A DNA stretch of 64,000 nucleotides from the NCBI RefSeq assembly GCF_013752535.1, contig NZ_CP058348.1, forward strand, positions 124,001 through 188,000. Direction: 5' to 3'. A program made the position numbers and the translations under genes. The DNA comes from Bdellovibrio sp. KM01. Its GTDB lineage: Bacteria; Bdellovibrionota; Bdellovibrionia; Bdellovibrionales; Bdellovibrionaceae. Positions 1 through 64,000 of this stretch are shown in pieces. Numbering within the stretch: position 1 is the first letter of the stretch; each line of letters opens with the position of its first letter. A model generated the notes under the pieces. It saw nothing but the letters and a program-made list of their open reading frames with translations. It made no database searches and was not told where the DNA came from.

Positions 1-113
1 ACGAAGCTGGCTTTGATGCATATATCACCAAGCCGTTTACCAAAGAAAATTTATTGATGGTCGTTTCAAAAGTGCTACCGCAGGCGGGAGAATCAACTCA
101 TGGAAGAACTTAA
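1..113 (+). CDS. Response regulator receiver domain, C-terminal end (partial)
   Basis: The window opens inside a gene read from base 3 to the TAA at 111-113. The visible 36 residues include AYITKPFTKENLL, the typical end of a CheY-like receiver domain: the conserved Lys-Pro before helix 5. The phosphorylated Asp lies off the window. It ends shortly after the receiver fold, so it is either a single-domain regulator or a hybrid kinase ending in a receiver. It overlaps the next ORF by 14 bp, which suggests they are translated together. Family is clear; partner and output are unknown. Confidence 0.75.
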   Translation, partial: EAGFDAYITKPFTKENLLMVVSKVLPQAGESTHGRT

Positions 114-360
114 ATTTGTATTAAAGACTTTGGCATTCACGATGGTTTTGATTGTGCTTGCTCAGGTAAAAGTTGGTGGGGCTTCAATTGAATCCTACAC
201 ATTCCGCTGGTTGCAAAGGTCGACGGTGTCTCAGTATATTCAAAGTGCGGCTGCGGGTGGCGCGATGGCTTTAAAGAATCTGACAGTTCACGTAAAAGAT
301 GGCGTAGTTAGCACTGTCGATGGTTTCCAGGAAGGCTCTCACGAAAAGGCTGTTCGATAA
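100..360 (+). CDS. Small hypothetical protein with N-terminal hydrophobic segment
   Basis: An 86-residue protein of no family I recognise. Residues about 8-22 (LAFTMVLIVLAQV) form a hydrophobic stretch that could be a signal anchor; the rest is soluble with a small Ala/Gly patch (AAAGGAMA). The ATG lies inside the end of the response-regulator gene in another frame, so expression is probably coupled to it. The TAA at 358-360 directly abuts the stop codon of the convergent gene at 361-534. Coding status is supported by length and position only. Confidence 0.5.
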   Translation: MEELKFVLKTLAFTMVLIVLAQVKVGGASIESYTFRWLQRSTVSQYIQSAAAGGAMALKNLTVHVKDGVVSTVDGFQEGSHEKAVR

Positions 361-534
361 TTATCTAACGGCTTTTGTAGAAGCTACTTTTACAGATGCT
401 TGAGTTTTAGCGGCGATATTTGAAGATGTTGCTGCTGTGTTTTTGAAAAGACCGTTGTTAGAGCGTGGGCATGAACCGTAAGAAGTTGAAGACATTGCCA
501 AAGCTGCGATTACGATAAGTGTTGCTAGTTTCAT
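361..534 (-). CDS. Small secreted protein, 57 aa, sigma-54-driven
   Basis: Reading the minus strand from ATG at 534 gives 57 residues: a signal peptide (MKLATLIVIAALAMSSTSYG) followed by a short Ser/Thr/Ala/Lys-rich mature part with one Cys (SCPRSNNGLF). An AGGGG ribosome site lies about 5 bases upstream. The start is preceded by a good sigma-54 -24/-12 box at 570-585 and an enhancer-like palindrome at 646-658. Its style (signal peptide, one Cys, then low-complexity S/T/A/K) resembles the 782-991 gene. No known family; a role as an exported peptide or periplasmic factor is a guess. Confidence 0.65.
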   Translation of the reverse strand: MKLATLIVIAALAMSSTSYGSCPRSNNGLFKNTAATSSNIAAKTQASVKVASTKAVR

Positions 535-569
535 GTGATCCCCTTTGTTCGTTGGATACTTACATCTAA

Positions 570-585
570 TGCATCCGACATGCCA
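570..585 (-). promoter_or_regulatory. Sigma-54 -24/-12 promoter of the 361-534 gene
   Basis: On the minus strand the sequence is TGGCATGTCGGATGCA. GG and GC are separated by the required 12-base register, and the -24 TGGCA and -12 TGCA elements fit the RpoN consensus (TGGCAC-N5-TTGCW). Transcription would start near 559, giving a leader of about 25 bases containing the AGGGG site. Confidence 0.7.
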
Positions 586-645
586 AAGCGGGCGTTTCAG
601 ACTGAGAATTCAGTCACGAAGAATCAAGTACTTAGAAATTTCAAA

Positions 646-658
646 TCTCAAAATGAGA
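646..658. promoter_or_regulatory. Enhancer-like palindrome TCTCA-AAA-TGAGA (copy 1)
   Basis: A perfect dyad TCTCA/TGAGA with a 3-base spacer. It is centred about 93 bases upstream of the predicted sigma-54 start for the 361-534 gene, the usual distance for an activator (EBP) binding site. The same dyad occurs at four other intergenic positions in this window. Confidence 0.6.
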
Positions 659-722
659 CACACGTGCCGAACGACGCCGTTTTTCGCGCACCTGTGACAA
701 GGCATTGATCATACCCAAAATA

Positions 723-759
723 GAGTGAACGACCTGGGGGGGGTGAAGGTCGCTCACTC
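723..759 (-). terminator. Hairpin downstream of the 782-991 gene
   Basis: Arms 723-735 and 747-759 pair over 13 positions with one mismatch (GAGTGAACGACCT against GAGTGAGCGACCT in reverse complement). The loop contains a run of eight G on the plus strand. It starts 22 bases past the stop codon of the minus-strand gene. The T tract is short, so it may be a terminator or a 3'-end stabiliser. Confidence 0.5.
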
Positions 760-781
760 GGTAAGGGCTTTAATCAACATC

Positions 782-991
782 TTAAGAACCTTGAATACCT
801 TTAACAGTTTTAGTTTTTGTTGAACCAGAAGATGAAGTGTTCTTGGCCGTCTTGTAGTCGGAAGCTGTTTTATCCATCATGCGACCTGCTAGCTTTTGAT
901 TGCATACTGGAGCTGCTGTGGATAGGGATGCATGGGATACGGAACCTGTAGCTACAACGGCTACCGCGATCATCAATGTAATAGCTTTCAT
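782..991 (-). CDS. Small secreted protein, 69 aa, sigma-54-driven
   Basis: A signal peptide (MKAITLMIAVAVVATGSVSHA) is followed by about 48 mature residues with one Cys (APVCNQKLAGRMMDK) and a Ser/Thr/Lys-rich tail. The ribosome site GGAGA is close to the ATG. A strong sigma-54 box lies at 1034-1049 and a hairpin follows the stop at 723-759, so this is a well-framed single-gene transcript. Family unknown. Its position next to the hit-like locus and its RpoN control suggest a regulated exported factor, but this is inference. Confidence 0.65.
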   Translation of the reverse strand: MKAITLMIAVAVVATGSVSHASLSTAAPVCNQKLAGRMMDKTASDYKTAKNTSSSGSTKTKTVKGIQGS

Positions 992-1033
992 ACTATCTCC
1001 TTTGAAGTGAAATAAGACTTCACAGGGGTGTAT

Positions 1034-1049
1034 TGCAGCGGGTGTGCCA
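1034..1049 (-). promoter_or_regulatory. Sigma-54 -24/-12 promoter of the 782-991 gene
   Basis: The minus strand reads TGGCACACCCGCTGCA, with a perfect -24 TGGCAC, a -12 TGCA and the correct 12-base GG-to-GC register. The start would fall near 1023, about 32 bases before the ATG. A degenerate dyad (TCTCG-GGC-TGGGA, 1059-1071) lies just upstream but too close for a classical enhancer. Confidence 0.75.
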
Positions 1050-1118
1050 GAATGCCTGTCTCGGGCTGGGATGTAATCTTTGTGATATCAATAGGTTAGG
1101 GATTCGAGGGGCGAAATA

Positions 1119-1148
1119 AAAAAGGCTCCCGTTTCAGAGAGCCTTTTT
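1119..1148 (-). terminator. Rho-independent terminator of the Tad/hit operon
   Basis: Perfect stem AAAAAGGCTC / GAGCCTTTTT with a 10-base loop. It lies 30 bases after the stop of the hit-like gene and would end the long minus-strand pilus transcript. It has T runs on both strands, so it could act in both directions. Confidence 0.85.
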
Positions 1149-1177
1149 AGGCGCTTCCATTGTTTAGGAAGTTAACA

Positions 1178-1450
1178 CTAATCGTTCAAGCCGCCTTGGC
1201 CTTTTGCAGGAGAAGCTTCCGAAGATCCAGCGCCTGCTTTTTGTAAAGGATTTGTGTTTTTAGTAAGAGGCACGTCTGTTACGTGCTTGTTAGCACAATT
1301 AACACAGCCTTCTTTGTTAAGGCCGCCAGTGGTTCCAGTTTTTTGATCTGGATAACCAATTTTTTCATTTGATTGATCACCGCTAACTGACTGCGCCTGA
1401 GCCGCCGTTACCATCAGAGTGCATACTGCCAATAACAATATTTTCTTCAT
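1178..1450 (-). CDS. hit: Hit-like (Bd0108-type) small secreted protein
   Basis: A 90-residue exported protein: signal peptide ending AQA at residue 19, then a Gly/Lys/Asn-rich mature part with a Cys pair at residues 49 and 52 (GCVNC). Its size, its secretion signal and its place after a YD-repeat gene at the end of a Flp/Tad operon match the host-interaction (hit) gene bd0108 of B. bacteriovorus. That protein acts with Bd0109 to link pilus extrusion state to prey-dependent versus prey-independent growth; mutations there are common in host-independent isolates. It starts 12 bases after the YD-repeat gene and is followed by a terminator. The assignment rests on context and remembered biology, not alignment. 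Confidence 0.65.
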   Translation of the reverse strand: MKKILLLAVCTLMVTAAQAQSVSGDQSNEKIGYPDQKTGTTGGLNKEGCVNCANKHVTDVPLTKNTNPLQKAGAGSSEASPAKGQGGLND

Positions 1451-1462
1451 AACGATCTCTCC

Positions 1463-3115
1463 CTAGAGATATAGCTCTGCAGTTGCAGGCGCGATAATGT
1501 CGAGCAAGTTATTGAATGTAGAGGCCACTTGCATTGCCACTGATGGACCTTCTTTACTGTCGACCTTGTTAATCTCACCATTCGATTTATATGAAACCTG
1601 AATAGTGCCCAAGCCCGGGCGAGTCACGATCGCTGGTTTACCATAGCGCTCTTCGTACTCGATCTTAACGACTTTCTTAGCCTGATCCGTGATGGTAGCA
1701 ATACGTCCACGATTATCATAAGTCATGGAGATTTTCTGACCATCAGAGTTCTGTGCATAGTTTAGGTTGCCTTTGCCATCGTATTTAAACTGAGTGGCTT
1801 TCGTCGTTACTTTTTGACCTTTTTGATTGAAGAAAGTAGTCGATACTTGGCTAACTTTTTTAATGGTCTGATCGTACTCAAAAGCCATACGTGTTGCTGG
1901 AGTGGCTTTTACTTTCACCAAACCATCTGTGTAGTATTCGTAAGAGATACGTTCAGCATTTCTGCGGATGCTTGTCGGTTTACCGAAAAGCTCGTGATAG
2001 CTGATATCTGTTACGTTGCCATTTACAGTCGTCATCACACGTTGCAAGAAGAACTGACCGTCTGCCCGCTGTTTGTGCCAAAATTCGTATTTGTTATCTG
2101 CAACAGTCTCTTTACCGCAAACTTTCTTAACTGTAGACCAGTAGTGATTTTGCGGGTCATTTTGAGAGAATTCGTACTTATAGGCCTCTGTACACTTATC
2201 ACGATCAGTAAATGAAGTTACCCAGTCGTTTTTTTTATCGTATTTAACGGCGATAAAAGTTTTATCCGGCCAAGAAGCTTTTGTCAGATTGTGAAGATCA
2301 TCGTATTCGTACGTGTAAGTCTTTTGCCAAGCATTTTTCACTGAAGACAAATCATCCAAATTCGCGAATTTATAATCCACATTCAAACCGTTCGGGCCTG
2401 TGATGGATTTAACTTTCTTGTTTTGGTAGTACTTGAATGACAGGCGACGACCGTTGTTATCTTCAACTTTCGTAACCAGGTCTTTATCGTATTCGAATTT
2501 CAAGAAGTTGCCGTTTTTATCGTAGATGTGAGTCAACTTACCTTGCGGGCTAAAACGTTGAGCGCTGCCGTCTGGAAGAGTGCGCGTATAATACGTTTTA
2601 TTGAAAGTAAAGTTCTCAACCTCACGACCGTTGGCAAAGAATTTTGTGCCTTCTTTAACTTGAACAGCCACGCCATATTTTTTTGCGAAATCCGCACGGG
2701 CATTGTCGTCTTCAAGCAACTGAGTTTTAAGAGAAGTCAGATACGCTTCAGTAACGCCGACTTTCTTTTCAGCCTTCATCTTAGTGATGATGGAGTTGAT
2801 GGTATTCTCAACATCTTTACGAGTGACTTCGCGCTGGGAGTAGGTAACTTCCATACCACCGCCGCACTCTTTAATTTTGATATTGCCTTCACCATTAACT
2901 TCCATGCTGGTTTCGAAATCAGAGCACCATCCGAAACCAAACATCCCGTTGAAAAGTGAACGGCTATTGTAAGTTCTGATAATTTTAAGATCGTAACCAG
3001 TGCCTGGTACGTCCATGTCTATCCACGTATTGGAATAGTTGGCATTCTTCATGTCGACAAGAGCATACGCTTGCGCCGAGAAAAGAACGGCCACTGCAAT
3101 AAGTGCCTTCTTCAT
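1463..3115 (-). CDS. Secreted YD/RHS-repeat protein (Bd0109-like)
   Basis: A 550-residue protein with signal peptide (MKKALIAVAVLFSAQAYA). An N-terminal RHS-associated module (IIRTYNSRS...FGFGWCSDFE, about residues 45-70) is followed by many YD repeats of the type G.L.Y.YD..G (for example LTHIYDKNGNFLKFEYD and MTYDNRGRIATI). There is no C-terminal toxin or core-associated domain, so it is short for an RHS protein and unlikely to deliver a toxin. It is predicted to be periplasmic or on the surface. It lies between the Tad membrane gene and the hit-like gene, as Bd0109 does, and probably binds the hit-like protein. RBS GAGG precedes the ATG. Confidence 0.7.
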   Translation of the reverse strand: MKKALIAVAVLFSAQAYALVDMKNANYSNTWIDMDVPGTGYDLKIIRTYNSRSLFNGMFGFGWCSDFETSMEVNGEGNIKIKECGGGMEVTYSQREVTRKDVENTINSIITKMKAEKKVGVTEAYLTSLKTQLLEDDNARADFAKKYGVAVQVKEGTKFFANGREVENFTFNKTYYTRTLPDGSAQRFSPQGKLTHIYDKNGNFLKFEYDKDLVTKVEDNNGRRLSFKYYQNKKVKSITGPNGLNVDYKFANLDDLSSVKNAWQKTYTYEYDDLHNLTKASWPDKTFIAVKYDKKNDWVTSFTDRDKCTEAYKYEFSQNDPQNHYWSTVKKVCGKETVADNKYEFWHKQRADGQFFLQRVMTTVNGNVTDISYHELFGKPTSIRRNAERISYEYYTDGLVKVKATPATRMAFEYDQTIKKVSQVSTTFFNQKGQKVTTKATQFKYDGKGNLNYAQNSDGQKISMTYDNRGRIATITDQAKKVVKIEYEERYGKPAIVTRPGLGTIQVSYKSNGEINKVDSKEGPSVAMQVASTFNNLLDIIAPATAELYL

Positions 3116-3147
3116 TATGTCTACCTCTTCCCTGAAACTCTGACGGA

Positions 3148-4047
3148 CTACACTTTGATAGTAACAAGTTTTTTGATAATGACACCACCGATAATTTGCA
3201 GAGCCAGCATCGCAAACAGCAACACTAGACCTAAGGTGGTACTAAACATGGGCTTGATAAAAGCGGGATCGATGACCAAAAAAACGATCATCAAAAAGAA
3301 TGGAATCAAAGTAACAATGATACCTTGCATGAGGCCTTGCGCTGTCATTGCCTGGATTTTTTTCTCGACCTTTTGTCTTTCACGAATCACTAGGACGATG
3401 GTCTGGAAAGTCTCTGCGAGATTACCACCAGTCTCTTTTAAAATGTTGATGGAGGTTACAAACATCTGCACATCGGGACGTGGGATGCGATTTCCCAAAT
3501 CATTTAGGGCGCTTTCAAAGCTGTCACCAACCTGCATTTGGTAAAGGACTTGCGAGAATTCCTGACTTATCGGATTCCCCATGATTTCAACCACACGTTT
3601 CATGGATTCTTGCGGATTCGAGCCGGCTTTAATACCGTTTGCCATGATCGTAATACCGTCAACCATCTGATCCACGAAACTTGTACAACGACGTTCATAC
3701 AACATGCGCACAATTAAAAGTGGCAGCTGCCAGCCTGCAATAGTTACAGAGGCACCAAAGAATGCGCCAACAAGAACGCTCGGCCAGAAGATTAAAAAGA
3801 CCAAGGCACCTAAGCCGAAACTCATCAGCAAGATAAGTATGGTAATTTTCTTTTGGTCTGCTTCCATGCCCATCAGGCGCATGATGCGAATAACTTCTTC
3901 ACGTTGACCCAGGCTGCGCTTATGAAGAAGCGCAATAGCCTTTTCGGCCCACAGAATGACCATGATAAAAACGATCGCCCCAAAGAGTGGGATTAAAACC
4001 CATTCTTTAGCCAGCAACGTTTTTAAGAAGGCCAAGACTGCTGTCAT
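3148..4047 (-). CDS. TadB/TadC-like inner-membrane pilus assembly protein
   Basis: 299 residues with a T2SF (type II secretion F) domain: membrane helices near the N-terminus and around residues 75-115, a cytoplasmic helical region (MVDGITIMANGIKAGSNPQESM, split here only by reading) and two C-terminal helices. It is the platform that the TadA ATPase works on. Tad systems normally encode two such proteins, TadB and TadC; only one is present in this operon. It lies 3 bases after the ATPase gene stop, so the two are co-translated. Confidence 0.85.
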   Translation of the reverse strand: MTAVLAFLKTLLAKEWVLIPLFGAIVFIMVILWAEKAIALLHKRSLGQREEVIRIMRLMGMEADQKKITILILLMSFGLGALVFLIFWPSVLVGAFFGASVTIAGWQLPLLIVRMLYERRCTSFVDQMVDGITIMANGIKAGSNPQESMKRVVEIMGNPISQEFSQVLYQMQVGDSFESALNDLGNRIPRPDVQMFVTSINILKETGGNLAETFQTIVLVIRERQKVEKKIQAMTAQGLMQGIIVTLIPFFLMIVFLVIDPAFIKPMFSTTLGLVLLFAMLALQIIGGVIIKKLVTIKV

Positions 4048-4050
4048 ACT

Positions 4051-6258
4051 TTATCCAACCTTTTTCGGTGGTACTACACCACCTGGCATTTTCGGCATCA
4101 ACCCCCCTTGTGCAGGAGGAGTAGGGCCTGTTGGTTTTGCTTGAGTTGCAGGGTCATTACTGAAAATTTCGCGTGGGATTACAACACCTTTATCACTCAA
4201 TTTTTGAATGAAGCTTGGGATTGTCCCTGTCGCCTGAAAGACACCTTGGATCTTACGATTTTTATCGTAACCAGTTTCTTTAAAGCGGAAGATTTCTGCT
4301 AAAGTGACAACGTCACCCTGCATGCCGGCTACTTCTGTGATGCTCATAATTTTACGGCTACCATCTGATTGACGGGAGATCTGTACGATCAAATTCACGG
4401 CACCCGCAATTTGTTCACGGATCGCACGCACGGGAAGATCCATACCGGCCATCATAGATAGAGTTTCCAAACGGGCAATACACTCGCGGGCACTGTTCGC
4501 ATGGGTTGTTGTCATCGAGCCATCATGACCTGTATTCATCGCTTGCAACATGTCCAAAGCGGCGCCGTCACGGCACTCACCGACGATGATGCGATCAGGA
4601 CGCATACGCAGGGCATTTTTGATCAAGTCACGGATATGAATGGCATTGTTACCTTCCATAGAAGCTGGGCGAGTCTCCAGACGAACCACGTGCTCTTGTT
4701 GCAATTGCAACTCGGCCGCGTCCTCGACTGTGATCACACGCTCGTTGGAAGGAATATATGAAGAAAGCATATTCAGCAGCGAGGTTTTACCGGAACCGGT
4801 ACCACCCGAGATCACCACGTTCAGACCGTTTTCCACGCAGATGCGCAGGAAGTCGATCATGTTCTTAGTGATACTTCCGTACTCAATATACTTTTCAGCG
4901 GTGATACCGCCTTTTTTAAATTTACGAATTGTCAGTGCGGGACCGTCAATAGAAAGAGGCTCGATCACCGCGTTCACACGGGAACCGTCTTTCAAGCGGG
5001 CATCCACGTAAGGAGTCGAATCATTAATCTGACGACCCAGGGGTGTCACGATACGCTCGATAATACGGCGTAAGTGATCATTGGAAGTAAATGTCACAGG
5101 ACTTAGTGCGACTTTACCGCTTTTTTCGACGAAGATTTTTTTATGACCGTTCACCATGATCTCGGTCACGGCCGGATCAGCCAGCAAGTCTTCCAAGGGA
5201 CCTAGTCCCAATGCTTCCTCTAAAACCTCTTTGATGATTTTAGAACGCTCGTCACGGGAAAGCTCAGGCGCTTCTTTGTCGACGATGACGGTGATTTCAC
5301 GCTTGGTCTTTTCACGAACTTCTTTTTCTTTGTTTTCGTCTTTGGTATCTGTCAGAAGCTTTTTTAGATCCACAGTGCGGATCAATTCATTGTGCACACG
5401 AATCTTCATCAGTGTGCGGGGGTCCATACCATTGGAGCCGGGAACTGGAGCGCTAGCGCCCTCGGAGGCAGCCGGTGTTGGTTTCGGACGGGACAGAGTT
5501 TTAAGTCTTTGCAGAACGCCACCCGTAAGCTTACGGGAAAGATCAAAGTACGAAGCTGTCAGTGGAGTTTTTGGCGCACTGATAACGAATGGCTGATATT
5601 TTTGTAAAGCCATATTAGTTGTCGCTTCGTCTTGAGGAATGATTCCCAAGAATGGCAATTGCAACTGATTGGAAATAGCTTGCGGAGACAAACCTGTTGG
5701 GGAGGCTTTGTTGACGACAAGCTGGAACATGTCTTTTGGGAATGTCGCTGACAACAACTCATTCACAAGTCTTTGTGTTTGAGTCACAACCAGAACTTCT
5801 GGAGTGGTCACGATCATAATAGCCGTGGCTTCCTGAAGAACGGCCATCTGTGCCGGGCCCAAGTCATTACCGACGTCAACAACCACAAATTTAAATGCAC
5901 GAGAGAAGAACTCCATGAGCTTGCCAAGCAGATCAGGAGAGATGTTTAAAGATTCTTCCGGTCCACGCACGGCGCCCACATAGCCCAAGCCAGAGGGATG
6001 CATCGTTACCAGTGTATTCATTGGTTGAGAATTCAAAGAGCCCGTGAATGTGGAAAGCTCTTTCAAGGTTTTTACAGGCTTCAGACCCATAATCACGTTT
6101 TGATCGCCGACGGATTTGGAATCAGCGTCGACAAGTAAAACCTGAGTACGCAGTTCAGTCATCAAGGCGCAGGCAAAGTTAGCAGCGAAGACGCTTTTAC
6201 CCACGCCCCCTTTACCACCAACAACAGCGATGAGATTACAATTCGGATTGATAGCCAA
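4051..6258 (-). CDS. Fused CpaE/TadZ-CpaF/TadA pilus ATPase
   Basis: 735 residues joining two normally separate Tad proteins. Residues 1-260 are a MinD/ParA-type ATPase with deviant Walker A GKGGVGKS (15-22), like CpaE/TadZ, which places the apparatus in the cell. After a Pro/Ala linker, residues about 300-700 form a CpaF/TadA secretion ATPase with Walker A GGTGSGKT near 487, an Asp box (TVEDAAELQL), Walker B (RIIVGECRDG near 555) and a His box (TTTHANS). The tail is Pro-rich. The frame is continuous with no sign of a frameshift. It powers Flp pilus assembly at the inner membrane. Confidence 0.9.
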   Translation of the reverse strand: MAINPNCNLIAVVGGKGGVGKSVFAANFACALMTELRTQVLLVDADSKSVGDQNVIMGLKPVKTLKELSTFTGSLNSQPMNTLVTMHPSGLGYVGAVRGPEESLNISPDLLGKLMEFFSRAFKFVVVDVGNDLGPAQMAVLQEATAIMIVTTPEVLVVTQTQRLVNELLSATFPKDMFQLVVNKASPTGLSPQAISNQLQLPFLGIIPQDEATTNMALQKYQPFVISAPKTPLTASYFDLSRKLTGGVLQRLKTLSRPKPTPAASEGASAPVPGSNGMDPRTLMKIRVHNELIRTVDLKKLLTDTKDENKEKEVREKTKREITVIVDKEAPELSRDERSKIIKEVLEEALGLGPLEDLLADPAVTEIMVNGHKKIFVEKSGKVALSPVTFTSNDHLRRIIERIVTPLGRQINDSTPYVDARLKDGSRVNAVIEPLSIDGPALTIRKFKKGGITAEKYIEYGSITKNMIDFLRICVENGLNVVISGGTGSGKTSLLNMLSSYIPSNERVITVEDAAELQLQQEHVVRLETRPASMEGNNAIHIRDLIKNALRMRPDRIIVGECRDGAALDMLQAMNTGHDGSMTTTHANSARECIARLETLSMMAGMDLPVRAIREQIAGAVNLIVQISRQSDGSRKIMSITEVAGMQGDVVTLAEIFRFKETGYDKNRKIQGVFQATGTIPSFIQKLSDKGVVIPREIFSNDPATQAKPTGPTPPAQGGLMPKMPGGVVPPKKVG

Positions 6259-6311
6259 TGCGGACCTCCGCTAAACTTATCGGCTTCGATGATCAATCCG
6301 TATACGCGACA

Positions 6312-7835
6312 TTAGTCGCGCAGACGGAATTTTTTCTTAATTTGTTCAGAGCCCGCACTTGCTGAGGTCTTAACAACTGGAGTTACGAAAACCACAAACT
6401 GACTTTGTTGTTTCGCGAATTCTTTGGATGCATACAAGCTGATGATAGGGTTCTTTTGTCCAGATGGACGGTTGTAACCAGTCGAGGAAGAGTTGCGGAT
6501 CAAACCACCCACCGCAGCACTTTGACGGTCGCGAACCACCACGGAGCTGGACATTTCATTCGAGCTCGTGATTGGTGCCCCGGCAGGAGTACTACCGATC
6601 ATGCTGGATACCTTAAAGGCCATATCCATACGAACGCTACCCGACTTTTCGCCCATCAGAACCGGAGTGATCGTTGTTACGATACCCACTTCGGCAAAGG
6701 CCGTACCTTGAGTGCCATTTTGCCCGATAACTGCGTAAGGCTGATTCGTTACTTGCTTAATTTCACCTTTTTTACCGTCTTCCACGATCATGCTTGTGCT
6801 TTCAAGAACACGAGCTTGACCATGTTGTTTCGCCCAGTTCAGTTTCGGCAACAAGTTTGAAACTGTACCTGTGATCGAGCTGACTACGCCACCAGCAGCC
6901 TCACCACCAGTTTGGAAAGTCATTTGCGAGTTATCACCAAGCTCTGGCGTGAACTGGAACTTAAAGTTCTTAGAGTAGTCTTTTTGCAATTCTACGTAGT
7001 GCACAACCAACTGAATCATCTTTGGAGGTGGCTTTGGTGCGGATTCTTTAATTTGAATCAGATTGATTACACCTTCATTGGCTGGATTACGAGTCTTGAT
7101 CAGACCTTTTTCCACAGCGGCTTCCACAATGCGGTCTGGAAGATAAGTTTTTGCGATGATCTCGGCACGAGCTGATTCGTCAGCACTGTTTGCCCAGCCT
7201 TGAAGAATGATTTTCTCGTTCACTGCGCGAACTTCGATTTCAGGGTTGTTGATGTCGCGGGCGATAAACTCAGCAATCTTCTTTTGAGCAAGGGGGCTTA
7301 AGCTCACGATCGAAGAAGCCTGGTTACCGAACTGGGAAACGACGTTGAAAATACGCGCCATATCTTTAGGGAGAAGAATCTGACCGTCAACTACGACTTT
7401 ATCATTCACGATTTTGATATTGATACCTTCGATGTCACCCAATAAAGAGCGCATCTCGCGAACGATTTTATCAAGTTTGGATTTTTTAACGTCAATACGG
7501 TATTCCGCCACGATTTTGCCGTTGCGTTTATCGTGGATAGTTAAAGTCGCAAAACCTTCAGTGCGGGGAGTGAAACGAATGACGTTAAGGTCTTTCGCAT
7601 AACTCGCAGTTACGATACGACGGAAGTCACCTTTGAATTCCACATTGTCTGGAATCGGAGGAAGTTTTTCGTCCAACTCAATTCCCAACGTCAAGTTGAT
7701 GAACTTGCGTGAACGGAAAGCTCCACTGCTGTCCTCGCCCGATGTTGACGGTGATGCAGAAAGATCGTCCTCTGCATGCGCAACCGGTACACAAAGACTG
7801 ACTACAAGCCCCATTGTAAGCAGCATATGTTTCAT
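6312..7835 (-). CDS. cpaC: CpaC/RcpA-type outer-membrane secretin
   Basis: 507 residues with signal peptide (ending AHA). The N-terminal part holds a pilus-secretin N domain and BON-like repeats (IEVRAVNEKIILQGWA is typical). The C-terminal half is the secretin domain, with VVRDRQSAAVGGLIRNSSS and a final strand-rich part (QFVVFVTPVV). It forms the outer-membrane pore for the Flp pilus. It sits between cpaB and the ATPase gene, the usual Tad order. Confidence 0.9.
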   Translation of the reverse strand: MKHMLLTMGLVVSLCVPVAHAEDDLSASPSTSGEDSSGAFRSRKFINLTLGIELDEKLPPIPDNVEFKGDFRRIVTASYAKDLNVIRFTPRTEGFATLTIHDKRNGKIVAEYRIDVKKSKLDKIVREMRSLLGDIEGINIKIVNDKVVVDGQILLPKDMARIFNVVSQFGNQASSIVSLSPLAQKKIAEFIARDINNPEIEVRAVNEKIILQGWANSADESARAEIIAKTYLPDRIVEAAVEKGLIKTRNPANEGVINLIQIKESAPKPPPKMIQLVVHYVELQKDYSKNFKFQFTPELGDNSQMTFQTGGEAAGGVVSSITGTVSNLLPKLNWAKQHGQARVLESTSMIVEDGKKGEIKQVTNQPYAVIGQNGTQGTAFAEVGIVTTITPVLMGEKSGSVRMDMAFKVSSMIGSTPAGAPITSSNEMSSSVVVRDRQSAAVGGLIRNSSSTGYNRPSGQKNPIISLYASKEFAKQQSQFVVFVTPVVKTSASAGSEQIKKKFRLRD

Positions 7836-7885
7836 TGGTTCCCCCTTAACTCACTAACCCAAAACCCAATAACTCAATCTCAATA

Positions 7886-8797
7886 CTACAAAGTCTTAAA
7901 CCCGTTTCGACGTTGCTGCGTCGGTTGTGGTGCTCGTTGCTGCATTGGCTGTATCATCTGCGGTCGCTGTTGTGGAATCATCACTGGAGGAGCTGCGGGA
8001 GCCGAATCCAGAGTTACCACCGGTTTGCCCAGGACCGAATCCGATGTCGAGCTTGGTGCTCTGACTGGGATTGTACGATCACTTGGGTTCCTAAGCGCAA
8101 AGAACAAATTTCCTGGCGCTGTAGATAAAATATAAAATAGATCCTGTGCTTCCTTCGGTGTCGCTTCTACTGTGATTGTCGTATATTTCGTATCACCAGT
8201 CAGTGCGATCTGATTCAAGTTCTTACCCGAAGAATCCAGTTCGAACATACGCGGAATGTTGTTCACAACACTTAAACCTGTTGCCAGAACTGGGACGTCA
8301 CTCATCAATGTAAACACTTCGCGACGTTGCGCCACACCTTTACCAGAATCCACGGCGGCATAGATATCTACGCGATCGCCAGGACGGATAAGTTTAGCGA
8401 CACCACGAATCTCATCCACCGGGATAGAAACGGCGCGCTTACTTGGTGCTACTTGCAACGAGATACCTGTATCCGGACCTGGTGTCAGAAGATTATTCTT
8501 CACAACCATTTGTCCTTTACGAATTGGTACCGCCGCTACGTTGCCGATGATTTCGTCTGGAATTGTGACAGCATCCGGTTGAATGAAATCGGCCGGCATA
8601 TCCTTTGTCTCTACCATTGTATCATAAATTGTCTGCATTTCAGCGATATCTTCTTTTGCGACAACAACACGTTTAGTGGAACCGAAGCGCTTGTCGTATT
8701 CGGCCTTTTTTTCCTGGGAATAGCTATAAAGCAGGAAGGTAGCGAATATACCCGCCGCAATCGAAAGCCATAAATTTCTAGTGTCGTTAGATCCCAT
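7886..8797 (-). CDS. cpaB: CpaB/RcpC-type pilus assembly protein (SAF domain)
   Basis: 303 residues from the ATG at 8797, chosen over an upstream start because GGAGAA precedes it and the N-terminal membrane anchor follows at once (NLWLSIAAGIFATFLLYSYS). A SAF domain follows (VVVAKEDIAEMQTIYDTMVE..., residues about 45-110) and then an RcpC/CpaB domain. The C-terminus is Pro/Gln-rich and low in complexity (residues 275-300). It is periplasmic and thought to modulate the secretin. Confidence 0.9.
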   Translation of the reverse strand: MGSNDTRNLWLSIAAGIFATFLLYSYSQEKKAEYDKRFGSTKRVVVAKEDIAEMQTIYDTMVETKDMPADFIQPDAVTIPDEIIGNVAAVPIRKGQMVVKNNLLTPGPDTGISLQVAPSKRAVSIPVDEIRGVAKLIRPGDRVDIYAAVDSGKGVAQRREVFTLMSDVPVLATGLSVVNNIPRMFELDSSGKNLNQIALTGDTKYTTITVEATPKEAQDLFYILSTAPGNLFFALRNPSDRTIPVRAPSSTSDSVLGKPVVTLDSAPAAPPVMIPQQRPQMIQPMQQRAPQPTQQRRNGFKTL

Positions 8798-8805
8798 ATA
8801 TTCTC

Positions 8806-9306
8806 CTACGCTCCACAAGCTGCATTCAGACAAATCCCATATTGAGACTTGAGCCAAATGGGGTTCACGCCAACTTTGTCGTTTCGTTCGTCATTAACAG
8901 TAGGTACTTTTTGATTATGTTCACTATCTGATCCAGCAGCTTCCACTTCCTTCTGAGATGACAACATATTGATGTTGATCGGGCGAGTGGTTGCATACCA
9001 GATATCCGAGCCTTTCGGTGATTTTTCCGAAGTGACACCGTGAATGCGAATACCTAATTTGTTATAGCTAAGCTGCGCATTTTCCTTGTCCGTGTTGTTA
9101 CGGAAATAAACCAGATTCGAGCGGTGTCTGAAAGTTTCAAACGCATAGTTACGAGAAGCAATGGAATTCAAAATACCGGAGTGAATAGCACCAAAGAATC
9201 CCAATGAAAAAGTAATGAACGTCACAATAACGAAAATCACCGGGATGACTTCGATCATCGCGGATCCTTTTTCATTGCTCAGGAGGTTGCGTTTGGATTT
9301 CAACAT
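8806..9306 (-). CDS. TadE-like pseudopilin
   Basis: 166 residues. The N-terminus carries a prepilin-type signal: NEKG then SAMIEV, giving Gly14 at the cleavage site and Glu at +5, followed by a hydrophobic helix (VIPVIFVIVTFITFSLGFFG). This is the TadE/TadF arrangement of minor pseudopilins in Flp systems. The rest is a polar periplasmic domain with no recognised motif. It overlaps the preceding gene by 7 bases. Confidence 0.75.
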   Translation of the reverse strand: MLKSKRNLLSNEKGSAMIEVIPVIFVIVTFITFSLGFFGAIHSGILNSIASRNYAFETFRHRSNLVYFRNNTDKENAQLSYNKLGIRIHGVTSEKSPKGSDIWYATTRPININMLSSQKEVEAAGSDSEHNQKVPTVNDERNDKVGVNPIWLKSQYGICLNAACGA

Positions 9307-9941
9307 CCATTATCCTCCATCGGTACATACTTATTCTTATAGCGGTCAGCCAAAATCGCAAAACGCGAGTCGAGGCCAATGATCGCGTCGTAACGTTTTT
9401 TAATTTGTAAATCCCAGCATTCCTGTTGAGTGGGTTCGCGAATTAAAAAGGCAGTGAGATTTGCCTTAGGTGCTTCGCCATCTTCTGTGGTAGATCCCAG
9501 GAAGGGAATACGCAAAGCCATTACGCGCGCACTGAAAAGCAGGCGAGCGCCGGTCTGAGGAATACGACCGTCTGAATACGGATAGTCTTTGGAAAAGTCC
9601 TGGCCACTGGCGCCACCACCACGAAGTTCAAGATCGGAAAGTTTAAACCATCCCGCTCCTGTTTTGGAGAAAAGTGGGCTTAAAGTTTTATTGGCCATTA
9701 GATTATCAAATTTATTTTTGCCCATTTCACTTTGCTTGTCCGGATCGATGTGACCAGCAACATAGGCACGAGAAGTCGAGAAGGTGATGTACTGAGCGAT
9801 TTCAGCCATCGACAAAGTAAACGTCAATGCAAACATAACACTGCAAAGACCCGCGCAAAGGACCAATGAAAAAATAAAATCCACAGTGATAATACCGTGG
9901 GAATTATTAATAATCATGTGAGGGCTCTTTTGTGCTCTCAT
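9300..9941 (-). CDS. Tad pseudopilin-like protein (TadE/TadG type)
   Basis: 213 residues. The N-terminus shows SHG followed by IITVDF and a hydrophobic helix, so the processing Gly is at 16 with Asp at +5 where pilins have Glu. A conserved-looking periplasmic part with two Cys near the C-terminus (QECWDLQ and the final NGC) follows. The start at MRAQ has GAGG four bases upstream. It is probably a minor subunit of the Flp pilus; the exact Tad counterpart is unclear. Confidence 0.65.
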   Translation of the reverse strand: MRAQKSPHMIINNSHGIITVDFIFSLVLCAGLCSVMFALTFTLSMAEIAQYITFSTSRAYVAGHIDPDKQSEMGKNKFDNLMANKTLSPLFSKTGAGWFKLSDLELRGGGASGQDFSKDYPYSDGRIPQTGARLLFSARVMALRIPFLGSTTEDGEAPKANLTAFLIREPTQQECWDLQIKKRYDAIIGLDSRFAILADRYKNKYVPMEDNGC

Positions 9942-9947
9942 TGTTCC

Positions 9948-10205
9948 TCAGTTCGGAGGTCGGTTGGTGATGCTGCGGTCTCTTTGGTTAGGGTGTTGTT
10001 GACGAGCTTCCTTAGCCGGAGCCCAAACACCACTTTCCATCATCCCTGCAACTCGTTCCCATGGACCCGAAACCAGTTTCGATAAAAATTTTGAATCACG
10101 AAGAGCGTTCATGCTGGCTACAAAAATTCCAACCATCACAATCATCAGCAAAACTGCTTCGATTACGAACTGGCCTTTCTGATTTCCCAGCGATGAGTTC
10201 TTCAT
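9948..10205 (-). CDS. Small pseudopilin-like protein of the Tad operon
   Basis: 85 residues from ATG 10205, which overlaps the TGA of the previous gene as ATGA; this start is preferred over one five codons upstream. QKG then QFVIEA gives a Gly11 cleavage site with Glu at +5, followed by a hydrophobic helix (VLLMIVMVGIFVASM). The remaining 45 residues are basic and end in RPPN. It is likely a minor pilin. Confidence 0.6.
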   Translation of the reverse strand: MKNSSLGNQKGQFVIEAVLLMIVMVGIFVASMNALRDSKFLSKLVSGPWERVAGMMESGVWAPAKEARQQHPNQRDRSITNRPPN

Positions 10206-10390
10206 TTCACTGCGCTCCACTCAAGACGGGCCCCATTTTCTTTGAAGCCTTGTCCTGTATCCAATTGCCTTTCCACACGGGCAGCCAATCGCGGACCTGA
10301 TCCACGAAATGCCTCAGAGGGGGCTGAAAGAAATGCTTTCAACCCGATCCCCAGAATTGCAATCATTAGCAGGACATACTCAATCGTCAT
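10202..10390 (-). CDS. Short pilin-like protein lacking a leader peptide
   Basis: 62 residues starting MTIEYVLLMIAILGIGLKAF. This is the mature N-terminus of a type IVb pilin (EY followed by a hydrophobic helix) but without the basic leader and Gly that a prepilin peptidase cuts. GGAG precedes the ATG at a good distance, and I see no upstream in-frame start that adds a leader. It lies between flp and the next pseudopilin gene, so it is very likely part of the pilus. Confidence 0.6.
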   Translation of the reverse strand: MTIEYVLLMIAILGIGLKAFLSAPSEAFRGSGPRLAARVERQLDTGQGFKENGARLEWSAVK

Positions 10391-10417
10391 GCGATCTCCG
10401 TCTTTGCTAAAGTGAAA

Positions 10418-10606
10418 TTACTCAGCAGTTACGCCGCCGATATTTCCTTGAAGCTCAGCAATTTTTTCTTTTACTGTAGTTTGGATATCTTTTTTGAAGA
10501 TCATCACAAGTCCAACAACAACTACGAGTAGCAAAATGTACTCAGTTGCACCTTGACCGCGTTTATTCTTCAAAAGATTCTTAGAAAAGTTCTTAAACTT
10601 TTTCAT
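10418..10606 (-). CDS. flp: Flp-family type IVb major pilin
   Basis: 62 residues. A basic leader (MKKFKNFSKNLLKNKRG) is followed by QGATEYILLLVVVVG, so cleavage falls after Gly17 with Glu-Tyr at +5/+6, the hallmark of Flp pilins. The mature subunit is about 45 residues, typical for the family. It is the first gene of the long minus-strand Tad operon. AAGGGGG precedes the ATG, and a FliA-type -10 lies at 10630-10637. Confidence 0.93.
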   Translation of the reverse strand: MKKFKNFSKNLLKNKRGQGATEYILLLVVVVGLVMIFKKDIQTTVKEKIAELQGNIGGVTAE

Positions 10607-10629
10607 TGATGTTCCCCCTTGTACTTCCG

Positions 10630-10658
10630 TTATCGGCTCATTTGGGGATTGTCTTGAG
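10630..10658 (-). promoter_or_regulatory. Possible FliA (sigma-28) promoter of the Tad operon
   Basis: The minus strand shows GCCGATAA (10630-10637), an exact FliA -10 element. A weak -35 (TCAAGACA) lies about 12 bases further upstream, where TAAAGTTT at 11 is ideal. The start would fall near 10622, leaving a short leader with the pilin ribosome site. The -10 is strong and the -35 poor. Confidence 0.4.
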
Positions 10659-10692
10659 AGTTTTCACTACACTTTGTGGGAAATTGGTCCTG

Positions 10693-10705
10693 TCTCAGAA
10701 TGAGA
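10693..10705. promoter_or_regulatory. Enhancer-like palindrome TCTCA-GAA-TGAGA (copy 2)
   Basis: Same dyad as at 646, 35919, 38890 and 57439. It is centred about 93 bases before the flp start codon, next to the terminator at 10705-10732. No sigma-54 box was found between it and flp, so here it may serve another promoter type or be a repressor site. Confidence 0.5.
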
Positions 10706-10732
10706 AAAGGGAGGTACTGGACCTCCCTTTTT
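10705..10732 (-). terminator. Terminator between the secreted-protein gene and flp
   Basis: Stem AAAGGGAGGT / ACCTCCCTTT with a 5-base loop and T runs on both sides. It follows the minus-strand gene at 10752-11063 by about 20 bases and separates that transcript from the Tad operon. Confidence 0.85.
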
Positions 10733-10751
10733 AAAAAACTGTGTGTCTAGA

Positions 10752-11063
10752 TTATTTACACTCAGCTTTGTCGGAAAACGACTTGCCTAAATCTTTGCCA
10801 TCGAATTTCGCAGACACTTTCTTTTCAGTCAGAGTCCCCTTGCGCACGATTTTGGAAGTTTTCTCGGCCCATTTTTCACAAGCCTCAGCCGAGTCTAGTT
10901 TTTTTGTCTCGTCAGTCGGGTTTTTACCATTGTAAGGCTTCAGCGCTTCAACTTCTTTACCTGGACAAGCTTTGCGATCAACGGAAATATTGCAATCACC
11001 GGCAAAAGCGGCCTGGGCCATCATTAAAGTTGCAACGGACATCATCACTGTGGTTTTAATCAT
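10752..11063 (-). CDS. Small secreted Cys-containing protein
   Basis: 103 residues from the ATG at 11063, chosen because AGGAG precedes it and a signal peptide starts there (MIKTTVMMSVATLMMAQAAFA). The mature protein is charged, with four Cys (DCNI, KACPG, EACEKW and the final ECK) that could form two disulfides. It starts 14 bases after the chemoreceptor stop, so it is probably on that transcript and hence under the same FliA-type promoter. No family recognised; likely periplasmic. Confidence 0.7.
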   Translation of the reverse strand: MIKTTVMMSVATLMMAQAAFAGDCNISVDRKACPGKEVEALKPYNGKNPTDETKKLDSAEACEKWAEKTSKIVRKGTLTEKKVSAKFDGKDLGKSFSDKAECK

Positions 11064-11076
11064 TACAGTCTCCTGT

Positions 11077-12564
11077 TTATGCTGCAGAGGATTCTTGGTC
11101 CTCGTTATTGTTAAATTCATTTTCGTTATTTGATTTCTGTTTTTCGCCCACAAGCACATGAAGTTGCGACATCATGGTTCCAAGTTCTCCAGCCTGATTC
11201 TGCATATCTTCAGAGGCACTAGTGACATTACCCATAGAAGCCGCAACGCCCTGAAGGCTTTCGTCAATCGACGTCAGGGCTTGTTTCACTTGTTCAATGC
11301 CGTGTGATTGCTCCTGAGAGCCCTGTGCGACCTCTTGAATCAATTGGAACACGCGATTCGTATTTTCAACAATCGCTTTTAAGGATTTTTCGCTGTCAGC
11401 TGCCAAACCCACGCCTGTCTGGCTTTTCGTGTTGGCCTCATTGATCAGTCCTGAAATCTCTTTTGCAGCTTCAGCACTTTTTTGTGCAAGCGCACGAACT
11501 GCATCCGCAACAACTGCGAATCCTTTTCCTTGTTCGCCAGCGCGAGCCGCCTCAACAGCAGCATTCAATGCCAGAAGATTTGTCTGAAAAGCGATATCAT
11601 CAATCATCACCAAGATCTCGGTGATCTTTTTCGAGTTTGTCGAAATTTCTGACATGACACTGATCAAGGAATGGATCTTTTCTTGGCCATATAAAACGGC
11701 TTCCTCACCATCTTTAGAGATTTTGGCAGCCTCTGTGGAGCTATCGGAATTCTTGCGAACTGTTTGTGTTAAGTCTTCCATGGTAGCCACGATTTCTTCG
11801 AGCGCCGCCGCTGTACTGGTCGTGTTACTTGAAATAGATTCGCTTGATTTCACCAGACCCTGTGTGCGGCTTTCCACGATTTGGGAGCTGGAATCCAATC
11901 CATCAGCGACATTTCTCAAAGAATTTTGCACGCTACGAATATTCAAAACACTGGTCAGTAAACCCAACAAGACAAAGAAACTTGTAACGCCGGCAATTGC
12001 ATAAAACGTGATTTTGAAAAGTTTTGCGGCGGATTCAGCCTTTTCAACACCCATCATATAACTGGCGTCTGTTAGGGCTTTTAGCGATTTGTAAGCAGCT
12101 TCATAATGTTTAGCAGAGCTGTCTTGAAGAATCTTTTCTGCTGAAGCCGTGTCTTCTTTATCTAAGGCCGCCTTGAACTTGTCACTTTCGGTTTGATAGT
12201 TATCCCAGGAAGCGATGAACTCCTCATAGGATTTACGAAGAGAATCTGTAGTTAAAAGTGGTTCTAGTACTTTCGAATAAATCGTGATGTTACCCATTAA
12301 AGAATCCATCTCTTCGATGACTAATTTTCTTTCATCTGTGCTTTGGGTGGCGAGTAGATTGAACTCAAGCTTGCGGTATGTGACCACGTTGATATTAATG
12401 TCCGCCGTTTTACCCACGATCGGGAGCCAGGTTTCAGCAACTTCAGAGGTCACTGTGTTCTGGGATTTCAACTCAAAGAGTGAAAAGGCATTCGTCAGCA
12501 CACAAATAAGGGTAAGTAGTGCGGTAATGAATAAAAATCGGCCTTTCAAAGAGAGCTTAGACAT
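11077..12564 (-). CDS. Methyl-accepting chemotaxis protein
   Basis: 495 residues from the ATG at 12564 (GGAGGACGAA upstream). There is a membrane helix at about 10-30, a periplasmic four-helix-bundle sensor (about 30-190, no Cys), a second helix ([19 protein letters not shown]) and a long cytoplasmic coiled coil. The kinase-contact tip ([20 protein letters not shown], around residue 330) is intact. No clear HAMP motif separates membrane and signalling regions. The C-terminus ends in an acidic Asn/Glu tail without a CheR/CheB-tethering pentapeptide. It relays ligand sensing to CheA. A convincing FliA promoter lies at 12583-12609. Confidence 0.9.
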
Positions 12565-12582
12565 TTCGTCCTCCGAAGCTCT

Positions 12583-12609
12583 TTGTCGGCTTTTTAACAA
12601 GCAACCTTA
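12583..12609 (-). promoter_or_regulatory. FliA (sigma-28) promoter of the chemoreceptor gene
   Basis: Minus strand: TAAGGTTG, 11 bases, GCCGACAA. Against TAAAGTTT-N11-GCCGATAA this is 6/8 and 7/8 with exact spacing. The start near 12575 leaves a short leader with the GGAGG site. Control of chemoreceptors by the flagellar sigma factor is well known in other motile bacteria. Confidence 0.7.
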
Positions 12610-12652
12610 GGTCCAGTTATCACATATCCAAAAAATTTGAATGGGGACACTA

Positions 12653-12681
12653 TTGACCAAGGTCCTAAAGACCCCTAAATT
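12653..12681 (+). promoter_or_regulatory. Sigma-70-type promoter for the 24-aa microprotein
   Basis: TTGACC (12653-12658), 17-base spacer, TAAATT (12676-12681). The predicted start, about 12688, coincides with the AGGAG ribosome site of the ORF at 12700. Confidence 0.5.
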
Positions 12682-12699
12682 GGCATTCAGGAGTCCCCT

Positions 12700-12774
12700 A
12701 TGCAAAAACAGATGGTTCTATTGTACGTATTTTGTGTCGTTATATTCTTTGTAGTTAACGTCGTCGTATCTTAA
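12700..12774 (+). CDS. Putative 24-aa single-pass membrane microprotein
   Basis: ATG at 12700 to TAA at 12774. The N-terminus is MQKQM, followed by an unbroken hydrophobic helix (VLLYVFCVVIFFVVNVVV, then Ser), i.e. one transmembrane segment and almost nothing else. AGGAG lies 6 bases before the ATG and a good -35/-10 pair precedes that. It fills most of the gap between the chemoreceptor promoter and the convergent hpt gene. Too short for family assignment; the promoter-RBS-helix combination argues for a real gene. Confidence 0.5.
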   Translation: MQKQMVLLYVFCVVIFFVVNVVVS

Positions 12775-12780
12775 ATCCGA

Positions 12781-13299
12781 CTAGTTTTTCATATTATAGA
12801 TATCAGGATAGTTTCTGCCGATTTCCTCTGAATCCATTCCGTAACCAATCACATAGCGATCATCGATCGTTTTACCGATATAGTCAGCTTTGATGGGCAG
12901 TTCGCGACGAGCTGGTTTATCAAGCAACGTCACGATTTTCAAAGATGCTGGAGCAGATGCGAACAAACGGCTTCTTAGGAAGCTTAATGTGCGGCCTGTA
13001 TCAATGATTTCTTCTACGATCAATACGTGTTTGCCAGCGATGTTCACGGAAATATCTTTAACGATTTTGATCGCGCCACCGCGCTCAACTGCTTGCACGT
13101 AAACGAAATCAACCTGCTGAGGAAGATCTACTTTTCTCATCAAGTCTGCCGTTAAATGCATGGAACCGCGTAAAGGGCAGATAAAGATAATTTCTTTCCC
13201 TTCGTAATCGCTTTCGATTTGTGAAGCCAGTTCAGAAACTAGCTCTGCGATTTCTTCTTTAGTGATGAAGGGAACCATTTGTTCTTTAAGTTGTGCCAT
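12781..13299 (-). CDS. hpt: Hypoxanthine phosphoribosyltransferase
   Basis: 172 residues, normal length. The PRPP loop appears as HVLIVEEIIDTGRTLSFL (about residues 90-107), with the two acidic residues and DTGRT of the family; DDRYVIGYGMD near 150 is the purine-contact region. It makes IMP and GMP from free bases with PRPP in the cytoplasm. A predator living on host nucleic acid would use this salvage step. It is the last gene of a minus-strand group with the TPR and bamD genes, 17 bases after the TPR gene. Confidence 0.93.
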   Translation of the reverse strand: MAQLKEQMVPFITKEEIAELVSELASQIESDYEGKEIIFICPLRGSMHLTADLMRKVDLPQQVDFVYVQAVERGGAIKIVKDISVNIAGKHVLIVEEIIDTGRTLSFLRSRLFASAPASLKIVTLLDKPARRELPIKADYIGKTIDDRYVIGYGMDSEEIGRNYPDIYNMKN

Positions 13300-13316
13300 G
13301 TTCTGCGCCTCTGATT

Positions 13317-14042
13317 TTACAAATCAATTGATGTAATGCCTGCTGCTTGCGCCATCTTCAGATAACGAAGAGCTTCGGGGTGTTGTGGGTCCCGAATGAG
13401 AATATTCTCCCACTGTTCAGTGGCTTCAGCAATGTTGTTTGAATTGTAGTAGATTGCCCCAAGCTTTAGGCGAGCTGGAATTAGGTGCGGGTACTCGCGG
13501 ATAAGGCCTTTCAAATCTTTGATGGCTCTTTCCGACTGATTTAACTGCACGTTAACTTCAGCGATACGCAAAGTGATCTCTGCCTTGCGGCTGGACAGCT
13601 TTTGCGCCTTTAAAAGTTGTTCTAAAGCTTCGTTGTAGCGCTTGTATTGATAGTACAAGTCAGCCAATTCCTCGTGTTTGGAAGCAAGCTTTTCATCAAC
13701 GAATGGATCTTGTTTGCCGGACTTTTTATCCAGCTGAGCCTGGGCATCCAGGAAAACCTGTTTTCCTTCGTCATATTTACCAAGGTCGTTCAGAATGATC
13801 GACAAACCCACGCTGGCATCAGTGTAAGTCGGATCAATTTCCAAAGCGCGCTTAAAAGTTTTGATCGCTTTGCTGAACTGGCCTTTGTCATAAGCAATCG
13901 TCGCCAGCATCTGATAAACCTCTGGATTGCGAGTGTTTTGCAGAAGCATTTGACTCAAAATGGGTTCAGCCATTTTGTAGTTCCCGTTGATAAAATATCC
14001 ACGGGCTTCAGAGATCATATCGTCTTGAAGAGAAGAGATCAC
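13317..14042 (-). CDS. TPR-repeat protein
   Basis: 241 residues made of at least five TPR units (for example FINGNYKMAEPILSQML and AYDKGQFSKAIKTFKRALEIDP). No signal peptide or membrane segment, so it is probably cytosolic, acting as a protein-binding scaffold. The ATG overlaps the stop of bamD by four bases (ATGA), so the two are made together. Its partner is unknown; it could help envelope assembly given its neighbour. Confidence 0.8.
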   Translation of the reverse strand: MISSLQDDMISEARGYFINGNYKMAEPILSQMLLQNTRNPEVYQMLATIAYDKGQFSKAIKTFKRALEIDPTYTDASVGLSIILNDLGKYDEGKQVFLDAQAQLDKKSGKQDPFVDEKLASKHEELADLYYQYKRYNEALEQLLKAQKLSSRKAEITLRIAEVNVQLNQSERAIKDLKGLIREYPHLIPARLKLGAIYYNSNNIAEATEQWENILIRDPQHPEALRYLKMAQAAGITSIDL

Positions 14043-14779
14043 TTCATCTCCTTTTCAGCCTGTTTTAATTCAGAGCTGCCAGGGAAATCGCTGGAAAGAA
14101 TCGCCATATATTTATTTGCTTTTGGATCGTCGCCGATCTTTTTCGCAGAAATGACAATGCGTGAAAGTGCGCGAGCATCAAAACCCAAGTTTTTATAATT
14201 TGAGTAAAGACCTTCATAGCGTTTCAAAGCGCTGTCATAGATCTCGCGGATGAAATAGAAGTTACCGATATAATCTTCTTTTTCAGCCAGCATTTTGATT
14301 GTTGCAGAACGCTTTTCCTTGGCCTCTGCCACGTATTCAGAGTTCGGATATTTCTTAATCAAATCGCTAAGATTGATAATCGTATCGTTCGCCAAAGTTA
14401 AATCGCGGTCGATAGAAGACGGCAGCTGATTATAGTAACTCATTCCCAAACGGAACTGAACATAGTCAGAGTTTGGAACTGTCGGATGAAGTTCTTTAAA
14501 CATCTGATACGCCACTTGAGCTTCAGCAAAAGATTCCTGCTTATAGTAAACATCTGCGATCGCAAGTTCTGCTTTCGTCGCAAAGTTGCTGTAAGGGAAT
14601 TTGTTTTTAACTTCGGTATAACGACGGATCGCTTCCTCGTAACGTTCTCCCTTATCGAATTCCTCAGCAATAGCGAAGGCACCGTCTGGAGTGTCAGAGT
14701 TTTTTTCCATTGTGGAGCATGCAGAAAGTAAAAATCCTGATGCGCAAATAAGTGTCATGACTCGGAGCGTTTTTAGCAT
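14039..14779 (-). CDS. bamD: Outer-membrane assembly lipoprotein BamD
   Basis: 246 residues from the ATG at 14779. The signal peptide ends in the lipobox LLSAC (Cys21), so it is a lipoprotein. Five TPR-like repeats of the YfiO/BamD type follow (EEAIRRYTEVKNKFPYSNFATKA is split by its TPR pattern; also FKELHPTVPNSDYVQFRLGMSY). Length matches BamD. It belongs to the BAM complex that folds outer-membrane beta-barrels. A start 12 codons upstream is possible but would put a poor signal peptide in front. Confidence 0.85.
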   Translation of the reverse strand: MLKTLRVMTLICASGFLLSACSTMEKNSDTPDGAFAIAEEFDKGERYEEAIRRYTEVKNKFPYSNFATKAELAIADVYYKQESFAEAQVAYQMFKELHPTVPNSDYVQFRLGMSYYNQLPSSIDRDLTLANDTIINLSDLIKKYPNSEYVAEAKEKRSATIKMLAEKEDYIGNFYFIREIYDSALKRYEGLYSNYKNLGFDARALSRIVISAKKIGDDPKANKYMAILSSDFPGSSELKQAEKEMK

Positions 14780-14846
14780 GCCGTTATCATATTTTGGTCC
14801 AGAACCCACTGTCAATGAAGCGACTTATGGCGCACTGCTATCAGAG

Positions 14847-15626
14847 TCAATTGGTACGAAGAACAGCAGATTTTTTAACCCAACCCGTGATTGAGCCGGG
14901 ATATGTGACTTGAACCCAGTCATTGTTTTCATTTTGAACAATAACTTCCATGCCACCATACAAATCCAAAAGAGCAACCTGATTGTCGCCCGGTGCAGAT
15001 TGCAGGGACACTTTGTCATCCACAACTGTCGCGCGAATGATGGATTGGTCGTACATTTTTAAACCCAAAAGTGTGAGTGAAACCACGAAACCCAACGCTA
15101 AAAAAGTTCCAATCACTGGAAATCCTGGCAGAGCTTTTTCTTCTGCTAAAGCGCGGCGGCGCTGCCCCATAAATCCAATTAAAATCCATCCCGCCGCAAA
15201 TAAGAAAAGTGCCGTCGTGATAAGATAAGCAATAATGGAAACAGGTGCTAAAAGTTTTGCGCGGACACTTTCATAAGTTTCGATTTGATGAGGGATTTCT
15301 TTGATTTCCATTTGTGTTAACGCAAACTTTAGTCCAGCTCGGGCTGATGTTAACTCGGGGTCACTATTGAGAGCTTTTCGAAATAGGCCAATCGCCAAGG
15401 GTTTTTTACCCAATTGAAACTGGGCTAAAGCCAAGTTTGTGAGTGTAGTTGCGTTATGAGGATCCTTTTCCAGGGCTTTGGCGAATGCGTCACGGGACTG
15501 CTCATACTCTTTCGCTGTGTAATGCTGAGTTCCTTGCTTAAAGAGCGCAGCAAAATCGGCGTCTTGAGTCCAAGCTAAAGTGGGCAAAACAAGAGTAAAA
15601 AAGAACACAATGAGTCGCGTTGTCAT
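14847..15626 (-). CDS. BatE-like TPR and SH3-domain membrane protein
   Basis: 259 residues from the ATG at 15626, chosen because a signal peptide starts there (MTTRLIVFFFTLVLPTLAWT). Two to three TPR units follow (about 25-110), then two membrane helices (near 140-165 and 185-205), and a C-terminal bacterial SH3 domain ending SITGWVKKSAVLR. This TPR-TM-SH3 order is that of BatE proteins in bat operons, although the other bat genes are not nearby. Probably an envelope scaffold. Confidence 0.7.
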   Translation of the reverse strand: MTTRLIVFFFTLVLPTLAWTQDADFAALFKQGTQHYTAKEYEQSRDAFAKALEKDPHNATTLTNLALAQFQLGKKPLAIGLFRKALNSDPELTSARAGLKFALTQMEIKEIPHQIETYESVRAKLLAPVSIIAYLITTALFLFAAGWILIGFMGQRRRALAEEKALPGFPVIGTFLALGFVVSLTLLGLKMYDQSIIRATVVDDKVSLQSAPGDNQVALLDLYGGMEVIVQNENNDWVQVTYPGSITGWVKKSAVLRTN

Positions 15627-15737
15627 AGTCTCGAAGTTTAGCTGGGTGTCTTGTCTTAGTCCAGAGCGAAGAGTAAACTGGACGGGCATTTCAAATAACA
15701 TGGGGATGAAGGATTTTATATCTCCGCGAAAGGTATT

Positions 15738-17114
15738 ATGAGCTCTCTTGTAGGCCATCAGATTCAGCAATCCGAAAAAGTAAATTCTTTAATCAAAGAT
15801 CTTGTCGGTGAAGTTACAAAATTAAATTCATCCCTTGAAGGCATTCGTGCCCCACAAGATGCAAATAAAGAAGCTGGAAAGCAAAAAATTGAACAAACTG
15901 GATTGTTGCGTGGTCGTCCATTGCATTACCAATACATGGGTTCAGGTGCAGGACGTGGTCCTTATGTGGAACTTGAAGACGGAAGCGTAAAACTGGATTT
16001 GATCAACGGCATCGGTATCCACTTGATGGGTCACGCACACCCTCGCGTGATGACAGCAGCGGTGCGTGGTTCTCTTGCAGACATTTTGAATCAAGGGAAC
16101 TTGCAGCCGAACAATGAATATCGCTTGTTTACAGAGAAGCTGGTTCAAATCGCTTCTAAAAATTCACGTTTGAAGTATGCGTGGATTGCGACGTGCGGAA
16201 CTATGGCGAATGAAAATGCGGTTAAAATTTCTCGTCAAAAAAATTCTCCAGCGCGTTTCATCATGTCATTCAAAGATGCATTCGCGGGTCGTTCAACGAT
16301 GATGGCGGAAGTGACTGACAATCCGGCTTATAAACAGGGTTTGCCAGAATACCACGAAGTATTGCGCGTTCCGTTCTATGATAAGCGCGATCCAAAATCT
16401 GGCGAGAAAGCTTTGGCAGCAATGAAAGAACACGTGGCAAAACACGAAGGCAACATTTGTGCATTCGGTTTTGAGCCGATGTTGGGAGAGGGCGGTTACC
16501 AAGCGGCTCCTCGTGAATTCTTCGTGCCACTTTTGGAATACTGTAAGTCTAAAAATATCGCAGTATGGGCGGACGAAGTTCAAACGTTCACTCGCACAGG
16601 CGAATACTTTGCATTTGAAACTTTGGGCTTGGGTCAATACATCGACATCTGCACAATCGCGAAAACGGCACAAATTGGTGCGACTCTTTATACTGAAGAG
16701 TACAATCCAAAACCAGGCTTGATCGCTGGTACATTCTCTGGCGCTTCTCCTTGCTTGGCTGCGGGTGTTGAAATGTTGAATATGCTTTCTGAAGGCTTCC
16801 TGGGCCCACAGGGTCGCATTCAACAAATTCACAAACGCTTTATCGACGGTATCAACAAAATGAACGACACGACTTGCAAAGGCATTGCGACTGATGCAGG
16901 TGGTATGGGCTTGATGGTTGCTTTCACTCCGCATGACGGTAAGAAAGACAACGTAAATGCTTTCTTGAATAAACTTTATGCCAACGGCGTTATTGCATTC
17001 CCATGTGGTAAAGATCCAGTACGTGCGCGTTTCTTGATCCCGGCAATTATTCAAGATCAAGACATTGATATCGCATTGAAGGTGATTGAAAAAACACTTC
17101 TTGAAGGGGTGTAA
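15738..17114 (+). CDS. Class-III PLP-dependent aminotransferase, likely AstC role
   Basis: 458 residues. Recognisable parts: GIGIHLMGHAHPRVM, the cofactor-site acidic motif WADEVQTFTRTGEYFAFE, and the PLP lysine in CTIAKTAQIGAT. The glycine-rich run after the lysine in AstC/ArgD is replaced by TAQIGATLY, so it is a divergent branch. It heads a plus-strand group with an M20 hydrolase, astA and astD, so the natural role is step 3 of the arginine succinyl pathway (succinylornithine to succinylglutamate semialdehyde). Substrate is inferred from context; a lysine or ornithine transaminase is possible. Confidence 0.75.
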   Translation: MSSLVGHQIQQSEKVNSLIKDLVGEVTKLNSSLEGIRAPQDANKEAGKQKIEQTGLLRGRPLHYQYMGSGAGRGPYVELEDGSVKLDLINGIGIHLMGHAHPRVMTAAVRGSLADILNQGNLQPNNEYRLFTEKLVQIASKNSRLKYAWIATCGTMANENAVKISRQKNSPARFIMSFKDAFAGRSTMMAEVTDNPAYKQGLPEYHEVLRVPFYDKRDPKSGEKALAAMKEHVAKHEGNICAFGFEPMLGEGGYQAAPREFFVPLLEYCKSKNIAVWADEVQTFTRTGEYFAFETLGLGQYIDICTIAKTAQIGATLYTEEYNPKPGLIAGTFSGASPCLAAGVEMLNMLSEGFLGPQGRIQQIHKRFIDGINKMNDTTCKGIATDAGGMGLMVAFTPHDGKKDNVNAFLNKLYANGVIAFPCGKDPVRARFLIPAIIQDQDIDIALKVIEKTLLEGV

Positions 17115-18467
17115 TTGGATTTCGTTGAGTCTTGCCGTCAGTTCATAGCTATCGACAGCACGCCCGCTCATGGCAACAAAGAGTTGGCGCGTTGGGCGGC
17201 TGCATTTTGCCGTCAGCGTGGATTGGTCGTTGAAGAGCAAGTTGAAGTTGTCGGGGACTTAGAGCAGATCAATATCATCGCTCGCCCGGCATCGTTATCA
17301 GAGCGCCCGGGCGCAGAGTTCCTGCTGCAAACGCATTTGGATACTGCAGACCCAGGGCCTTTTGCATTGTGGACTGAAACGGGGAGCAATCCCTATGATG
17401 CTCACATTATCGACGGTAAGATTTACGGTTTGGGTACAGCCGACGTGAAACTTGATTTCCTGTGCAAGCTGGAAGCAATGGCTTCCTTCACAGGATCTCG
17501 CAACTGGCGCTTGCCACCGGTTCTGGTGGGAACGTTTGGTGAAGAGACGGGAATGCAGGGTGCACTCAAATTAATTCGTAAAAACAAAGTCGCTGCAAAC
17601 ATGGCTTTGATTGGTGAACCCAGTGATTTGCAATTAGTTAACGCTGCCAAAGGTTTTGCGACTGTGGAAATCAGGGTTCCTTTTTCAGAAGAGGAAATTC
17701 GCTATCGTGATGAACACAATCTTCGGGAAAGTACATCAACGCAGTCGAAACTTTTCAGAGGCAAAGCCGCACACTCTTCGATGCCTCATTTGGGCGAAAG
17801 TGCGGTCACGAAAATGCTGGAGTATTTAACAATGCTTCCAGACACGGTGAACATCATGGAAATTGATGGCGGCATTAATTTTAATACAGTTCCAGGTAAT
17901 GCATTTTTAGAGATCGATATGATCTCGACTGTAAAAACTCCGATTGCGACCAAGCTAGCGAATATTTATCGCGGTTTAAAGGAATTGGAAAAAGAGTTTT
18001 TAAAATACGAAGACAAAGATTTCTTCCCAAGTACGCCGACTTTGAACATCGGTTTGGTTCGCACCAATGAAAATGACGTGCAGATCTCGGGAAGCTGCAG
18101 ACTGCCACCTATCATCACTCATGAGATTTATGAGAAATGGATGGAGCAACTGCGCGGTCTTTGTGAGCAAAACGGCGCGGTCTTCAGCGTGAATGATTAT
18201 AAAAAACCATTCCGCACGGAAGTAAATTCTATTCTGGTTAAAGGTTGTCTGGATGAATTGCGTGCGCTGGGTTTAAAGGCCGAGCCGACGACACAACCGT
18301 CGACAAATGAAGCGAGTATTTTTTCGCGCATTGGTGTCGAATGTGCTTGTTTCGGTCCCGGCAAGCGAGAAGGTAACGTTCACACTCCTCAGGAACATGT
18401 GGCCATTGAGGATTTGTATAAGGCCACTGAATTTTACAAGAAAGTCATCGAAAGGTTTTGCTTATGA
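17115..18467 (+). CDS. M20-family metallohydrolase (deacylase)
   Basis: 450 residues, starting at TTG directly after the aminotransferase stop, with AAGGGG in front. M20 metal-site motifs are visible: QTHLDTADPG (about 75), GTADVKLDF (about 105), GTFGEETGMQGA (about 138) and the dimer-domain His (KAAHSSMPHLGES). The relatives ArgE and DapE remove acetyl or succinyl groups from amino acids. In this ast cluster it could replace AstE, an unrelated M14 enzyme, to split succinylglutamate into glutamate and succinate. Fold is sure; substrate is inferred. Confidence 0.8.
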   Translation: MDFVESCRQFIAIDSTPAHGNKELARWAAAFCRQRGLVVEEQVEVVGDLEQINIIARPASLSERPGAEFLLQTHLDTADPGPFALWTETGSNPYDAHIIDGKIYGLGTADVKLDFLCKLEAMASFTGSRNWRLPPVLVGTFGEETGMQGALKLIRKNKVAANMALIGEPSDLQLVNAAKGFATVEIRVPFSEEEIRYRDEHNLRESTSTQSKLFRGKAAHSSMPHLGESAVTKMLEYLTMLPDTVNIMEIDGGINFNTVPGNAFLEIDMISTVKTPIATKLANIYRGLKELEKEFLKYEDKDFFPSTPTLNIGLVRTNENDVQISGSCRLPPIITHEIYEKWMEQLRGLCEQNGAVFSVNDYKKPFRTEVNSILVKGCLDELRALGLKAEPTTQPSTNEASIFSRIGVECACFGPGKREGNVHTPQEHVAIEDLYKATEFYKKVIERFCL

Positions 18468-19492
18468 GTTTTCTGATAAGACCTGTTCGGCACGACGATT
18501 TGAACCAGTTGGTTGATTTAGCAAAACAATTCAATTTGCTGAATCTGCCAGGTGATAAAAAAGTTTTAAGTGAAAAGATTGATCGCAGTGAGCAGTCTTT
18601 CGCAGACAAACTGGTTAAAACTAAAGCCGAATATCTATTTGTAGTTGAAGACATTGAAGAGAAACAAATTGTGGGAAGCTCCTTGATCCTTGCCAAACAT
18701 GGTAACGACGAAGTGCCTCACAGTTATTTCAAGATTATCAAACGCGATCACTTTTCCCAGGATTTGGGAATCGGGTTCATCCATCAAGTATTGCGCTTCC
18801 AGCTGGATTTTGACGGTCCAACTGAAATCGGAGGACTTCTTGTCGACAGATCCTATCGCCGTCGTCCGGAAAAATTGGGTAAGCAAATCAGTCTTTCCCG
18901 TTTCTTGTATATGGCGATTCATCCTGACAAGTTCGAAGAGCGCGTTTTGTGTGAACTGACGCCGCCACTGACTGATGAAGGTCGAAGTGAGTTTTGGGAG
19001 GCCTTGGGTCGTCGTTTCACGGGTCTGCCTTACCAGGAAGCGGATGCTTTAAGTCAGTCGCATAAAGAGTTTATCGAAAGTCTTTTTCCGCAAGACGATA
19101 TTTATATGGCTCTTTTGGATTCGAAAGCCCGTTTGGTATTGGGTCGCGTGGGTGAGGCAACGAAGCCAGCGCAGCATCTTTTGGAAAGCATCGGGTTTAA
19201 TTACCTGGATGAGGTTGATCCATTTGATGGTGGACCTCACTATGGCGCACAAACAGCGGATATACTGCCCATTAGACAGGGCAAACGCTTGATCGTTGCG
19301 AATGGAAAAGATTGTACCTTTAAAGAACAGTATTTAGTTGCCACCACCGGAGACGAATTCAGAGCCACGATGTGTTCTGTTGATATTCGTGACGGTGAAG
19401 TGATTCTTCCCGCAAAAGCGCAGCAGATTTTAGGCGTGGAAGTTGGCGAAGAAGTTTTTGCAGCTCCTTTTCACTACAACAGAGGAAGTTAA
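18464..19492 (+). CDS. astA: Arginine/ornithine N-succinyltransferase
   Basis: 342 residues from the ATG at 18464, overlapping the preceding TGA as ATGA. The N-terminus FLIRPVRHDDL and the regions EIGGLLVDRSYRR, GRRFTGLPYQEADAL and PYHYG-like GGPHYGAQTADI are AstA hallmarks (GNAT-fold succinyltransferase). It transfers succinyl from succinyl-CoA to arginine or ornithine, committing the amino acid to breakdown. Length is normal. A TTG two codons upstream is a less likely start. Confidence 0.9.
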   Translation: MSFLIRPVRHDDLNQLVDLAKQFNLLNLPGDKKVLSEKIDRSEQSFADKLVKTKAEYLFVVEDIEEKQIVGSSLILAKHGNDEVPHSYFKIIKRDHFSQDLGIGFIHQVLRFQLDFDGPTEIGGLLVDRSYRRRPEKLGKQISLSRFLYMAIHPDKFEERVLCELTPPLTDEGRSEFWEALGRRFTGLPYQEADALSQSHKEFIESLFPQDDIYMALLDSKARLVLGRVGEATKPAQHLLESIGFNYLDEVDPFDGGPHYGAQTADILPIRQGKRLIVANGKDCTFKEQYLVATTGDEFRATMCSVDIRDGEVILPAKAQQILGVEVGEEVFAAPFHYNRGS

Positions 19493-19495
19493 CAG

Positions 19496-21013
19496 ATGAG
19501 CACCACCATTTTTCCTATCAGTTACAAAGGTGATTTTATCAACGGTCGATTCGTTCCGGTTACTAAAGGTGACGGTGAAGTTAAAAACTTAAGTCCGGCC
19601 GACTTGAATGACTTGATCATGACGGTGCCATTTAAGCATGACCATATGGACGAAGCTTGTGTCGCAGCTAAAAAAGCCTATCCAAAATGGGCGACACTTT
19701 CGATGGATGAAAGAAAAACTTATTTGCTGCGCCTAAAAGAGATGTTTGATTCTCATGCAGAACAGTTTGCGCAGATTATTTCTCGCGATACGGGTAAGCC
19801 AGCGTGGGAAGCGATGACCGAAGCGAAAGCTTTAGGTGCAAAGATTGATATCACCTTGAATCAATCAACAAAGTTGGTTGCCGATGAAAGAATTCCAAAC
19901 GCCTTGCCGCAAGTTGAGGGGGTTATTCGTCATCGCTCTCGTGGTGTGATGGCTGTTGTGGGTCCTTTCAACTTCCCAGCACATTTGCCAAATGGTCATA
20001 TCATTCCTGCATTGATCGTGGGTAACACGGTCGTATTTAAACCTTCCGAGCAAACTCCGGCTGTGGGTCAATTCATGGCAGAGATGTTTGAAAAAGCTCA
20101 GTTCCCTCCTGGCGTATTTAATATGGTTCAGGGTGATGGAGCTGGTGGTGGTCGCTTGGTGGCAAATGAACACGTGGATGGTGTCTTGTTCACTGGTTCT
20201 TACGAAGTCGGTTTGAAAATCAAACAAGAGACTTTAAATCACTATTGGAAAATTCTTGCTCTTGAAATGGGTGGTAAGAATGCGACAGTGGTTTGGGAAG
20301 ATGCGGACATGGATAAAGCGGTTTATGAATCGCTTGTCGGCGCGTATATGACTGCGGGCCAACGTTGTTCTTGTACAAGTCGAATCATTGTTCATCCAAA
20401 AATCGCTGATGAGTTTACTGAAAGATTCTATCAAGCAGCTAAAAAACTTTCGATTGGCCACTGGACTGAAAATACATTCATGGGCCCATTGATTACGTCA
20501 GCGTCTGTGGAGAAATACATCCGCTTCCAGGAAATCGCAAATCGCGAAAACTGTGAAAGCTTGATGCGTGGTAAATCTTTGGATCTGAAAAACAAAGGTT
20601 ACTATGTGACTCCGTCGATTCACCTGGTGAAAAAGTTTGATCCAAACTCTGTATATCAAAAATCAGAAATCTTCGGACCAAACGTGGCGATTTACACGAC
20701 AGGCGACTGGGATCATGCGATGGAGATCGTGAACTCCACTGGCTATGGCCTGGTCATGGCGTTGTTCTCTAAAAACAAAGAGCTTTACGAAGATGCTTTG
20801 TTTAAAGCACGCGTGGGCTTGCTGAATTGGAATCGCACGACGAACGGTGCAAGCTCTCGTTTGCCATTTGGTGGTATGGGTAAATCTGGTAACGACAGAG
20901 CTTCCGCGCACTATGCGATTCAATATTGCACAGTGCCTGTGGCAAGTCTTGAGGACCCAACTCCATTTGATCCAACTAAAATTCTTCCTGGTATGAATTT
21001 GGATATGAAGTAA
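19496..21013 (+). CDS. astD: Succinylglutamate-semialdehyde dehydrogenase
   Basis: 505 residues of the NAD(P)-dependent aldehyde dehydrogenase superfamily. GPFNFPAHLPNGHIIPAL, the catalytic Glu motif LALEMGGKNATVV and the nucleophile region TAGQRCSCTSR (Cys) are present, and all three resemble AstD. It oxidises succinylglutamate semialdehyde to succinylglutamate. It starts three bases after astA. The stop overlaps the mltG start (TAATG). Confidence 0.9.
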   Translation: MSTTIFPISYKGDFINGRFVPVTKGDGEVKNLSPADLNDLIMTVPFKHDHMDEACVAAKKAYPKWATLSMDERKTYLLRLKEMFDSHAEQFAQIISRDTGKPAWEAMTEAKALGAKIDITLNQSTKLVADERIPNALPQVEGVIRHRSRGVMAVVGPFNFPAHLPNGHIIPALIVGNTVVFKPSEQTPAVGQFMAEMFEKAQFPPGVFNMVQGDGAGGGRLVANEHVDGVLFTGSYEVGLKIKQETLNHYWKILALEMGGKNATVVWEDADMDKAVYESLVGAYMTAGQRCSCTSRIIVHPKIADEFTERFYQAAKKLSIGHWTENTFMGPLITSASVEKYIRFQEIANRENCESLMRGKSLDLKNKGYYVTPSIHLVKKFDPNSVYQKSEIFGPNVAIYTTGDWDHAMEIVNSTGYGLVMALFSKNKELYEDALFKARVGLLNWNRTTNGASSRLPFGGMGKSGNDRASAHYAIQYCTVPVASLEDPTPFDPTKILPGMNLDMK

Positions 21014-22080
21014 TGAAAAAAACAGTTGTTGTTCTTGTTAGTGCATTTGTTGCTTTAGTGGTTGCGGTTGGCGTGTGCGTAGGCTTTTTAGGCTACCAAT
21101 ACGCCAGCACGGCTCCAAGTAGCGTGGCCCAAGATGTGGTTTATGAAGTTGTGCCGGGTAAGGCATTTAACACCATCGCCAAAGATCTTGAAAACAAGGG
21201 CTTGGTTCGTAATGCCTTTTTCTTTTCTATGTATGCGCGTTTTAAAAACGAACGTTCAAAAGTGAAAGTGGGCGAATACTTATTAAGAACCAACATGACT
21301 CCGAATGAAGTGCTGGACGTGATTACATCCGGAAAAAGCATTGCGCGTGCCTTTACGGTCAGCGAAGGCCTTAGTATTTATGAAATCTCAGAACTTTATG
21401 AAAAAGAAGGCTTCGGAACAGCAGCTGAATTTATGCGCCTGGTGCGCGATCCCGCTTTTATACAGTCAGTTTTGGGTGAAAAGCAGGAAAGCCTTGAGGG
21501 CTATTTGTTTCCCGAAACATACATGCTAACGAAGTTCACGGATACCAAAGGACTTCTGCAGGCGATGGTGAAAAGATTTTTGTACGTATATAACGAAATC
21601 CAACCGCAATCGCAATTGCAGGGCTGGAGTCGTCATCAGATCGTGACGCTTGCAAGTATTGTGGAAAAGGAAACGGGCGCTCCGGAAGAACGTCCTCGTA
21701 TTTCCTCGGTCTTTCATAATCGTATTCAAAAGAATATGAAGTTACAGACGGATCCGACGATCATTTACGGCAAAGCTGAAACTTTGGGAAAAATCGTGAT
21801 TAATATCACTCGCGCGGACCTGTCGACGCCGACTCGTTATAATACCTACGTGATTTCTGGTCTGCCTCCGGGTCCTATAGCAAATCCGGGCCGTGAAGCT
21901 TTGTTAGCTGCGATGAATCCTGCGAAAACAGAATATCTGTTTTTTGTAAGCCAAAATGATGGCACTCACGTGTTTTCAGAAAATTACCAAGCTCATGAAG
22001 CCGCGGTTAAGCGCTTCCAGGTGAATGCAAAAGCCCGTGAGGGGAAATCTTGGAGAGACCTTAAGAAGTCGACAAAGTAA
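21013..22080 (+). CDS. mltG: Endolytic murein transglycosylase MltG
   Basis: 355 residues: an N-terminal membrane anchor (VVVLVSAFVALVVAVGVCVG), a LysM-like segment, and the YceG/MltG domain with the catalytic Glu in ASIVEKETGAPEERP and the following FHNRIQKNMKLQTDPTIIYG. It cuts nascent glycan strands and so sets chain length. It is translationally coupled to astD (TAATG), an odd metabolic partner; the coupling is probably only positional. Confidence 0.93.
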   Translation: MKKTVVVLVSAFVALVVAVGVCVGFLGYQYASTAPSSVAQDVVYEVVPGKAFNTIAKDLENKGLVRNAFFFSMYARFKNERSKVKVGEYLLRTNMTPNEVLDVITSGKSIARAFTVSEGLSIYEISELYEKEGFGTAAEFMRLVRDPAFIQSVLGEKQESLEGYLFPETYMLTKFTDTKGLLQAMVKRFLYVYNEIQPQSQLQGWSRHQIVTLASIVEKETGAPEERPRISSVFHNRIQKNMKLQTDPTIIYGKAETLGKIVINITRADLSTPTRYNTYVISGLPPGPIANPGREALLAAMNPAKTEYLFFVSQNDGTHVFSENYQAHEAAVKRFQVNAKAREGKSWRDLKKSTK

Positions 22081-22081
22081 T

Positions 22082-22579
22082 TTACTTCGTTACGCTTTCT
22101 TCAGGTGAGCTCACTTTATCAAAACCGTGAGTCGTTGAATTGTATTTAAAGATATTTAGTCTTGGCACCATCTGATCATCAAATGTCGGTGCCACGATTT
22201 CTGAAGTTCCGTCACCATCAACATCCGTCAAAGCCAGATTCGTTGAATTTCCTTTTAAAGAAAAATATCCATCTCGTGACTCTGCCAATGGGAGTTTTGC
22301 CATAAGAGTCATGCCATCAGCTGCTTCCAGGTTATAGACTTCGAGCTCTAGAAAGCTTTTGCTTTGAATTTTCAAAACAGTGACTTTGGGGCCCTGGGGA
22401 GTCAACGAACCACTCACTTTTGCAATGACCACGCGACTTTCCGGGGAGAAAAGATCCTTCACTGAAGTACGCAGGTTTGGAATCACGGCAATAGTGGTCA
22501 CAATCATTGCGACAATGGCCAAGCTGACCATCAGGATGATTTCTTTTTTGCTGAAAGTAGAATCTGTTTTGGAAGTCAT
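22082..22579 (-). CDS. Membrane-anchored FG-GAP/VCBS-like protein
   Basis: 165 residues: a cytoplasmic Lys-rich N-terminus, one membrane helix (IILMVSLAIVAMIVTTIAVI) and a periplasmic domain with TDVDGDGTSEIVAPTFD, the Ca-binding DxDxDG loop of FG-GAP/VCBS repeats. Only one repeat is present. It lies convergent to mltG, one base apart, and divergent from lysC. Function unknown. Confidence 0.65.
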   Translation of the reverse strand: MTSKTDSTFSKKEIILMVSLAIVAMIVTTIAVIPNLRTSVKDLFSPESRVVIAKVSGSLTPQGPKVTVLKIQSKSFLELEVYNLEAADGMTLMAKLPLAESRDGYFSLKGNSTNLALTDVDGDGTSEIVAPTFDDQMVPRLNIFKYNSTTHGFDKVSSPEESVTK

Positions 22580-22661
22580 AGAAAAAAGTTTGCCATAAAG
22601 TCATTGAAGTAAAAACAAGAAAAGACTTAAGATCTTGGAGATTCTTAATGCGGAGGGTTTG

Positions 22662-24029
22662 ATGGCAAAGCTTATCGTTTCAAAATTCGGTGGAACCTCC
22701 ATGGGAGATGCCGAGTGCATGCTCCGAAGCGCCGAAGTCGCTTTTCGACAAAATTCCAGCATGGTTGTGGTTTCTGCCACGTCGGGAACCACCAACGATC
22801 TGATCAATCTGGGAACTCAGGCAGAAAAAGGTCACTGGCCCGAGTGCGAAGCGCTTTTAACGAAAATGAAAGATCGCCACAGAAAAATCGCATCTGATCT
22901 GAATTCCAACAGTGAATCCTGTAAAAAGCTTGAAACCCTGTTCGAAGAAATGCAATCCCTAGCCAAAGGTGTCCATTTGCTAAGAGATTGCTCTGTGAAA
23001 GCCATGGATGCATTGATGAGCCTGGGGGAGCGTATGTCTTCGGTTCTATTCACTGACGCTATGGCGACGGTGTTAAAGAATCATGGCTCGGCAAAATCAG
23101 CTCAGCTTTTGGATGCACGCGATGTTTTGAAAACGGATGATTCTTTCGGCAAGGCGAAACCACTAACCACTGTGGTGGCAAGTCATTGCCAGCGTCATTT
23201 GCCAAAAATTCGCGACATGAAGACGGTGGTGGTTACTCAAGGATATATTGGCAGCACCGAAGAAGGCATGACAACGACGTTAGGTCGTGGGGGCAGTGAT
23301 TACTCTGCCGCCATTTTGGCCGAAGGAATCGCGGCCGACGTTCTGGAAATTTGGACAGATGTGGCGGGTATTGCGACAACGGATCCACGTTTGTGTCCAA
23401 AGGCGAAACCTATTGCCGAAATTTCTTTTAAAGAAGCTTCTGAGCTTGCAACATTTGGAGCAAAGGTTTTGCATCCTGCGACTTTGCTTCCCGCGATTCG
23501 TAAAAACATTCCAGTATTCGTGGGCTCCAGCTTTGATGCTGAAGCCAAGGGAACTTGGGTTCGCAAGGAAGTGGAACAACACCCACTGATTCGTGCGATG
23601 GCCCTTCGTAAAAAACAGATTCTGGTGACATTATCCACGCCTGAAATGCTTCATGCCCATGGTTTCTTGTTCCAGATTTTTAAAATCTTTAATGATCACA
23701 AAGTCAGTATCGATGCCATCACGACATCTGAAATTTCAGTGAGCGTGACATTGGATGACTCGACTTTGTTGAATAAAAAATTGATCGCGGATCTTTCTGA
23801 GATTGCAGACGTTCAAGTCGAAGAAAATCTAAGTCTGGTATCGTTGATTGGTAATAATATCAATCACACCTCAGGTTTGGGTAAAGATATTTTTGATACT
23901 ATTTCCGACATCAACGTGCGTATGATTTGTCTGGGCGCAAGCAAGCATAACTTCTGCTTTTTGGTGAATGAAGAACAGGGTGCAGAAACAATTCAACGTC
24001 TGCACAAAAAGTTCGTGGAGCTTGCATGA
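22662..24029 (+). CDS. lysC: Aspartate kinase (monofunctional)
   Basis: 455 residues from ATG 22662, chosen because GGAGG lies just upstream and MAKLIVSKFGGTSMG is the standard kinase N-terminus. The kinase part (1-290) includes TTLGRGGSDYSAAIL and the region around EIWTDVAGIATTDPR. The C-terminal ACT regulatory pair (300-455) includes SLIGNNINHTSGLGKDIFDT, as in lysine-sensitive AK-III. It makes aspartyl phosphate for lysine, threonine, methionine and DAP. The stop overlaps the nitroreductase start by four bases. Confidence 0.92.
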   Translation: MAKLIVSKFGGTSMGDAECMLRSAEVAFRQNSSMVVVSATSGTTNDLINLGTQAEKGHWPECEALLTKMKDRHRKIASDLNSNSESCKKLETLFEEMQSLAKGVHLLRDCSVKAMDALMSLGERMSSVLFTDAMATVLKNHGSAKSAQLLDARDVLKTDDSFGKAKPLTTVVASHCQRHLPKIRDMKTVVVTQGYIGSTEEGMTTTLGRGGSDYSAAILAEGIAADVLEIWTDVAGIATTDPRLCPKAKPIAEISFKEASELATFGAKVLHPATLLPAIRKNIPVFVGSSFDAEAKGTWVRKEVEQHPLIRAMALRKKQILVTLSTPEMLHAHGFLFQIFKIFNDHKVSIDAITTSEISVSVTLDDSTLLNKKLIADLSEIADVQVEENLSLVSLIGNNINHTSGLGKDIFDTISDINVRMICLGASKHNFCFLVNEEQGAETIQRLHKKFVELA

Positions 24030-24625
24030 TCAAAGAAGATTTTTACCAGCTTTTGTCCTCCAGAAAATCCATTCGTAAATTCAAACCAGATGCGGTACCA
24101 AAAGAAGTTTTAGACCGTGTCCTGGCGGCTGCGATGGAAGCTCCGTCAGGAAAAAACCGTCAGAACTGGCGTTTTTTTGTCGTTACCGGAAAAAAACGTG
24201 ATGAATACATTCAGTATTCTCAAAAATCGTGGCTGGGAATCAAAGACGTTCTTCAGCAACGTTTGAAGCCGTCTTTATATGCGTTCACCGAACGATTCTT
24301 TTTTACCTTAGGGGACGCTCCGGTTTTGGTGTTCGCCTATTCTCACAATGATTCAGAAGAGCGTTATCACACGAGTATCGGTTCTGTTTATATGGCTGTG
24401 GAAAATTTGAATCTTGCCTGCCTGGTGGAAGGACTAGGTTGTTGCACGATGGGAGCACCACTAGAAATAAAAGAAGAAGTGGATAAGTTTTTAGGTGTGG
24501 ATAAACTTCCGGAATACCAACGAGGCGAACTGGAACTTCTTTGTGGAGTCGTAATTGGATATCCGGATCACAATCCTCCCAAAGCTCCTCGACAAACCGA
24601 AGGCCGAGTTTTCTGGTTGAGTTGA
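24026..24625 (+). CDS. Nitroreductase-family flavoprotein
   Basis: 199 residues. SRKSIRKF near the N-terminus (FMN contacts), APSGKNRQNWRFFVVTG (about 38-54) and GLGCCTMGAP (near 130) are the conserved nitroreductase blocks. It is a small homodimeric FMN enzyme reducing quinones, nitro compounds or similar substrates with NAD(P)H. It starts ATGA-overlapped with lysC, but a role in lysine metabolism is not suggested by the sequence. Substrate unknown. Confidence 0.85.
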   Translation: MIKEDFYQLLSSRKSIRKFKPDAVPKEVLDRVLAAAMEAPSGKNRQNWRFFVVTGKKRDEYIQYSQKSWLGIKDVLQQRLKPSLYAFTERFFFTLGDAPVLVFAYSHNDSEERYHTSIGSVYMAVENLNLACLVEGLGCCTMGAPLEIKEEVDKFLGVDKLPEYQRGELELLCGVVIGYPDHNPPKAPRQTEGRVFWLS

Positions 24626-24740
24626 ATCGACTTTGTTAGGATGCCTAAACCAAAATAATTTTACATAAAGCTAAATTGTTTACAGAAACTTCCACTATCC
24701 TCCGATGAATTGACAATTGTTAAATTCCCAGGAGTACGTT

Positions 24741-26246
24741 GTGAAGAGTTTCAGTCTGTATGCGAAAGTTTGGTCAGTCGTGGGCGTGTTGATTGCCGGA
24801 AGTGCGATCATCGCTTATATCGGAATTTCCAAACTTGAATCATTCGATCGCGAGGTCGACGACATCGTCAGCGAAACTGCTGTCAAAGTTGAAATTGCAA
24901 ACGAGCTTCGTGCTTCATTGTTCAAGCAGCTTTATTTGCAACAGACCTATATCTTGGCGAACACTCCCGCAGAAATGTCGAAAATCTCCTCTGAAATTAA
25001 AAAGACGGAAGAGGACTTGGCGCAAGAAATTTCCGGTTACAAAGAATTTCACCTGACTGAAGATGCGCAGATTTTGAAATCCTTTGAAGAGACATATAAA
25101 GATTGGTTGCAACTTTCCCGGGAAGTCCGCGAACACGCAGCTGGCAGTAACGATGCTAAAGCTGTGGAGCTGTTTCAGGGCAAGGGTCACAAAATCCGAG
25201 ATGAAATTTTGGACTATTCGGACAAGCTTGCGCAGTTTAACCGCGTAAAAATGAGTAAAGCCGCAGAAACAGTCCGTGCTGATTACAATATGTCGCACTC
25301 ATTGATCGTGTTGGTAAGTTCATTGATTGGCCTCTTAAGTATTTTAATCTCCGTTCTGGTTTTAACTCGTTTAAAAAAATCTATCAGTCTGGTGATTTCA
25401 AATCTGTCGGACAATTCTCGAAATGTGGCGTTGGCGTCTCATCAAATAGCATCTTCGTCAGAAGAGTTAGCCCAAGCGGCTAGCGAGCAAGCCAACTCAT
25501 TAGAGGAGGCTGTCGGCACTCTTGAAAAAGTGAATGAAGTGCTTGGCTCGACTTTAAAAAATACCCACGAGGCAGCAACGTTGGCCGATGACACTTGTCA
25601 GGCGGCTCTGTCTGGTGAAAATGAAATCCGCGAGCTGAGCCTTTCCATTCGTGAAATTTCAGAGGACTCGATTAAAATCACAGAGATTACCCATGTGATC
25701 GATGACATTGCTTTTCAAATTAATATTCTTGCATTAAATGCCGCTGTCGAAGCAGCTCGCGCCGGCGAGCAAGGCAAGGGCTTCGCGGTGGTTGCAGAAG
25801 CCGTACGAGAGCTTGCACAAAAAAGTGCCTCGGCTGCCAGTGACATTTCCACTTTGATCAAAGGAAGTAACGACAAAATTTCTGAAAAATCCAAGCAGGT
25901 GGATCACAGTGTTTTTGCCCTTAAGAATATTGTAGAGTCCGCTAAAAAGGTGGCGGTACTTAACTCCGAGATCGCTGCAGTTTTCGACAGCCAGTCGGAA
26001 GGATTAAGCCAGGTGAACAAAGCGATGCTGCAAATCGACCAGGCGACGCAAATGAATGCCGCAACTTCTGAAGAGGCGGCGGCAGCGGCGGAGGAATTAG
26101 CCAATCAGTCGGACTCGATGAACGAGACGATTATCTCTTTAGAAGTGACTATAAATGGGTTCGCAAAACAGGCGGAAGAGTCGCATTCCTTGGAGGCAAC
26201 TCCTCAAATGTTATTCAGATCGAATAGGTTCGCTTTGAAGGCATAA
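24741..26246 (+). CDS. Methyl-accepting chemotaxis protein
   Basis: 501 residues from GTG 24741, chosen because AGGAG lies six bases upstream; an upstream TTG lacks a site. N-terminal helix ([20 protein letters not shown]), four-helix sensor (30-185), second helix ([21 protein letters not shown]), then the signalling coiled coil with the tip [19 protein letters not shown]. The [17 protein letters not shown] block is near identical to that of the 11077 receptor. A weak FliA-like element (TACAG then TCCGATGA) lies upstream but is not convincing. Confidence 0.9.
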
Positions 26247-26320
26247 ACCTATGAAATAACGACATTTTTTTAAAACAAAAAGTACCTTTTTGGACGTATT
26301 TTTGATATACCGCATCCCTT

Positions 26321-27334
26321 ATGAATCCACTTCACGCCCTTAAGACGAATCCGTTTGTCCTTGCGCCTATGGCCGGGATCACAGATCACGCATTTCGTAC
26401 ATTCATGAAAAAGCTCGACGCCAGTGTTGTCGTTACCGAGCTTGTGAGTGCCTCGGGCATTGAATATAAATCTGAAAAGACATTGAAGCTGATGAGCTTT
26501 GACGAAACTCAAAGACCCATCGGCGTGCAACTTTTTGGTGAAGACCCAGAAATTCTGGCGCGTGGGGCTCAGTTTGCAGAAGCCGACGGTTGTGATTTCA
26601 TCGATTTGAATTTCGGTTGCCCTGTTCCCAAAGTCGTAAAAAAGGGCGCAGGCTCGGCAATGATGAAAGACCCTGTGCAAATGCAAAAGGTTTTGTCTGC
26701 GGTTAAAGCCGCGGTGAAGATTCCTGTGACGATTAAAATCCGTACGGGTTGGGACTCAACGACTCGCAATGCTTCCGAAATTTGCAATATCGCATACAAC
26801 GAGGGCATGGAGTGGGTCGCAATTCACGGCCGCACTCGTAATCAAGGTTACTCTGGGTTTGCGGACTGGGATTTTATTTCTGAAGTTAAGGCCAACGCAA
26901 AACTACCTATTCTTGGAAACGGAGACATCCTCACACCAAGACAAGCTGTTTTGAGGCTGGAGCAGTCGGGCTGTGATGGGGTGATGATCGGCCGGGGTTG
27001 TCTAAAAAATCCATTCATCTTTATGGATGCCTTGTCCTTATGGCGTGGCGAGTCTGTAAAAGACGTTAAAAGAGACTACGTTAGCTTGTTCAATAGCCTG
27101 AAAAATGAGGTTGTTGCGCATTGTGATGAACACATCACTGGTATTCAGTTGAGAAAGTTTGCAGCTTGGTTCTCGACAGGGTATCCTGGAGCGGCACAAT
27201 TCAGGAAGAATCTTTTCCAATCCAAAAGCAATGAAGAGATCATGACCCTTGCTAACGAATTTTTCGCTGGTATCGGTTCTGTTGAGCAAGAAGATCAGTC
27301 TAAGGATGAGTTCCTTATGGGTGGCCATGGTTAG
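26321..27334 (+). CDS. tRNA-dihydrouridine synthase
   Basis: 337 residues of the Dus family: LAPMAGITDHAFRTFM at the N-terminus (FMN), IDLNFGCPVPKVVKKGAG with the catalytic Cys near residue 100, and VAIHGRTRNQGYSG, where the His/Arg/Thr contact FMN. ILGNGDILTP and VMIGRGCLKNPFIF complete the barrel. It reduces specific uridines in tRNA. The closest classical member is DusB, but the paralogue was not resolved. It stands alone between the chemoreceptor and typA. Confidence 0.88.
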   Translation: MNPLHALKTNPFVLAPMAGITDHAFRTFMKKLDASVVVTELVSASGIEYKSEKTLKLMSFDETQRPIGVQLFGEDPEILARGAQFAEADGCDFIDLNFGCPVPKVVKKGAGSAMMKDPVQMQKVLSAVKAAVKIPVTIKIRTGWDSTTRNASEICNIAYNEGMEWVAIHGRTRNQGYSGFADWDFISEVKANAKLPILGNGDILTPRQAVLRLEQSGCDGVMIGRGCLKNPFIFMDALSLWRGESVKDVKRDYVSLFNSLKNEVVAHCDEHITGIQLRKFAAWFSTGYPGAAQFRKNLFQSKSNEEIMTLANEFFAGIGSVEQEDQSKDEFLMGGHG

Positions 27335-27413
27335 TGCGCTAACCAAATCCTGATATGTATTTTTTAAATTTTTGATTTAGTTTTTACAGTTTCAATTTAA
27401 TGAAGGGTTAAAT

Positions 27414-29228
27414 ATGATTCAAGATCCGAAGAAGATTAGAAATATCGCGATCATCGCGCACGTCGACCACGGTAAAACAACTCTGGTAGACCACTTGATT
27501 AAACAAGCCGGTACATTCCGTGACAATGAGCACGTTGATGATCGTTTGATGGACTCCATGGATCTTGAAAGAGAACGTGGTATCACGATCGCGGCAAAGA
27601 ACGCGTCTTTCGTTTACAAAGATATCAAAGTTAACATCGTAGATACACCGGGACATAGCGACTTCGGTGGTGAAGTTGAACGTATCCTGAACATGGTTGA
27701 TGGTTGTATCCTTCTTTGCGACGCCTCTGAAGGTCCACTTCCACAAACTCGTTTCGTATTGAAAAAAGCTCTAGAGCAAAACTTGAAAGTTATCGTTTGT
27801 ATCAACAAGATCGACCGTTCAGACGCTCGTATCCAAGAAGTACACAACGAACTTTTCGATTTGTTCATCGATCTTGAAGCTACGGAAGAGCAATGTGACT
27901 TCCACACTGTTTACGCTATTGCGCGTGAAGGTATGGCGACTTTGGATCCAGCGGTTAACACTGGTACTCTAGAAGTTCTTTACGATGCTATCGTAAATCT
28001 AGTTCCTCCTCCAAAAATTGATGAAGAAGCTCCATTGCAAGTAATGGTTTCCAACATCTCTTATAACGATTACGTGGGTCGTTTGGCGATCGGTCGTATG
28101 CGTGCAGGCACAATCAAAGTTGGTGACGAAGTTCTTTGTATTCAAGCGAATGCTCAGAAAAAAGTTAAAGTCTCTGCTTTGTACCAATACAAAGTGAACT
28201 CGCAAGTTCCAGCTCAAGAAGTTGGCGCAGGTGACATCGTTGTTATCGCGGGTATGGAAGACTTCACTATCGGTGATACTATCACTTCTGCTACGGACCC
28301 TCGTCCACTTCCGCGTATTCGCGTAGACGAGCCGACAGTAGGGATGATCTTCTCAGTAAATAACGGTCCTTTCGCAGGTATGGAAGGTAAGAACGTTACT
28401 TCTCGTAAGATCCTTGAGCGCCTTGAAAGAGAATTATTGTACAACGTTGCGATCCGTGTAGAAAAAACGGCGAACACTGACGCTTTCAAAGTTGTCGGTC
28501 GTGGTGAGTTGCAATTGGGCGTATTGATCGAACAAATGCGCCGTGAAAACTTCGAGCTTCTGGTTTCCAAACCGACAGTTATCTTTAAGGAAGAAAACGG
28601 TCAAAGAATGGAACCAATGGAGATCGCGGTTATCGATATCGAAGACTCTTACGTTGGTGCGGTTACTGAGAAACTTGGTAAACGTAAAGGTGTAATGACG
28701 AACATGGTTCAAAAAGGATCTGGTCGTACTCGTCTTGAATTCCGTATCCCTTCACGTGGTTTGATCGGTTACCGTTCTGAGTTCCTGACAGATACTCGTG
28801 GAACTGGTTTGCTTAATACGCAATTCGACGGTTGGGACCAGTACAAAGGTGAAATCGAACACCGTATGAATGGTGCGATGATTTCTGACCGTAAAGGTCA
28901 AGCGACAGCATTCGCTATCTGGAATCTTCAAGAGCGCGGTATTATGTACGTTACTCATGGTCAAGATGTGTACGAAGGCATGATCGTAGGTGAGCATGCT
29001 AAGGACAATGATCTAGAAGTAAACATCACTCGCGAGAAGAAATTGTCAAACGTACGTGCTTCGGGTTCTGATGAAGCTATCCGTCTAGTTCCAGTTCGTC
29101 CAATGACGTTGGAAAAAGCAATGGAATGGATCAAAGACTCTGAGTTGATCGAAGTGACACCGAAGAACATCCGTCTTCGTTGCCGCGAAACAGATCCAAA
29201 CAAACGTGCAAGAGCAGCGAAGGAATAA
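27414..29228 (+). CDS. typA: Ribosome-associated GTPase TypA/BipA
   Basis: 604 residues, full length. G1 AHVDHGKTTLV, G2 RGITI (near 48), G3 DTPGHSDFGGEV, G4 NKIDRSDAR and G5 are intact, followed by EF-G-like domains and the BipA C-terminal domain (VEVTPKNIRLRCRE near the end). It binds 70S/30S ribosomes and matters for assembly and stress survival. AAGGG precedes the start. Its stop TAA overlaps the ABC ATPase start (TAATG). Confidence 0.95.
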   Translation: MIQDPKKIRNIAIIAHVDHGKTTLVDHLIKQAGTFRDNEHVDDRLMDSMDLERERGITIAAKNASFVYKDIKVNIVDTPGHSDFGGEVERILNMVDGCILLCDASEGPLPQTRFVLKKALEQNLKVIVCINKIDRSDARIQEVHNELFDLFIDLEATEEQCDFHTVYAIAREGMATLDPAVNTGTLEVLYDAIVNLVPPPKIDEEAPLQVMVSNISYNDYVGRLAIGRMRAGTIKVGDEVLCIQANAQKKVKVSALYQYKVNSQVPAQEVGAGDIVVIAGMEDFTIGDTITSATDPRPLPRIRVDEPTVGMIFSVNNGPFAGMEGKNVTSRKILERLERELLYNVAIRVEKTANTDAFKVVGRGELQLGVLIEQMRRENFELLVSKPTVIFKEENGQRMEPMEIAVIDIEDSYVGAVTEKLGKRKGVMTNMVQKGSGRTRLEFRIPSRGLIGYRSEFLTDTRGTGLLNTQFDGWDQYKGEIEHRMNGAMISDRKGQATAFAIWNLQERGIMYVTHGQDVYEGMIVGEHAKDNDLEVNITREKKLSNVRASGSDEAIRLVPVRPMTLEKAMEWIKDSELIEVTPKNIRLRCRETDPNKRARAAKE

Positions 29229-30154
29229 TGAACTCGAACGTCGCCATTGAAATCAAAGATTTAACCAAAAAGTACGACGACAAAGTCGCCGTTGATGGAA
29301 TAGATCTGGAGATTTACAAGGGCGAATGTTTCGGTCTCTTAGGTCCGAACGGGGCTGGCAAAACAACAGCAATGAAGATGATGTATTGCTCGGCCCTCGT
29401 AACAAGCGGGGAGCTCTATGTACTAGGGCTCAACGTTAAAAAGAACTTCCGTGAAATCAAATCCAGAATCGGCGTTGTACCTCAAGAGGACGGCCTCGAT
29501 CCCGACTTTACAGTCCTGGAAAATCTCTCAGTCTATGCCAGCTATCACAATATCAACCCTGCTGAAGCCGATTTACGTGCTCAGGCCTTGTTGCGTTTGA
29601 TGAAGCTTGAAGAATACCAGGATCGCTCCGTGGAAACGTTAAGTGGCGGTATGAAGCGCCGTTTGGCGATTGCGCGTGGCTTGATCAACTCTCCTGAAGT
29701 GATCTTCCTGGACGAACCGACAACGGGTCTGGATCCGCAGGCACGTATCTGGATTTGGGATTTCTTTAAGCATTTAAAATCTGAAAAAAGCACTTTGGTT
29801 CTGACGACTCACTACATGGAAGAAGCCGAGCAGATGTGTGATCGTGTTGCGATCATCGATGGCGGTAAAATCCTGACGATCGGTAAACCACGCGATTTGA
29901 TCCGTGATCTGATTGGTAAAGAAGTGGTCGAGTTCGACACTAATCCGGTGGATTTGAACTATTACCTGGGCCGATTGCGTGCCGAAGGCTTTGCTTATCA
30001 AGTTATCAAAGACACAGTGTCTGTACTGGTTAAAGAAAATCAGGAAGGCCGTCGTGTTGTGGATCTTATTGCCTCTGACAAAATCTTTATTCGTAAACCG
30101 ACATTGAACGACGTGTTCCTAAAACTTGCGGGACATCAATTGAGGGACGAATAA
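29228..30154 (+). CDS. ABC transporter ATP-binding protein (exporter, NodI-type)
   Basis: 308 residues from the ATG at 29228. Walker A GPNGAGKTTAMK, Q-loop VVPQEDGLDPDFTVLENL, signature LSGGMKRRLAIARGL, Walker B VIFLDEPTTGLD and the switch His (TTHYMEEAEQ) are all present. The C-terminal 75 residues form the extra domain of NodI/drug-exporter ATPases. It pairs with the ABC-2 permease gene that overlaps its stop. The exported substrate is unknown. Confidence 0.92.
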   Translation: MNSNVAIEIKDLTKKYDDKVAVDGIDLEIYKGECFGLLGPNGAGKTTAMKMMYCSALVTSGELYVLGLNVKKNFREIKSRIGVVPQEDGLDPDFTVLENLSVYASYHNINPAEADLRAQALLRLMKLEEYQDRSVETLSGGMKRRLAIARGLINSPEVIFLDEPTTGLDPQARIWIWDFFKHLKSEKSTLVLTTHYMEEAEQMCDRVAIIDGGKILTIGKPRDLIRDLIGKEVVEFDTNPVDLNYYLGRLRAEGFAYQVIKDTVSVLVKENQEGRRVVDLIASDKIFIRKPTLNDVFLKLAGHQLRDE

Positions 30155-30942
30155 TGAAGTTAAAGCAGCTTCTTTCAATTCCTAAGTTTAATGACGGAGC
30201 TTTGAAAGTTTGGCAGCGTAATTTTCTGTATTTTAAAAAGACCATGATGGTGTCTTTATTCTGGATTGTATTGGAACCGGTTATTTACCTGGGAGCGATC
30301 GGTTTCGGTCTGGGCTCGTTCGTAAATAATATGGGCGGTATGTCCTATATCGAATATTTTTTTCCAGCACTTTTGTGTACGACGGCGATGTTGGTTTCTT
30401 TCTTTGAAGGAACTTACGGTAACTATACCAAACTTACTCATCAAAAAACATATGCGACGATCATGTTGACCCGTGTGGGTCCTGAAGAAATTGTAGCAGG
30501 CGAGTTGATGTGGGCAGCGACTAAAGGATTCTTTGGCGTTATCGGTGTTACGATTGTTGCCGTATTCTTTGGATTGATTGATTCATATAAAATATTACTG
30601 ACATTGCCGGTCCTGTTTTTGATTGCGGCTTTGTTTTCTTGTATCGGGATGATCTTTACTTCGATTGCCCGTAACTATGATTCTTTTATTTATTCAACAT
30701 CAGGTCTGATTGTGCCTATGAGCTTGCTAAGCGGAACTTATTTCCCATTGGAACAATTACCATCGGGAATGCGTTATTTGGCGTATTTGTTTCCGCTGAC
30801 TCACGGTGTGGCTGCGGTTCGTGGGATTTTACATGACGGCAACTTGGTTAAAATTGCCGTGCATATCTTGATCTTGTTGGTGCTGACGTGGATATTTATG
30901 AATATCTCGTTCCACCGCATTCGTAACAAACTTCTGAAATAA
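30154..30942 (+). CDS. ABC-2 type transporter permease (NodJ-type)
   Basis: 262 residues with six predicted membrane segments, the ABC2 domain, and the typical late motif LSGTYFPLEQLPSGMRYLAYLFPLTHGV (read in pieces; TYFPLEQLP is diagnostic). It begins at the overlapping TAATG of the ATPase gene, so together they form an export half-operon. It is convergent with the transglycosylase gene two bases away. Confidence 0.9.
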   Translation: MKLKQLLSIPKFNDGALKVWQRNFLYFKKTMMVSLFWIVLEPVIYLGAIGFGLGSFVNNMGGMSYIEYFFPALLCTTAMLVSFFEGTYGNYTKLTHQKTYATIMLTRVGPEEIVAGELMWAATKGFFGVIGVTIVAVFFGLIDSYKILLTLPVLFLIAALFSCIGMIFTSIARNYDSFIYSTSGLIVPMSLLSGTYFPLEQLPSGMRYLAYLFPLTHGVAAVRGILHDGNLVKIAVHILILLVLTWIFMNISFHRIRNKLLK

Positions 30943-30943
30943 T

Positions 30944-31837
30944 CTAGTTATCCAAATTATGTTCGGGCTTGATGTCCAGCTCGGAAGAATCAATGTCGCT
31001 GTTTTCATCGCGGATCTCTTGTTCTAAGCGATCAATCTCGTCATTGCTAAGTGAATTGACCTGCTCAGCCGACATTCCCTTCAAACCCGGAATTTCATCC
31101 ATGGGCGGGGGAGCAGGGCTTAGGAAAGATTGAATTCTTTCCATCGCTACTTCGTATTCGGCCTGATCAATGCTGTGGAATTGATACAGATTTTGAACGA
31201 TCTGACTCATGCGTTTGCGTGCAAATCCCGTCAGTTCTTTTTTGTAGTAGGACTGAGAATACTTAATCGGGCTTGGCAGAACCATCGCCATGAAAGCACT
31301 TTCCACCACATCAAGCTCTGCTGGGGATTTTTTGAAATAGAATTGAGCCGCTTGTTTGATTCCGTAAATGTTTTTACCGAATTCAACTACGTTTAGGTAC
31401 TTTTCCAGAATTTCTTTTTTTGTCAGAGTCTTTTCGATGCGATCAGTGATAATTGCTTCCAGGGCTTTTCTAAAGAAAGTTCTGTCAGCATTCAGGAACA
31501 TGTTCTTGGCAAGCTGCTGAGTGATTGTGGAGCCCCCGCGTTTGTAGACACCGGTTTCCCAGCCTTGGCGGAAGTTCTTTTCAATCGTTCCCCACTCAAA
31601 ACCGTGATGCTTATAGAAGTTCCCATCTTCGGTCATGATGATGGTTCTTTGCAGGTACGAGGAAATCTGTTTCAAAGGAACATAGTTTTTAGATGTCGGG
31701 CACAGATCGACTTTATACATCGTCGTGATAATGCAGCCCTTGATTTCTTTTTCGTTGGGAAGAGTCGACCAGATAAAGGCCGCAGCAGAAATCATGATCG
31801 CAACAATAATGGCAAAAAATAATCCAGCAGCCTTCAT
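30944..31837 (-). CDS. mtgA: Monofunctional peptidoglycan glycosyltransferase (GT51)
   Basis: 297 residues: one N-terminal helix, then a GT51 domain with MTEDGNFYKHHGFEWGTI (catalytic Glu) and RGGSTITQQLAKNMFLNADRTF, then the third motif ILEKYLNVVEFGKNIYGI. The C-terminal 60 residues are acidic and not part of the family. There is no transpeptidase domain. It extends glycan strands from lipid II. The gene is immediately downstream of the SDR gene. Confidence 0.9.
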   Translation of the reverse strand: MKAAGLFFAIIVAIMISAAAFIWSTLPNEKEIKGCIITTMYKVDLCPTSKNYVPLKQISSYLQRTIIMTEDGNFYKHHGFEWGTIEKNFRQGWETGVYKRGGSTITQQLAKNMFLNADRTFFRKALEAIITDRIEKTLTKKEILEKYLNVVEFGKNIYGIKQAAQFYFKKSPAELDVVESAFMAMVLPSPIKYSQSYYKKELTGFARKRMSQIVQNLYQFHSIDQAEYEVAMERIQSFLSPAPPPMDEIPGLKGMSAEQVNSLSNDEIDRLEQEIRDENSDIDSSELDIKPEHNLDN

Positions 31838-32824
31838 CTATTTCAACATCCCCTGATCTTTAACCCATTGAATACTGTTGTGAATGGCTTGGCGAGCTGG
31901 GCGAGGTTTGAAATCCAACTCGCGCTGAGCTTTTGATGAATCAAACCAGTGGTACATAGTTGCCGTATATGCATTTTCTTTACTAAGTGGACCTTTAAGT
32001 CCCATTTTTTCCATAAAGTCGCCAATGGTTCCCACAATGTGCAGAACTTGATCCGGCATTTGCTTATTAGGAGCAGAAACTCCAGCTTCCTCGGCGATCA
32101 TGCGGAAAAGATCTTTGATCAGAATATTTTCGCCAGACAGGATATAGCGCTCTCCAGTTTTACCGATTTTCCAAGCGCTTAGAATTCCTTGAATCACGTC
32201 TTCGACAGCAACGACATTAACGCCACCGGAAGTGTAGAACTTTAGTTTTCCTTGGGCGACTTTCAGCATCATCTTGCGGCTGCCTTTTTTTGCGTCGCCA
32301 AATCCATAGATGGTCGCTGGATTTAAAATGACGGCATCCACTTCGCCTTTGTCGCAGGCTTGTTTCACCAGAAGTTCGGCATCGTGTTTGGTTTCAAAGT
32401 AGCCCAGATTCAAATCGTGGATATTGAAAGCGGAAGTTTCGTTAAGGATTTCCTGGGGATTGTGTCCAGCCCCTACTGCTACAACCGATGATAAGTGAAC
32501 CAGACGGCGAACTTTACGTTCCCGGCAAACTTCAAGAACGTTGGCTGTGCCTTGCACGTTTACTTTTTCCATCAAAGGGCGATCGGCGGCTTTGTAAGCC
32601 ACCACTCCTGCTAAATGGAAAACGGTGTCGATATCTACAAAAGCTTCCAACAGAGAAACAACATCAGTGACATCACCATAGCGGTATTGGCAGTTTACAC
32701 CTTTTAGTTCCGACAGGTCACTGTTCTTACGAACCAGTGCGAAGACTTCGTGACCTTGATCAACCAGGGCCCGAGTCAGCCAGCTACCCAAAAATCCATT
32801 CGCTCCGGTGACTAATACTTTCAT
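31838..32824 (-). CDS. NAD-dependent epimerase/dehydratase (extended SDR)
   Basis: 328 residues. N-terminal GANGFLGSWLTRALVDQGH (TGxxGxxG NAD-binding), the catalytic Tyr-x3-Lys-like GYFETKHDAE, and ILNPATIYGFGDAKKGSR. These look like the hopanoid-associated HpnA / dihydroflavonol-reductase-like branch of SDRs. Whether it acts on a sugar, sterol or lipid is not determined. It starts four bases inside the PAP2 gene end (overlap) and precedes mtgA. Confidence 0.82.
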   Translation of the reverse strand: MKVLVTGANGFLGSWLTRALVDQGHEVFALVRKNSDLSELKGVNCQYRYGDVTDVVSLLEAFVDIDTVFHLAGVVAYKAADRPLMEKVNVQGTANVLEVCRERKVRRLVHLSSVVAVGAGHNPQEILNETSAFNIHDLNLGYFETKHDAELLVKQACDKGEVDAVILNPATIYGFGDAKKGSRKMMLKVAQGKLKFYTSGGVNVVAVEDVIQGILSAWKIGKTGERYILSGENILIKDLFRMIAEEAGVSAPNKQMPDQVLHIVGTIGDFMEKMGLKGPLSKENAYTATMYHWFDSSKAQRELDFKPRPARQAIHNSIQWVKDQGMLK

Positions 32825-33408
32825 GTTGCTTCTGCCTCGTTGTCAGTTTCGTCAAAACGTTCCATTACTTTTTGGCACAACCGGGCCATCAAAATACCAA
32901 GAATCATTCCTAAGACCGCGCCGGCTAAGACATCGGTGGGAAAGTGCACACCGTTATAAACGCGGCTGTAACCAACGATGACTGCTAATGCAAACATCGG
33001 AGCTGCGGCGACGGGAAAGATCACAGAAGTGAAGGTCGCGAAGTTAAACATATTCGTGGCGTGATTTGAAACAAAACTATAACCACCGAATGGAGCGCGC
33101 ACCGTAACTTCTAAACCCTGAGTTTCAGCAGGCCGGGGTCTTTGTACCGTTTTCTTAAACGCCCAATTACCAACAGCATCGGACAATGAAACACTCAAGA
33201 CTGCCATAATAAAAATCGTGCAGCCTTTTTTCCAACCGCGGCGCCAAATGAAGAGTCCGATAATCAACGGAATCATGATCAGCTTCACCGGATTCTTTTT
33301 ATGAAGGTCAGTAATAAATGGAAAAAACACGTCTGCCCAAGGAGCAGTCCAATCTGAATTGATCAGGAGGAAAAGACGTTTATCGAGGTTCAAAATAAAA
33401 TCGAGCAT
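32821..33408 (-). CDS. PAP2-family phosphatase
   Basis: 195 residues with several membrane helices. The three PAP2 motifs are present: KKTVQRPRP (about 88), VSNHATN (motif 2, Ser-x-His) and GYSRVYNGVHFPTDVLAGA (motif 3). It dephosphorylates a lipid phosphate such as undecaprenyl-PP, phosphatidic acid or PGP on the outer face of the inner membrane. In a minus-strand group with the SDR and mtgA genes, recycling undecaprenyl pyrophosphate would make sense, but that is inference. Confidence 0.85.
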   Translation of the reverse strand: MLDFILNLDKRLFLLINSDWTAPWADVFFPFITDLHKKNPVKLIMIPLIIGLFIWRRGWKKGCTIFIMAVLSVSLSDAVGNWAFKKTVQRPRPAETQGLEVTVRAPFGGYSFVSNHATNMFNFATFTSVIFPVAAAPMFALAVIVGYSRVYNGVHFPTDVLAGAVLGMILGILMARLCQKVMERFDETDNEAEAT

Positions 33409-33503
33409 GATAGGGATCTTAACTTAGTTTTTTGCTCGCAGAAAGTCTAGGTCTTCCAATGGTCACAGTGCCTCGTTCAACTCGCTATGGCATCATTGTG
33501 TTT

Positions 33504-34259
33504 ATGGACATTGCGACATTATTAGGCCTTCTTATCGGCTTTGGTGGGATCATTTTTGGAAACCTGATTGAAGGTGGCCACATGAGCTCGCTGATGCAGC
33601 TCACAGCATTTATCATCGTTTTCACCGGCACTGCTGGAGCGGTGATGGTTTCTAGTTCTGAACATGCTCTTAAGACAGGTTTGGATCTTGCAAAAAAAGC
33701 ATTCAAACGTCACGAAAGTGAAGCGCACCGCAAGATGGAAGACATCGTGGAGTACGCAAGAATTGCAAAAAAAGAATCCATTCTTTCACTCGAGCCAAGA
33801 ATCGGCAAAATCGGCGATCCCTTAATGCAAAATGTTTTGCGCAATGTGGTTGATGGCGTTGATGAGTCAATCATCCGCGATATTTTTGAGACTCAAATTT
33901 ACACAGAAGAAGACGAGCTTCTTTCTGGTGCAAAGATCTGGGCTGATGCCGGTGGCTTTGCTCCGACGATTGGTATCATTGGTGCGGTATTAGGATTGAT
34001 CCACGTAATGGGTAATCTAACTGATACAAGTAAACTGGGTGCAGGTATCGCAGTTGCGTTCGTAGCGACTGTTTACGGCGTTGCCTCGGCGAACCTTTTG
34101 TTCTTACCCATGGGGAACAAAATCAAAAAACGTGTTGAAGATATGACTCGTGAAAAGATGATGGTGCTTGAGGGCGGATTGATGATCGCCAAAGGTGCGA
34201 ACCATATCGTGATCGAACAAAAATTAAGGTCGTACCTGCCTCATGCAAGCAAAGCGTAG
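33504..34259 (+). CDS. motA: Flagellar stator protein MotA
   Basis: 251 residues from ATG 33504. This start gives MDIATLLGLLIGFGGIIFG, as in MotA/PomA, although I see no ribosome site; an upstream ATG at 33459 has a weak AGG. Four membrane helices and a cytoplasmic loop with Arg/Glu charges follow. The late helices read FAPTIGIIGAVLGLIHVMGNL and GIAVAFVATVYGVASANL. With MotB it forms the ion-driven stator. B. bacteriovorus HD100 carries three motAB pairs; I recall the first as Bd0144-Bd0145, which would fit this neighbourhood. Confidence 0.9.
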   Translation: MDIATLLGLLIGFGGIIFGNLIEGGHMSSLMQLTAFIIVFTGTAGAVMVSSSEHALKTGLDLAKKAFKRHESEAHRKMEDIVEYARIAKKESILSLEPRIGKIGDPLMQNVLRNVVDGVDESIIRDIFETQIYTEEDELLSGAKIWADAGGFAPTIGIIGAVLGLIHVMGNLTDTSKLGAGIAVAFVATVYGVASANLLFLPMGNKIKKRVEDMTREKMMVLEGGLMIAKGANHIVIEQKLRSYLPHASKA

Positions 34260-34998
34260 ACACAGAAGACACGAAGAACATGTGAATCATGAAAGATGGT
34301 TGGTCTCTTATGCAGACTTTATCACTCTCCTATTCGCCTTCTTTGTGGTGATGTACGCGACCTCTACGGCCAATGAAAATAAGCAAAAAGATTTCGAACA
34401 ATCTATCAAACTGAATTTCCATTTGGTGGGTAAGGGTGGCTCGGATCAAAATGCGGAAACGATTGACTCTGCCATTGCGGAATTGGAAATCCCGGTCGGT
34501 AACTTTCCGAAAAAAGGGGGGCCTGCGGAAGCAGCTGACTATGTCGAGCGTGCTTTGGGTAAGGCCATGAGCAAGGATGATAAAAAGAAAGATATCCAGG
34601 ATGTCTATCATGACTCCGTCGGCGTCCGTGTGTCTTTGACTGCTTCAAGTTTCTTTACGCCTGGTTCTGCAAAGCTTCGTCTGTCGTCATTGCCAGCACT
34701 GGATAAAGTCGCAGAGATCCTATCTGCGAATGATAAAAGAATTATCGTTGAAGGTCATACCGATGATACTCCGATCGCTGATCCGCAGTATCCAAGTAAC
34801 TGGGAGCTCGCTGGGGATCGTTCTGCAGCAGTTGTTCGCTATTTCGTAAAGTACCATAAGCTGAACCCAAAACGCTTCGTTTCAATTTCTTATGGTGATC
34901 AAAAGCCAATCGTTCCCAATGATACGGAAGAGCACAAGGCGATGAACCGCCGAATTGAAATCCTGATCGTCACCGACAACAACAAGGTTGGCATCTAA
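34243..34998 (+). CDS. motB: Flagellar stator protein MotB
   Basis: 251 residues. A basic cytoplasmic start, one helix with the ion-carrying Asp (SYADFITLLFAFFVVMYA, Asp25), a linker, and an OmpA-like peptidoglycan-binding domain (IIVEGHTDDTPIADPQYPSNWELAGDRSA, in pieces; KAMNRRIEILI at the end). Overlaps motA by 17 bases. A strong terminator follows at 35008. Confidence 0.93.
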   Translation: MQAKRRHRRHEEHVNHERWLVSYADFITLLFAFFVVMYATSTANENKQKDFEQSIKLNFHLVGKGGSDQNAETIDSAIAELEIPVGNFPKKGGPAEAADYVERALGKAMSKDDKKKDIQDVYHDSVGVRVSLTASSFFTPGSAKLRLSSLPALDKVAEILSANDKRIIVEGHTDDTPIADPQYPSNWELAGDRSAAVVRYFVKYHKLNPKRFVSISYGDQKPIVPNDTEEHKAMNRRIEILIVTDNNKVGI

Positions 34999-35007
34999 TT
35001 TACAAAT

Positions 35008-35040
35008 AAAAAAGCCAAGGTTTTGAGGCCTTGGCTTTGG
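35008..35040 (+). terminator. Rho-independent terminator after motB
   Basis: Stem AAAGCCAAGG / CCTTGGCTTT (35011-35020 with 35029-35038) and an A-rich leading side. It lies about 10 bases after the motB stop and separates motAB from the convergent gene at 35065. Confidence 0.85.
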
Positions 35041-35064
35041 GGTTTTAAAGAGGGTGGTTGTGGT

Positions 35065-35760
35065 CTATACGCAGTCTTTAAGTTTTCTCAAGATTTCGAT
35101 CGCCTTTTCTCTCGAAACTTTTTGCGATTCCATTACAGAATCAACAAGAATTTCAGACGGAAGCTTGTTGCTGTTCGAAGACAATTCTGTAAATTTCGCC
35201 AAAACACGAGCGTAAGATGAACGCTCTGCTCCTTGGAATTGAGTCAAAATTTGAGTACCAAGGCGTACTGATTTATCGAAAGCTTCAATAGCAATTGCAT
35301 TTTGCTCTTTAGTTAGTTCGCGAGATTCAGCAGCTTTTAAAAGGTGCATTTTTCCAAGCATATTCGCCAAACCAGAAGCAGAATCAGATACTTCTTTTGC
35401 TTCAGCTCCATCAGTGATTTTTTCAGATGCTTTTTTTGCGGCTACGATTGATACCAAATTCTTCATAACTTCGGATTTCATTTTAGGATCACCGAAACCA
35501 AACTCTTTAGTACCGTATTTTAGTGCGTTATCAACGATTTGAGTTTCATTTTTAGAGATATCTCTCAAAGATTGTTCTAGATATTTCTTTTCGGCATTTT
35601 TGCCCGATGCATTTTTTAGATTACCGTTGGAATCCAAGAAGTATTCTTGGCTTGTTTTATCAAACTTTGCCAATCTTTCAGTTGTCGTCATTTTCCCTGG
35701 AGCCGCGAATGCAGTTGCAGAGAACGCTAGTGTCATACCGATAATAAATGCCTTTTTCAT
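35065..35760 (-). CDS. Secreted helical protein, sigma-54-driven
   Basis: 231 residues with signal peptide (MKKAFIIGMTLAFSATAFA). The mature protein is helical and Lys/Ala/Glu-rich (for example VSIVAAKKASEKI and GLANMLGKMHLLKAAESRELTKEQ). One Cys lies next to the end (KDCV). No family recognised. Its start is preceded by a sigma-54 box at 35804-35819 and the shared palindrome at 35919-35931. Probably periplasmic. Confidence 0.7.
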   Translation of the reverse strand: MKKAFIIGMTLAFSATAFAAPGKMTTTERLAKFDKTSQEYFLDSNGNLKNASGKNAEKKYLEQSLRDISKNETQIVDNALKYGTKEFGFGDPKMKSEVMKNLVSIVAAKKASEKITDGAEAKEVSDSASGLANMLGKMHLLKAAESRELTKEQNAIAIEAFDKSVRLGTQILTQFQGAERSSYARVLAKFTELSSNSNKLPSEILVDSVMESQKVSREKAIEILRKLKDCV

Positions 35761-35803
35761 GAAGTCTCCTCTTTTAAAATTCGTTTCTTATATAACTCTA
35801 TTA

Positions 35804-35819
35804 AGCAAAACCTTTACCA
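35804..35819 (-). promoter_or_regulatory. Sigma-54 -24/-12 promoter of the 35065-35760 gene
   Basis: Minus strand TGGTAAAGGTTTTGCT: perfect -12 TTGCT, GG at -24, correct 12-base register. The start would be near 35793, about 33 bases before the ATG. Confidence 0.65.
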
Positions 35820-35918
35820 ACCCAAAAACTCGTATATTTCATCTGGCTGCGATTTCGTGTTTAACCTCTGAAATCAGTGACCTTTTCTGCGCTCGTCGTT
35901 ATCCTTCCGATAACTCAG

Positions 35919-35931
35919 TCTCATTTTGAGA
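35919..35931. promoter_or_regulatory. Enhancer-like palindrome TCTCA-TTT-TGAGA (copy 3)
   Basis: Extends to GTCTCA-TTT-TGAGAC, perfect over 15 bases. It is centred about 130 bases upstream of the predicted sigma-54 start of the 35065-35760 gene and immediately after the end of the 955-aa gene. Confidence 0.65.
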
Positions 35932-35936
35932 CATTT

Positions 35937-38804
35937 TTAGTTCCCTTGGGCTGAAGCCGTCATGTTTTGAGTGGCTTTTTCTACAGCTTTATCAAATCTC
36001 TGTTGATCCTTGCTCATCTGTTCAAGATTGTTGATCTTGTCCCAGCTCACCGCATTTGCGATGGATCCATAGGATTTCATTTCCACGGACAAGCCTTGGA
36101 GGGCTTCGAGTACGCTCACCACCAAGTTTGTTTGAGCTTTCGTCAAAGTGAACTTTTTAGTCTCGTGCTTTTCTTCTTTTGCGGGAGCGGAGTCCTCATC
36201 CAAGCTCGCAAAAGGATCTGCTTCAGCGGGCTTACCGGAGTTTGGAACGGCAACTCCCAATGTCTCAGCAACCTTCGTCAGGGATTGATTGATCTTTTCT
36301 CCCTGAGCTTCAAGTTGAGAGTTCTGTAAACTTGATTGAATGCGTTCGCGACCATTGATTGTAACAATTTTGATTTGCTTGATCAGGCGGTTCATCGTCG
36401 CAAATTCTGCTTCTACCTGTTTTAGCAGAGCGTCTGTCGGCGCCTTATCCATGTTGTTTTCAAAATCCATTTTGTACTCTTTGGCCGGGTTCATGATGTC
36501 GTTTAGGATGGAAAGATACACTCTTTCCTCTTGGAAAATGGCATTCATCACGCCGTTGTACGACGGGCCCGTGTTGATCGCGATTTTGCCCGGGCGATAA
36601 AGATCACGCATCATGTTCACTACGATTTTGTCGTATTCAAGGCCGTAAGTATCAAAAGCCGATTTCATTTGCGCATAAGTGTTTTGCTTCCACCATGATG
36701 CGAATGGAACTTGATCTTTACTTCCAATAACTGAGGGACGAGTTTCTGCTAGCAAGTATTCAACCCAGCCATTGTAAGTGATATTTTTTCCGTTGGCTTT
36801 CGCGATTTTGACCGGCCATGCATATGGCATTGGAGCACTATTTTTAAAGCGGTCCATATTCATATTGCTGCACTCATCGAACTTTTGACCGGGAATGCCG
36901 ATGCTAGGAGCAAGGAAGACCGAAGGGAATCCCACAGAGTTGCGAACTGCTAGTTCACCTTTTTCGATATCAGGTCCACAAGCCATTTGCATGATCAAAT
37001 TATCTGAGATTTGCGGAGTAGAGAAAATACCCACGCGACGGTAAAAGTTTGTGTCCTTAACCTTTTCATAAGTGGCAGGGCTCGACACATAAGTTGCCGC
37101 CCACGCAGCACCCGTGTTCATTTGTGGATTCGGATTGCCTAACATTGAGCGAACCTGGCTCAAAAGATTTTGATAAACATTCACTGTATAAGCAGAGACG
37201 CGAAGTTCGTTGTTAAGCATCGTCAAAGTTTGCGCTGCTTTAGTCAGATCTTTTTCGCCAAGACCATTTACGATTGCCGTGAATTTCTTTTGTTGATCAG
37301 CCGTCAACTGTTTGAACTGTGGGGATTGCAAAAGAAGTGAGGCTGCAGCGGCAGCGTCTTCCATTGTGTAAGCCTGTTGGTGCTGCACGAACATTGGATC
37401 CGTGTGGAAAGCATCGTCAGAAGCTTTCATGTCACCAGCACGAACTCCGAACAAAGGTGCTTTGTAAGTGATGTTGGCAGGTCTGTCGCCATAACGATGG
37501 TCACGGACTTGAGATACGAAGTCGCCATAGAAATTCTCTGCAGATTTATAGCCTTGAGTCAGCTGGAACAAAGCACTTTGCCAGTTGGCGCTAGCCTCTT
37601 GAACAGACGCCATATTAGCGCTTCTCCAAGCGATCATTTTATCTTTAAATGTTTTTAGTTTCGTTTGCAGTGGCACTTCATAGGTAGCAAGCCACTGAGA
37701 CTTCTTCATCGCATTTATTTCTTGCTCAAGTTCATTGGAATAACCATAAAGCTCGTGAGCGTCGACAACGTTTCTCCAAGTGTAAGTTACAGCACGCATG
37801 AAAAGTTGATCGAGTGCCACGAATGTCGCAAGTTTCAAACCTTTAGTTAGCAAGAAACGAAGACCTTTTACTTGCATAGAGCCTGGGATCAACCAAGCAA
37901 CGATATCCACGCCAGTCCAACGGATCAAAGCACCTTGAACCGCTTGTTTTGTCAGAAGATTAACGGCACCTTTTTCCAAAGTTGCAGCCACCGCAGAAGA
38001 GATAAGCATGGATGTGATATTGGGAGCCATTTCCCAAAGTTTTCTGTGGATAACCAGGTACTCGTAGGCTTTGGAGCATGGATCTTTATCCACACCTTTA
38101 TCCAGATCTTGCTGGGTAACTTTTTTGCCCATCCAAACTTTTGCACACATTTTTACGTTAGGATCAGCCACCAGTTGTGAAGCTAAACCTTGCACTGTCG
38201 CACCGACAACCATTCCCAGGTAAGGAATCATCACGTGGTAGCGTGGGTTTTTCATATACATCGCCATTACATTGGAAGCTGCACCTTGCGAGTACATGAA
38301 TAGTTGAAAACCAATAATACCCATTGGTGAAAAGGAGTGAGTGATATGCTGATCAATTGCGACAGGGTTTTGAGAGTAATTAACTACAAGCTCTCCCATC
38401 ATAACCAAGCCCATTGCAGAGAAGAACATGACTGATTCTGGAGCCAAGTTTTTCAGTGAATGAGAAAACGCCGCTTTATTAGCGCTCCAAACGCCACCCA
38501 TTTCTTTTAAAAGACGGCGTTCGAGGTTTTTGGGATCGTATTGACGAAGTACTTTTTCATCGGCAAACGGAATTTCCATAACAGGAATGTTGGTCTTCTT
38601 ATCAAAAACGCGTGTGATTTTGTTATCATAATCAACTTTTACGGAATAACCGATCGATTCAAGCATCGCTTTATCTTGAGTGGCTCTTTGGTCCTCAGAT
38701 TTAGTGATCGAGGCTGCGAGTGCAGGAGATAGTGAAGAAAAGCCTACTACCAAAGCGGTTAGGAAGCTGATCGTTCTTTTATATGTTAAAGACGCCTTAA
38801 ACAT
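35937..38804 (-). CDS. Large envelope protein of unknown family (955 aa), sigma-54-driven
   Basis: 955 residues with a signal peptide (FLTALVVGFSSLSPALAAS near residue 15-33). The first 350 residues contain several hydrophobic stretches around residues 125-145, 160-180 and 195-210 and a Cys-bearing loop (KMCAKVWMGKK); the remainder is soluble, helical and Gln/Met/Asn-rich (residues 370-955). No enzyme motif was found. It is the largest unidentified gene in the window, alone on its transcript, with a sigma-54 promoter at 38845-38860 and the shared palindrome at 38890-38902. It probably sits in the envelope; its role is unknown. Confidence 0.75.
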   Translation of the reverse strand: MFKASLTYKRTISFLTALVVGFSSLSPALAASITKSEDQRATQDKAMLESIGYSVKVDYDNKITRVFDKKTNIPVMEIPFADEKVLRQYDPKNLERRLLKEMGGVWSANKAAFSHSLKNLAPESVMFFSAMGLVMMGELVVNYSQNPVAIDQHITHSFSPMGIIGFQLFMYSQGAASNVMAMYMKNPRYHVMIPYLGMVVGATVQGLASQLVADPNVKMCAKVWMGKKVTQQDLDKGVDKDPCSKAYEYLVIHRKLWEMAPNITSMLISSAVAATLEKGAVNLLTKQAVQGALIRWTGVDIVAWLIPGSMQVKGLRFLLTKGLKLATFVALDQLFMRAVTYTWRNVVDAHELYGYSNELEQEINAMKKSQWLATYEVPLQTKLKTFKDKMIAWRSANMASVQEASANWQSALFQLTQGYKSAENFYGDFVSQVRDHRYGDRPANITYKAPLFGVRAGDMKASDDAFHTDPMFVQHQQAYTMEDAAAAASLLLQSPQFKQLTADQQKKFTAIVNGLGEKDLTKAAQTLTMLNNELRVSAYTVNVYQNLLSQVRSMLGNPNPQMNTGAAWAATYVSSPATYEKVKDTNFYRRVGIFSTPQISDNLIMQMACGPDIEKGELAVRNSVGFPSVFLAPSIGIPGQKFDECSNMNMDRFKNSAPMPYAWPVKIAKANGKNITYNGWVEYLLAETRPSVIGSKDQVPFASWWKQNTYAQMKSAFDTYGLEYDKIVVNMMRDLYRPGKIAINTGPSYNGVMNAIFQEERVYLSILNDIMNPAKEYKMDFENNMDKAPTDALLKQVEAEFATMNRLIKQIKIVTINGRERIQSSLQNSQLEAQGEKINQSLTKVAETLGVAVPNSGKPAEADPFASLDEDSAPAKEEKHETKKFTLTKAQTNLVVSVLEALQGLSVEMKSYGSIANAVSWDKINNLEQMSKDQQRFDKAVEKATQNMTASAQGN

Positions 38805-38817
38805 AGGATCTCCTCAA

Positions 38818-38832
38818 AAGGCAATTTGCCTT
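38818..38832 (-). promoter_or_regulatory. 15-bp perfect dyad in the leader of the 955-aa gene
   Basis: AAGGCAA-T-TTGCCTT, arms of seven with a one-base centre. It falls at about +2 to +16 of the predicted sigma-54 transcript, just before the AGGAG ribosome site. It could be a repressor site over the start; the loop is too small for a stable RNA hairpin. Confidence 0.35.
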
Positions 38833-38844
38833 ACTCAAGAGATT

Positions 38845-38860
38845 AGCAAGTCAGGGGCCT
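38845..38860 (-). promoter_or_regulatory. Sigma-54 -24/-12 promoter of the 955-aa gene
   Basis: Minus strand AGGCCCCTGACTTGCT: -24 GGC with correct spacing to a perfect -12 TTGCT; the first base and the CAC part of the -24 are imperfect. Start near 38834, leader about 30 bases. Confidence 0.6.
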
Positions 38861-38889
38861 GTCATTAGCGATATAAAGGAACTGGAGCG

Positions 38890-38902
38890 CCTCAAAGTGA
38901 GA
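38890..38902. promoter_or_regulatory. Enhancer-like palindrome CCTCA-AAG-TGAGA (copy 4)
   Basis: Twelve of 13 positions fit the shared dyad. It is centred about 62 bases upstream of the predicted start of the 955-aa gene. Confidence 0.5.
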
Positions 38903-38948
38903 CGGGACCGTATTCGGTCACTGGCCTGTCTATAATAATGACGGTTAT

Positions 38949-38999
38949 GTGCCAGGTCCTGTTTACGGGAGCACCGCGTCCGTAAACAGGACCTGGCAC
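38949..38999. repeat. Inverted repeat, 20-bp arms (GTGCCAGGTC family)
   Basis: Left arm GTGCCAGGTCCTGTTTACGG at 38949-38968 and its perfect inverted copy at 38980-38999, separated by 11 bases. It directly abuts the TAG stop of the minus-strand gene at 39000. A single copy with 18/20 identity occurs at 55934. It could act as a transcription terminator-like hairpin or a REP-type mobile palindrome. Confidence 0.85.
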
Positions 39000-40817
39000 C
39001 TAAAAGGGAAGAATCAGTGATAGACCCCACTGGTCAACAGTGTCTTTGCGCTCGGCTTCGGCGCGGATTTCTATATTCCCAGAGGAGAAAGACCCAGCAA
39101 CCAGGTGATTCCAATGAAACTCACCCTGAGTCGTTGAGTAAAGATATTCCGATTGAAACAAAGTTCTAAATTGATCCACCCATTTCATCATGAACATCGA
39201 TTTCGCCCCCAAATAGGGTTGCGCGATGTCAGTTAGGTAGGAATTTTCACTCATGGCGAACAAAGACCAACGAGTCGCTTTCATCAAAGGTAAATCAAAG
39301 CTCGCACCGATGCCGCCGTTTACATAGGGATTTAATTTTGGCTCGGTACCCACTTCAACGGACCATGAAATCGGTTTTTCTAACTGAGTCCACGGTGATG
39401 TCGAAAGAATGCTTAAGAAAACAAACTGATTCAAATCCCAATTCTGTCTTGTCGGCGTATAGCGAACATCAAAGACAAAGAAATTGAGTTGCGAAAATGG
39501 CGCAAGTCCACTGTCATCGGAAAGCAAATCATGAAATCCACGACGGAATTTAAATTGATAGTAGTCTTGCTGATCATTTTGCCCATATCCCAGGTAAAAT
39601 GCTGCAGTCGCAGGACTTAGCAGGGGAGATTTCGGCGGTGTGATCGTTACTGGTTCTGTGATCGCTCCCAATTTCGCGCGTGCAACCGAGAGTTTATACT
39701 TTTCATCGTTGTATTCTTTTTGATCGCGATACTCACGAATTGAAAGATAGCTAAGGGCTGCCTCAAGTGTTTCCGCTTTTTCTTTCTTGGAAAGTCCCAA
39801 GTAGTTTTTATTAGTATCCTGTTCTTTTAATAAGACAGAACGAAGCGCAGGTCGTTCGGAAAAGTTAAGCTTTGCATAGCGCGCGCGCCATTCAGTTTGC
39901 AGGGAAGTACGAAGTTTTTCTCCACCGATCAGTCCCGCATTAGCAACGACTTTAAGAGTATCGAGAGGTATGGCAATATCATGAAATTGTGAAGTGAGAT
40001 CGCTGCCTGGCGAAGCTACTTCAATAAGCTCCAACATCTGTGAAGAACAATTTTCATCGGCAAAGAAGTAGGGCGCATAGCTGCCTTCAAGTTCTAACAG
40101 ATGGTCGATCATCAATTCAACTTGTTGGGGTGTCAGGTTCAGTTTGTATTCCCAAAGATCGCGTCCCTCGAGGTTTGAATACTCTTGAATCTTTTGATGA
40201 TAGGGAAGCATAGAGTAACTGCCAGGATAATATCCAAAAAGCCCTTTAAGAGCGTAAAGCGCTCCGCCGTCAGTCCCTGTGTAGGCGGCATAATTGATTC
40301 CATAATCCAGAAGGTCCAGTTGCCCGGTATTCTTCGGATTATGCAGACGTAAAAATGTATGACCAAAACTTGAAGGGGCACTGGATAAATCAGAAGCAGC
40401 AAAAATCAGATAAGCTTCAGTAGCTCCCAATTGCGCTTTCCAAGATTTTCTTTCAGGACATTCTTCGACATCGTCGGATTTAATATCTAACACGGATTTA
40501 AGCCAAGAAGTGCGAGCCAGATAACGGCACTGAGATTTTGATGTCTTTGCATCCAAAAGCAAATCAAGTGTCGCCAGAAGTTCAGCACGAGGATTCTTAT
40601 GCCCATCGGGCGCAATAAAGAAGTTCCCAAGAATCGGGGATTTAAAATTTCCAGAGAGAGTTTTGCGGTAATGACCAAGCTTTAACCAAGCGGAAGACTC
40701 ATCAAGCTTTTTCGCCAGAGCTTGCTCTTTGTAAGACGCAGTTTCCTGCGATGAAAAGCCCCACACAAAGAGTGGGGCCGTCATCAATAAAACAGTAACT
40801 AGAAAATTAAGAACCAT
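39000..40817 (-). CDS. DUF4105 envelope protein
   Basis: 605 residues from ATG 40817, the first start that gives a signal peptide at once (VLNFLVTVLLMTAPLFVWGF). A TTG 11 codons upstream, within the same reading frame, is possible. Block LIFAASDLSSAPSSFGHTFLRLHN followed by YGINYAAYTG and FADENCSSQMLELIE is the Lnb-N-type DUF4105 module, which carries a likely cysteine-peptidase-like or lipase-like fold. The C-terminal 200 residues look like outer-membrane beta-strands, ending LSLILPF. Its start overlaps the DUF3015 gene, so the pair is co-expressed. Confidence 0.75.
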   Translation of the reverse strand: MVLNFLVTVLLMTAPLFVWGFSSQETASYKEQALAKKLDESSAWLKLGHYRKTLSGNFKSPILGNFFIAPDGHKNPRAELLATLDLLLDAKTSKSQCRYLARTSWLKSVLDIKSDDVEECPERKSWKAQLGATEAYLIFAASDLSSAPSSFGHTFLRLHNPKNTGQLDLLDYGINYAAYTGTDGGALYALKGLFGYYPGSYSMLPYHQKIQEYSNLEGRDLWEYKLNLTPQQVELMIDHLLELEGSYAPYFFADENCSSQMLELIEVASPGSDLTSQFHDIAIPLDTLKVVANAGLIGGEKLRTSLQTEWRARYAKLNFSERPALRSVLLKEQDTNKNYLGLSKKEKAETLEAALSYLSIREYRDQKEYNDEKYKLSVARAKLGAITEPVTITPPKSPLLSPATAAFYLGYGQNDQQDYYQFKFRRGFHDLLSDDSGLAPFSQLNFFVFDVRYTPTRQNWDLNQFVFLSILSTSPWTQLEKPISWSVEVGTEPKLNPYVNGGIGASFDLPLMKATRWSLFAMSENSYLTDIAQPYLGAKSMFMMKWVDQFRTLFQSEYLYSTTQGEFHWNHLVAGSFSSGNIEIRAEAERKDTVDQWGLSLILPF

Positions 40818-41283
40818 GGCAAAGGTTTTGAAGATCCTTTTGACCAGCAAGTTCGTTGTTCAAGTTAGAAACCATTTCAGCTGCAGAAGTGTTAGATGCC
40901 GGAATGATGTTTGTGTAGGAACCTTGGGTGAAAGTACCGAATGCAGATTGCGCTTCAGTGTTTTTGCAGCCTTTCATTTCAGCCAAAGTTGCAAGAAGTT
41001 GACCATGACCTTGAGCCATTTCACGAGAAAGCTCTTTTTGATTCACTTCAACGAAGTATTGAACTTCTTTATCGTTCATAACGATACCGCTTGAAGAGCA
41101 ACCAGAAGTACCAGAAGTGATACCAAAGAATGATGACAAGAACGATCCGTTGGTCGTTAATGCCAAAAGTTGCAAGCCTTTGGAGTTTTTAGAAATGATC
41201 ATAGAGCCCAAACCGCAACCAGCATCACCGGCAAATGCCTGAGCGGAAAACATAAATAGAACTGCAAAAAGAACCTTTTTCAT
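40807..41283 (-). CDS. DUF3015-like secreted protein
   Basis: 158 residues from ATG 41283 (AGGAGGATTC upstream) with signal peptide MKKVLFAVLFMFSAQAFA. GCGLGSMII, SGTSGCSS and the C-terminal NLCHGS (four Cys in all, with MKGCKNTE) resemble the DUF3015 family. Periplasmic, function unknown. Overlaps the DUF4105 gene by 11 bases; these two probably form one functional unit. Confidence 0.7.
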   Translation of the reverse strand: MKKVLFAVLFMFSAQAFAGDAGCGLGSMIISKNSKGLQLLALTTNGSFLSSFFGITSGTSGCSSSGIVMNDKEVQYFVEVNQKELSREMAQGHGQLLATLAEMKGCKNTEAQSAFGTFTQGSYTNIIPASNTSAAEMVSNLNNELAGQKDLQNLCHGS

Positions 41284-41366
41284 CGAATCCTCCTGTTGTG
41301 TACAAACATGCTGACTCACAGTCTGTTTTCCAGCAAACTTTAATTGTGAAAGGCTAGGGCTAAATC

Positions 41367-41711
41367 ATGTCAGTTGTTGAAGTAACCAAAGAGACATTTA
41401 AGCAAGTTGTTGAAGAAAACCAGATTGTTATCGTGGACTTCTGGGCGGTCTGGTGTGGTCCTTGTAAAAGATTTGCGCCTATTTTCGACGCCGTAGCAGC
41501 TAAACATCCAGGTGTTAAGTTCATCAAGATCAATACGGATGATGAGCCAGAAATTGCGGCAAGTTTCGAAGTGCGTTCAATTCCCACATTAGCTGTCATC
41601 AAAGAACAGTCCATTATCTTCGTCCAGCCGGGTGCCGTAAACGAAGACGTTCTGGAGCAAATTGTTCAAAGAGCCAAAGAGATAGACATGTCTCAGGTTG
41701 AAAAAGAATAA
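41367..41711 (+). CDS. trxA: Thioredoxin
   Basis: 114 residues with the active site WAVWCGPCKRFAP (Cys30 and Cys33) and cis-Pro region VRSIPTLAVIKE. No signal peptide, so it is cytosolic. It reduces protein disulfides. It stands alone, divergent from the DUF3015 gene. Length and motif are typical. Confidence 0.9.
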   Translation: MSVVEVTKETFKQVVEENQIVIVDFWAVWCGPCKRFAPIFDAVAAKHPGVKFIKINTDDEPEIAASFEVRSIPTLAVIKEQSIIFVQPGAVNEDVLEQIVQRAKEIDMSQVEKE

Positions 41712-41824
41712 GTTCGTTCAACTAAGCAGCTCCATTTTTTGTCACGAATTGAATTCTTAGACAACATCGCGGAATTGCACATTCTTTCCACAATCAAAAT
41801 TAAGATAGCAAGCTCGCACGATTA

Positions 41825-41836
41825 GCTCGCGCGAGC
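41825..41836. promoter_or_regulatory. 12-bp perfect palindrome upstream of the 41897 gene
   Basis: GCTCGCGCGAGC lies just upstream of the sigma-54-like box at 41843; a half site AGCTCGC also occurs about 14 bases earlier. It could be a regulator site. Confidence 0.35.
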
Positions 41837-41842
41837 GTTTTG

Positions 41843-41858
41843 CGGCGTACACCTTGCT
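41843..41858 (+). promoter_or_regulatory. Sigma-54-like promoter of the 41897 gene
   Basis: CGGCGTACACCTTGCT: -24 GGC with correct register to a perfect -12 TTGCT, first base of the -24 not T. Start near 41870, leader about 27 bases with a GAGAGAGG ribosome site. The shared TCTCA palindrome is not present upstream. Confidence 0.5.
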
Positions 41859-41896
41859 CTTCTAGTTTTCTGAAAAACTAAAACGAGAGAGGTCGT

Positions 41897-42559
41897 ATGA
41901 CTAACGTATTTTCGAAACTCACACTAACAGTTCTGGCATTTGGTATCGCATTTCAAGCACAAACAGCTAAGGCAGCTGATCGCGGGACCGTGATCGCTGC
42001 GACGATTGGTGGCGCCATTATCGGTGGTTTGATTGGTGCGAACATCGCTCAAGACTTTGATGATGATGACAATCGCCAATCCCAGCGCATGTGGTATAAA
42101 GCCTTAAACAATGACTTCCGAGACACTCCCTATGCCTGGGATGGACAAGGACATCGTGGGCGCATCGTCTTTACGGGCGAGGGATATTTTGATGGTTACT
42201 ATTGCCGTATCTATCGCAGTGAAGTTTGGAATCGCAGAACTGATACGCCGATGATCACGCGCGGATATGTGTGCCGTGCCGGTGATGGCTCATGGTTCAA
42301 AAGAGAAGAATCAGACATCGCACAGTCTCGTCCAAATCGTCCTGATCGTGGTCAACGCTTCGATCCTCCTCGTCCAGAGAGGCAAGATGATCGCAGGGAT
42401 GATCGTCGTCAGCCACCAAGATTTGGTGGTCGCCAACAGCAACAATCGGGTATGGGCATGGGCCCAGGTCGTGGAATGGGCGGAGGAATGCAACAAGGTA
42501 GCACAAGTTCCGGGACTGTGATCACTAACGGAGATGCTTTACCAATCGGAGTTCAATAG
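41897..42559 (+). CDS. Glycine-zipper secreted protein
   Basis: 220 residues. Signal peptide (about 1-26, ending AKAA), then a glycine-zipper helix (GTVIAATIGGAIIGGLIGANIA) of the 17-kDa surface antigen type, a central domain with two Cys (YCRIYRSEVW and GYVCRAGDGSWFKRE) and a disordered Arg/Pro/Gly/Gln-rich tail. Probably membrane-attached on the periplasmic side or outer membrane. Downstream bidirectional terminator at 42586. Confidence 0.75.
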   Translation: MTNVFSKLTLTVLAFGIAFQAQTAKAADRGTVIAATIGGAIIGGLIGANIAQDFDDDDNRQSQRMWYKALNNDFRDTPYAWDGQGHRGRIVFTGEGYFDGYYCRIYRSEVWNRRTDTPMITRGYVCRAGDGSWFKREESDIAQSRPNRPDRGQRFDPPRPERQDDRRDDRRQPPRFGGRQQQQSGMGMGPGRGMGGGMQQGSTSSGTVITNGDALPIGVQ

Positions 42560-42585
42560 TTCTCGGAATAATTTGGACATAAAAA

Positions 42586-42608
42586 AACCCGCTCTTTTGA
42601 AGCGGGTT
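42586..42608. terminator. Bidirectional terminator
   Basis: Stem AACCCGCT / AGCGGGTT with a 7-base loop, A run before and T run after. It serves both the plus-strand glycine-zipper gene and the convergent cyclophilin gene. Confidence 0.85.
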
Positions 42609-42632
42609 CTTTAATTCGTGATGTAGTAACGA

Positions 42633-43367
42633 CTACTCTCTTACGATTTTTACTGACTTGATGATCATTGGCTCAACTGGACGATCCATTGGGCCTACTT
42701 TCGTGTTTTCGATAGCGTGAACAACGTCCAAGCCCTCAACAACTTCACCGAATACTACGTGACGGCCATCCAACCAAGGAGTTGGAACGGTCGTAACGAA
42801 GAATTGGGAACCGTTCGTGTTAGGACCCGCGTTCGCCATAGAAAGCATGCCTGGCTTAGAGTGCTTCGGTTGACCTGGAAGGAATTCGTCGTCGAAACGG
42901 TAACCCGGACCACCAGTACCAGTTCCAAGTGGGCAACCACCTTGAATCATGAAATCTTTGATCACACGGTGGAAAGACAAGCCATCATAGAAAGGCTTTT
43001 TAACTTTTGAACCCGTTTTAGGATCAGTCCATTCTTTAGAGCCTTCAGCAAGACCCGCAAAGTTTTCAACTGTTTTAGGTGCAGTTTCAGTCAAAAGTTT
43101 AACTTTGAAATTGCCTTTAGTTGTTTCGAAAAGTGCAAACATCGGTTTTCCCTTCTTAGTAGCAGTATCTTCTTTAGCTTTTTTGGAATCAGCTTTTGAT
43201 TTCTTCGCTGGTTTCTCAGCTTTTACGTCAGCTGTTTTTTCAACTGCCGGGTCTGCTGATTTTTCAGTCGTCGTTTCTGCGGCATCCGCACGGAAACTGA
43301 AAGCAGCAAGCAAGAAAGCGAAAAGGTAGATCCAAAATACCTTTTTAATATCGATATTCTTCGACAT
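42633..43367 (-). CDS. Exported peptidyl-prolyl cis-trans isomerase (cyclophilin)
   Basis: 244 residues: signal peptide ([18 protein letters not shown]), a Lys/Ala/Glu linker (about 30-75) and a bacterial cyclophilin domain. [44 protein letters not shown] and [10 protein letters not shown] contain the Arg, Phe, Gln, Trp and His of the active site. It helps fold proteins in the periplasm. Transcribed alone. Confidence 0.9.
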
Positions 43368-43400
43368 TTGAATACTCCTGATTTGTTAGAACCTTAACTT

Positions 43401-45704
43401 TTAGTGAGGGCCACGACGAGGGTCAAGCGCCTTCAAGGAGACGAGATTTTCCGAAATCCGCTGCGAAATATCTTCGAGAAGCTTCGAAGGCGAAGTATTA
43501 AACGCCACAGCAAGATCATGAAAGGACTCGTGATTTAAAGACACTTCCGCCGTCGACTCTGACGCTATCAGCTGGAGCATCTGTTCGATTTGACGCATAT
43601 AGATGTAGTTCTTCACAAGACTCGGGTATTGTGACGACTCCACGGACAAGAATCCTTCCGTCGAAGAATTTGGCGGAGCAAGCTTTTGATTCAGTAAAAC
43701 AGTTTGAATCGCAAGCTCGATGTCGACCATTCCGCCTTCGCTGTACTTCAGATTCAAGGTCGGAGACTTGTTAATAAGTTCCTGACGGATGCGATTCAGT
43801 TCAGACAGTTGCGGAGCCGATAAGCCCCGATCGATATAACAATTCACCAAAGATGGTCCCGTAAAGTTTACCCAACGAGATTTCAAATAGGCCTGACGTT
43901 CCCAAACTTCAGATTCGTTACTCAGGTAACTTTGTAAATCTGAGAGCGGGATAACAATCGGACCTGCTTTACCAGAAGGTCGCAATCTCATATCGATGGA
44001 ATAGATATTCCCGCCGCGATGAGATTCAGTCATGCGCGAAATAAATCGTTTCGCCAATTTGAAATCATTATCAGATGGTTCGCCAGTAATCACGAACAGG
44101 AAATCCAAATCAGATTTGAATCCCAATTCTTTGCCACCCCATTTGCCCAGCGCAAGGATCTCGACTGAACACGGATAGTCTTTCTTTAAAGCCGTCAGCA
44201 AAGCTGAAGCAATTGAATCCGCAGTGAAAGTCAAATTCTGCAAAAGTGTATCCAGGTCACGGTCTTCCAAGTACTGACTGCCATTGATCAGTTCCGATAA
44301 AAGTTTTTTCTCGGCCAGTTCTTCCAACAAGCGATCCAAATCTTCTGACAATTCATTTTGAGCCCGAAACACAAATGAATCCAAAAGTTCGGGGCGACTG
44401 CAAAGAATGCGCGACAAATAAGGAGAGTGCGCAAACAACCACGCCAATTTTTTCAAAAGTTCATTCTCGCGCAGAAGAAGAGTAAAGAAGCTTGCCTTGG
44501 CGCGAGTGCTGCGGATGAAATCTTTTAGAAACGACAAAGCTCGGCGGCTATCGCCACCTTGAGCCTGTAGGATATTTACGAACTCCTGCAGGAAAGATTT
44601 ACGAGCCGTTTCATCACGGCCTTTATTACGTGAAAGTACTTCCTGCTCGATAATCTCATTCCAAAGTTCTTTGATATCGCCTTCCGGCAATCCCAAGGTG
44701 CTCAGTTCATTTTCCAAAGAAACTGCCTTAGGAGATTCCCCCAACAATGTTTTTACGATCTGATCACAATGCTGCATTTCCGAAGATAAAGTTTTAAGTG
44801 CAGTTGTCACAAACTCTGGGTGAGTGTCATTTAAACGTAATAAGTGAGTTTGCTCGTCATTCAAGGCTTGAACGTAATTCTCAAGTCCACGCAGATTGCG
44901 ATAATGTGCTACTAAGAAATCAGATTCGTCCTGAGGCAAGATGGCTTTCGCGGAAAGAAGTTTCAAAGCTTGGATCGTTCCCCGCGTTTGTAACGAAGGA
45001 TCTTTGCCACCGTGAACTACTAAAAGAGCGTGGCAGAAAAGTTCCAAATCCCGGATACCACCAACCCCCATTTTTAGATCAATGACGTCCGCATTTGCGG
45101 GAGTGTGATAGGCATTTTGAATTTTTCCGCGCAGATGCTTTAAATCTTCAAACAGCGTGAAATCCAAATGTCTGCGGAAAGAAAACTTTTTAGCAAAAGC
45201 TTCCACTTGTTGAATAATTCCAGGATGACCAGTGATGGCGCGCAAACGAACAAAGGCCAGCCTCTCCCACGTTTCTCCATAGTTTCCATAGTAATCGCGG
45301 AAATGCTCGACCGTGGGAATCAACGGTCCATGACGACCACCGGGGCGTAAATCAAAATCCACACGAAAAACAAAACCTTCGGCAGTTCTTTCGCTTAGTA
45401 ACTTCTGAAACTGGCGTAAGCCGCGCAAATGTTTGTCATTGTCAGAATCAGACACAAATAAGACGTCGACATCAGAGCTTAAATTCAGCTCCTCAGAGCC
45501 CAATTTGCCTAAAGCAAAAAGAGCGATATCGTTTTCCGGAAAGCACTGCTTAAAAGCTTCTGTTAAAAGCTCATCGGCAGCAGTACTCCAGTCATGACAT
45601 AATTGAATTGAATCTTGGGAACTATTTTTGGCAGAGTCAGCGCAGCGGGACCAGATCCCGTTGCGCTTGATTCTTAGAGAAGATTCTAACGAAGAATTAC
45701 TCAA
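43401..45704 (-). CDS. glnE: Glutamine-synthetase adenylyltransferase/adenylyl-removing enzyme, short form
   Basis: 767 residues against about 945 in E. coli. Both nucleotidyltransferase domains are present with their signature [19 protein letters not shown] (about residue 67) and [19 protein letters not shown] (about 520). The missing part is about 100 residues before the first domain, plus some linker. The upstream region codes for tolB in another frame, so the shortness is not a frameshift. It adjusts glutamine synthetase by adding or removing AMP. It overlaps tolB by eight bases; the Tol link is unusual. Confidence 0.85.
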
Positions 45705-47082
45705 GGTTTACGGACCACTTCGGTTTGAAGTAGTTGTAATTGTCATTTGTTACGCGGCGTTCTTCAGTTCCATCAACTGTGGAAAGATAGATTTGATTCT
45801 TTCCTGTACGGTTGCTGGAGTACATAACAAAGCGGCCGTCTGGAGAGAATGAAGGGTCTTCATTCGATGACATTTTGCCGTTTGATTTTTTAGCCGAAGT
45901 CAGACGAATCATGTCGGAACCATCTGCATTCATCACGAAGATATCAAAGTTGTTATCGCTTTGACCTGCAAACGCGATTTTCTTGCAATCAGGAGACCAA
46001 GATGGCGAAGAGTTAAAAACGCCTGCGAAAGTCAGACGTTTTACGTTTCCACCGTTTGCATCCATTGTGTAAATCATCGGTTTACCAGCGCGGTCTGAAG
46101 AAAAAGCAACTTTATTTGCATCACCCGGGCAGACAACCGGTTCAACGTTCATCGCACCAGCAGGACCGTTGGTGATTTTACCGTTCAAAGTTCCATCGTA
46201 AGACATTTTATAAATGTCAGGGCTGTTTCCTTGAGAAATCGTCAAAAAGATTGTTTTACCATCCGGAGAGAAAGAAGCACCCGAGTTGATACCTTGACGA
46301 TATGAAATCAAGGAACGTTTTCCTGATTTCAAATCCAACAGCAACATGTCGGCATTTCTAAATTTCGAACCAACGCGCTTAACATAGGATGTATAAGCTA
46401 CTTTTGAACCATCAGGAGACCATGCCGGGGAGATCGCCACACTGGAGTGTTTGGAAATCTGCATGGAATTCGCGCTATCCCAGTCCATAATGTAAACTTC
46501 ACGAGCCTGGCCACCAGCTTTGTCTGAAGTCAGAACCACGCGGGACAAGAACATGCCATCTGTACCAGTCAAAGCCTTCATCACGTCATTCGCGAACGTA
46601 TGACCGATACGACGAGCACTCGATACAGGGCCTTTATATTTTTTGCCTGCGATCAAAGTCGCTTTGCTGACAGAGTAAAGATAAGTTTCCAAAGTCACTT
46701 CATTGCCCGCAATTGAAAAGCCCGCGCGGATCAGGAAGTCAGCACCAATTGCTGACCAGCTTTGAAACTTGAAACCACCCGGATTGCCCGGAGCTGGCGT
46801 CAGACCTGTTTTGCTGGGGTCTTCAAGGAAGGCTTTTGAATCAATAAACTGGAAATATGAAGAAACTGAAAGGTCATTATTCACGACATTAAAGATTTCA
46901 GCCCCTGTTGCCTGATAGTGAGAAGCAGTTGTTGGAGTGCCGAAGTACTGCAACGCGGGGAAAGCGAGCATACTTTTCTTGGTGCGGGCCTCGCCCAGCT
47001 TGATATAAATGCCATTGTCCTGAGCCATGCTGACTTGAGACAACGAAATAACTGCGAGTAATACACATAGAAGTCGGATCAT
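45697..47082 (-). CDS. tolB: Tol-Pal translocation protein TolB
   Basis: 461 residues with signal peptide (ending SMA). N-terminal TolB domain, then a C-terminal beta-propeller of WD40-like PD40 repeats ([48 protein letters not shown]). Periplasmic partner of Pal. Last gene of the tolQRAB block; starts nine bases after tolA. Confidence 0.92.
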
Positions 47083-47091
47083 AGTTTCTCC

Positions 47092-47925
47092 TTACTCTGG
47101 GAAGCCGATTAAAATCCCATCCACACTAACAAGTGATACAAATTTTTCGGGTGGTGCTGGGAATGGTGCTGATTTATCAAGTGCTTCTAGCACCTTCTCA
47201 TCATAATCAGGATTTCCACTCGATTTCACAATTTTACGATCTAAAATATTTCCGCGTGAATCAATATAAACGCGCGCTTGCGCCTTCAAATCACGTTTTG
47301 CCAACCAGTCCGGCAATGTCCAGTGCTGTTTGATATGACGATCTAAATCCGCGCCGTAAGTGTCATGCTGCAATTTAGATAATCCCGTCAATGCAGTTCC
47401 CGGAGAAATTTGATTTCCTTTGATTGGAGCAGCTCCCACCGTGGATTTCCCAGTGCCAGCTGGAGGAGTCGGCTTTTTAGCGTCTTCCTCTTTTAACTTT
47501 TCGATGGCGGCCATGGCTTTAAGTTTTTCCAAAGCGTCTTGCTGTTTGGATTTAACTTTTTCTAAGTTTACGCCGTCATCTTTTTTTGCCGTTTTAGTGG
47601 GAAGTTTAACTTCAGGCTTGGTTTCAACTTTAGGTTCTGGCTTTTTTTCCGCAGGCTTTTCCACAACGGGGGAAGGTTCGGGTTTTTTCTCTGCCGGCTT
47701 GGCATTTTCTTTCGCTTCTGGTTTTGGCGGCAGATTATTGGGATCTAATTTATCGGGAAGACCCACAATATCTACGCGAACAGCTTGAGTAAAATCAATA
47801 GACTCAGGCGTAAAGAACGCTGCCTTCACAATGAAAAATAGAACTAAACCGACGTGGAATCCAATAGAGATCACCAGGCCGCGATTTAGAGAGTCAATCT
47901 GAGGTTTATCGTTTAATGCGCTCAC
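47092..47925 (-). CDS. tolA: TolA/TonB-type energy-coupling protein
   Basis: 277 residues: one membrane helix (ISIGFHVGLVLFFIVKAAFF), a Pro/Lys/Glu-rich spacer (about 65-165; several EKKPEP) and a C-terminal TolA/TonB domain (ARVYIDSRGNILDRKIVKSSG). With TolQ and TolR it moves force to the outer membrane during division. The position among tolQRB genes makes TolA the natural call; TonB-like ends are also consistent. Its start overlaps the tolR stop. Confidence 0.85.
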   Translation of the reverse strand: MSALNDKPQIDSLNRGLVISIGFHVGLVLFFIVKAAFFTPESIDFTQAVRVDIVGLPDKLDPNNLPPKPEAKENAKPAEKKPEPSPVVEKPAEKKPEPKVETKPEVKLPTKTAKKDDGVNLEKVKSKQQDALEKLKAMAAIEKLKEEDAKKPTPPAGTGKSTVGAAPIKGNQISPGTALTGLSKLQHDTYGADLDRHIKQHWTLPDWLAKRDLKAQARVYIDSRGNILDRKIVKSSGNPDYDEKVLEALDKSAPFPAPPEKFVSLVSVDGILIGFPE

Positions 47926-48344
47926 TTGTCTTTTGGTACTGTCACTAAGCCGATGTTAAAGATCCCTGCAGCGCGAATTTCTGCCATAGCTTCCGCGACG
48001 AAGCCATAGTCCACCTTACGGTCTGCCTGGATGAATATTTGTTTGTTCTTTTTGTTTTCAAAAATGGCTTTAAGCTTTGTTTTAAGATCTGCCATTTGAA
48101 TACGTGTTTTCGCGATGGTCATTTTTTGATCGTGACCAATCACCAAGACAAAAGGTTCTTCATTCATCTCCACGCCAGAAGCCGAAGTTTTTGGCAGGTC
48201 GACGTCGATCCCTTGTTGCATCAGGGGAGTCGTCACCATGAACATGATCAGAAGAACCAGCATGACGTCCACTAAAGGCGTCACGTTGATTTCACTTAAT
48301 GTCGCGCGACTTTTTTTGCCGCCGCCACCACTGCCCATTCCCAT
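47922..48344 (-). CDS. tolR: TolR/ExbD stator protein
   Basis: 140 residues with a Gly/Ser-rich start, one helix carrying the critical Asp (VTPLVDVMLVLLIMFMVTTP), and a periplasmic domain. Typical of the TolR/ExbD family. It is the proton-pathway partner of TolQ, three bases downstream of tolQ. Confidence 0.92.
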   Translation of the reverse strand: MGMGSGGGGKKSRATLSEINVTPLVDVMLVLLIMFMVTTPLMQQGIDVDLPKTSASGVEMNEEPFVLVIGHDQKMTIAKTRIQMADLKTKLKAIFENKKNKQIFIQADRKVDYGFVAEAMAEIRAAGIFNIGLVTVPKDK

Positions 48345-48347
48345 GAT

Positions 48348-49085
48348 TTAGTTTCCTTGAAAGAAGTTACGTTTAACGATGTTCAGGAAGTCTGCACCGA
48401 AGTTATTCAATGTAATTTCTTGTTTGCGAATGCGGGAAATAAAGTTGTTGTACAAAACCACGGCTGGAATCGCGGCTGCAAGACCAATCGCTGTAGAGAT
48501 CAAGGCTTCCGAAATACCAGGAGCCACGACCGCCAAACTTGCAGAACCTGTCTGACCGATTTTATGGAAGGATTGCATGATCCCCCAAACCGTACCAAAC
48601 AAACCGATGAAAGGACCAGTACTGCCGGTAGTTGCCAGAACTGTCAGGCGAGATTCAATTTTTGCGATCTCGTTTTCAGTGGCTTTATTAATGATACGTT
48701 CCAAGTTGTCGATGCCAGACAAAATAGGCTTATCATTTTCAGTGCGTGCCAAAAGGGGAGATTCAGAAATTTTTTTCATCTCCAAATAAGCTGCTTTAAA
48801 AACGCGTGCTACGGATGAGTCTTTGTATTGATCAATATCTTCATACAAAGAATCCAATGAATTTACTTTCCAGAATTTATTTAGAAACAAATCATCTGCC
48901 GTACGCATGTTTTTGAAGGCTTGGTATTTGGTATAACCAATGGCCCAGCAAAAGATCGACATGACGATGAGGATAACCAAAGTCAGTTGAACGACTGGAC
49001 TCGCTTGTGCGATTGCATCCCAAGAGTTTGTATTAACGGAAACAGAAGGTGCGGCTTCGGCTGCCTGGACTAAAAGTGGAAACAT
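48348..49085 (-). CDS. tolQ: TolQ stator protein
   Basis: 245 residues from ATG 49085, chosen because GGAGG precedes it. MotA/TolQ/ExbB-type with three helices (VVQLTLVILIVMSIFCWAIGY; GPFIGLFGTVWGIMQSFHKI; ALISTAIGLAAAIPAVVLYN). The N-terminus (MFPLLVQAAEAA) is short and Ala-rich. First gene of tolQRAB. Confidence 0.92.
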   Translation of the reverse strand: MFPLLVQAAEAAPSVSVNTNSWDAIAQASPVVQLTLVILIVMSIFCWAIGYTKYQAFKNMRTADDLFLNKFWKVNSLDSLYEDIDQYKDSSVARVFKAAYLEMKKISESPLLARTENDKPILSGIDNLERIINKATENEIAKIESRLTVLATTGSTGPFIGLFGTVWGIMQSFHKIGQTGSASLAVVAPGISEALISTAIGLAAAIPAVVLYNNFISRIRKQEITLNNFGADFLNIVKRNFFQGN

Positions 49086-49180
49086 AGATGAACCTCCATG
49101 TTCCACACTATAAGCAAAAGGTCCTGAGATCAACCCACGATGTCCCTATGGCGCAGGACCATCGTCGTGATATAAGCAAA

Positions 49181-50044
49181 CTACTTTGCTGAAGTCGTCG
49201 CTAACCAAGAAGTGATCTGGTTGATGTCATTCGCGACGTATCCATCAGCTTTAATTTCAACGGCCTTTTTGAATTCTTCCTCGTTTTCCACAACCAGGAA
49301 GATTTTTTTCTTACGACGGCGCATTTCAGCAAGGACGTTATCATTAAATGCCGGGCGATTCTGAATTTTGAAAGGAGCAATAAAAACATCTCCTTTAAAT
49401 TGTGTCGAAGGCAAAACCCACAAAGAATCAAAACTCATCAGGCGCATCAAATCCGGTTTGCTTGTTCCGTAAAGCCAAGTCGGCTGCAGGCTTTTGATGG
49501 CGTTTGTAATCACGTTCGCATCACTTTGAATTAGCGTGCGATCGTTGGAATTATAATCCTGGACTGCATTTGCGACCAATGAGTCGACGTCGGTTACGTT
49601 ATCCACGACATTCAAAATGAAACGAGTTTTAGGGAATTTTTCGTACAATTCTTTTAGTGCGGGAGTGCTTTTATAGAACTCATTGATCTGTTCCCACGAA
49701 AAGTTGCTAAGCTTGCTGCCCAACATGATCTGAGCTTTAGGGTTGGCTTCTTGTTCCGCCATCTTTGCATTCAGGAATTCTACGTCACGGCTTGGGGGAA
49801 GAATGAATGGCACGCGATTATTGGAAATTCTCACATCCGCCCAGATGATAACGTCAGGACGAGCATCAATGGCTTCTGCCATTTTGGCCAAAGTATGAGC
49901 TTTTACGGCCACATACGGAGTTTGACCTTCCAAATAAGGAGTTTTGTATTCCTGAAAGGTTTGGCCCATGCCCCAAATACGGGTCATGATGATAACGAAA
50001 CCTACCAGAGCCAAGGATGCTAATGTCGCTAAAAGTACTCGCAT
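49181..50044 (-). CDS. Membrane-anchored GDPD-like protein, probably inactive
   Basis: 287 residues from ATG 50044, where a membrane anchor begins (VLLATLASLALVGFVIIMT). The layout of the rest follows glycerophosphodiester phosphodiesterases (TIM barrel, final VANDINQITSWL, as in GDPD VNT motifs), but the first active-site block HRG..PENT has become VKAHTLAKMAEAI and the catalytic EDV-type block is IIWADVRIS. The metal and acid-base residues therefore look lost. The GDPD reading is by fold pattern only. No ribosome site is evident. Function unknown. Confidence 0.6.
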   Translation of the reverse strand: MRVLLATLASLALVGFVIIMTRIWGMGQTFQEYKTPYLEGQTPYVAVKAHTLAKMAEAIDARPDVIIWADVRISNNRVPFILPPSRDVEFLNAKMAEQEANPKAQIMLGSKLSNFSWEQINEFYKSTPALKELYEKFPKTRFILNVVDNVTDVDSLVANAVQDYNSNDRTLIQSDANVITNAIKSLQPTWLYGTSKPDLMRLMSFDSLWVLPSTQFKGDVFIAPFKIQNRPAFNDNVLAEMRRRKKKIFLVVENEEEFKKAVEIKADGYVANDINQITSWLATTSAK

Positions 50045-50125
50045 ATGCGGGTGGGTATAACATCCTAAAGTCTCGAAATCAGCACATTTTTTCAAAACTC
50101 CCAGAAAGATTCCTGTCAAAATCTT

Positions 50126-50150
50126 AAATACGCTAAAATTAGGCGTATTT
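50126..50150. promoter_or_regulatory. 25-bp dyad upstream of the suf operon (candidate Rrf2 operator)
   Basis: Arms AAATACGC and GCGTATTT (50126-50133 and 50143-50150) are perfect inverted copies around an A/T-rich centre. It sits directly upstream of a possible -35 (TTGTTT, 50155) and -10 (TAGATA, 50178) and about 60 bases before the regulator gene. This is the expected place for autoregulation by the Rrf2 protein; it does not resemble the E. coli IscR site. Confidence 0.5.
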
Positions 50151-50209
50151 CACCTTGTTTTTCAATTAGCTTTCTATTAGATAACAGGGACGTAATCGTC
50201 AGGTGCACT

Positions 50210-50662
50210 ATGAACAAGATCAATCGGAAATTAGAATACGCATTGATGGCTCTTAAATATATGAGCCAAAAAATCCCCGGAGAGCTGACTTCTGCAAAAG
50301 AAGTTTCGGATGCTTTCCATACTCCTTTTGATGCGACGGCTCGTGTGATGCAACAAATGGCACAAAAAGGCGGCTTTCTTCGCGCTGAATACGGTGCGAG
50401 CGGTGGATATCAGATCACCAAAGACCTGGCGAAAGTTTCTATTCATGACTTGGTTGAGGTGATTGAAGGTCCGACGGCATTGGTAAAATGCCTGCATAAG
50501 GAAGTTCCTTGTGAAATTCAAGGGACTTGCAACATCGTTTCTCCGGTTACGACATTAAATAATAAGCTCACTGACTTTTATAAATCCGTCAGTTTGAAAG
50601 ATCTCTTGGTTGAAAGAACGGCAATGCCTAAAAAATCTTCTGAGGCGGTGATTCATGGATAA
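50210..50662 (+). CDS. Rrf2-family Fe-S regulator of the suf operon
   Basis: 150 residues with an N-terminal winged helix ([14 protein letters not shown]) and three Cys at 94, 101 and 107 that can bind a cluster, as in IscR and SufR. First gene of the suf block, overlapping sufB by eight bases. It probably senses Fe-S status and controls the operon, maybe through the dyad at 50126. Whether it represses or activates cannot be read. Confidence 0.88.
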
Positions 50663-52115
50663 CAACAAGAATAATCCGTCCCAAAATATGCATGATACGT
50701 ATGAATACAAATACGGTTTCACGACTGATATTGAAATGGATCAAGCCCCGTTGGGTTTGACTGAAGAAATCATCAGATTGATTTCCGGTAAAAAGAACGA
50801 ACCAGAGTGGATGCTTGAGTATCGTTTGAAAGCATATCGCCACTGGTTGACTCTGACCGAGCCAACTTGGGCGCATGTTTCTTATCCGCCAATTGATTTC
50901 CAGTCGATTCGTTATTATTCAGCTCCAAAGAAAAAATCCGACGCTGATAAGCCTAAGTCTATGGATGATCTTGATCCTGAATTGGTGAAGACTTTCGAAA
51001 AACTGGGCATTCCTTTGTCTGAACAAAAACGTATCTCTGGTATCGCCGTTGACGTGGTTTTTGACTCCGTTTCTGTTGGTACAACTCACAATGAAGTTTT
51101 GGAAAAAGCGGGAGTTATTTTCTGCTCTATTTCTGAAGCGGTTGCGAAACATCCAGAGCTTGTTAAAAAATATTTGGGCTCTGTGGTTCCATACACAGAC
51201 AATTTCTATGCGGCACTGAACGCAGCTGTCTTTACCGATGGTTCTTTCTGTTACATCCCGAAAGGGGTGCGTTGCCCGATCGATCTTTCTACATATTTCC
51301 GTATCAACGCTAAAGACACAGGTCAGTTCGAAAGAACATTGTTGGTATGTGATGACGGTGGATACGTGAACTACCTTGAGGGCTGTACAGCTCCCCAGCG
51401 TGATGAAAACCAACTTCACGCGGCCGTGGTTGAGCTTGTGGCTTTGGACAATGCGGAGATCAAATACTCCACAGTTCAAAACTGGTATACAGGTGATAAA
51501 GAAGGCAAGGGCGGCATTTATAACTTCGTTACGAAACGTGGTAAAGCTGCCGGCAAAAACTCTAAAATCTCTTGGACACAAGTTGAATCTGGCTCTGCAA
51601 TCACTTGGAAATATCCATCTTGTATCTTGCAAGGCGATGGTTCCGAAGGTGCTTTCTATTCAGTGGCGCTGACTCATGATCTGATGCAGGCAGACACTGG
51701 TACTAAGATGATTCACATTGGTAAGAACACCAAATCGACAATCATCTCTAAAGGTATTTCTACGGATAAGTCCTCAAATGCTTACCGTGGTCAGGTGAAA
51801 ATCATGCCTTCTGCAGAAAACGCACGTAACTATTCTCAGTGTGATTCCATGCTGGTGGGTGATAAGTGCTCTGCAAGTACGTTCCCTTATATTGAAGTAA
51901 AAAACAAAACAGCAACGATTGAGCACGAAGCGACCACTTCACGCATCAGTGAAGATCAGATCTTCTATTTGCAATCTCGTGGCTTGGACATGGAAAAAAC
52001 AATTTCAATGCTGGTAAATGGTTTCTGTAAGGAAGTTTTCAAAGAGCTTCCTTTGGAGTTCGCTGTGGAAGCCGTGAAGTTGATTGAAATGAAATTGGAA
52101 AATTCAGTAGGTTAA
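50655..52115 (+). CDS. sufB: Fe-S cluster assembly protein SufB
   Basis: 486 residues; N-terminal and core beta-helix regions typical of Suf[26 protein letters not shown] at the start (in pieces), [21 protein letters not shown] and [21 protein letters not shown], which holds the Cys pair used in cluster building, are present. Scaffold of the SufBCD complex. Followed after two bases by sufC. Confidence 0.95.
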
Positions 52116-52117
52116 TT

Positions 52118-52870
52118 ATGTTGGAAATTAAGAATTTACACGCACGTGTTGAAGAAAAAGAAATTCTAAAAGGCTTGAACCTGACAGTTAAAGCAGGCGA
52201 AGTTCATGCGATTATGGGACCGAATGGTTCTGGCAAATCCACTTTGTCTAAAGTCCTTGCGGGTCACCCGGCATACGAAGTGACTTCGGGCGAAGTTAAA
52301 TACGAAATCAATTTCATGATGCAAAATCTTTTGGAGCTGGCTCCAGATGAAAGAGCTAAAGAAGGCATCTTTCTGGCATTCCAATACCCGATTGAAGTTC
52401 CAGGCGTTTCTAACTTCACATTCTTGCACACGGCTTTTAACTCTGTCTTGCAACATCAAGGTTCTGAACCAATGCCAGAGGGCGAGTTCCGTGAATTCCT
52501 GGTGCAAAAGTTGAAACTCGTGTCGATGAAACCTGAGTACTTGGATCGTCCAGTGAACACAGGTTTTTCTGGTGGTGAGAAAAAGAAAAACGAAATCTTG
52601 CAGATGGCTGTTTTGTCTCCGCGTTTGGCGCTTTTAGATGAAACAGATTCTGGTCTGGATATCGACGCTCTTCGCGTGGTTTCAGACGGTGTGAACAAGC
52701 TTCGTCGTAAAGACAACGCGATCATCCTGGTCACTCACTATCAGCGTTTGCTAGATTATATTAAACCTGACTACGTACACGTACTTCTTGGTGGAAAAAT
52801 TGTTGAAACAGGTGACTCTTCTTTGGCTTTGAAGCTTGAAGAAAAAGGTTACGACTGGTTGATCAACTAA
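52118..52870 (+). CDS. sufC: Fe-S assembly ATPase SufC
   Basis: 250 residues, ABC ATPase fold: Walker A GPNGSGKSTLSK, Q-loop FLAFQYPIEVPGVSN, signature GFSGGEKKKNEILQ, Walker B LALLDETDSGLDIDAL (with the SufC-type E-T-D-S). Drives SufBCD. It has no transmembrane partner, as expected for SufC. Confidence 0.95.
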   Translation: MLEIKNLHARVEEKEILKGLNLTVKAGEVHAIMGPNGSGKSTLSKVLAGHPAYEVTSGEVKYEINFMMQNLLELAPDERAKEGIFLAFQYPIEVPGVSNFTFLHTAFNSVLQHQGSEPMPEGEFREFLVQKLKLVSMKPEYLDRPVNTGFSGGEKKKNEILQMAVLSPRLALLDETDSGLDIDALRVVSDGVNKLRRKDNAIILVTHYQRLLDYIKPDYVHVLLGGKIVETGDSSLALKLEEKGYDWLIN

Positions 52871-52880
52871 GGACAGGGCT

Positions 52881-54137
52881 ATGAATTTACTTTCGACTTA
52901 CGAAAAATTCAGTCAAGCACACCCGGCGAAAGGCGCATTGGCAGCTTTCCGTCAGGCGGGCTATGACTATGCCCTGAAAAAGGGTCTTCCGACCCGCAAG
53001 GATGAAGAATGGCACTATACAAGTGTTAAAGTTCTTGCGGATAACAGCTTCCTACCAAGTGCTTTGAATGCGGTGGCTCCAAGCCACGACACGATGGTGG
53101 AGATTAAAAAGGCCATCAATCCTGGATTTACGAACTTGGTCTTTTTTAATGGCGCCTTCAATAAGACTTTGTCTTCTGATTTGCCTGCGGGTCTTACCAT
53201 GCGCGAGCTTGGTGAGTATCCTGAACAATTTGATGATACGTTCGATGCTTTAAATGGTGCTTATGCGGAAACTCCGTATATGGTTCACTTGGCAAAAGAA
53301 ACGTCTGTGGAAAAACCTGTGAATTTCGTGTTCTTTACATCGAATGAGGCGGGTTCTGCTGTGATGGTAAATCCACGCATTCGTTTCGAAGTCGGCGCAC
53401 GGGCTTCTTTGAAAGTTCTTGAAAGTCATTATGGAATGACGGGAGCATCTTACTTTGCGAATTCAGTATTTGATTTGCAGGTGGGCGACAGCGCGAAAGT
53501 TATTTATGTTCGCGTACAAGCAGATAGCTTGAATGCCGTAAATATTGGTCGCACAAGAATCAATCTTGGTAAACATGCAAACCTTGAAAGCCTGGCTTTT
53601 TCAACGGGTGCTCAGCTTTCTCGTCATAACTTAGATTTAGTTTTGAAAGAAAAAGGCTCAACGTCTGAAGTCCTTGGCATCTATGCGGTTCAAGGAACTC
53701 AGCACGTGGATAACACGACTTTGATTGATCACGCGGTTGGGGAGTGTGTGACTCACCAATTGTATAAAGGGATTCTGGATGGATCTGGTCGCTCTGCTTT
53801 CTGCGGTAAGATCTTAATTCAAAAAGACGCTCAAAAAGCGGATTCATCACAATTGAATAACAATCTTCTTTTAAGCAACAAAGCCGAAGCAGACAGCAAG
53901 CCTTCAATTGAAGTGCATGCCGATGACGTGAAAGCGGGCCACGGTTCCACTGTGGGTCAGTTGAATAAAGAAGAGCTGTTCTATTTGCTATCGCGTGCGA
54001 TTTCGAAAGATAAAGCGATTGCGATGCTAAGTTACGGTTACTTGTCGGAAGTTCTTTATAAAATCTCTGACGACAGTATTCAAAAATGGTTAACAAAACA
54101 TTTGGATGAAGCGTTTGCGCGCTTGCATCTGAACTAA
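52881..54137 (+). CDS. sufD: Fe-S assembly protein SufD
   Basis: 418 residues. Low sequence conservation at the N-terminus with RKDEEWHYTSVK, then the SufB/D core with HGSTVGQLNKEELFYLLSRAISK near the end (Asp/His that shape the scaffold). Partner of SufB in the complex. Ten bases after sufC. Confidence 0.92.
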   Translation: MNLLSTYEKFSQAHPAKGALAAFRQAGYDYALKKGLPTRKDEEWHYTSVKVLADNSFLPSALNAVAPSHDTMVEIKKAINPGFTNLVFFNGAFNKTLSSDLPAGLTMRELGEYPEQFDDTFDALNGAYAETPYMVHLAKETSVEKPVNFVFFTSNEAGSAVMVNPRIRFEVGARASLKVLESHYGMTGASYFANSVFDLQVGDSAKVIYVRVQADSLNAVNIGRTRINLGKHANLESLAFSTGAQLSRHNLDLVLKEKGSTSEVLGIYAVQGTQHVDNTTLIDHAVGECVTHQLYKGILDGSGRSAFCGKILIQKDAQKADSSQLNNNLLLSNKAEADSKPSIEVHADDVKAGHGSTVGQLNKEELFYLLSRAISKDKAIAMLSYGYLSEVLYKISDDSIQKWLTKHLDEAFARLHLN

Positions 54138-54146
54138 GAAGGTAAA

Positions 54147-55376
54147 ATGAGTAATTTGAACGAGCTTTTTGCAGAAATTCGTAAAGAGTTTCCTGCCTTG
54201 ACCCAAAAGGTCCATGGCAAAAAGCTTTCTTACTTAGATAGTGGTGCCACGACGCTGAAACCAAAATCAGTGATCGATCGTATTGCGCACTTCTATCTGT
54301 ACGAAGCTTCAAATGTTCACCGTGGTGCACACTATTTGGCAGACATTGCGACTCAAGGCTTTGAGGGTGCTCGTCATAAAATCGCGAGTTTCTTGGGGGC
54401 CGAACAAGTTGAAGAGATTATTTTTGTTCGTGGTACGACCGAAGGTGTGAATTTCGTGGCAAATACTTGGGGTTTAACGAACCTTAAGGCGGGCGATGAA
54501 ATTTTGATCACCGAGATGGAACATCACGGGAATATCGTTCCTTGGCAAATGATCGCTGAAAAGGTTGGCGCGAAAGTTATCGCTGCTGGCATTTTGGATA
54601 ACGGCGAATTGAACATGGAAGATTTCAAACAGAAGCTTTCCAGCAAAACGAAAATGGTGGCGTTTACTGCAAGTTCCAATGTTTTAGGAACGAACACGAA
54701 CGTTGCGGAAATCACCAAGCTTGCACACGCGGCGGGTGCCAAGGTTTTAGTGGATGGCGCGCAGATCGTTTCGCAATTGAAAGTGAACGTAAAAGCTTGG
54801 GATGTGGATTTCTTTGTGTTTTCCGCGCACAAACTTTTCGGTCCATTTGGTTTCGGGGCGGTTTACGGTAAGAAAGCTATTTTGGAAACTCTGCCTCCGT
54901 ATCAAGGTGGCGGTTCCATGATTTCAAAAGTGACGATCGAAAAGACGACTTACAATGACGTTCCGACGCGCTTTGAGGCGGGAACTCCTCACATCGAGGG
55001 TGCCATTGGAACAGCGGCTGCGATTGAATTTGTCGAGAAAATTGGTTTCGATAATATCCACTCCTACGAGATGGATTTGTTGAAGTACGCGACGGGGAAA
55101 ATGCTAGAAATTCCGGATTTAAAAATCTACGGAACGGCAGCAGACAAGGGACCTCTAATTTCTTTTAATCTGAAAGGCGCTCACCACTCTGACGTTGGTC
55201 AGATTCTGGATCAAGAGGGTGTTGCAGTTCGAGCCGGTCACCATTGCACTCAGCCGTTAATGGCAAGATTGGGTGTGCCAGGGACAGTTCGAGCTTCTTT
55301 TTCAGTGTATAATAATCGTGAAGATGTTGATGCTTTAGTTAAAGCCGTGGTGAAGGCCCGGGAGTTATTGTTATGA
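54147..55376 (+). CDS. sufS: Cysteine desulfurase SufS
   Basis: 409 residues. YLDSGATTLKP at the start, PLP Lys in FSAHKLFGPFGFG, and the catalytic Cys in RAGHHCTQPLMARLGV (about residue 365). It supplies sulfur from cysteine to SufB. No sufE or sufU gene is in this operon. Stop overlaps the next start by four bases. Confidence 0.94.
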   Translation: MSNLNELFAEIRKEFPALTQKVHGKKLSYLDSGATTLKPKSVIDRIAHFYLYEASNVHRGAHYLADIATQGFEGARHKIASFLGAEQVEEIIFVRGTTEGVNFVANTWGLTNLKAGDEILITEMEHHGNIVPWQMIAEKVGAKVIAAGILDNGELNMEDFKQKLSSKTKMVAFTASSNVLGTNTNVAEITKLAHAAGAKVLVDGAQIVSQLKVNVKAWDVDFFVFSAHKLFGPFGFGAVYGKKAILETLPPYQGGGSMISKVTIEKTTYNDVPTRFEAGTPHIEGAIGTAAAIEFVEKIGFDNIHSYEMDLLKYATGKMLEIPDLKIYGTAADKGPLISFNLKGAHHSDVGQILDQEGVAVRAGHHCTQPLMARLGVPGTVRASFSVYNNREDVDALVKAVVKARELLL

Positions 55377-55933
55377 GTACGCAAGATGTATTGATCAGAA
55401 TTCAAGCCACCCCAAATCCAAACGCATGGAAATTCGTTTTGGATCGCCCTGTGTTGGCAGAAGGTAAAGCGACTTACACGGACATGAAGGAAGCGGAACA
55501 AAGCCCTCTGGCATCAAGTTTGTTCCAAGTGGAAGGTGTTCGTCAGGCCCACTTTTTTCAAAATGTGATCACGATCACTCACAGCTTTGATGCGGATCCA
55601 GAAGAGATCCAAAAGAATGTATGTGCCGTGATTCAAACTCGAATGCCTATTCACAACCCCAACGTGACCCAAGCAGATGAAAAGAAAATGCGTCGTGCAG
55701 GATTGCCGCCGGAAGTTCAACGTATCGAAGAGATCTTAGACGAGACAGTTCGCCCAGGTTTACAAGGCGACGGTGGAGACTTAGACGTTGTAAAATACGA
55801 AGACAATAAATTGTACGTGTTTTACCAAGGTGCCTGTGGAACATGCCCAAGCGCCACTTCTGGAACATTGATGGCGATTGAAGGGATTCTTCGTGATCAA
55901 TTCAATCCAACAATCGAAGTCATCCCCCTTTAG
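55373..55933 (+). CDS. Nfu-type Fe-S carrier protein
   Basis: 186 residues. N-terminal Nfu_N domain (IQATPNPNAWKFVLDRPV) and C-terminal NifU-like domain with the cluster-binding CxxC (ACGTCPSATSG, Cys155 and Cys158). It receives clusters from SufBCD and hands them to apo-proteins. Ends in VIPL then TAG; the repeat GTGCCAGGTC starts at the very next base. Followed by a terminator at 55973. Confidence 0.9.
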   Translation: MSTQDVLIRIQATPNPNAWKFVLDRPVLAEGKATYTDMKEAEQSPLASSLFQVEGVRQAHFFQNVITITHSFDADPEEIQKNVCAVIQTRMPIHNPNVTQADEKKMRRAGLPPEVQRIEEILDETVRPGLQGDGGDLDVVKYEDNKLYVFYQGACGTCPSATSGTLMAIEGILRDQFNPTIEVIPL

Positions 55934-55953
55934 GTGCCAGGTCTTATTTACGG
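55934..55953 (+). repeat. Single copy of the GTGCCAGGTC repeat
   Basis: GTGCCAGGTCTTATTTACGG differs at two positions from the arm at 38949-38968. It directly follows the TAG stop of the nfu gene. No inverted partner is found next to it. Confidence 0.7.
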
Positions 55954-55972
55954 ACTCAGCGCTTCTAGACTG

Positions 55973-56002
55973 AAAAACCCACTTTAACAAAGTGGGTTTT
56001 TT
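55973..56002 (+). terminator. Rho-independent terminator of the suf operon
   Basis: Stem AAAAACCCACTTT / AAAGTGGGTTTTT with the 3-base loop AAC, followed by T. Strong on both strands. Confidence 0.92.
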
Positions 56003-56175
56003 ATTGCCTCAACTTGATATGTGTTTCCTCACTCGTGGAATTTCGAGAATGTCATGGAAACTGATTGAGCTAACACCCTTTGTCTACTCTCTCAACACTG
56101 CAAATCCGCAGGCTCCCCCTAAATCTGTTTTTGGTCGGCACAGGAGTTGAATAGACAGTGAGTGGGGGTTCGCAA

Positions 56176-56748
56176 ATGTCTCGTTATCATAATCAAATTA
56201 TCGTAGGCGTTGTGTTTTCTATGTTCATCGGTTTGATCGCCATTGCTGAATTAAGCAATCGCAAGCCGGCTCCAAAACCTATCTCTGTTATAGATGATTC
56301 CAAAGGTGGATTCAGTCTGGCGCAGGTTTTGGTGGAGCAAGAACTTACGAATCGTTCCTTGCCAAATGCAAAAAGACTTCAAAATAAAGAGCTAGTTCTT
56401 GCTCAAGTTTCAAGACTTTCTCAATCTGATATCAAGCTTCTGCAAAGAAAAGCTGCGAACCAATCAGTTTCTGCGGAAGAAAGAAAAGTTTGCGTTTATC
56501 TATTAGAACAAGCGGGACACCCGGTTGATCAAGCTGTTGCGAAAAAAGTAGCTCAGGCGCCAGTGGCGGCTCCAAAAACTTTCAAGGCAGCACCAGTAGT
56601 GGCAGCACACAAAGTCGTAAGCAAGCCTGCGCCTAAGGCAAATGCGAAAGTCGCACGCCAGGTGGTAGATAAATCCAGAAAGCTTGTGAAGAAAGACGGC
56701 AGACGTTTGCCAGCTTCTTCTCGTACAGTGGCTCTTGCGAACCGCTAG
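56176..56748 (+). CDS. Membrane-anchored basic protein, Ala/Lys-rich tail
   Basis: 190 residues from ATG 56176, chosen because GGGGG precedes it; a GTG 18 bases upstream is possible. One N-terminal helix (IIVGVVFSMFIGLIAIAEL), a polar middle part (LPNAKRLQNKELVLAQVSRLSQ) with one Cys, and an Ala/Pro/Lys/Val-rich tail. No known family. A sigma-54-like element with a good -24 (CGGCAC) but an imperfect -12 (TTGAA) lies about 40-50 bases upstream; I give that low weight. Confidence 0.65.
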   Translation: MSRYHNQIIVGVVFSMFIGLIAIAELSNRKPAPKPISVIDDSKGGFSLAQVLVEQELTNRSLPNAKRLQNKELVLAQVSRLSQSDIKLLQRKAANQSVSAEERKVCVYLLEQAGHPVDQAVAKKVAQAPVAAPKTFKAAPVVAAHKVVSKPAPKANAKVARQVVDKSRKLVKKDGRRLPASSRTVALANR

Positions 56749-57369
56749 TTAGTATAAGTCGAATCCTGCCATACCTTTTTCTTGTGTCTGTTGGTCTGCG
56801 ATGGACACAAGAATTCGCTTCACCTTCTCAAAGCCCTCCGTGCTGACATTGATTAAATAAGCATCCAGGTAAGCTTGGGGAGAGGTGTGCTCTTTCACCT
56901 TATTAATACCGATAACCGGGGCTTTTTTCCCATTCAGCTCAACAGTGATATCTGAAATTTTCAATTCTGGAGCGATCAAAACGGGCTGATCTTTTTCGGG
57001 ACTGCCCAAGGCTTTAAATTTCTGCAAAGACATGGGTCTAAAAAAGATCATCATCCCAGGATAGGTCGGAGCCATTTCCCAGGCCTTCATACCATAAAGT
57101 TCCAAACCATCAATTTGCACATTTAAATGCGTACCGTGTTGTGGGTTGAAATTCCAATGCCAGTATTCCAGGAATTTATCTTTATAGGACTTGCAGATGA
57201 AAATGGATGGATAGATCTTTTTGGGAATTGAGATTTCGAACTTACCATCTACATCAGTTTGAGTCGCATGCCGAGTCTCAAAGTTCTCGTCGTAAAAGCG
57301 GACATCGCCACCAGCCAGAGGTTGGCCGTTAAAATCGCACAATTGCCCAGTAACAGTGATATTTTCCAT
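56749..57369 (-). CDS. Protein with N-terminal carboxypeptidase-regulatory-like domain
   Basis: 206 residues. The start (VTGQLCDFNGQPLAGGDVRFYD, then TDVDGKFEISIPKK) is a transthyretin-like/CarboxypepD_reg beta-sandwich. The rest (VQIDGLELYGMKAWEMAPTYPG) is not recognised. No signal peptide is evident, so its location is unclear. The stop directly abuts the previous gene. Upstream is copy 5 of the shared palindrome; no ribosome site was found, and a -10-like TATAAG lies close to the ATG. Confidence 0.6.
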   Translation of the reverse strand: MENITVTGQLCDFNGQPLAGGDVRFYDENFETRHATQTDVDGKFEISIPKKIYPSIFICKSYKDKFLEYWHWNFNPQHGTHLNVQIDGLELYGMKAWEMAPTYPGMMIFFRPMSLQKFKALGSPEKDQPVLIAPELKISDITVELNGKKAPVIGINKVKEHTSPQAYLDAYLINVSTEGFEKVKRILVSIADQQTQEKGMAGFDLY

Positions 57370-57438
57370 CGCTAGCTTATATAGTTGGGTCGGACTGATT
57401 TGTATAGGGAGCAGTGTGAATAATGCGTTTCAGAAGTG

Positions 57439-57451
57439 TCTCAAAATGAGA
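57439..57451. promoter_or_regulatory. Enhancer-like palindrome TCTCA-AAA-TGAGA (copy 5)
   Basis: Identical core to copy 1. It is about 70-82 bases before the start of the 56749-57369 gene. I found no sigma-54 box between them. Confidence 0.5.
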
Positions 57452-57463
57452 TTGGGAGAAATA

Positions 57464-57487
57464 AAAAAAGAGTCCGTCGGCAACTCT
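57464..57487 (-). terminator. Terminator-like hairpin below the 57502 ORF
   Basis: On the minus strand, AGAGT pairs with ACTCT and CCG with CGG inside, followed by seven T. It lies 15 bases after the stop of the small ORF at 57502-57678 and would end a transcript there. Confidence 0.6.
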
Positions 57488-57501
57488 GAACTAAACCTGT
57501 T

Positions 57502-57678
57502 TTAGCTAAGGTGGGTGACCATGATAGCGACTTTAGGCTTCTCAGTACGAGCTGAGCTTGCACACCATTGCCAGGGACAGTCCCCAAAAATATGCTTGTA
57601 AGGTTTAATTTCGATGAGCTTTACGCCTTCGAACCCTCTGAAAACTATTCTAGCAGGAAGTATAGTTTCGTCAATCAA
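57502..57678 (-). CDS. Possible 58-aa gene or gene remnant
   Basis: An open frame from TTG at 57678 to TAA, with no internal stop and no in-frame ATG until near the end. It reads IDETILPARIVFRGFEG, then IKPYKHIFGDCPWQWC, then VAIMVTHLS; the WQWC part is distinctive. A terminator follows directly. The frame is open for about 12 further codons upstream without a better start, so it could be the 3' end of a decayed gene. The GGGACTGTCCC-like bases inside it are codons, not a repeat. Low certainty. Confidence 0.35.
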   Translation of the reverse strand: MIDETILPARIVFRGFEGVKLIEIKPYKHIFGDCPWQWCASSARTEKPKVAIMVTHLS

Positions 57679-57719
57679 ACCGGACTCTAACTTTTCGGTA
57701 AGGCTCCGATATATTGCTT

Positions 57720-57938
57720 ATGACGCCTCAAAAACTTGATTTTATTTTTCCGTTCGTGGTTTTTTTCTATGGACTCCTCATGGTGTTTGTGCTGGAAAAT
57801 CGTACACTGGTAAGAATCGGTGAAGAGCGCATGGGTGAGGCGTTTCAGAACCTTATGAAGCACAAGAAATTGGGCTGGGTGTGTTTCTTCGTCGGCGGTC
57901 TTTGGGCCGCGCAAAATGTCTGGTACTCGTCACTCTGA
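57720..57938 (+). CDS. Small two-helix membrane protein
   Basis: 72 residues from ATG 57720 (a TTG six bases upstream is less likely). Helix 1 FIFPFVVFFYGLLMVFV, a charged loop (RIGEERMGEAFQNLMKHKKL) and helix 2 WVCFFVGGLWAAQNVWY. No family recognised. It lies just before xseA in the same direction and may share a transcript. Confidence 0.65.
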   Translation: MTPQKLDFIFPFVVFFYGLLMVFVLENRTLVRIGEERMGEAFQNLMKHKKLGWVCFFVGGLWAAQNVWYSSL

Positions 57939-57978
57939 GTATTGACTCCTCCCGGGGCTGGCTATAGCTTCTTGCCCC

Positions 57979-59385
57979 ATGTCCGACTCTCCAAATCAAC
58001 CACTTCGCAAGACTGATGCTTACGCGCAACTCTCGTTGGATGCGGCTTCTGCGCCGGTGAAATCTAATGAGCCTGTGGTGCTTTCTGTTGAGCAATTGAA
58101 TGTGCAAATCAAGCAATTGATCGAAGGTCAACTGGGTATGGTTTGGGTGCGCGGGGAGCTTTCCAATTTCAAAGCTCACACTTCCGGGCATTTCTATTTC
58201 AGCGTTAAGGATTCAAAATCGCAAATCACTGCGGTCATGTTTCGCGGCAACAACTCGCGCCTAAGATTTAAACCTTCTGATGGTATGGAAGTCATGGTGC
58301 GTGGCCGGGTTACAGTGTACGAGCCTCGCGGCAACTATCAGTTGATGGTTGATATGATGGAGCCAGTGGGCGCGGGGGCTTTACAAAAAGCGTTCGAGCA
58401 ACTTAAGCACAAACTTCGTGCTGAAGGCCTGTTCGATGCTGCGAAGAAAAGACCTATTCCTACATTCCCAAGACATATCGCGATTGTGACCTCTCCAACC
58501 GGGGCGGCGATTCGTGATATTTTGAATGTTCTTTCCCGTCGTGCAAAATCCATTCAGGTGACCATCGTTCCAACGATCGTTCAAGGTGAGGCCGCAGCTC
58601 CGCAATTGCGTGAGGCTTTTAAAAAAGCGGTCGCACTTCCTGACGTGGATGCTGTGATCGTGGGGCGCGGTGGTGGTTCCATCGAAGACATGTGGTGCTT
58701 TAATGATGAAGGCTTGGCTCGCTTGATTGCTGCCAGTGCCGTTCCGGTCATCTCTGCTGTGGGCCATGAAATCGATTTTACCATTGCCGACTTCGTTGCA
58801 GACTTGCGTGCGCCAACTCCCTCGGCTGCTGCGGAACTTGTCGCTAAAAGTTCTTCGGAGCTTGTGAACAAAGTCACTTCGTTAGAACGCATGTTGAAAT
58901 TGTCTTTCGATAGAAAGATGAAATTCTTGCGCGAAAAATCCCTGGGATTGTCGAAGCGCCTGGTGGATCCGAAACGTCGCCTGGAAGATTTGGAGCTTCG
59001 TAATGACGACCTGCTGACTCGCTTGGAGCTCGCAGTCAATCGCCTGATCAGTCAAAAGAGCCACCGTGTGGAGTTGATGACTCAAAAACTGGGCACTCCA
59101 CAAAATCACATTGATCGTCGCAAAAAGGAATTAACGTTCCTGCAGGCGCGTTCTGAAAAAGCATTGATGTTCGCATTAGAGCGCAAAAAATCCCGCATGG
59201 ATCGTATGATGGCGATGCTTGATAGCATGAGCCCTTTGCGTGTCGTTGATCGCGGGTACTCAATCGTAACCAAAGATTCAAAAGTTATTAAATCAGCAAG
59301 CCAGGTTAAAGTGGGCGATAGCATCGACATTCGCCTGGCTCAGGGTTCACTCACTGCCACTGTAAGTGGTGTGAAGGAGGAATAA
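57979..59385 (+). CDS. xseA: Exodeoxyribonuclease VII large subunit
   Basis: 468 residues. N-terminal OB fold (VWVRGELSNFKAHTSGHFYFSVKD), catalytic domain with IVTSPTGAAIRDI and IVGRGGGSIEDMWCFNDE, and AVGHEIDFTIADFVADLRAPTPSAAAE; then a long coiled coil. Cuts single-stranded DNA with XseB. Its stop overlaps the xseB start. Confidence 0.95.
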   Translation: MSDSPNQPLRKTDAYAQLSLDAASAPVKSNEPVVLSVEQLNVQIKQLIEGQLGMVWVRGELSNFKAHTSGHFYFSVKDSKSQITAVMFRGNNSRLRFKPSDGMEVMVRGRVTVYEPRGNYQLMVDMMEPVGAGALQKAFEQLKHKLRAEGLFDAAKKRPIPTFPRHIAIVTSPTGAAIRDILNVLSRRAKSIQVTIVPTIVQGEAAAPQLREAFKKAVALPDVDAVIVGRGGGSIEDMWCFNDEGLARLIAASAVPVISAVGHEIDFTIADFVADLRAPTPSAAAELVAKSSSELVNKVTSLERMLKLSFDRKMKFLREKSLGLSKRLVDPKRRLEDLELRNDDLLTRLELAVNRLISQKSHRVELMTQKLGTPQNHIDRRKKELTFLQARSEKALMFALERKKSRMDRMMAMLDSMSPLRVVDRGYSIVTKDSKVIKSASQVKVGDSIDIRLAQGSLTATVSGVKEE

Positions 59386-59606
59386 TGGATTTCGAAAAGA
59401 AATTGGGACGTCTGGAAGAGATCGTCCAAAAAATGGAAAAAGGTGATTTGGCTTTGGAAGATTCCTTAAAGCTTTTCGAAGAGGGCGTAAAGCTTTCTCG
59501 TGAATGTCACCAACGTCTGTCTGAAGCCGAAACAAAAGTAAAACTTTTGATGTCTGTGGGCGCTGACGGCAAGCCTGTAACTACCGATTTCACGCCGGAG
59601 GAATAG
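59385..59606 (+). CDS. xseB: Exodeoxyribonuclease VII small subunit
   Basis: 73 residues; FEKKLGRLEEIVQKMEKGDL, LEDSLKLFEEGVKLSRECH and the helical rest are the family hallmark. Encoded directly after xseA and overlapping by one base. Confidence 0.95.
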   Translation: MDFEKKLGRLEEIVQKMEKGDLALEDSLKLFEEGVKLSRECHQRLSEAETKVKLLMSVGADGKPVTTDFTPEE

Positions 59607-59608
59607 TT

Positions 59609-60478
59609 TTGGATTTGGCGATTCAGCTTGATCAGGAAATGTCCTTGAAGGTGCAAACTGTGAATCAGTTTGTGGAAAAGTATTTGTCTGAAATGGAACT
59701 TCCCCAGGGACCTGCTATTGCTGAACTTCGTAAGTCCATGCTGTACTCTGCAACCAATGGCGGAAAGCGTTTTCGCCCAGTTCTGTCTGTGTTGATCGCA
59801 GAGATGTTGGGTTCGTCTGCAGAAAAGGTTTTGCCTTTCGCAACCGCCGTTGAGTTGATTCATACCTATTCTTTGATTCATGATGATCTTCCGTGCATGG
59901 ATAACGATGACATGCGCCGTGGAAAGCCAACAAATCACAAGGTCTTCGGTGAGGACTTTGCCTTGTTGGCAGGGGATGCTCTGTTAACAGAAGCGTTTCT
60001 GATTATCGCGAAACATTATTCTGATAATGGTTTCCTGGTGGGTCGCTTGGTGCAGCTTCTTTCCGAGGCAGCAGGTATTCGCGGTATGGTCGGTGGTCAA
60101 GCCATTGATCTGCGTGCAGGTGAAAAACAACTTTCTCAAGACGAGCTGACTCATTTGCATTTGCTTAAAACGGGCGCGTTGATTCGCGTTGCTGTTGAAG
60201 GTGCTGCAATTATCGCGGGCGCAAAAGTTCAGGATGTGGAAGCACTTAAAAAATTCGGTGAAGGTTTGGGCCTTGCGTTCCAAGTAGCTGACGATGTTTT
60301 GGATCACGGCGAAAAAGATCAAGGCGTGCGCAGTTTCACTGGCATTATCGGTCTGGAAAATACAAAAACATACCTAAACCAAATCAGTAAAAATACGATG
60401 GCAGAGCTTCATAAAGTTTCCGCCGATGCGGTGATGTTGGAATACCTAGTAAACTTCAACATCGCGAGAAAACACTAA
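59609..60478 (+). CDS. ispA: Polyprenyl (farnesyl/geranylgeranyl) diphosphate synthase
   Basis: 289 residues from TTG 59609, with GGAGG in front. First Asp-rich motif HDDLPCMDNDDMRRGKPTNH, second DDVLD (FQVADDVLDHG). The residue before the first motif and the region GGKRFRPVL fit short-chain synthases like IspA. Supplies isoprenoid precursors. In many bacteria dxs follows; here a toxin-antitoxin pair lies between this gene and tlyA. Stop codon is inside a palindrome shared with the antitoxin. Confidence 0.9.
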   Translation: MDLAIQLDQEMSLKVQTVNQFVEKYLSEMELPQGPAIAELRKSMLYSATNGGKRFRPVLSVLIAEMLGSSAEKVLPFATAVELIHTYSLIHDDLPCMDNDDMRRGKPTNHKVFGEDFALLAGDALLTEAFLIIAKHYSDNGFLVGRLVQLLSEAAGIRGMVGGQAIDLRAGEKQLSQDELTHLHLLKTGALIRVAVEGAAIIAGAKVQDVEALKKFGEGLGLAFQVADDVLDHGEKDQGVRSFTGIIGLENTKTYLNQISKNTMAELHKVSADAVMLEYLVNFNIARKH

Positions 60479-60498
60479 AAGCAGCTTAAGCTGCTTTT
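60477..60498. terminator. Bidirectional palindrome overlapping two stop codons
   Basis: A perfect 22-bp palindrome with core GCAGCTTAAGCTGC and AAAA/TTTT ends. It includes the end of ispA and the last codons and stop of the antitoxin gene, so both convergent transcripts can end here. Confidence 0.75.
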
Positions 60499-60773
60499 GT
60501 TTTAATGGCGACGCTGTATTTTAGTGCCGATAGAATTTCGATCAATTTGTCGATGGTCATGTGGCCTACTTGGCCAGAAAATATTTTAGAAACACGGTCC
60601 TGAGAAAGGCCGGGCACAAGAGCCGCGAGTTTTCTCTGACTTATTTTATTTTCAGCGCAGTGTTTTCGAACGGTATCAACCAATTCCTTTTTAATTTTAA
60701 ATACCTGGTAATCAATGCCCCAGCTAGCCGCTAGTTCTTCGATTGACAGGGGCTTTAATTTTGCGCCTTTCAT
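60486..60773 (-). CDS. HigA/XRE-type antitoxin
   Basis: 95 residues with an XRE helix-turn-helix (NKISQRKLAALVPGLSQDRVSKIFSG, about 40-68) of the HTH_37 kind. Lies after the toxin gene with a 4-base ATGA overlap, the toxin-first order of HigBA systems. It would bind the toxin and repress the pair. Confidence 0.8.
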   Translation of the reverse strand: MKGAKLKPLSIEELAASWGIDYQVFKIKKELVDTVRKHCAENKISQRKLAALVPGLSQDRVSKIFSGQVGHMTIDKLIEILSALKYSVAIKTKAA

Positions 60774-61114
60774 AAATTTATCCTCGCGATTCTGGAAATT
60801 ATAAGTTCTTTATCTTTTTGAAGTAGCTTCTGTGATTTTTTGTGAAACGCGTATACAAAAACTAAGTACTTCCCCTGAAAAACTGTAGAGATGGCTCGCC
60901 AGTTCCCGTGATTGTCTTTCACCTTAAATTCAACAATTCGAGTATTCTTATTAAGTCGAATTATCTTTAAATCGGTTGGGGGAAGTCTTCGACCACTTAA
61001 AAACTCAACTATTAAAGAAAACAGATCCTCTTTCGTGCTGTTCGGGAAAGCCAAAAGTTCCTTTTTAAAAGAGTCCATCTGAACAATTTGGAGTGATTGT
61101 AAATTTACTATCAT
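60770..61114 (-). CDS. HigB/Gp49-like toxin of the RelE superfamily
   Basis: 114 residues ending in the characteristic LVFVYAFHKKSQKLLQKD plus IISRIARINL, as in phage-derived Gp49-like HigB toxins (ribosome-dependent mRNA cleavage). A later start at 61078 is possible, because the predicted promoter (TTTACA-N17-CATAAT, 61113-61141) has its -10 over the first ATG. If so, the protein is 102 residues. No clear ribosome site at either start. Confidence 0.75.
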   Translation of the reverse strand: MIVNLQSLQIVQMDSFKKELLAFPNSTKEDLFSLIVEFLSGRRLPPTDLKIIRLNKNTRIVEFKVKDNHGNWRAISTVFQGKYLVFVYAFHKKSQKLLQKDKELIISRIARINL

Positions 61115-61141
61115 TATGATGCCTTGTCAATAGGTTGTAAA
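61113..61141 (-). promoter_or_regulatory. Sigma-70-type promoter of the toxin-antitoxin pair
   Basis: On the minus strand TTTACA, 17 bases, CATAAT. The -10 overlaps the toxin's first ATG, implying that transcription starts inside the annotated frame or that the downstream start is used. Confidence 0.5.
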
Positions 61142-61220
61142 TTTGTGAAGCAATTTGAGGGCTTAAGTCTTTTGACTCTGTGGTGGCTTTAAATTAGTTT
61201 TGATCCGAGGGACGTAAGTT

Positions 61221-61997
61221 ATGACCGACAAGAAGCGCTTGGATATTTATGTGTTTGAAAAGGGTTTGGCCCAATCACGCACTCATGCTCAAGAATTGAT
61301 TGAGGCGGGGCAGGTATTCCTTGATAACAACGGCCAGAAAAAAATCCTTAAAAAATCGAATTTGCCTGTCACTCTGGAAATGGAAAATCATATTTTCGTG
61401 GAACAAGGACCCGCCAACCGCTTTGTTTCTCGTGGGGGATTAAAGCTTGAGGGGGCCTTAAAGCAAGTGGGCCTTAATATTCAGGGCTTCGATGTTCTGG
61501 ATGTGGGGATTTCCACGGGTGGCTTTACGGATTGTGCTTTGCAATCGGGTGCTCACTTTGTTTTAGGCGTCGATGTCGGTCATGGACAGGTCAGTGCCAG
61601 TCTTTTGAATAACCCCAAGCTTAAGGTTATTGAGGGCATCAATGCTCGTGCCTTGTCCAAAGAGCCCTCTGTGGTTGAGGCTACTCCAAAAGATGGGTTT
61701 GATCTCATTGTCATGGACGTATCTTTCATTTCAATTGAAATGATTATCCCGGAATTGGCTCGTTTCCTAAAACATTCGGGCCAGTTGTTAAGTCTTGTAA
61801 AGCCACAGTTTGAGGTCGGCGTTGACGGGCTCTCAAAGGGTGGTATTGTCAAAGACTCTTCGTTGTATTTGAAAGTCGAAGAAAAGATCAAGGCGGTCTG
61901 CCAAAACAGCGGCTTTGATGTAAAGGACTATTTTGCTTCTTCCATTGAGGGAAAGGACGGCAATCATGAGTTTTTTGTTTTCGCGAAAAAGCACTAG
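61221..61997 (+). CDS. tlyA: TlyA-family rRNA methyltransferase (16S/23S, hemolysin A type)
   Basis: 258 residues. S4 RNA-binding domain at the N-terminus (AQSRTHAQELIEAGQVFL) and an FtsJ-type Rossmann methyltransferase with DVGISTGGFTDCALQSGA, VLGVDVGHGQ, and the catalytic Lys-Asp-Lys-type region (FDLIVMDVSFISIEMI, LVKPQFEVG). It likely 2'-O-methylates ribosomal RNA. Overlaps the next gene by 32 bases. Confidence 0.88.
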   Translation: MTDKKRLDIYVFEKGLAQSRTHAQELIEAGQVFLDNNGQKKILKKSNLPVTLEMENHIFVEQGPANRFVSRGGLKLEGALKQVGLNIQGFDVLDVGISTGGFTDCALQSGAHFVLGVDVGHGQVSASLLNNPKLKVIEGINARALSKEPSVVEATPKDGFDLIVMDVSFISIEMIIPELARFLKHSGQLLSLVKPQFEVGVDGLSKGGIVKDSSLYLKVEEKIKAVCQNSGFDVKDYFASSIEGKDGNHEFFVFAKKH

Positions 61998-62976
61998 CCT
62001 GCTTTTAACATTGGTTTTCCTGGCGGGTTGTCAATCATTCAAGACCCGTGAAGATATTCGCAATGCAACTAAACCAGCACCGACTCCGGGTTCTAAAACT
62101 ACATCCACTACTCCGACGTCGCCTCGTCAAACTGAAGAAGCAGCGACGCCTTATCAGCCTGACATCCAAGTAGAGGAACCAACAACTCCACCACCGGCAC
62201 CTGTGATTCCGGCGATGCCTAAGATCGCTTTCATCTTGGGAGGCGGGGGAGCTAAGACTTATGCACATATTGGATTCTTGCACGAACTGACTCGCGCGAA
62301 AGTTCCTGTGTATGCAATCGGTGGGATCGAATTTGCGTCTCCGATGGCGGCACTGTATGCGAATCGCGAACAGGCCAACGACGTTGAATGGCAAATGTTC
62401 AAAATGAAAGATGACGAGATCATCAAAAAATCATTGTTGGGCAATGTGAATAAAAACGGCGACATCACTGTGATGCGCGAATTTTACAACACAGCTTTTA
62501 AAAATCAAAAAGCCGAAGACTATCGCATTCCGTTTGCGTGCCCTTCTTACAATTTGAAGAAGAATCAGTCCTTGATGATGAACCGTGGGGGCATGGAACA
62601 GTTGATGTCCATGTGTATGGCATATCCTCCTTTCTTTAAGCCTTTTCAGGGTAACATCGCGGCGGTTCGCGAGGTTTCTGGTTTGGCTAGATATCTGCGC
62701 CAAAAGGGTGCGAACTTTGTGGTCTTCGTAAACGTTCTTCAGGGCCCGGGCGGCAGCAAACCGTTCACTTTGGATGCCTCGGCAACGGACAACGTATTAT
62801 GGAGTGAGATCGCAGGACTGTATAATAAGCCTTTTGCGGGAGTTGATACTGTTATTACCCTTGAGACGGGTGACTATGGTATTATGGACTTCGATAAGCG
62901 CCGTGAGATCATGAACAAAGGTGCTGACTCCGCAAACCGCCAATTGAAAACTTTGACACGTAAATGGGGACTTTAA
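61966..62976 (+). CDS. Patatin-fold lipoprotein lacking catalytic residues
   Basis: 336 residues from ATG 61966. Signal peptide with lipobox LAGC (Cys22), then a Thr/Pro-rich linker (about 30-75), then a patatin-like domain with the oxyanion block LGGGGAKTYAHIGFL. The nucleophile elbow GxSxG is replaced by GGIEFAS (Glu in place of Ser), and the usual DGG/DGA near SGLARYLRQKG is absent. The fold is probably kept but lipase activity lost. Overlaps tlyA by 32 bases. An outer-membrane or periplasmic ligand-binding role is a guess. Confidence 0.8.
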   Translation: MSFLFSRKSTSLLLTLVFLAGCQSFKTREDIRNATKPAPTPGSKTTSTTPTSPRQTEEAATPYQPDIQVEEPTTPPPAPVIPAMPKIAFILGGGGAKTYAHIGFLHELTRAKVPVYAIGGIEFASPMAALYANREQANDVEWQMFKMKDDEIIKKSLLGNVNKNGDITVMREFYNTAFKNQKAEDYRIPFACPSYNLKKNQSLMMNRGGMEQLMSMCMAYPPFFKPFQGNIAAVREVSGLARYLRQKGANFVVFVNVLQGPGGSKPFTLDASATDNVLWSEIAGLYNKPFAGVDTVITLETGDYGIMDFDKRREIMNKGADSANRQLKTLTRKWGL

Positions 62977-62994
62977 AAAGTTCAGGAGACCGGA

Positions 62995-64000
62995 ATGAGA
63001 AAACCAACTTTTGATATGAACATTTTTGCAGAAAGAAGAAAGAAACTGGGTCAACAGATCCCAGGTTCCGCATTGGTGGTTGCTTCTCACCCCGAGTTGA
63101 TCCGCAATCACGATGTGCATTTCCCGTATCGTCAAGATTCTAATATGTTTTACCTTACTGGTTGGGAAGAACCAGATTCCATTTTGATCGTGCGTCCTGG
63201 TCAAACTCCAGAATCTGTGATGTTCGTGCGTCGTCGTGACCGCGAAAGAGAAACTTGGGACGGATTCCGTTACGGCCCAGAGGGTTGCGAACAAGAATTC
63301 AAAATCGACAAATGCTATCCAATTGATGAATTTGAAAAAATGGCTCCGCAATTGTTGTCTGCTGTTGATTCAATTTATTATCGCCAGTTCAAAAACAAAG
63401 AAGTCGATGAAAAGATGGAACATGTGTTGAACACGGTAAAACAAATGCGTGGTCGTACGGGCTATGGTTTGCTAAGCGTGCATGATGCTGACACTTTGAT
63501 TGGTGAAATGCGTTTGGTGAAGTCTGAGTACGAATTGACTCAGCTTCGCGAAGCTTGCGAAATTTCTGCTCAAGCTCACTTGGCAGCGATGCGCTTTACT
63601 CGCCCGGGTGTGACTGAGCGCCAGGTACAAGGCGTGTTAGCTCATAACTTCTACATGAGAGATTCTGCGCGTGAAGGTTACGGCTTTATCGTGGCTTCTG
63701 GTAATGCAGCGACAACTCTTCACTACAACTTCAATGACCAAGTATGCAAAGACGGTGATTTGCTATTGATTGATGCTGGTGCGGAGTACAACTACTACAC
63801 CGGTGACATCACAAGAACTTTCCCAGTAAACGGCAAATTCACTGACGAGCAGGGCCGCGTGTACGAAGCTGTGTTGAAAGTTCAAAAAGCGATCGTTGAT
63901 TTCGTAAAGCCGGGAATCGTGTTTAAAGACTTGCATGACATGGGTACTTCGATGCTGACAGATGCAATGCTTGAGCTGGGTTTATTATCAGGTCGTAAAG
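62995..64000 (+). CDS. pepP: Xaa-Pro aminopeptidase (aminopeptidase P), partial
   Basis: Begins at ATG 62995 (AGGAGA upstream) and runs off the window after about 335 codons. N-terminal PepP domain (YRQDSNMFYLTGWEEPDS) and the start of the metallopeptidase domain with LLIDAGAEYNYYTGDITRTFPV, which holds two of the metal-binding Asp residues, plus the FIVASGNAATTLHYNF loop. It removes N-terminal residues before proline. The later metal ligands lie beyond the window. Confidence 0.9.
   Translation, partial: MRKPTFDMNIFAERRKKLGQQIPGSALVVASHPELIRNHDVHFPYRQDSNMFYLTGWEEPDSILIVRPGQTPESVMFVRRRDRERETWDGFRYGPEGCEQEFKIDKCYPIDEFEKMAPQLLSAVDSIYYRQFKNKEVDEKMEHVLNTVKQMRGRTGYGLLSVHDADTLIGEMRLVKSEYELTQLREACEISAQAHLAAMRFTRPGVTERQVQGVLAHNFYMRDSAREGYGFIVASGNAATTLHYNFNDQVCKDGDLLLIDAGAEYNYYTGDITRTFPVNGKFTDEQGRVYEAVLKVQKAIVDFVKPGIVFKDLHDMGTSMLTDAMLELGLLSGRK

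Follow-up and report, generated by a model that had tools for sequence, protein, structure and literature searches.

The question raised by this locus was what two very small genes beside the hit genes of a Bdellovibrio genome encode, and to which system they belong. The window analysed is the whole 64-kb stretch G000:C1:124001-188000 of the source genome (G000, 3.96 Mb). Both small ORFs of the original prediction were found in it, each with an ATG start on the minus strand. Gene A (782-991) encodes a 69-aa exported-type protein and gene B (361-534), recognized by profiles as a paralogue of A, a 57-aa one. Signal peptides were assigned by eye (K/R, hydrophobic stretch, AxA) and, like the single Cys, were confirmed in both products. 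On the minus strand the gene order is: Tad genes, the Bd0109 homologue (1463-3115, an RHS/YD-repeat exported protein recognized from its ORF and family scans), the Bd0108 homologue (1178-1450, a hit protein of 90 aa with a CxxC, assigned by position and alignment), a terminator-like hairpin (1119-1148, minus strand, -20 kcal/mol, z -3.3), A and B. The predicted 'hit-like locus' does contain true hit genes, the Bd0109 and Bd0108 homologues, and the small genes lie downstream of its end, not at its head. Between the response regulator and B there is a convergent 86-aa ORF (100-360, plus strand), its stop abutting that of B. The Bd0108 homologue of the window scored 12.6 bits against the NCBIfam model hit_Bd0108 (NF053838, cut-off 40), so automatic naming may miss it.

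Selection on the two frames was estimated from Nei-Gojobori counts of synonymous and non-synonymous differences between close relatives. For A, the synonymous:non-synonymous counts were 12:1 (HD100/G028), 15:3 (HD100/G014), 17:6 (G070/G069) and 15:0 (G020/G063). The G000/G066 pair gave 14:12, a dN/dS of 0.25, and more distant pairs climbed to 0.6. B evolves faster, with dN/dS of 0.37-0.55 (0.40 for G000/G066), a weaker signal still below 1. These substitution patterns show that the frames of A and B evolve as coding DNA.

The locus was then taken from 33 further genomes, making 34 with the window: 24 from the genus and 10 from other genera. A lies directly downstream of Bd0108 in 24/24 Bdellovibrio genomes, and probably behind it in nine of the ten loci from other genera of the family, G089 being counted by position and size alone (no profile match at E 0.05); the exception, G046, has no ORF there. 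A second copy is adjacent (B) in seven genus genomes and elsewhere in the chromosome (C) in 15. B and C never occur together in these 22 genomes, and for this reason they are probably one orthologue that was relocated. Profile searches found no full second copy in G069 and G071. Over 66 family genomes the same searches found members in 46, among which are the 24 genus genomes; at the weak end the matches are short or possibly confined to signal peptides. Single-sequence searches of 59 genomes of the order were too insensitive, with A found in one and B in two other genomes. Two matches of B in its own genome (E 0.47 and 0.68) were rejected because they contain internal stops.

The relatedness of the two products, also claimed originally, was confirmed with profiles trained on one group, which recognized the mature parts of the other groups over shuffled sequences mostly, if not always. 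The A-trained profile scored 15/15 C and 5/7 B mature parts above each of their 40 shuffled versions; the C-trained profile recognized A in 23/33 cases and the B-trained one, weakly, in 11/33. Members of the family have a signal peptide and a mature part that opens with an invariant Cys and carries a G/R-L/F-x-x-T-N/A-P-type motif and an S/T/K/A-rich tail, predicted to be disordered. One Cys is invariant across 32 aligned members, and CxxC was not found in the small proteins. AlphaFold2 gave no fold for A (mean pLDDT 58.6, no element besides the signal helix), and the members scanned were covered by no Pfam or NCBIfam family. Judged by these sequence features, A and B are members of a conserved, overlooked family of short exported-type proteins. 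Conservation in relatives had been named at the outset as the test by which the prediction might be refuted; frames, promoters and position are all kept, and the refutation failed.

The promoter regions were examined next to the frames. The sigma-54 boxes announced for both genes are present as GG-N10-GC, TGGCACACCCGCTGCA for A (1034-1049, minus strand, 58 nt upstream of the ATG) and TGGCATGTCGGATGCA for B (570-585, minus strand, 51 nt upstream of the ATG), and the start points proposed earlier (1023 and 559) agree with them. TGGCAY-N7-GCW occurs at most 100 nt before the start codon in 52 of the 55 genes of the family (33 A, 7 B and 15 C), against 15 of 16 500 shuffled upstream regions. The remaining three, all C genes, carry GGCAY-N7-GCW with the first base altered. 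The box stands at a regular 51-86 nt from the ATG in all copies, and other genera keep just the GG and, in the second half, the GC. The bare string TGGCAYN6TGCA was not enriched genome-wide in G000 (12 copies vs 16 in the reversed control); the longer TGGCAYN6TGCAWT was, with 116 vs 25 summed over the 24 genus genomes. It is the conservation across family genes that places the A and B boxes beyond chance, and a conserved GG-N10-GC at -24/-12 is the mark of a sigma-54 promoter. A sigma-54 DNA-binding domain was detected in 23 of the 24 genus genomes (the one without, G069, is 88% complete), and the source genome has 20 matches to the activator domain PF00158, 14 of them strong (E 6e-28 or lower). 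In HD100, rpoN is given as bd0843 (PMC3464611). We infer from the promoter sequences that A and B are transcribed by sigma-54 RNA polymerase. Three more sigma-54-type boxes of G000, at 1947017, 2680206 and 2819175, stand before the genes for one exported-type protein of 110 aa and two proteins of lipoprotein type, which suggests an envelope regulon.

A palindrome, TCTCA-N3-TGAGA, accompanies the boxes. Its proximal copy at B, TCTCAGTCTGAAA (595-607, minus strand, one mismatch), and its degenerate proximal copy at A, TCCCAGCCCGAGA (1059-1071, minus strand, two mismatches), both lie 9 nt upstream of the box; B also has a perfect distal copy, TCTCATTTTGAGA (646-658, no strand assigned), 60 nt upstream of the box. 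With up to two mismatches and within 60 nt upstream, the palindrome was found in 35/55 genes, and 30 of these 35 have it at a distance of exactly 9 nt to the box. In many B and C genes another copy precedes the box by exactly 60 nt, the two copies being spaced by 51 bp. Genome-wide, G000 contains 54 copies vs three in the reversed control. Those of the window are at 646-658, 10693-10705, 35919-35931 and 57439-57451. The copy at 10693-10705 (no strand assigned) precedes a Tad pilin ORF (10418-10606), the first of the Tad/hit gene row, with CCGATAA, a FliA-type -10, between them. Around 50 palindromes of G000, the FliA-type CCGATA (consensus taken from PMC3627812) occurred at a distance of up to 150 nt for 13 of the 100 directions vs 2.6 in shuffles, and sigma-54-like boxes 12 times vs 6.1. 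The idea that the palindrome is an enhancer site for sigma-54 only was dropped, since sigma-54-like boxes were merely doubled and the FliA-type -10 was raised fivefold. The copies over the genome and before the Tad pilin gene point instead to the site of a wider regulator, and TCTCA-N3-TGAGA is therefore put forward as a candidate global operator common to the small genes and the Tad/hit operon. Two further copies have neighbours of their own. The one at 57439-57451 lies about 15 nt from a 6S RNA (57466-57639, minus strand; Rfam RF00013, 69 bits), and one at about 3140587 of G000 precedes, with a FliA-type box, an ORF close to rpoN, presumably ribosome-hibernation-factor-like.

The orthologue of A in B. 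bacteriovorus HD100 coincides with a transcript already described. G031 was taken as HD100, both published primers mapping in it at the published coordinates. A non-coding sRNA of 261 bp was reported in the HD100 hit locus at 96455-96716 (Capeness et al. 2013, PMC3818213), and a later paper refers to it as a small RNA of that locus (PMC4267844). The HD100 A ORF (96483-96683, complement, 66 aa) is contained wholly in this interval, so that what was described as non-coding appears to be the same DNA as a gene with a conserved coding frame. The RT-PCR primers, at 96555-96574 and 96633-96652, both fall inside the ORF; the RT-PCR would hence have measured A-gene RNA if the product was sense to A, the strand not being resolved in the available text of that paper. 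The 5' end of the sRNA, set by hand at 96716, falls short of the predicted start (about 96733) by some 16 nt, and the RNA-seq interval 96436-96822 reaches upstream of that start. By the same source, the transcript is up in bd0108 mutants and bd0108-0121 are down in all host-independent strains (PMC3818213). A search of open-licence papers, as far as their text was accessible, found none naming bd0104-0107 or an ORF within the sRNA. The transcript published as an sRNA is thus most probably an mRNA, and it may act as an RNA regulator as well.

The 3' side of A was inspected for RNA structure. A stem-loop of 13 bp with a C8 loop follows A directly (723-759, minus strand). It is the sole C-run-loop hairpin in the window, and a strict finder recovered such a hairpin after A in 16/24 genus genomes and in two of eight other A genes examined. 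In an alignment of 15 of these 18 hairpins (G057, G080 and G089 were left out), seven of 12 pairs were changed on both sides, which occurred in 0/500 shuffles. A terminator must form its stem and would show this covariation anyway; the C-run loop needs another reason. The hairpin is probably a terminator, and its loop leaves room for a possible RNA role. Rfam searches across the window returned the 6S RNA only, with no known RNA family at the A/B locus.

The small proteins were compared with Bd0108, described in PMC4267844 as an exported, intrinsically disordered protein with a C56-C59 disulfide, which binds Bd0109 weakly via its N-terminal residues 24-66. A 42-bp deletion, recurrent and common in host-independent strains, removes its residues 73-86 (PMC4267844). 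In HD100 these residues are RRHDDTVSREIKGS; a like place in A, after the Cys, reads GRHSSTAFKQEFK, and C (HD100 407445-407618) has GRHAHTAS after its Cys. Both kinds of protein are short, with an S/T/G-rich tail, adjacent genes and a Cys followed by an R/G-L-x-x-x-T-type motif, and the small proteins may share the export and disorder of Bd0108. Bd0108 differs in its CxxC and Bd0109-binding N-terminal region, where the small proteins have one Cys and lack that region, and the small genes, unlike Bd0108, have their own sigma-54-type promoters. Comparison of mature-part profiles of the small proteins and Bd0108 gave a score of 16.4 over all 45 columns (HHalign probability 8%), above 100/100 column shuffles (maximum 13.2); on full alignments HHalign gave 87%, over just nine columns. 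Against hit_Bd0108, with its cut-off of 40, eight small proteins (A and B of the window and six from other genomes) reached at most 10.1 bits, which is insignificant, and HD100 Bd0108 reached 102. Same-genome motif matching was inconsistent (uncorrected p 0.008 for Bd0108-C and, for the four remaining pairings, 0.11-0.68). It used hand-chosen 10-mers from 18 representative genomes, with the G000 and HD100-clade rows corrected by eye, and omitted near-duplicates, G072, G034 (Bd0108 not found) and distant genomes. On these comparisons the homology to Bd0108 is weak and amounts to a lead rather than membership. By its description, a comparable arrangement exists in Bacteriovorax marinus, where two small exported-type genes, BMS_0183/4, lie beside a Bd0109 homologue (PMC4267844).

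Taken together, the best explanation, to which we give a probability of about 0.62, is the following. A and B would each be transcribed by sigma-54 RNA polymerase from their own promoter, under a regulator binding TCTCA-N3-TGAGA at fixed distances upstream. The HD100 A gene would be the transcript published as the hit-locus sRNA and raised on Bd0108 loss. The products may be exported to the periplasm or the cell surface as small disordered proteins like Bd0108, made while the attack-phase Tad/hit operon is down. They could take part in the pilus/prey-independence signalling that also involves Bd0108, either alongside or against it, at the place where it acts: its C-terminal segment, and possibly the CxxC or the partner Bd0109. 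The originally suggested tie to the host-interaction switch is supported by the position of the genes and the published RT-PCR of the HD100 orthologue (PMC3818213); export and a function in the switch are predictions from the sequence.

Several other explanations were weighed against this one. The small proteins could be envelope proteins of growth or stress, made where sigma-54 controls the cell exterior, beside the hit locus but outside the Bd0108 switch. The other boxes before exported proteins or lipoproteins, the C copies elsewhere in the chromosome and the weak homology to Bd0108 favour this, but it leaves unexplained that A immediately follows Bd0108 throughout the genus genomes examined and that its HD100 transcript responds to bd0108 mutation (PMC3818213); we hold it to be doubtful. 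The boxes might instead belong to a compound operator to which another regulator binds, with transcription by another sigma factor. Activators of sigma-54 normally bind further upstream than a palindrome fixed at 9 nt from the box, an unusual arrangement for this sigma factor, and near the 50 palindromes the FliA-type element outdoes sigma-54-like boxes. Nevertheless, GG-N10-GC keeps its spacing and distance to the ATG in all copies, other genera included, and rpoN is present in nearly all genus genomes. Moreover, no FliA-type -10 was found in the C, G065 B and G081 A upstream regions scanned, nor any sigma-70-like minus-strand match ahead of the window's own A and B genes. This makes a compound operator highly unlikely.

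Two alternatives concern the HD100 transcript. It could be a dual-function RNA, encoding the small protein and regulating by its 3' hairpin, whose C-rich loop would pair with G-rich ribosome-binding sites. The covarying stem and the C-run loop, frequent in the genus and sole of its kind in the window, agree with this; the hairpin is missing by the strict rule in 8/24 genus genomes, and we consider such a double role unlikely. That the sRNA is truly non-coding, and its ORF there by chance, is the description of its authors (PMC3818213). It can scarcely be maintained, as a non-coding sRNA should lack a conserved coding frame and this frame is under purifying selection with a marked synonymous excess (12:1, 15:0), its start, ribosome site and family being conserved across genera. 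A bolder form of the preferred explanation, in which A and B are small exported proteins of the Bd0108 pathway, can also be formulated. A and C would be paralogues of Bd0108 in reduced form, transcribed by sigma-54 during growth with the FliA-type Tad/hit operon off, and would replace Bd0108 or compete with it at its partner. The predatory/axenic switch would then be a swap of two disordered exported proteins under two sigma programmes, with one palindrome regulator on both promoters and the mRNA also acting via the C-loop hairpin. As a whole, this proposal is speculative and decidedly unlikely.

No genetic determinant of prey dependence in Bdellovibrio is better known than the hit locus, whose sRNA has been put forward as a route from Bd0108 to replication control. 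If this sRNA is the mRNA of a conserved exported protein, the model would shift from RNA signalling to protein signalling. The past RT-PCR would then be expression data for a gene of which no deletion was found in open-licence papers. Sigma-54 would gain a concrete candidate role in Bdellovibrio, together with a two-operator promoter.

What the first reader, a model, noticed from the sequence alone, without database searches (positions are those of the whole stretch)
1178..3115. Host-interaction (hit) locus at the 3' end of a Tad operon
The order flp ... tadC, YD-repeat protein, small secreted Cys-pair protein, terminator matches the bd0108-bd0109 region of B. bacteriovorus, where lesions permit prey-independent growth. 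If correct, these two genes control the switch between predatory and free growth. I did not find an obvious pair of 10-bp direct repeats in the small gene like the one linked to deletions in the type strain.
Basis: partly seen in the sequence, partly recalled or inferred. Interest (0 to 1): 0.7.

Follow-up and report, generated by a model that had tools for sequence, protein, structure and literature searches.

The report
Bdellovibrio hit locus with hidden paralogues
This is the locus of a predatory bacterium that helps decide between hunting and independent growth, and next to it lie small secreted-protein genes, related to the known switch protein, one of which is what an earlier study described as a non-coding regulatory RNA.

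Summary
Bd0108 is so diverged that NCBI's Bd0108 model fails here (12.6 bits, cut-off 40). A profile comparison with shuffled controls and intermediate relatives rescues it. The 10-bp repeats behind the type-strain 42-bp deletion are absent here and were found only in HD100 and one close relative.
The larger result lies just outside the given coordinates. Two more small secreted-protein genes follow (782-991 and 361-534, both -). They share Bd0108's Cys...[LM]xxxT motif and each has a sigma54-type promoter. In HD100 the first sits at 96483-96683, inside the published 'non-coding hit sRNA' (96455-96716) that rises in bd0108 mutants. Substitutions there are overwhelmingly synonymous, so that transcript is most likely the mRNA of a Bd0108 paralogue. 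The 42-bp deletion removes the invariant Thr of this shared motif. A YD-repeat gene plus small secreted Cys protein(s) behind Tad genes occurs throughout the phylum. How the proteins act together remains inferred.

The parts
1463..3115 (-). Bd0109 orthologue: Sec signal peptide + DUF6531/RHS (YD) repeat beta-spiral, 550 aa, conserved C-terminal helix 524-548
   Evidence: 81% id to HD100; Pfam; AF2 pLDDT 88; best PDB match Rhs core Z 27.4 over 356 residues
1178..1450 (-). Diverged Bd0108 (hit protein): signal peptide, CxxC (C49,C52), motif with invariant T66, Ser/Gly/Thr-rich tail
   Evidence: below NCBIfam NF053838 cut-off
1118..1149 (-). Intrinsic terminator ending the Tad-hit operon
   Evidence: hairpin AAAAAGGCTC...GAGCCTTTTTT, conserved across the genus
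1031..1049 (-). sigma54-type -24/-12 element of the second small gene (TGGCACACCCGCTGCAATA)
   Evidence: 22 of 23 genus genomes, 0 of 2000 shuffles
782..991 (-). ORF2: Bd0108 paralogue, 69 aa, signal peptide, single Cys + MMDKT motif; counterpart of the HD100 'hit sRNA' region
723..759 (-). Hairpin downstream of ORF2 (probable terminator)
   Evidence: sequence GAGTGAGCGACC...GGTCGTTCACTC; similar hairpins after ORF2 in HD100, Tiberius, kdesi and G005
567..585 (-). sigma54-type element of the third small gene (TGGCATGTCGGATGCATTA)
361..534 (-). ORF3: third small secreted paralogue, 57 aa (174 bp), Cys + LFKNT motif
   Evidence: profile score 25.4 against ORF2 family vs at most 12.9 in 100 shuffles
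3148..4047 (-).
   Evidence: Pfam T2SSF E 7e-19
4051..6258 (-). CbiA/ParA + T2SSE fusion (TadZ-TadA-like; HD100 Bd0111 region)
   Evidence: Pfam
6312..7835 (-). Secretin (RcpA/CpaC-type)
   Evidence: Pfam Secretin E 2.5e-18, BON
7886..8857 (-). RcpC/CpaB
   Evidence: Pfam RcpC E 1.3e-18, SAF
10202..10390 (-). Flp2-like truncated pilin (starts MTIEY)
   Evidence: motif as described in PMC5430801
10418..10606 (-). Flp1 pilin (GQGATEY)
   Evidence: Pfam Flp1_like E 1e-9

Best explanation
This is the hit locus of a non-type Bdellovibrio species (the chromosome length equals that listed for strain KM01). SHOWN here by sequence: (1) Bd0109 is a periplasmic/secreted RHS-fold beta-spiral encoded at the end of the Tad operon. 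(2) The next gene encodes a small exported, low-complexity Cys-pair protein homologous to Bd0108. (3) One or two further exported paralogues follow as separate transcription units with sigma54-type promoters. (4) In HD100 the first of these coincides with the published 'hit sRNA', so that transcript is most likely an mRNA. INFERRED mechanism: the Bd0109 shell is the fixed scaffold at the pilus or envelope, and the disordered small proteins are interchangeable low-affinity ligands that dock through the Cys...[LM]xxxT segment. Bd0108 is made with the Tad operon in attack phase. ORF2 is made on a sigma54 signal that rises when Bd0108 is lost, as the published 'sRNA' does. The balance of ligands on Bd0109 would set pilus extrusion and thereby bias predatory against independent growth. 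Losing the shared motif (42-bp deletion) or the whole protein breaks that read-out. Identity of the locus and coding status of ORF2: about 0.9. The two-ligand mechanism: about 0.3.
For: Bd0109 81% identical. Bd0108 homology by profile, 34.6 vs at most 16.7 in shuffles; C49, C52 and T66 invariant in 24 genomes. HD100 T78 (the same column) lies in the 73-86 deletion. HD100 ORF2 96483-96683, sigma54 element 96758-96740, predicted start about 96732, hairpin downstream, versus published sRNA 96455-96716. ORF2 substitutions: HD100/Tiberius 15 synonymous to 3 nonsynonymous (p 4e-8), HD100/G023 12:1, G009/G019 15:0. ORF2-Bd0108 homology 21.1 vs at most 9.7 in 200 shuffles. The sigma54 pattern has one match in the whole HD100 genome, at this promoter; rpoN is present in the window's genome. 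Published: Bd0108 binds Bd0109, is disordered, and the 'sRNA' rises in bd0108 mutants.
Against: No translation or protein evidence for ORF2 was available. The RNA-seq strand of the published sRNA is not stated in the text read, and its reported 5' end (96716) lies 16 nt inside the predicted start. NCBI's Bd0108 equivalog model rejects the window protein at its cut-off. AF2 of a Bd0109-Bd0108 read-through fusion placed the small part nowhere (pLDDT below 30), so docking is unsupported. ORF2 has one Cys, not a pair. Whether sigma54 drives it is consensus matching only.
Confidence: 0.8

Rival explanations
1. The YD protein plus small Cys proteins are a general Tad-pilus accessory of the phylum (assembly, length or tip control). 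The predatory/independent growth switch in HD100 is an indirect consequence, so in this species the genes need not control lifestyle at all.
For: Bd0109 homologues in 59 of 60 class genomes and 64 of 78 phylum genomes; tadC upstream in 81 of 82 loci, small exported Cys ORFs downstream in 76 of 82. In HD100, bd0109 could not be deleted in any growth mode.
Against: Lifestyles of most sampled genomes are unknown. In HD100, bd0108 lesions account for many independent-growth isolates and wild-type bd0108 suppresses axenic growth.
Confidence: 0.45
2. The ORF2 transcript is a regulatory RNA, or dual-function RNA, acting by base pairing as originally proposed; the ORF is secondary.
For: Original authors' reading; short monocistronic transcript with strong terminal hairpin.
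Against: Strongly synonymous substitution pattern in several independent pairs; Shine-Dalgarno-like AAGGAG before ORF2 starts; conserved signal peptide, Cys and Thr motif while nucleotide sequence diverges; RefSeq already carries a hypothetical gene BD_RS00505 at this place.
Confidence: 0.15
3. The window's small gene is not Bd0108 but an unrelated small secreted gene in the same slot, as reported for SKB1291214 ('Bd0108 not conserved', plus a horizontally acquired 174-bp insert).
For: Pairwise E 1.4 to HD100 Bd0108; NF053838 12.6 bits against cut-off 40; published claim.
Against: Profile test with shuffle control, aligned CxxC...LxxxT block; the close relative G011 passes NF053838 at 107 bits and the SKB-size genome reaches 35 bits at the same place; the 174-bp 'insert' has the length and position of ORF3 (57 aa), present with its sigma54-type element in six genomes.
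Confidence: 0.06
4. Rhs toxin with a small downstream immunity protein.
For: RHS fold close to T6SS Rhs effector cores; small gene immediately downstream.
Against: No variable C-terminal toxin domain: the protein ends in a conserved helix and conserved C-terminus; both products carry signal peptides; the small protein is far less conserved than its partner; bd0109 could not be deleted, whereas bd0108 could, in HD100.
Confidence: 0.03

Closest known systems
hit locus bd0108-bd0109 of B. bacteriovorus HD100 (PMC3818213, PMC4267844)
   Same: Same gene order at the Tad operon 3' end, 81% identical Bd0109, exported CxxC small protein, downstream small gene (HD100 'hit sRNA' region).
   Different: Bd0108 reduced to motif-level similarity; no 10-bp repeats; a third small gene (ORF3) not found in HD100.
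Hit-locus 'non-coding sRNA' of HD100, bases 96455-96716 (PMC3818213)
   Same: Occupies the same place as ORF2 (96483-96683) between bd0108 and bd0103.
   Different: Here read as the mRNA of a 66-aa exported Bd0108 paralogue with a sigma54-type promoter.
NCBIfam NF053838 hit_Bd0108
   Same: Matches the whole window small protein weakly (1-86 on 1-91 of 94).
   Different: 12.6 bits, under the 40-bit equivalog cut-off.
RHS/YD-repeat shells (T6SS Rhs effector cores, Tc B-C subunits, teneurins)
   Same: Beta-spiral fold, Z up to 27.4 over 356 residues with a T6SS Rhs core.
   Different: About half the size of the roughly 1000-residue T6SS Rhs cores in the matches, no C-terminal toxin part, signal peptide, Tad-operon context.
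SKB1291214 hit region (PMC5941755)
   Same: Same layout in the genome of matching size: diverged Bd0108, ORF2, 174-bp ORF3.
   Different: The paper reports Bd0108 as not conserved and the 174 bp as a presumptive foreign insertion.

Membership tests
hit locus (bd0108-bd0109) | Bd0109 orthologue: exported YD/RHS protein, full-length similarity | tested here: met
   81% identity over 550 aa
hit locus (bd0108-bd0109) | At the 3' end of a flp/Tad operon, then terminator | tested here: met
hit locus (bd0108-bd0109) | Small exported CxxC protein homologous to Bd0108 | tested here: met
   Profile score 34.6 vs at most 16.7 in shuffles; invariant C, C, T, G
NCBIfam NF053838 (Bd0108 equivalog) | Score at or above the curated 40 bits | tested here: not met
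   12.6 bits; 21 of 24 genus genomes pass, not the window's genome, G012 or G022
hit locus of the type strain | 10-bp direct repeats 42 bp apart in bd0108 | tested here: not met
   Pair found in HD100 and G023 only; a type-strain feature, not defining for the locus
hit locus (bd0108-bd0109) | Lesions give prey-independent growth | not testable with these tools
   Needs isolates of this species
RHS/YD-repeat superfamily | RHS repeats and beta-spiral fold | tested here: met
   Pfam, AF2, PDB comparison
Rhs toxin effector | Variable C-terminal toxin domain | tested here: not met
   Conserved C-terminus; model ends in a helix
sigma54-dependent promoter (ORF2, ORF3) | GG-N10-GC with TGGCA...TGCA context upstream of the gene | tested here: met
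sigma54-dependent promoter (ORF2, ORF3) | Transcription depends on RpoN | not testable with these tools
   rpoN gene present in the genome
Bd0108-like small secreted family (ORF2) | Protein-coding, exported, shared Cys...[LM]xxxT motif | tested here: met
   export from sequence only

The most novel reading that the evidence does not exclude
The published hit-locus regulatory sRNA is the sigma54-driven mRNA of a secreted Bd0108 paralogue. Bd0108 and this paralogue are alternative disordered ligands of the Bd0109 beta-shell, so the predatory/independent growth decision is read out as a ligand balance on a pilus-linked scaffold. The scaffold plus tandem small secreted proteins is a phylum-wide Tad accessory module.
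Probability: 0.3. Interest if true: 0.75.

Novelty: new variant of a known kind. Interest (0 to 1): 0.5.

Why it matters
The hit locus is the classic entry point to how Bdellovibrio chooses between predation and independent growth, and a base-pairing sRNA has been part of the model since 2013. If the transcript is an mRNA for a Bd0108 paralogue, mutant phenotypes should be re-read: bd0108 mutants make more of a possibly competing relative. The comparison also names the part of the disordered Bd0108 that is conserved (CxxC and the [LM]xxxT segment that the 42-bp deletion removes). It offers an explanation for a reported 'absence' of Bd0108 and a 'foreign insert' in SKB1291214. And it widens a gene called unique to Bdellovibrio to a Tad-linked module found across the phylum.

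Tried and rejected
Pairwise BLASTP of the window small protein with HD100 Bd0108: E 1.4, mostly signal peptide; a leave-clade-out HMM ranked it first of 417 window ORFs but only at E 0.077; replaced by profile-profile with shuffles. AF2 of a TAG-read-through Bd0109-Bd0108 fusion as a stand-in for the complex: small part below pLDDT 30, no docking. Rfam on the locus: nothing above threshold. The published suggestion of a pilin-like N-terminus in Bd0109 is not supported: that segment is part of the RHS beta-spiral. The diverged second YD copies checked in G018 and G035 had no comparable small partner. Annotated bacterial records other than E. coli were not searchable, so RefSeq's BD_RS00505 was equated with ORF2 from the paper's description only. 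Literature searches found no paper naming ORF2 as a Bd0108 paralogue, but only an open-access library was searched.

Full report
OBSERVATION. The 550-aa protein has a signal peptide, DUF6531 and RHS repeats. Upstream on the same strand run a T2SSF protein, a CbiA/ParA-T2SSE fusion, a secretin, RcpC and two flp-type genes. The 90-aa protein has a signal peptide, CxxC and a Ser/Gly/Thr-rich tail. A hairpin with a T-run follows at about 1118-1149.

IDENTITY. Among whole-genome relatives, G006 has the HD100 chromosome length (3,782,950), and all ten hit-locus primer sequences tested match it exactly. Lengths also suggest G002 Tiberius, G012 ZAP7, G005 NC01, G022 SKB1291214, G018 LBG001, G013 W, G023 SSB218315, G025 JSS, and KM01 for the window's own genome. 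These names are inferences from size, except kdesi, which is named in a fetched record of the same length. Bd0109 is 81% identical between window and HD100.

The small protein is the hard case. BLASTP to HD100 Bd0108 gives E 1.4, and NCBI's Bd0108 equivalog model gives 12.6 bits against a 40-bit cut-off. That model passes in 21 of 24 genus genomes and fails in the window's genome, G012 and G022. The close relative G011 passes at 107 bits. A mature-part profile of the window clade (G000, G012, G022, G011) against the other Bd0108 proteins scores 34.6, with at most 16.7 in 200 column shuffles, aligning CVNCANKHVTDVPLTKNTNP with CPECIARMKHGRLGDNTTYR. I therefore call it a diverged Bd0108, outside NCBI's equivalog definition. 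Invariant in 24 genomes: the two Cys, one Thr, and Gly near the Cys and at the C-terminus.

DIRECT REPEATS. The 10-bp pair CAAAGGCTCC, 42 bp apart, is in HD100 and G023 only; the published deletion removes residues 73-86, RRHDDTVSREIKGS. That segment contains the invariant Thr (T78 in HD100). The deletion hot spot is thus a lineage peculiarity that happens to remove a conserved segment.

NEIGHBOURING SMALL GENES. About 470 nt after the Bd0109 stop a second exported small protein (ORF2, 782-991) is encoded; its profile finds one at the hit locus in 24 of 24 genus genomes. It is coding: HD100/Tiberius 15 synonymous to 3 nonsynonymous differences (p 4e-8), HD100/G023 12:1, G009/G019 15:0. Its mature profile matches Bd0108's at 21.1, with at most 9.7 in 200 shuffles and 5.0 reversed. 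In HD100 it is at 96483-96683, with a -24/-12 element at 96740-96758 (predicted start about 96732) and a strong hairpin downstream. Capeness et al. placed a 261-bp non-coding RNA, raised in all bd0108 mutants, at 96455-96716. The match in position and length makes that transcript most likely the ORF2 mRNA. A RefSeq hypothetical gene (BD_RS00505) has been mentioned at this place, so the ORF itself is not new; its kinship to Bd0108 and its identity with the sRNA were not found in the papers searched.

A third gene (ORF3, 361-534, 57 aa, 174 bp) occurs in six of the genomes, is related to ORF2 (25.4 vs at most 12.9 in shuffles), and has its own sigma54-type element. Its length and position fit the '174-bp insertion' reported for SKB1291214, where Bd0108 was called not conserved; in the genome of that size both are family members.

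PROMOTERS. TGGCA-N7-TGCA[AT] lies 57-86 nt before ORF2 in 22 of 23 genus genomes examined and in none of 2000 shuffles. A stricter 19-base version has one match in all of HD100 (this promoter) and three in the window's genome, two of them here. A sigma54 gene is present in the window's genome. Activity is inferred.

STRUCTURE. AF2 of Bd0109 with 41 relatives (pLDDT 88) is a beta-spiral with a short helical insertion (99-146) and a C-terminal helix. It matches T6SS Rhs cores at Z up to 27.4 over 356 residues, residues 18-464. The published pilin-like N-terminus is part of this spiral. The small protein stays unplaced and low-confidence in a read-through fusion model, in line with published disorder.

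DISTRIBUTION. Bd0109 homologues: 59 of 60 class genomes, 64 of 78 phylum genomes. In 82 loci, tadC lies upstream in 81 and a small exported Cys ORF downstream in 76; controls 12 and 11. G025 has a second, 38%-identical YD gene with its own CxxC partner 12 nt downstream. Bd0108-type genes are therefore not confined to Bdellovibrio, although homology of the most distant small proteins rests on position and architecture, not on significant sequence similarity.

MECHANISM. Published: Bd0108 binds Bd0109, loss of Bd0108 reduces pili, the 42-bp deletion lengthens them, and bd0109 could not be deleted. Added here: a paralogue under separate control that rises when Bd0108 is lost, if the sRNA is its mRNA. 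I infer that paralogues compete for, or take turns on, the Bd0109 scaffold through the shared Cys...[LM]xxxT segment, tuning pilus output. The scaffold-ligand balance model is a proposal (about 0.3); a general Tad accessory role with indirect lifestyle effects is the main rival.

VERDICT. The added value is the re-reading of the hit sRNA as a Bd0108 paralogue mRNA and the phylum-wide module.

Noticed in passing
HD100 (G006) genome-wide; ORF2 promoters, e.g. G006:C1:96767-96781: Palindrome GTCTCA-N3-TGAGAC occurs 25 times in HD100 (reversed-pattern control 0), 21 in Tiberius, 20 in kdesi; sites lie mostly between genes, some form terminator stems. Unknown regulator site or repeat element.
   Followed up: partly
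L059 (G013, size of strain W), small gene after Bd0109: bd0108 is broken by a one-base frameshift. Could be a natural host-independent-type lesion or a sequencing error; the assembly is flagged as possibly incomplete in PMC11656739.
   Followed up: partly
L067 and L115 (G025, size of P. exovorus JSS): The Bd0108-position protein has lost both cysteines, while a second YD gene elsewhere carries a CxxC small partner. JSS is an epibiotic predator.
   Followed up: partly
L183-L188 and places listed: About a dozen genus genomes carry a further ORF2-like small gene away from the hit locus (E about 1e-6 to 1e-11), in the inspected loci close to a gene for an EamA-like membrane protein; no sigma54 element of the strict form there.
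   Followed up: partly
window 4051-6258 (-): 735-aa gene fusing a ParA/MinD-like (TadZ-type) N-terminus to a TadA-type T2SSE ATPase.
   Followed up: no
L137 (G116), L144 (G110), L140 (G132): Some more distant relatives in the phylum carry two or three tandem small exported Cys genes after the YD gene, in G116 including a nearly identical pair.
   Followed up: partly
window 100-360 (+) and upstream (L041:1721-2113): An 86-aa ORF in the place of Bd0103 and a CheY-like receiver protein converge on the small genes.
   Followed up: no
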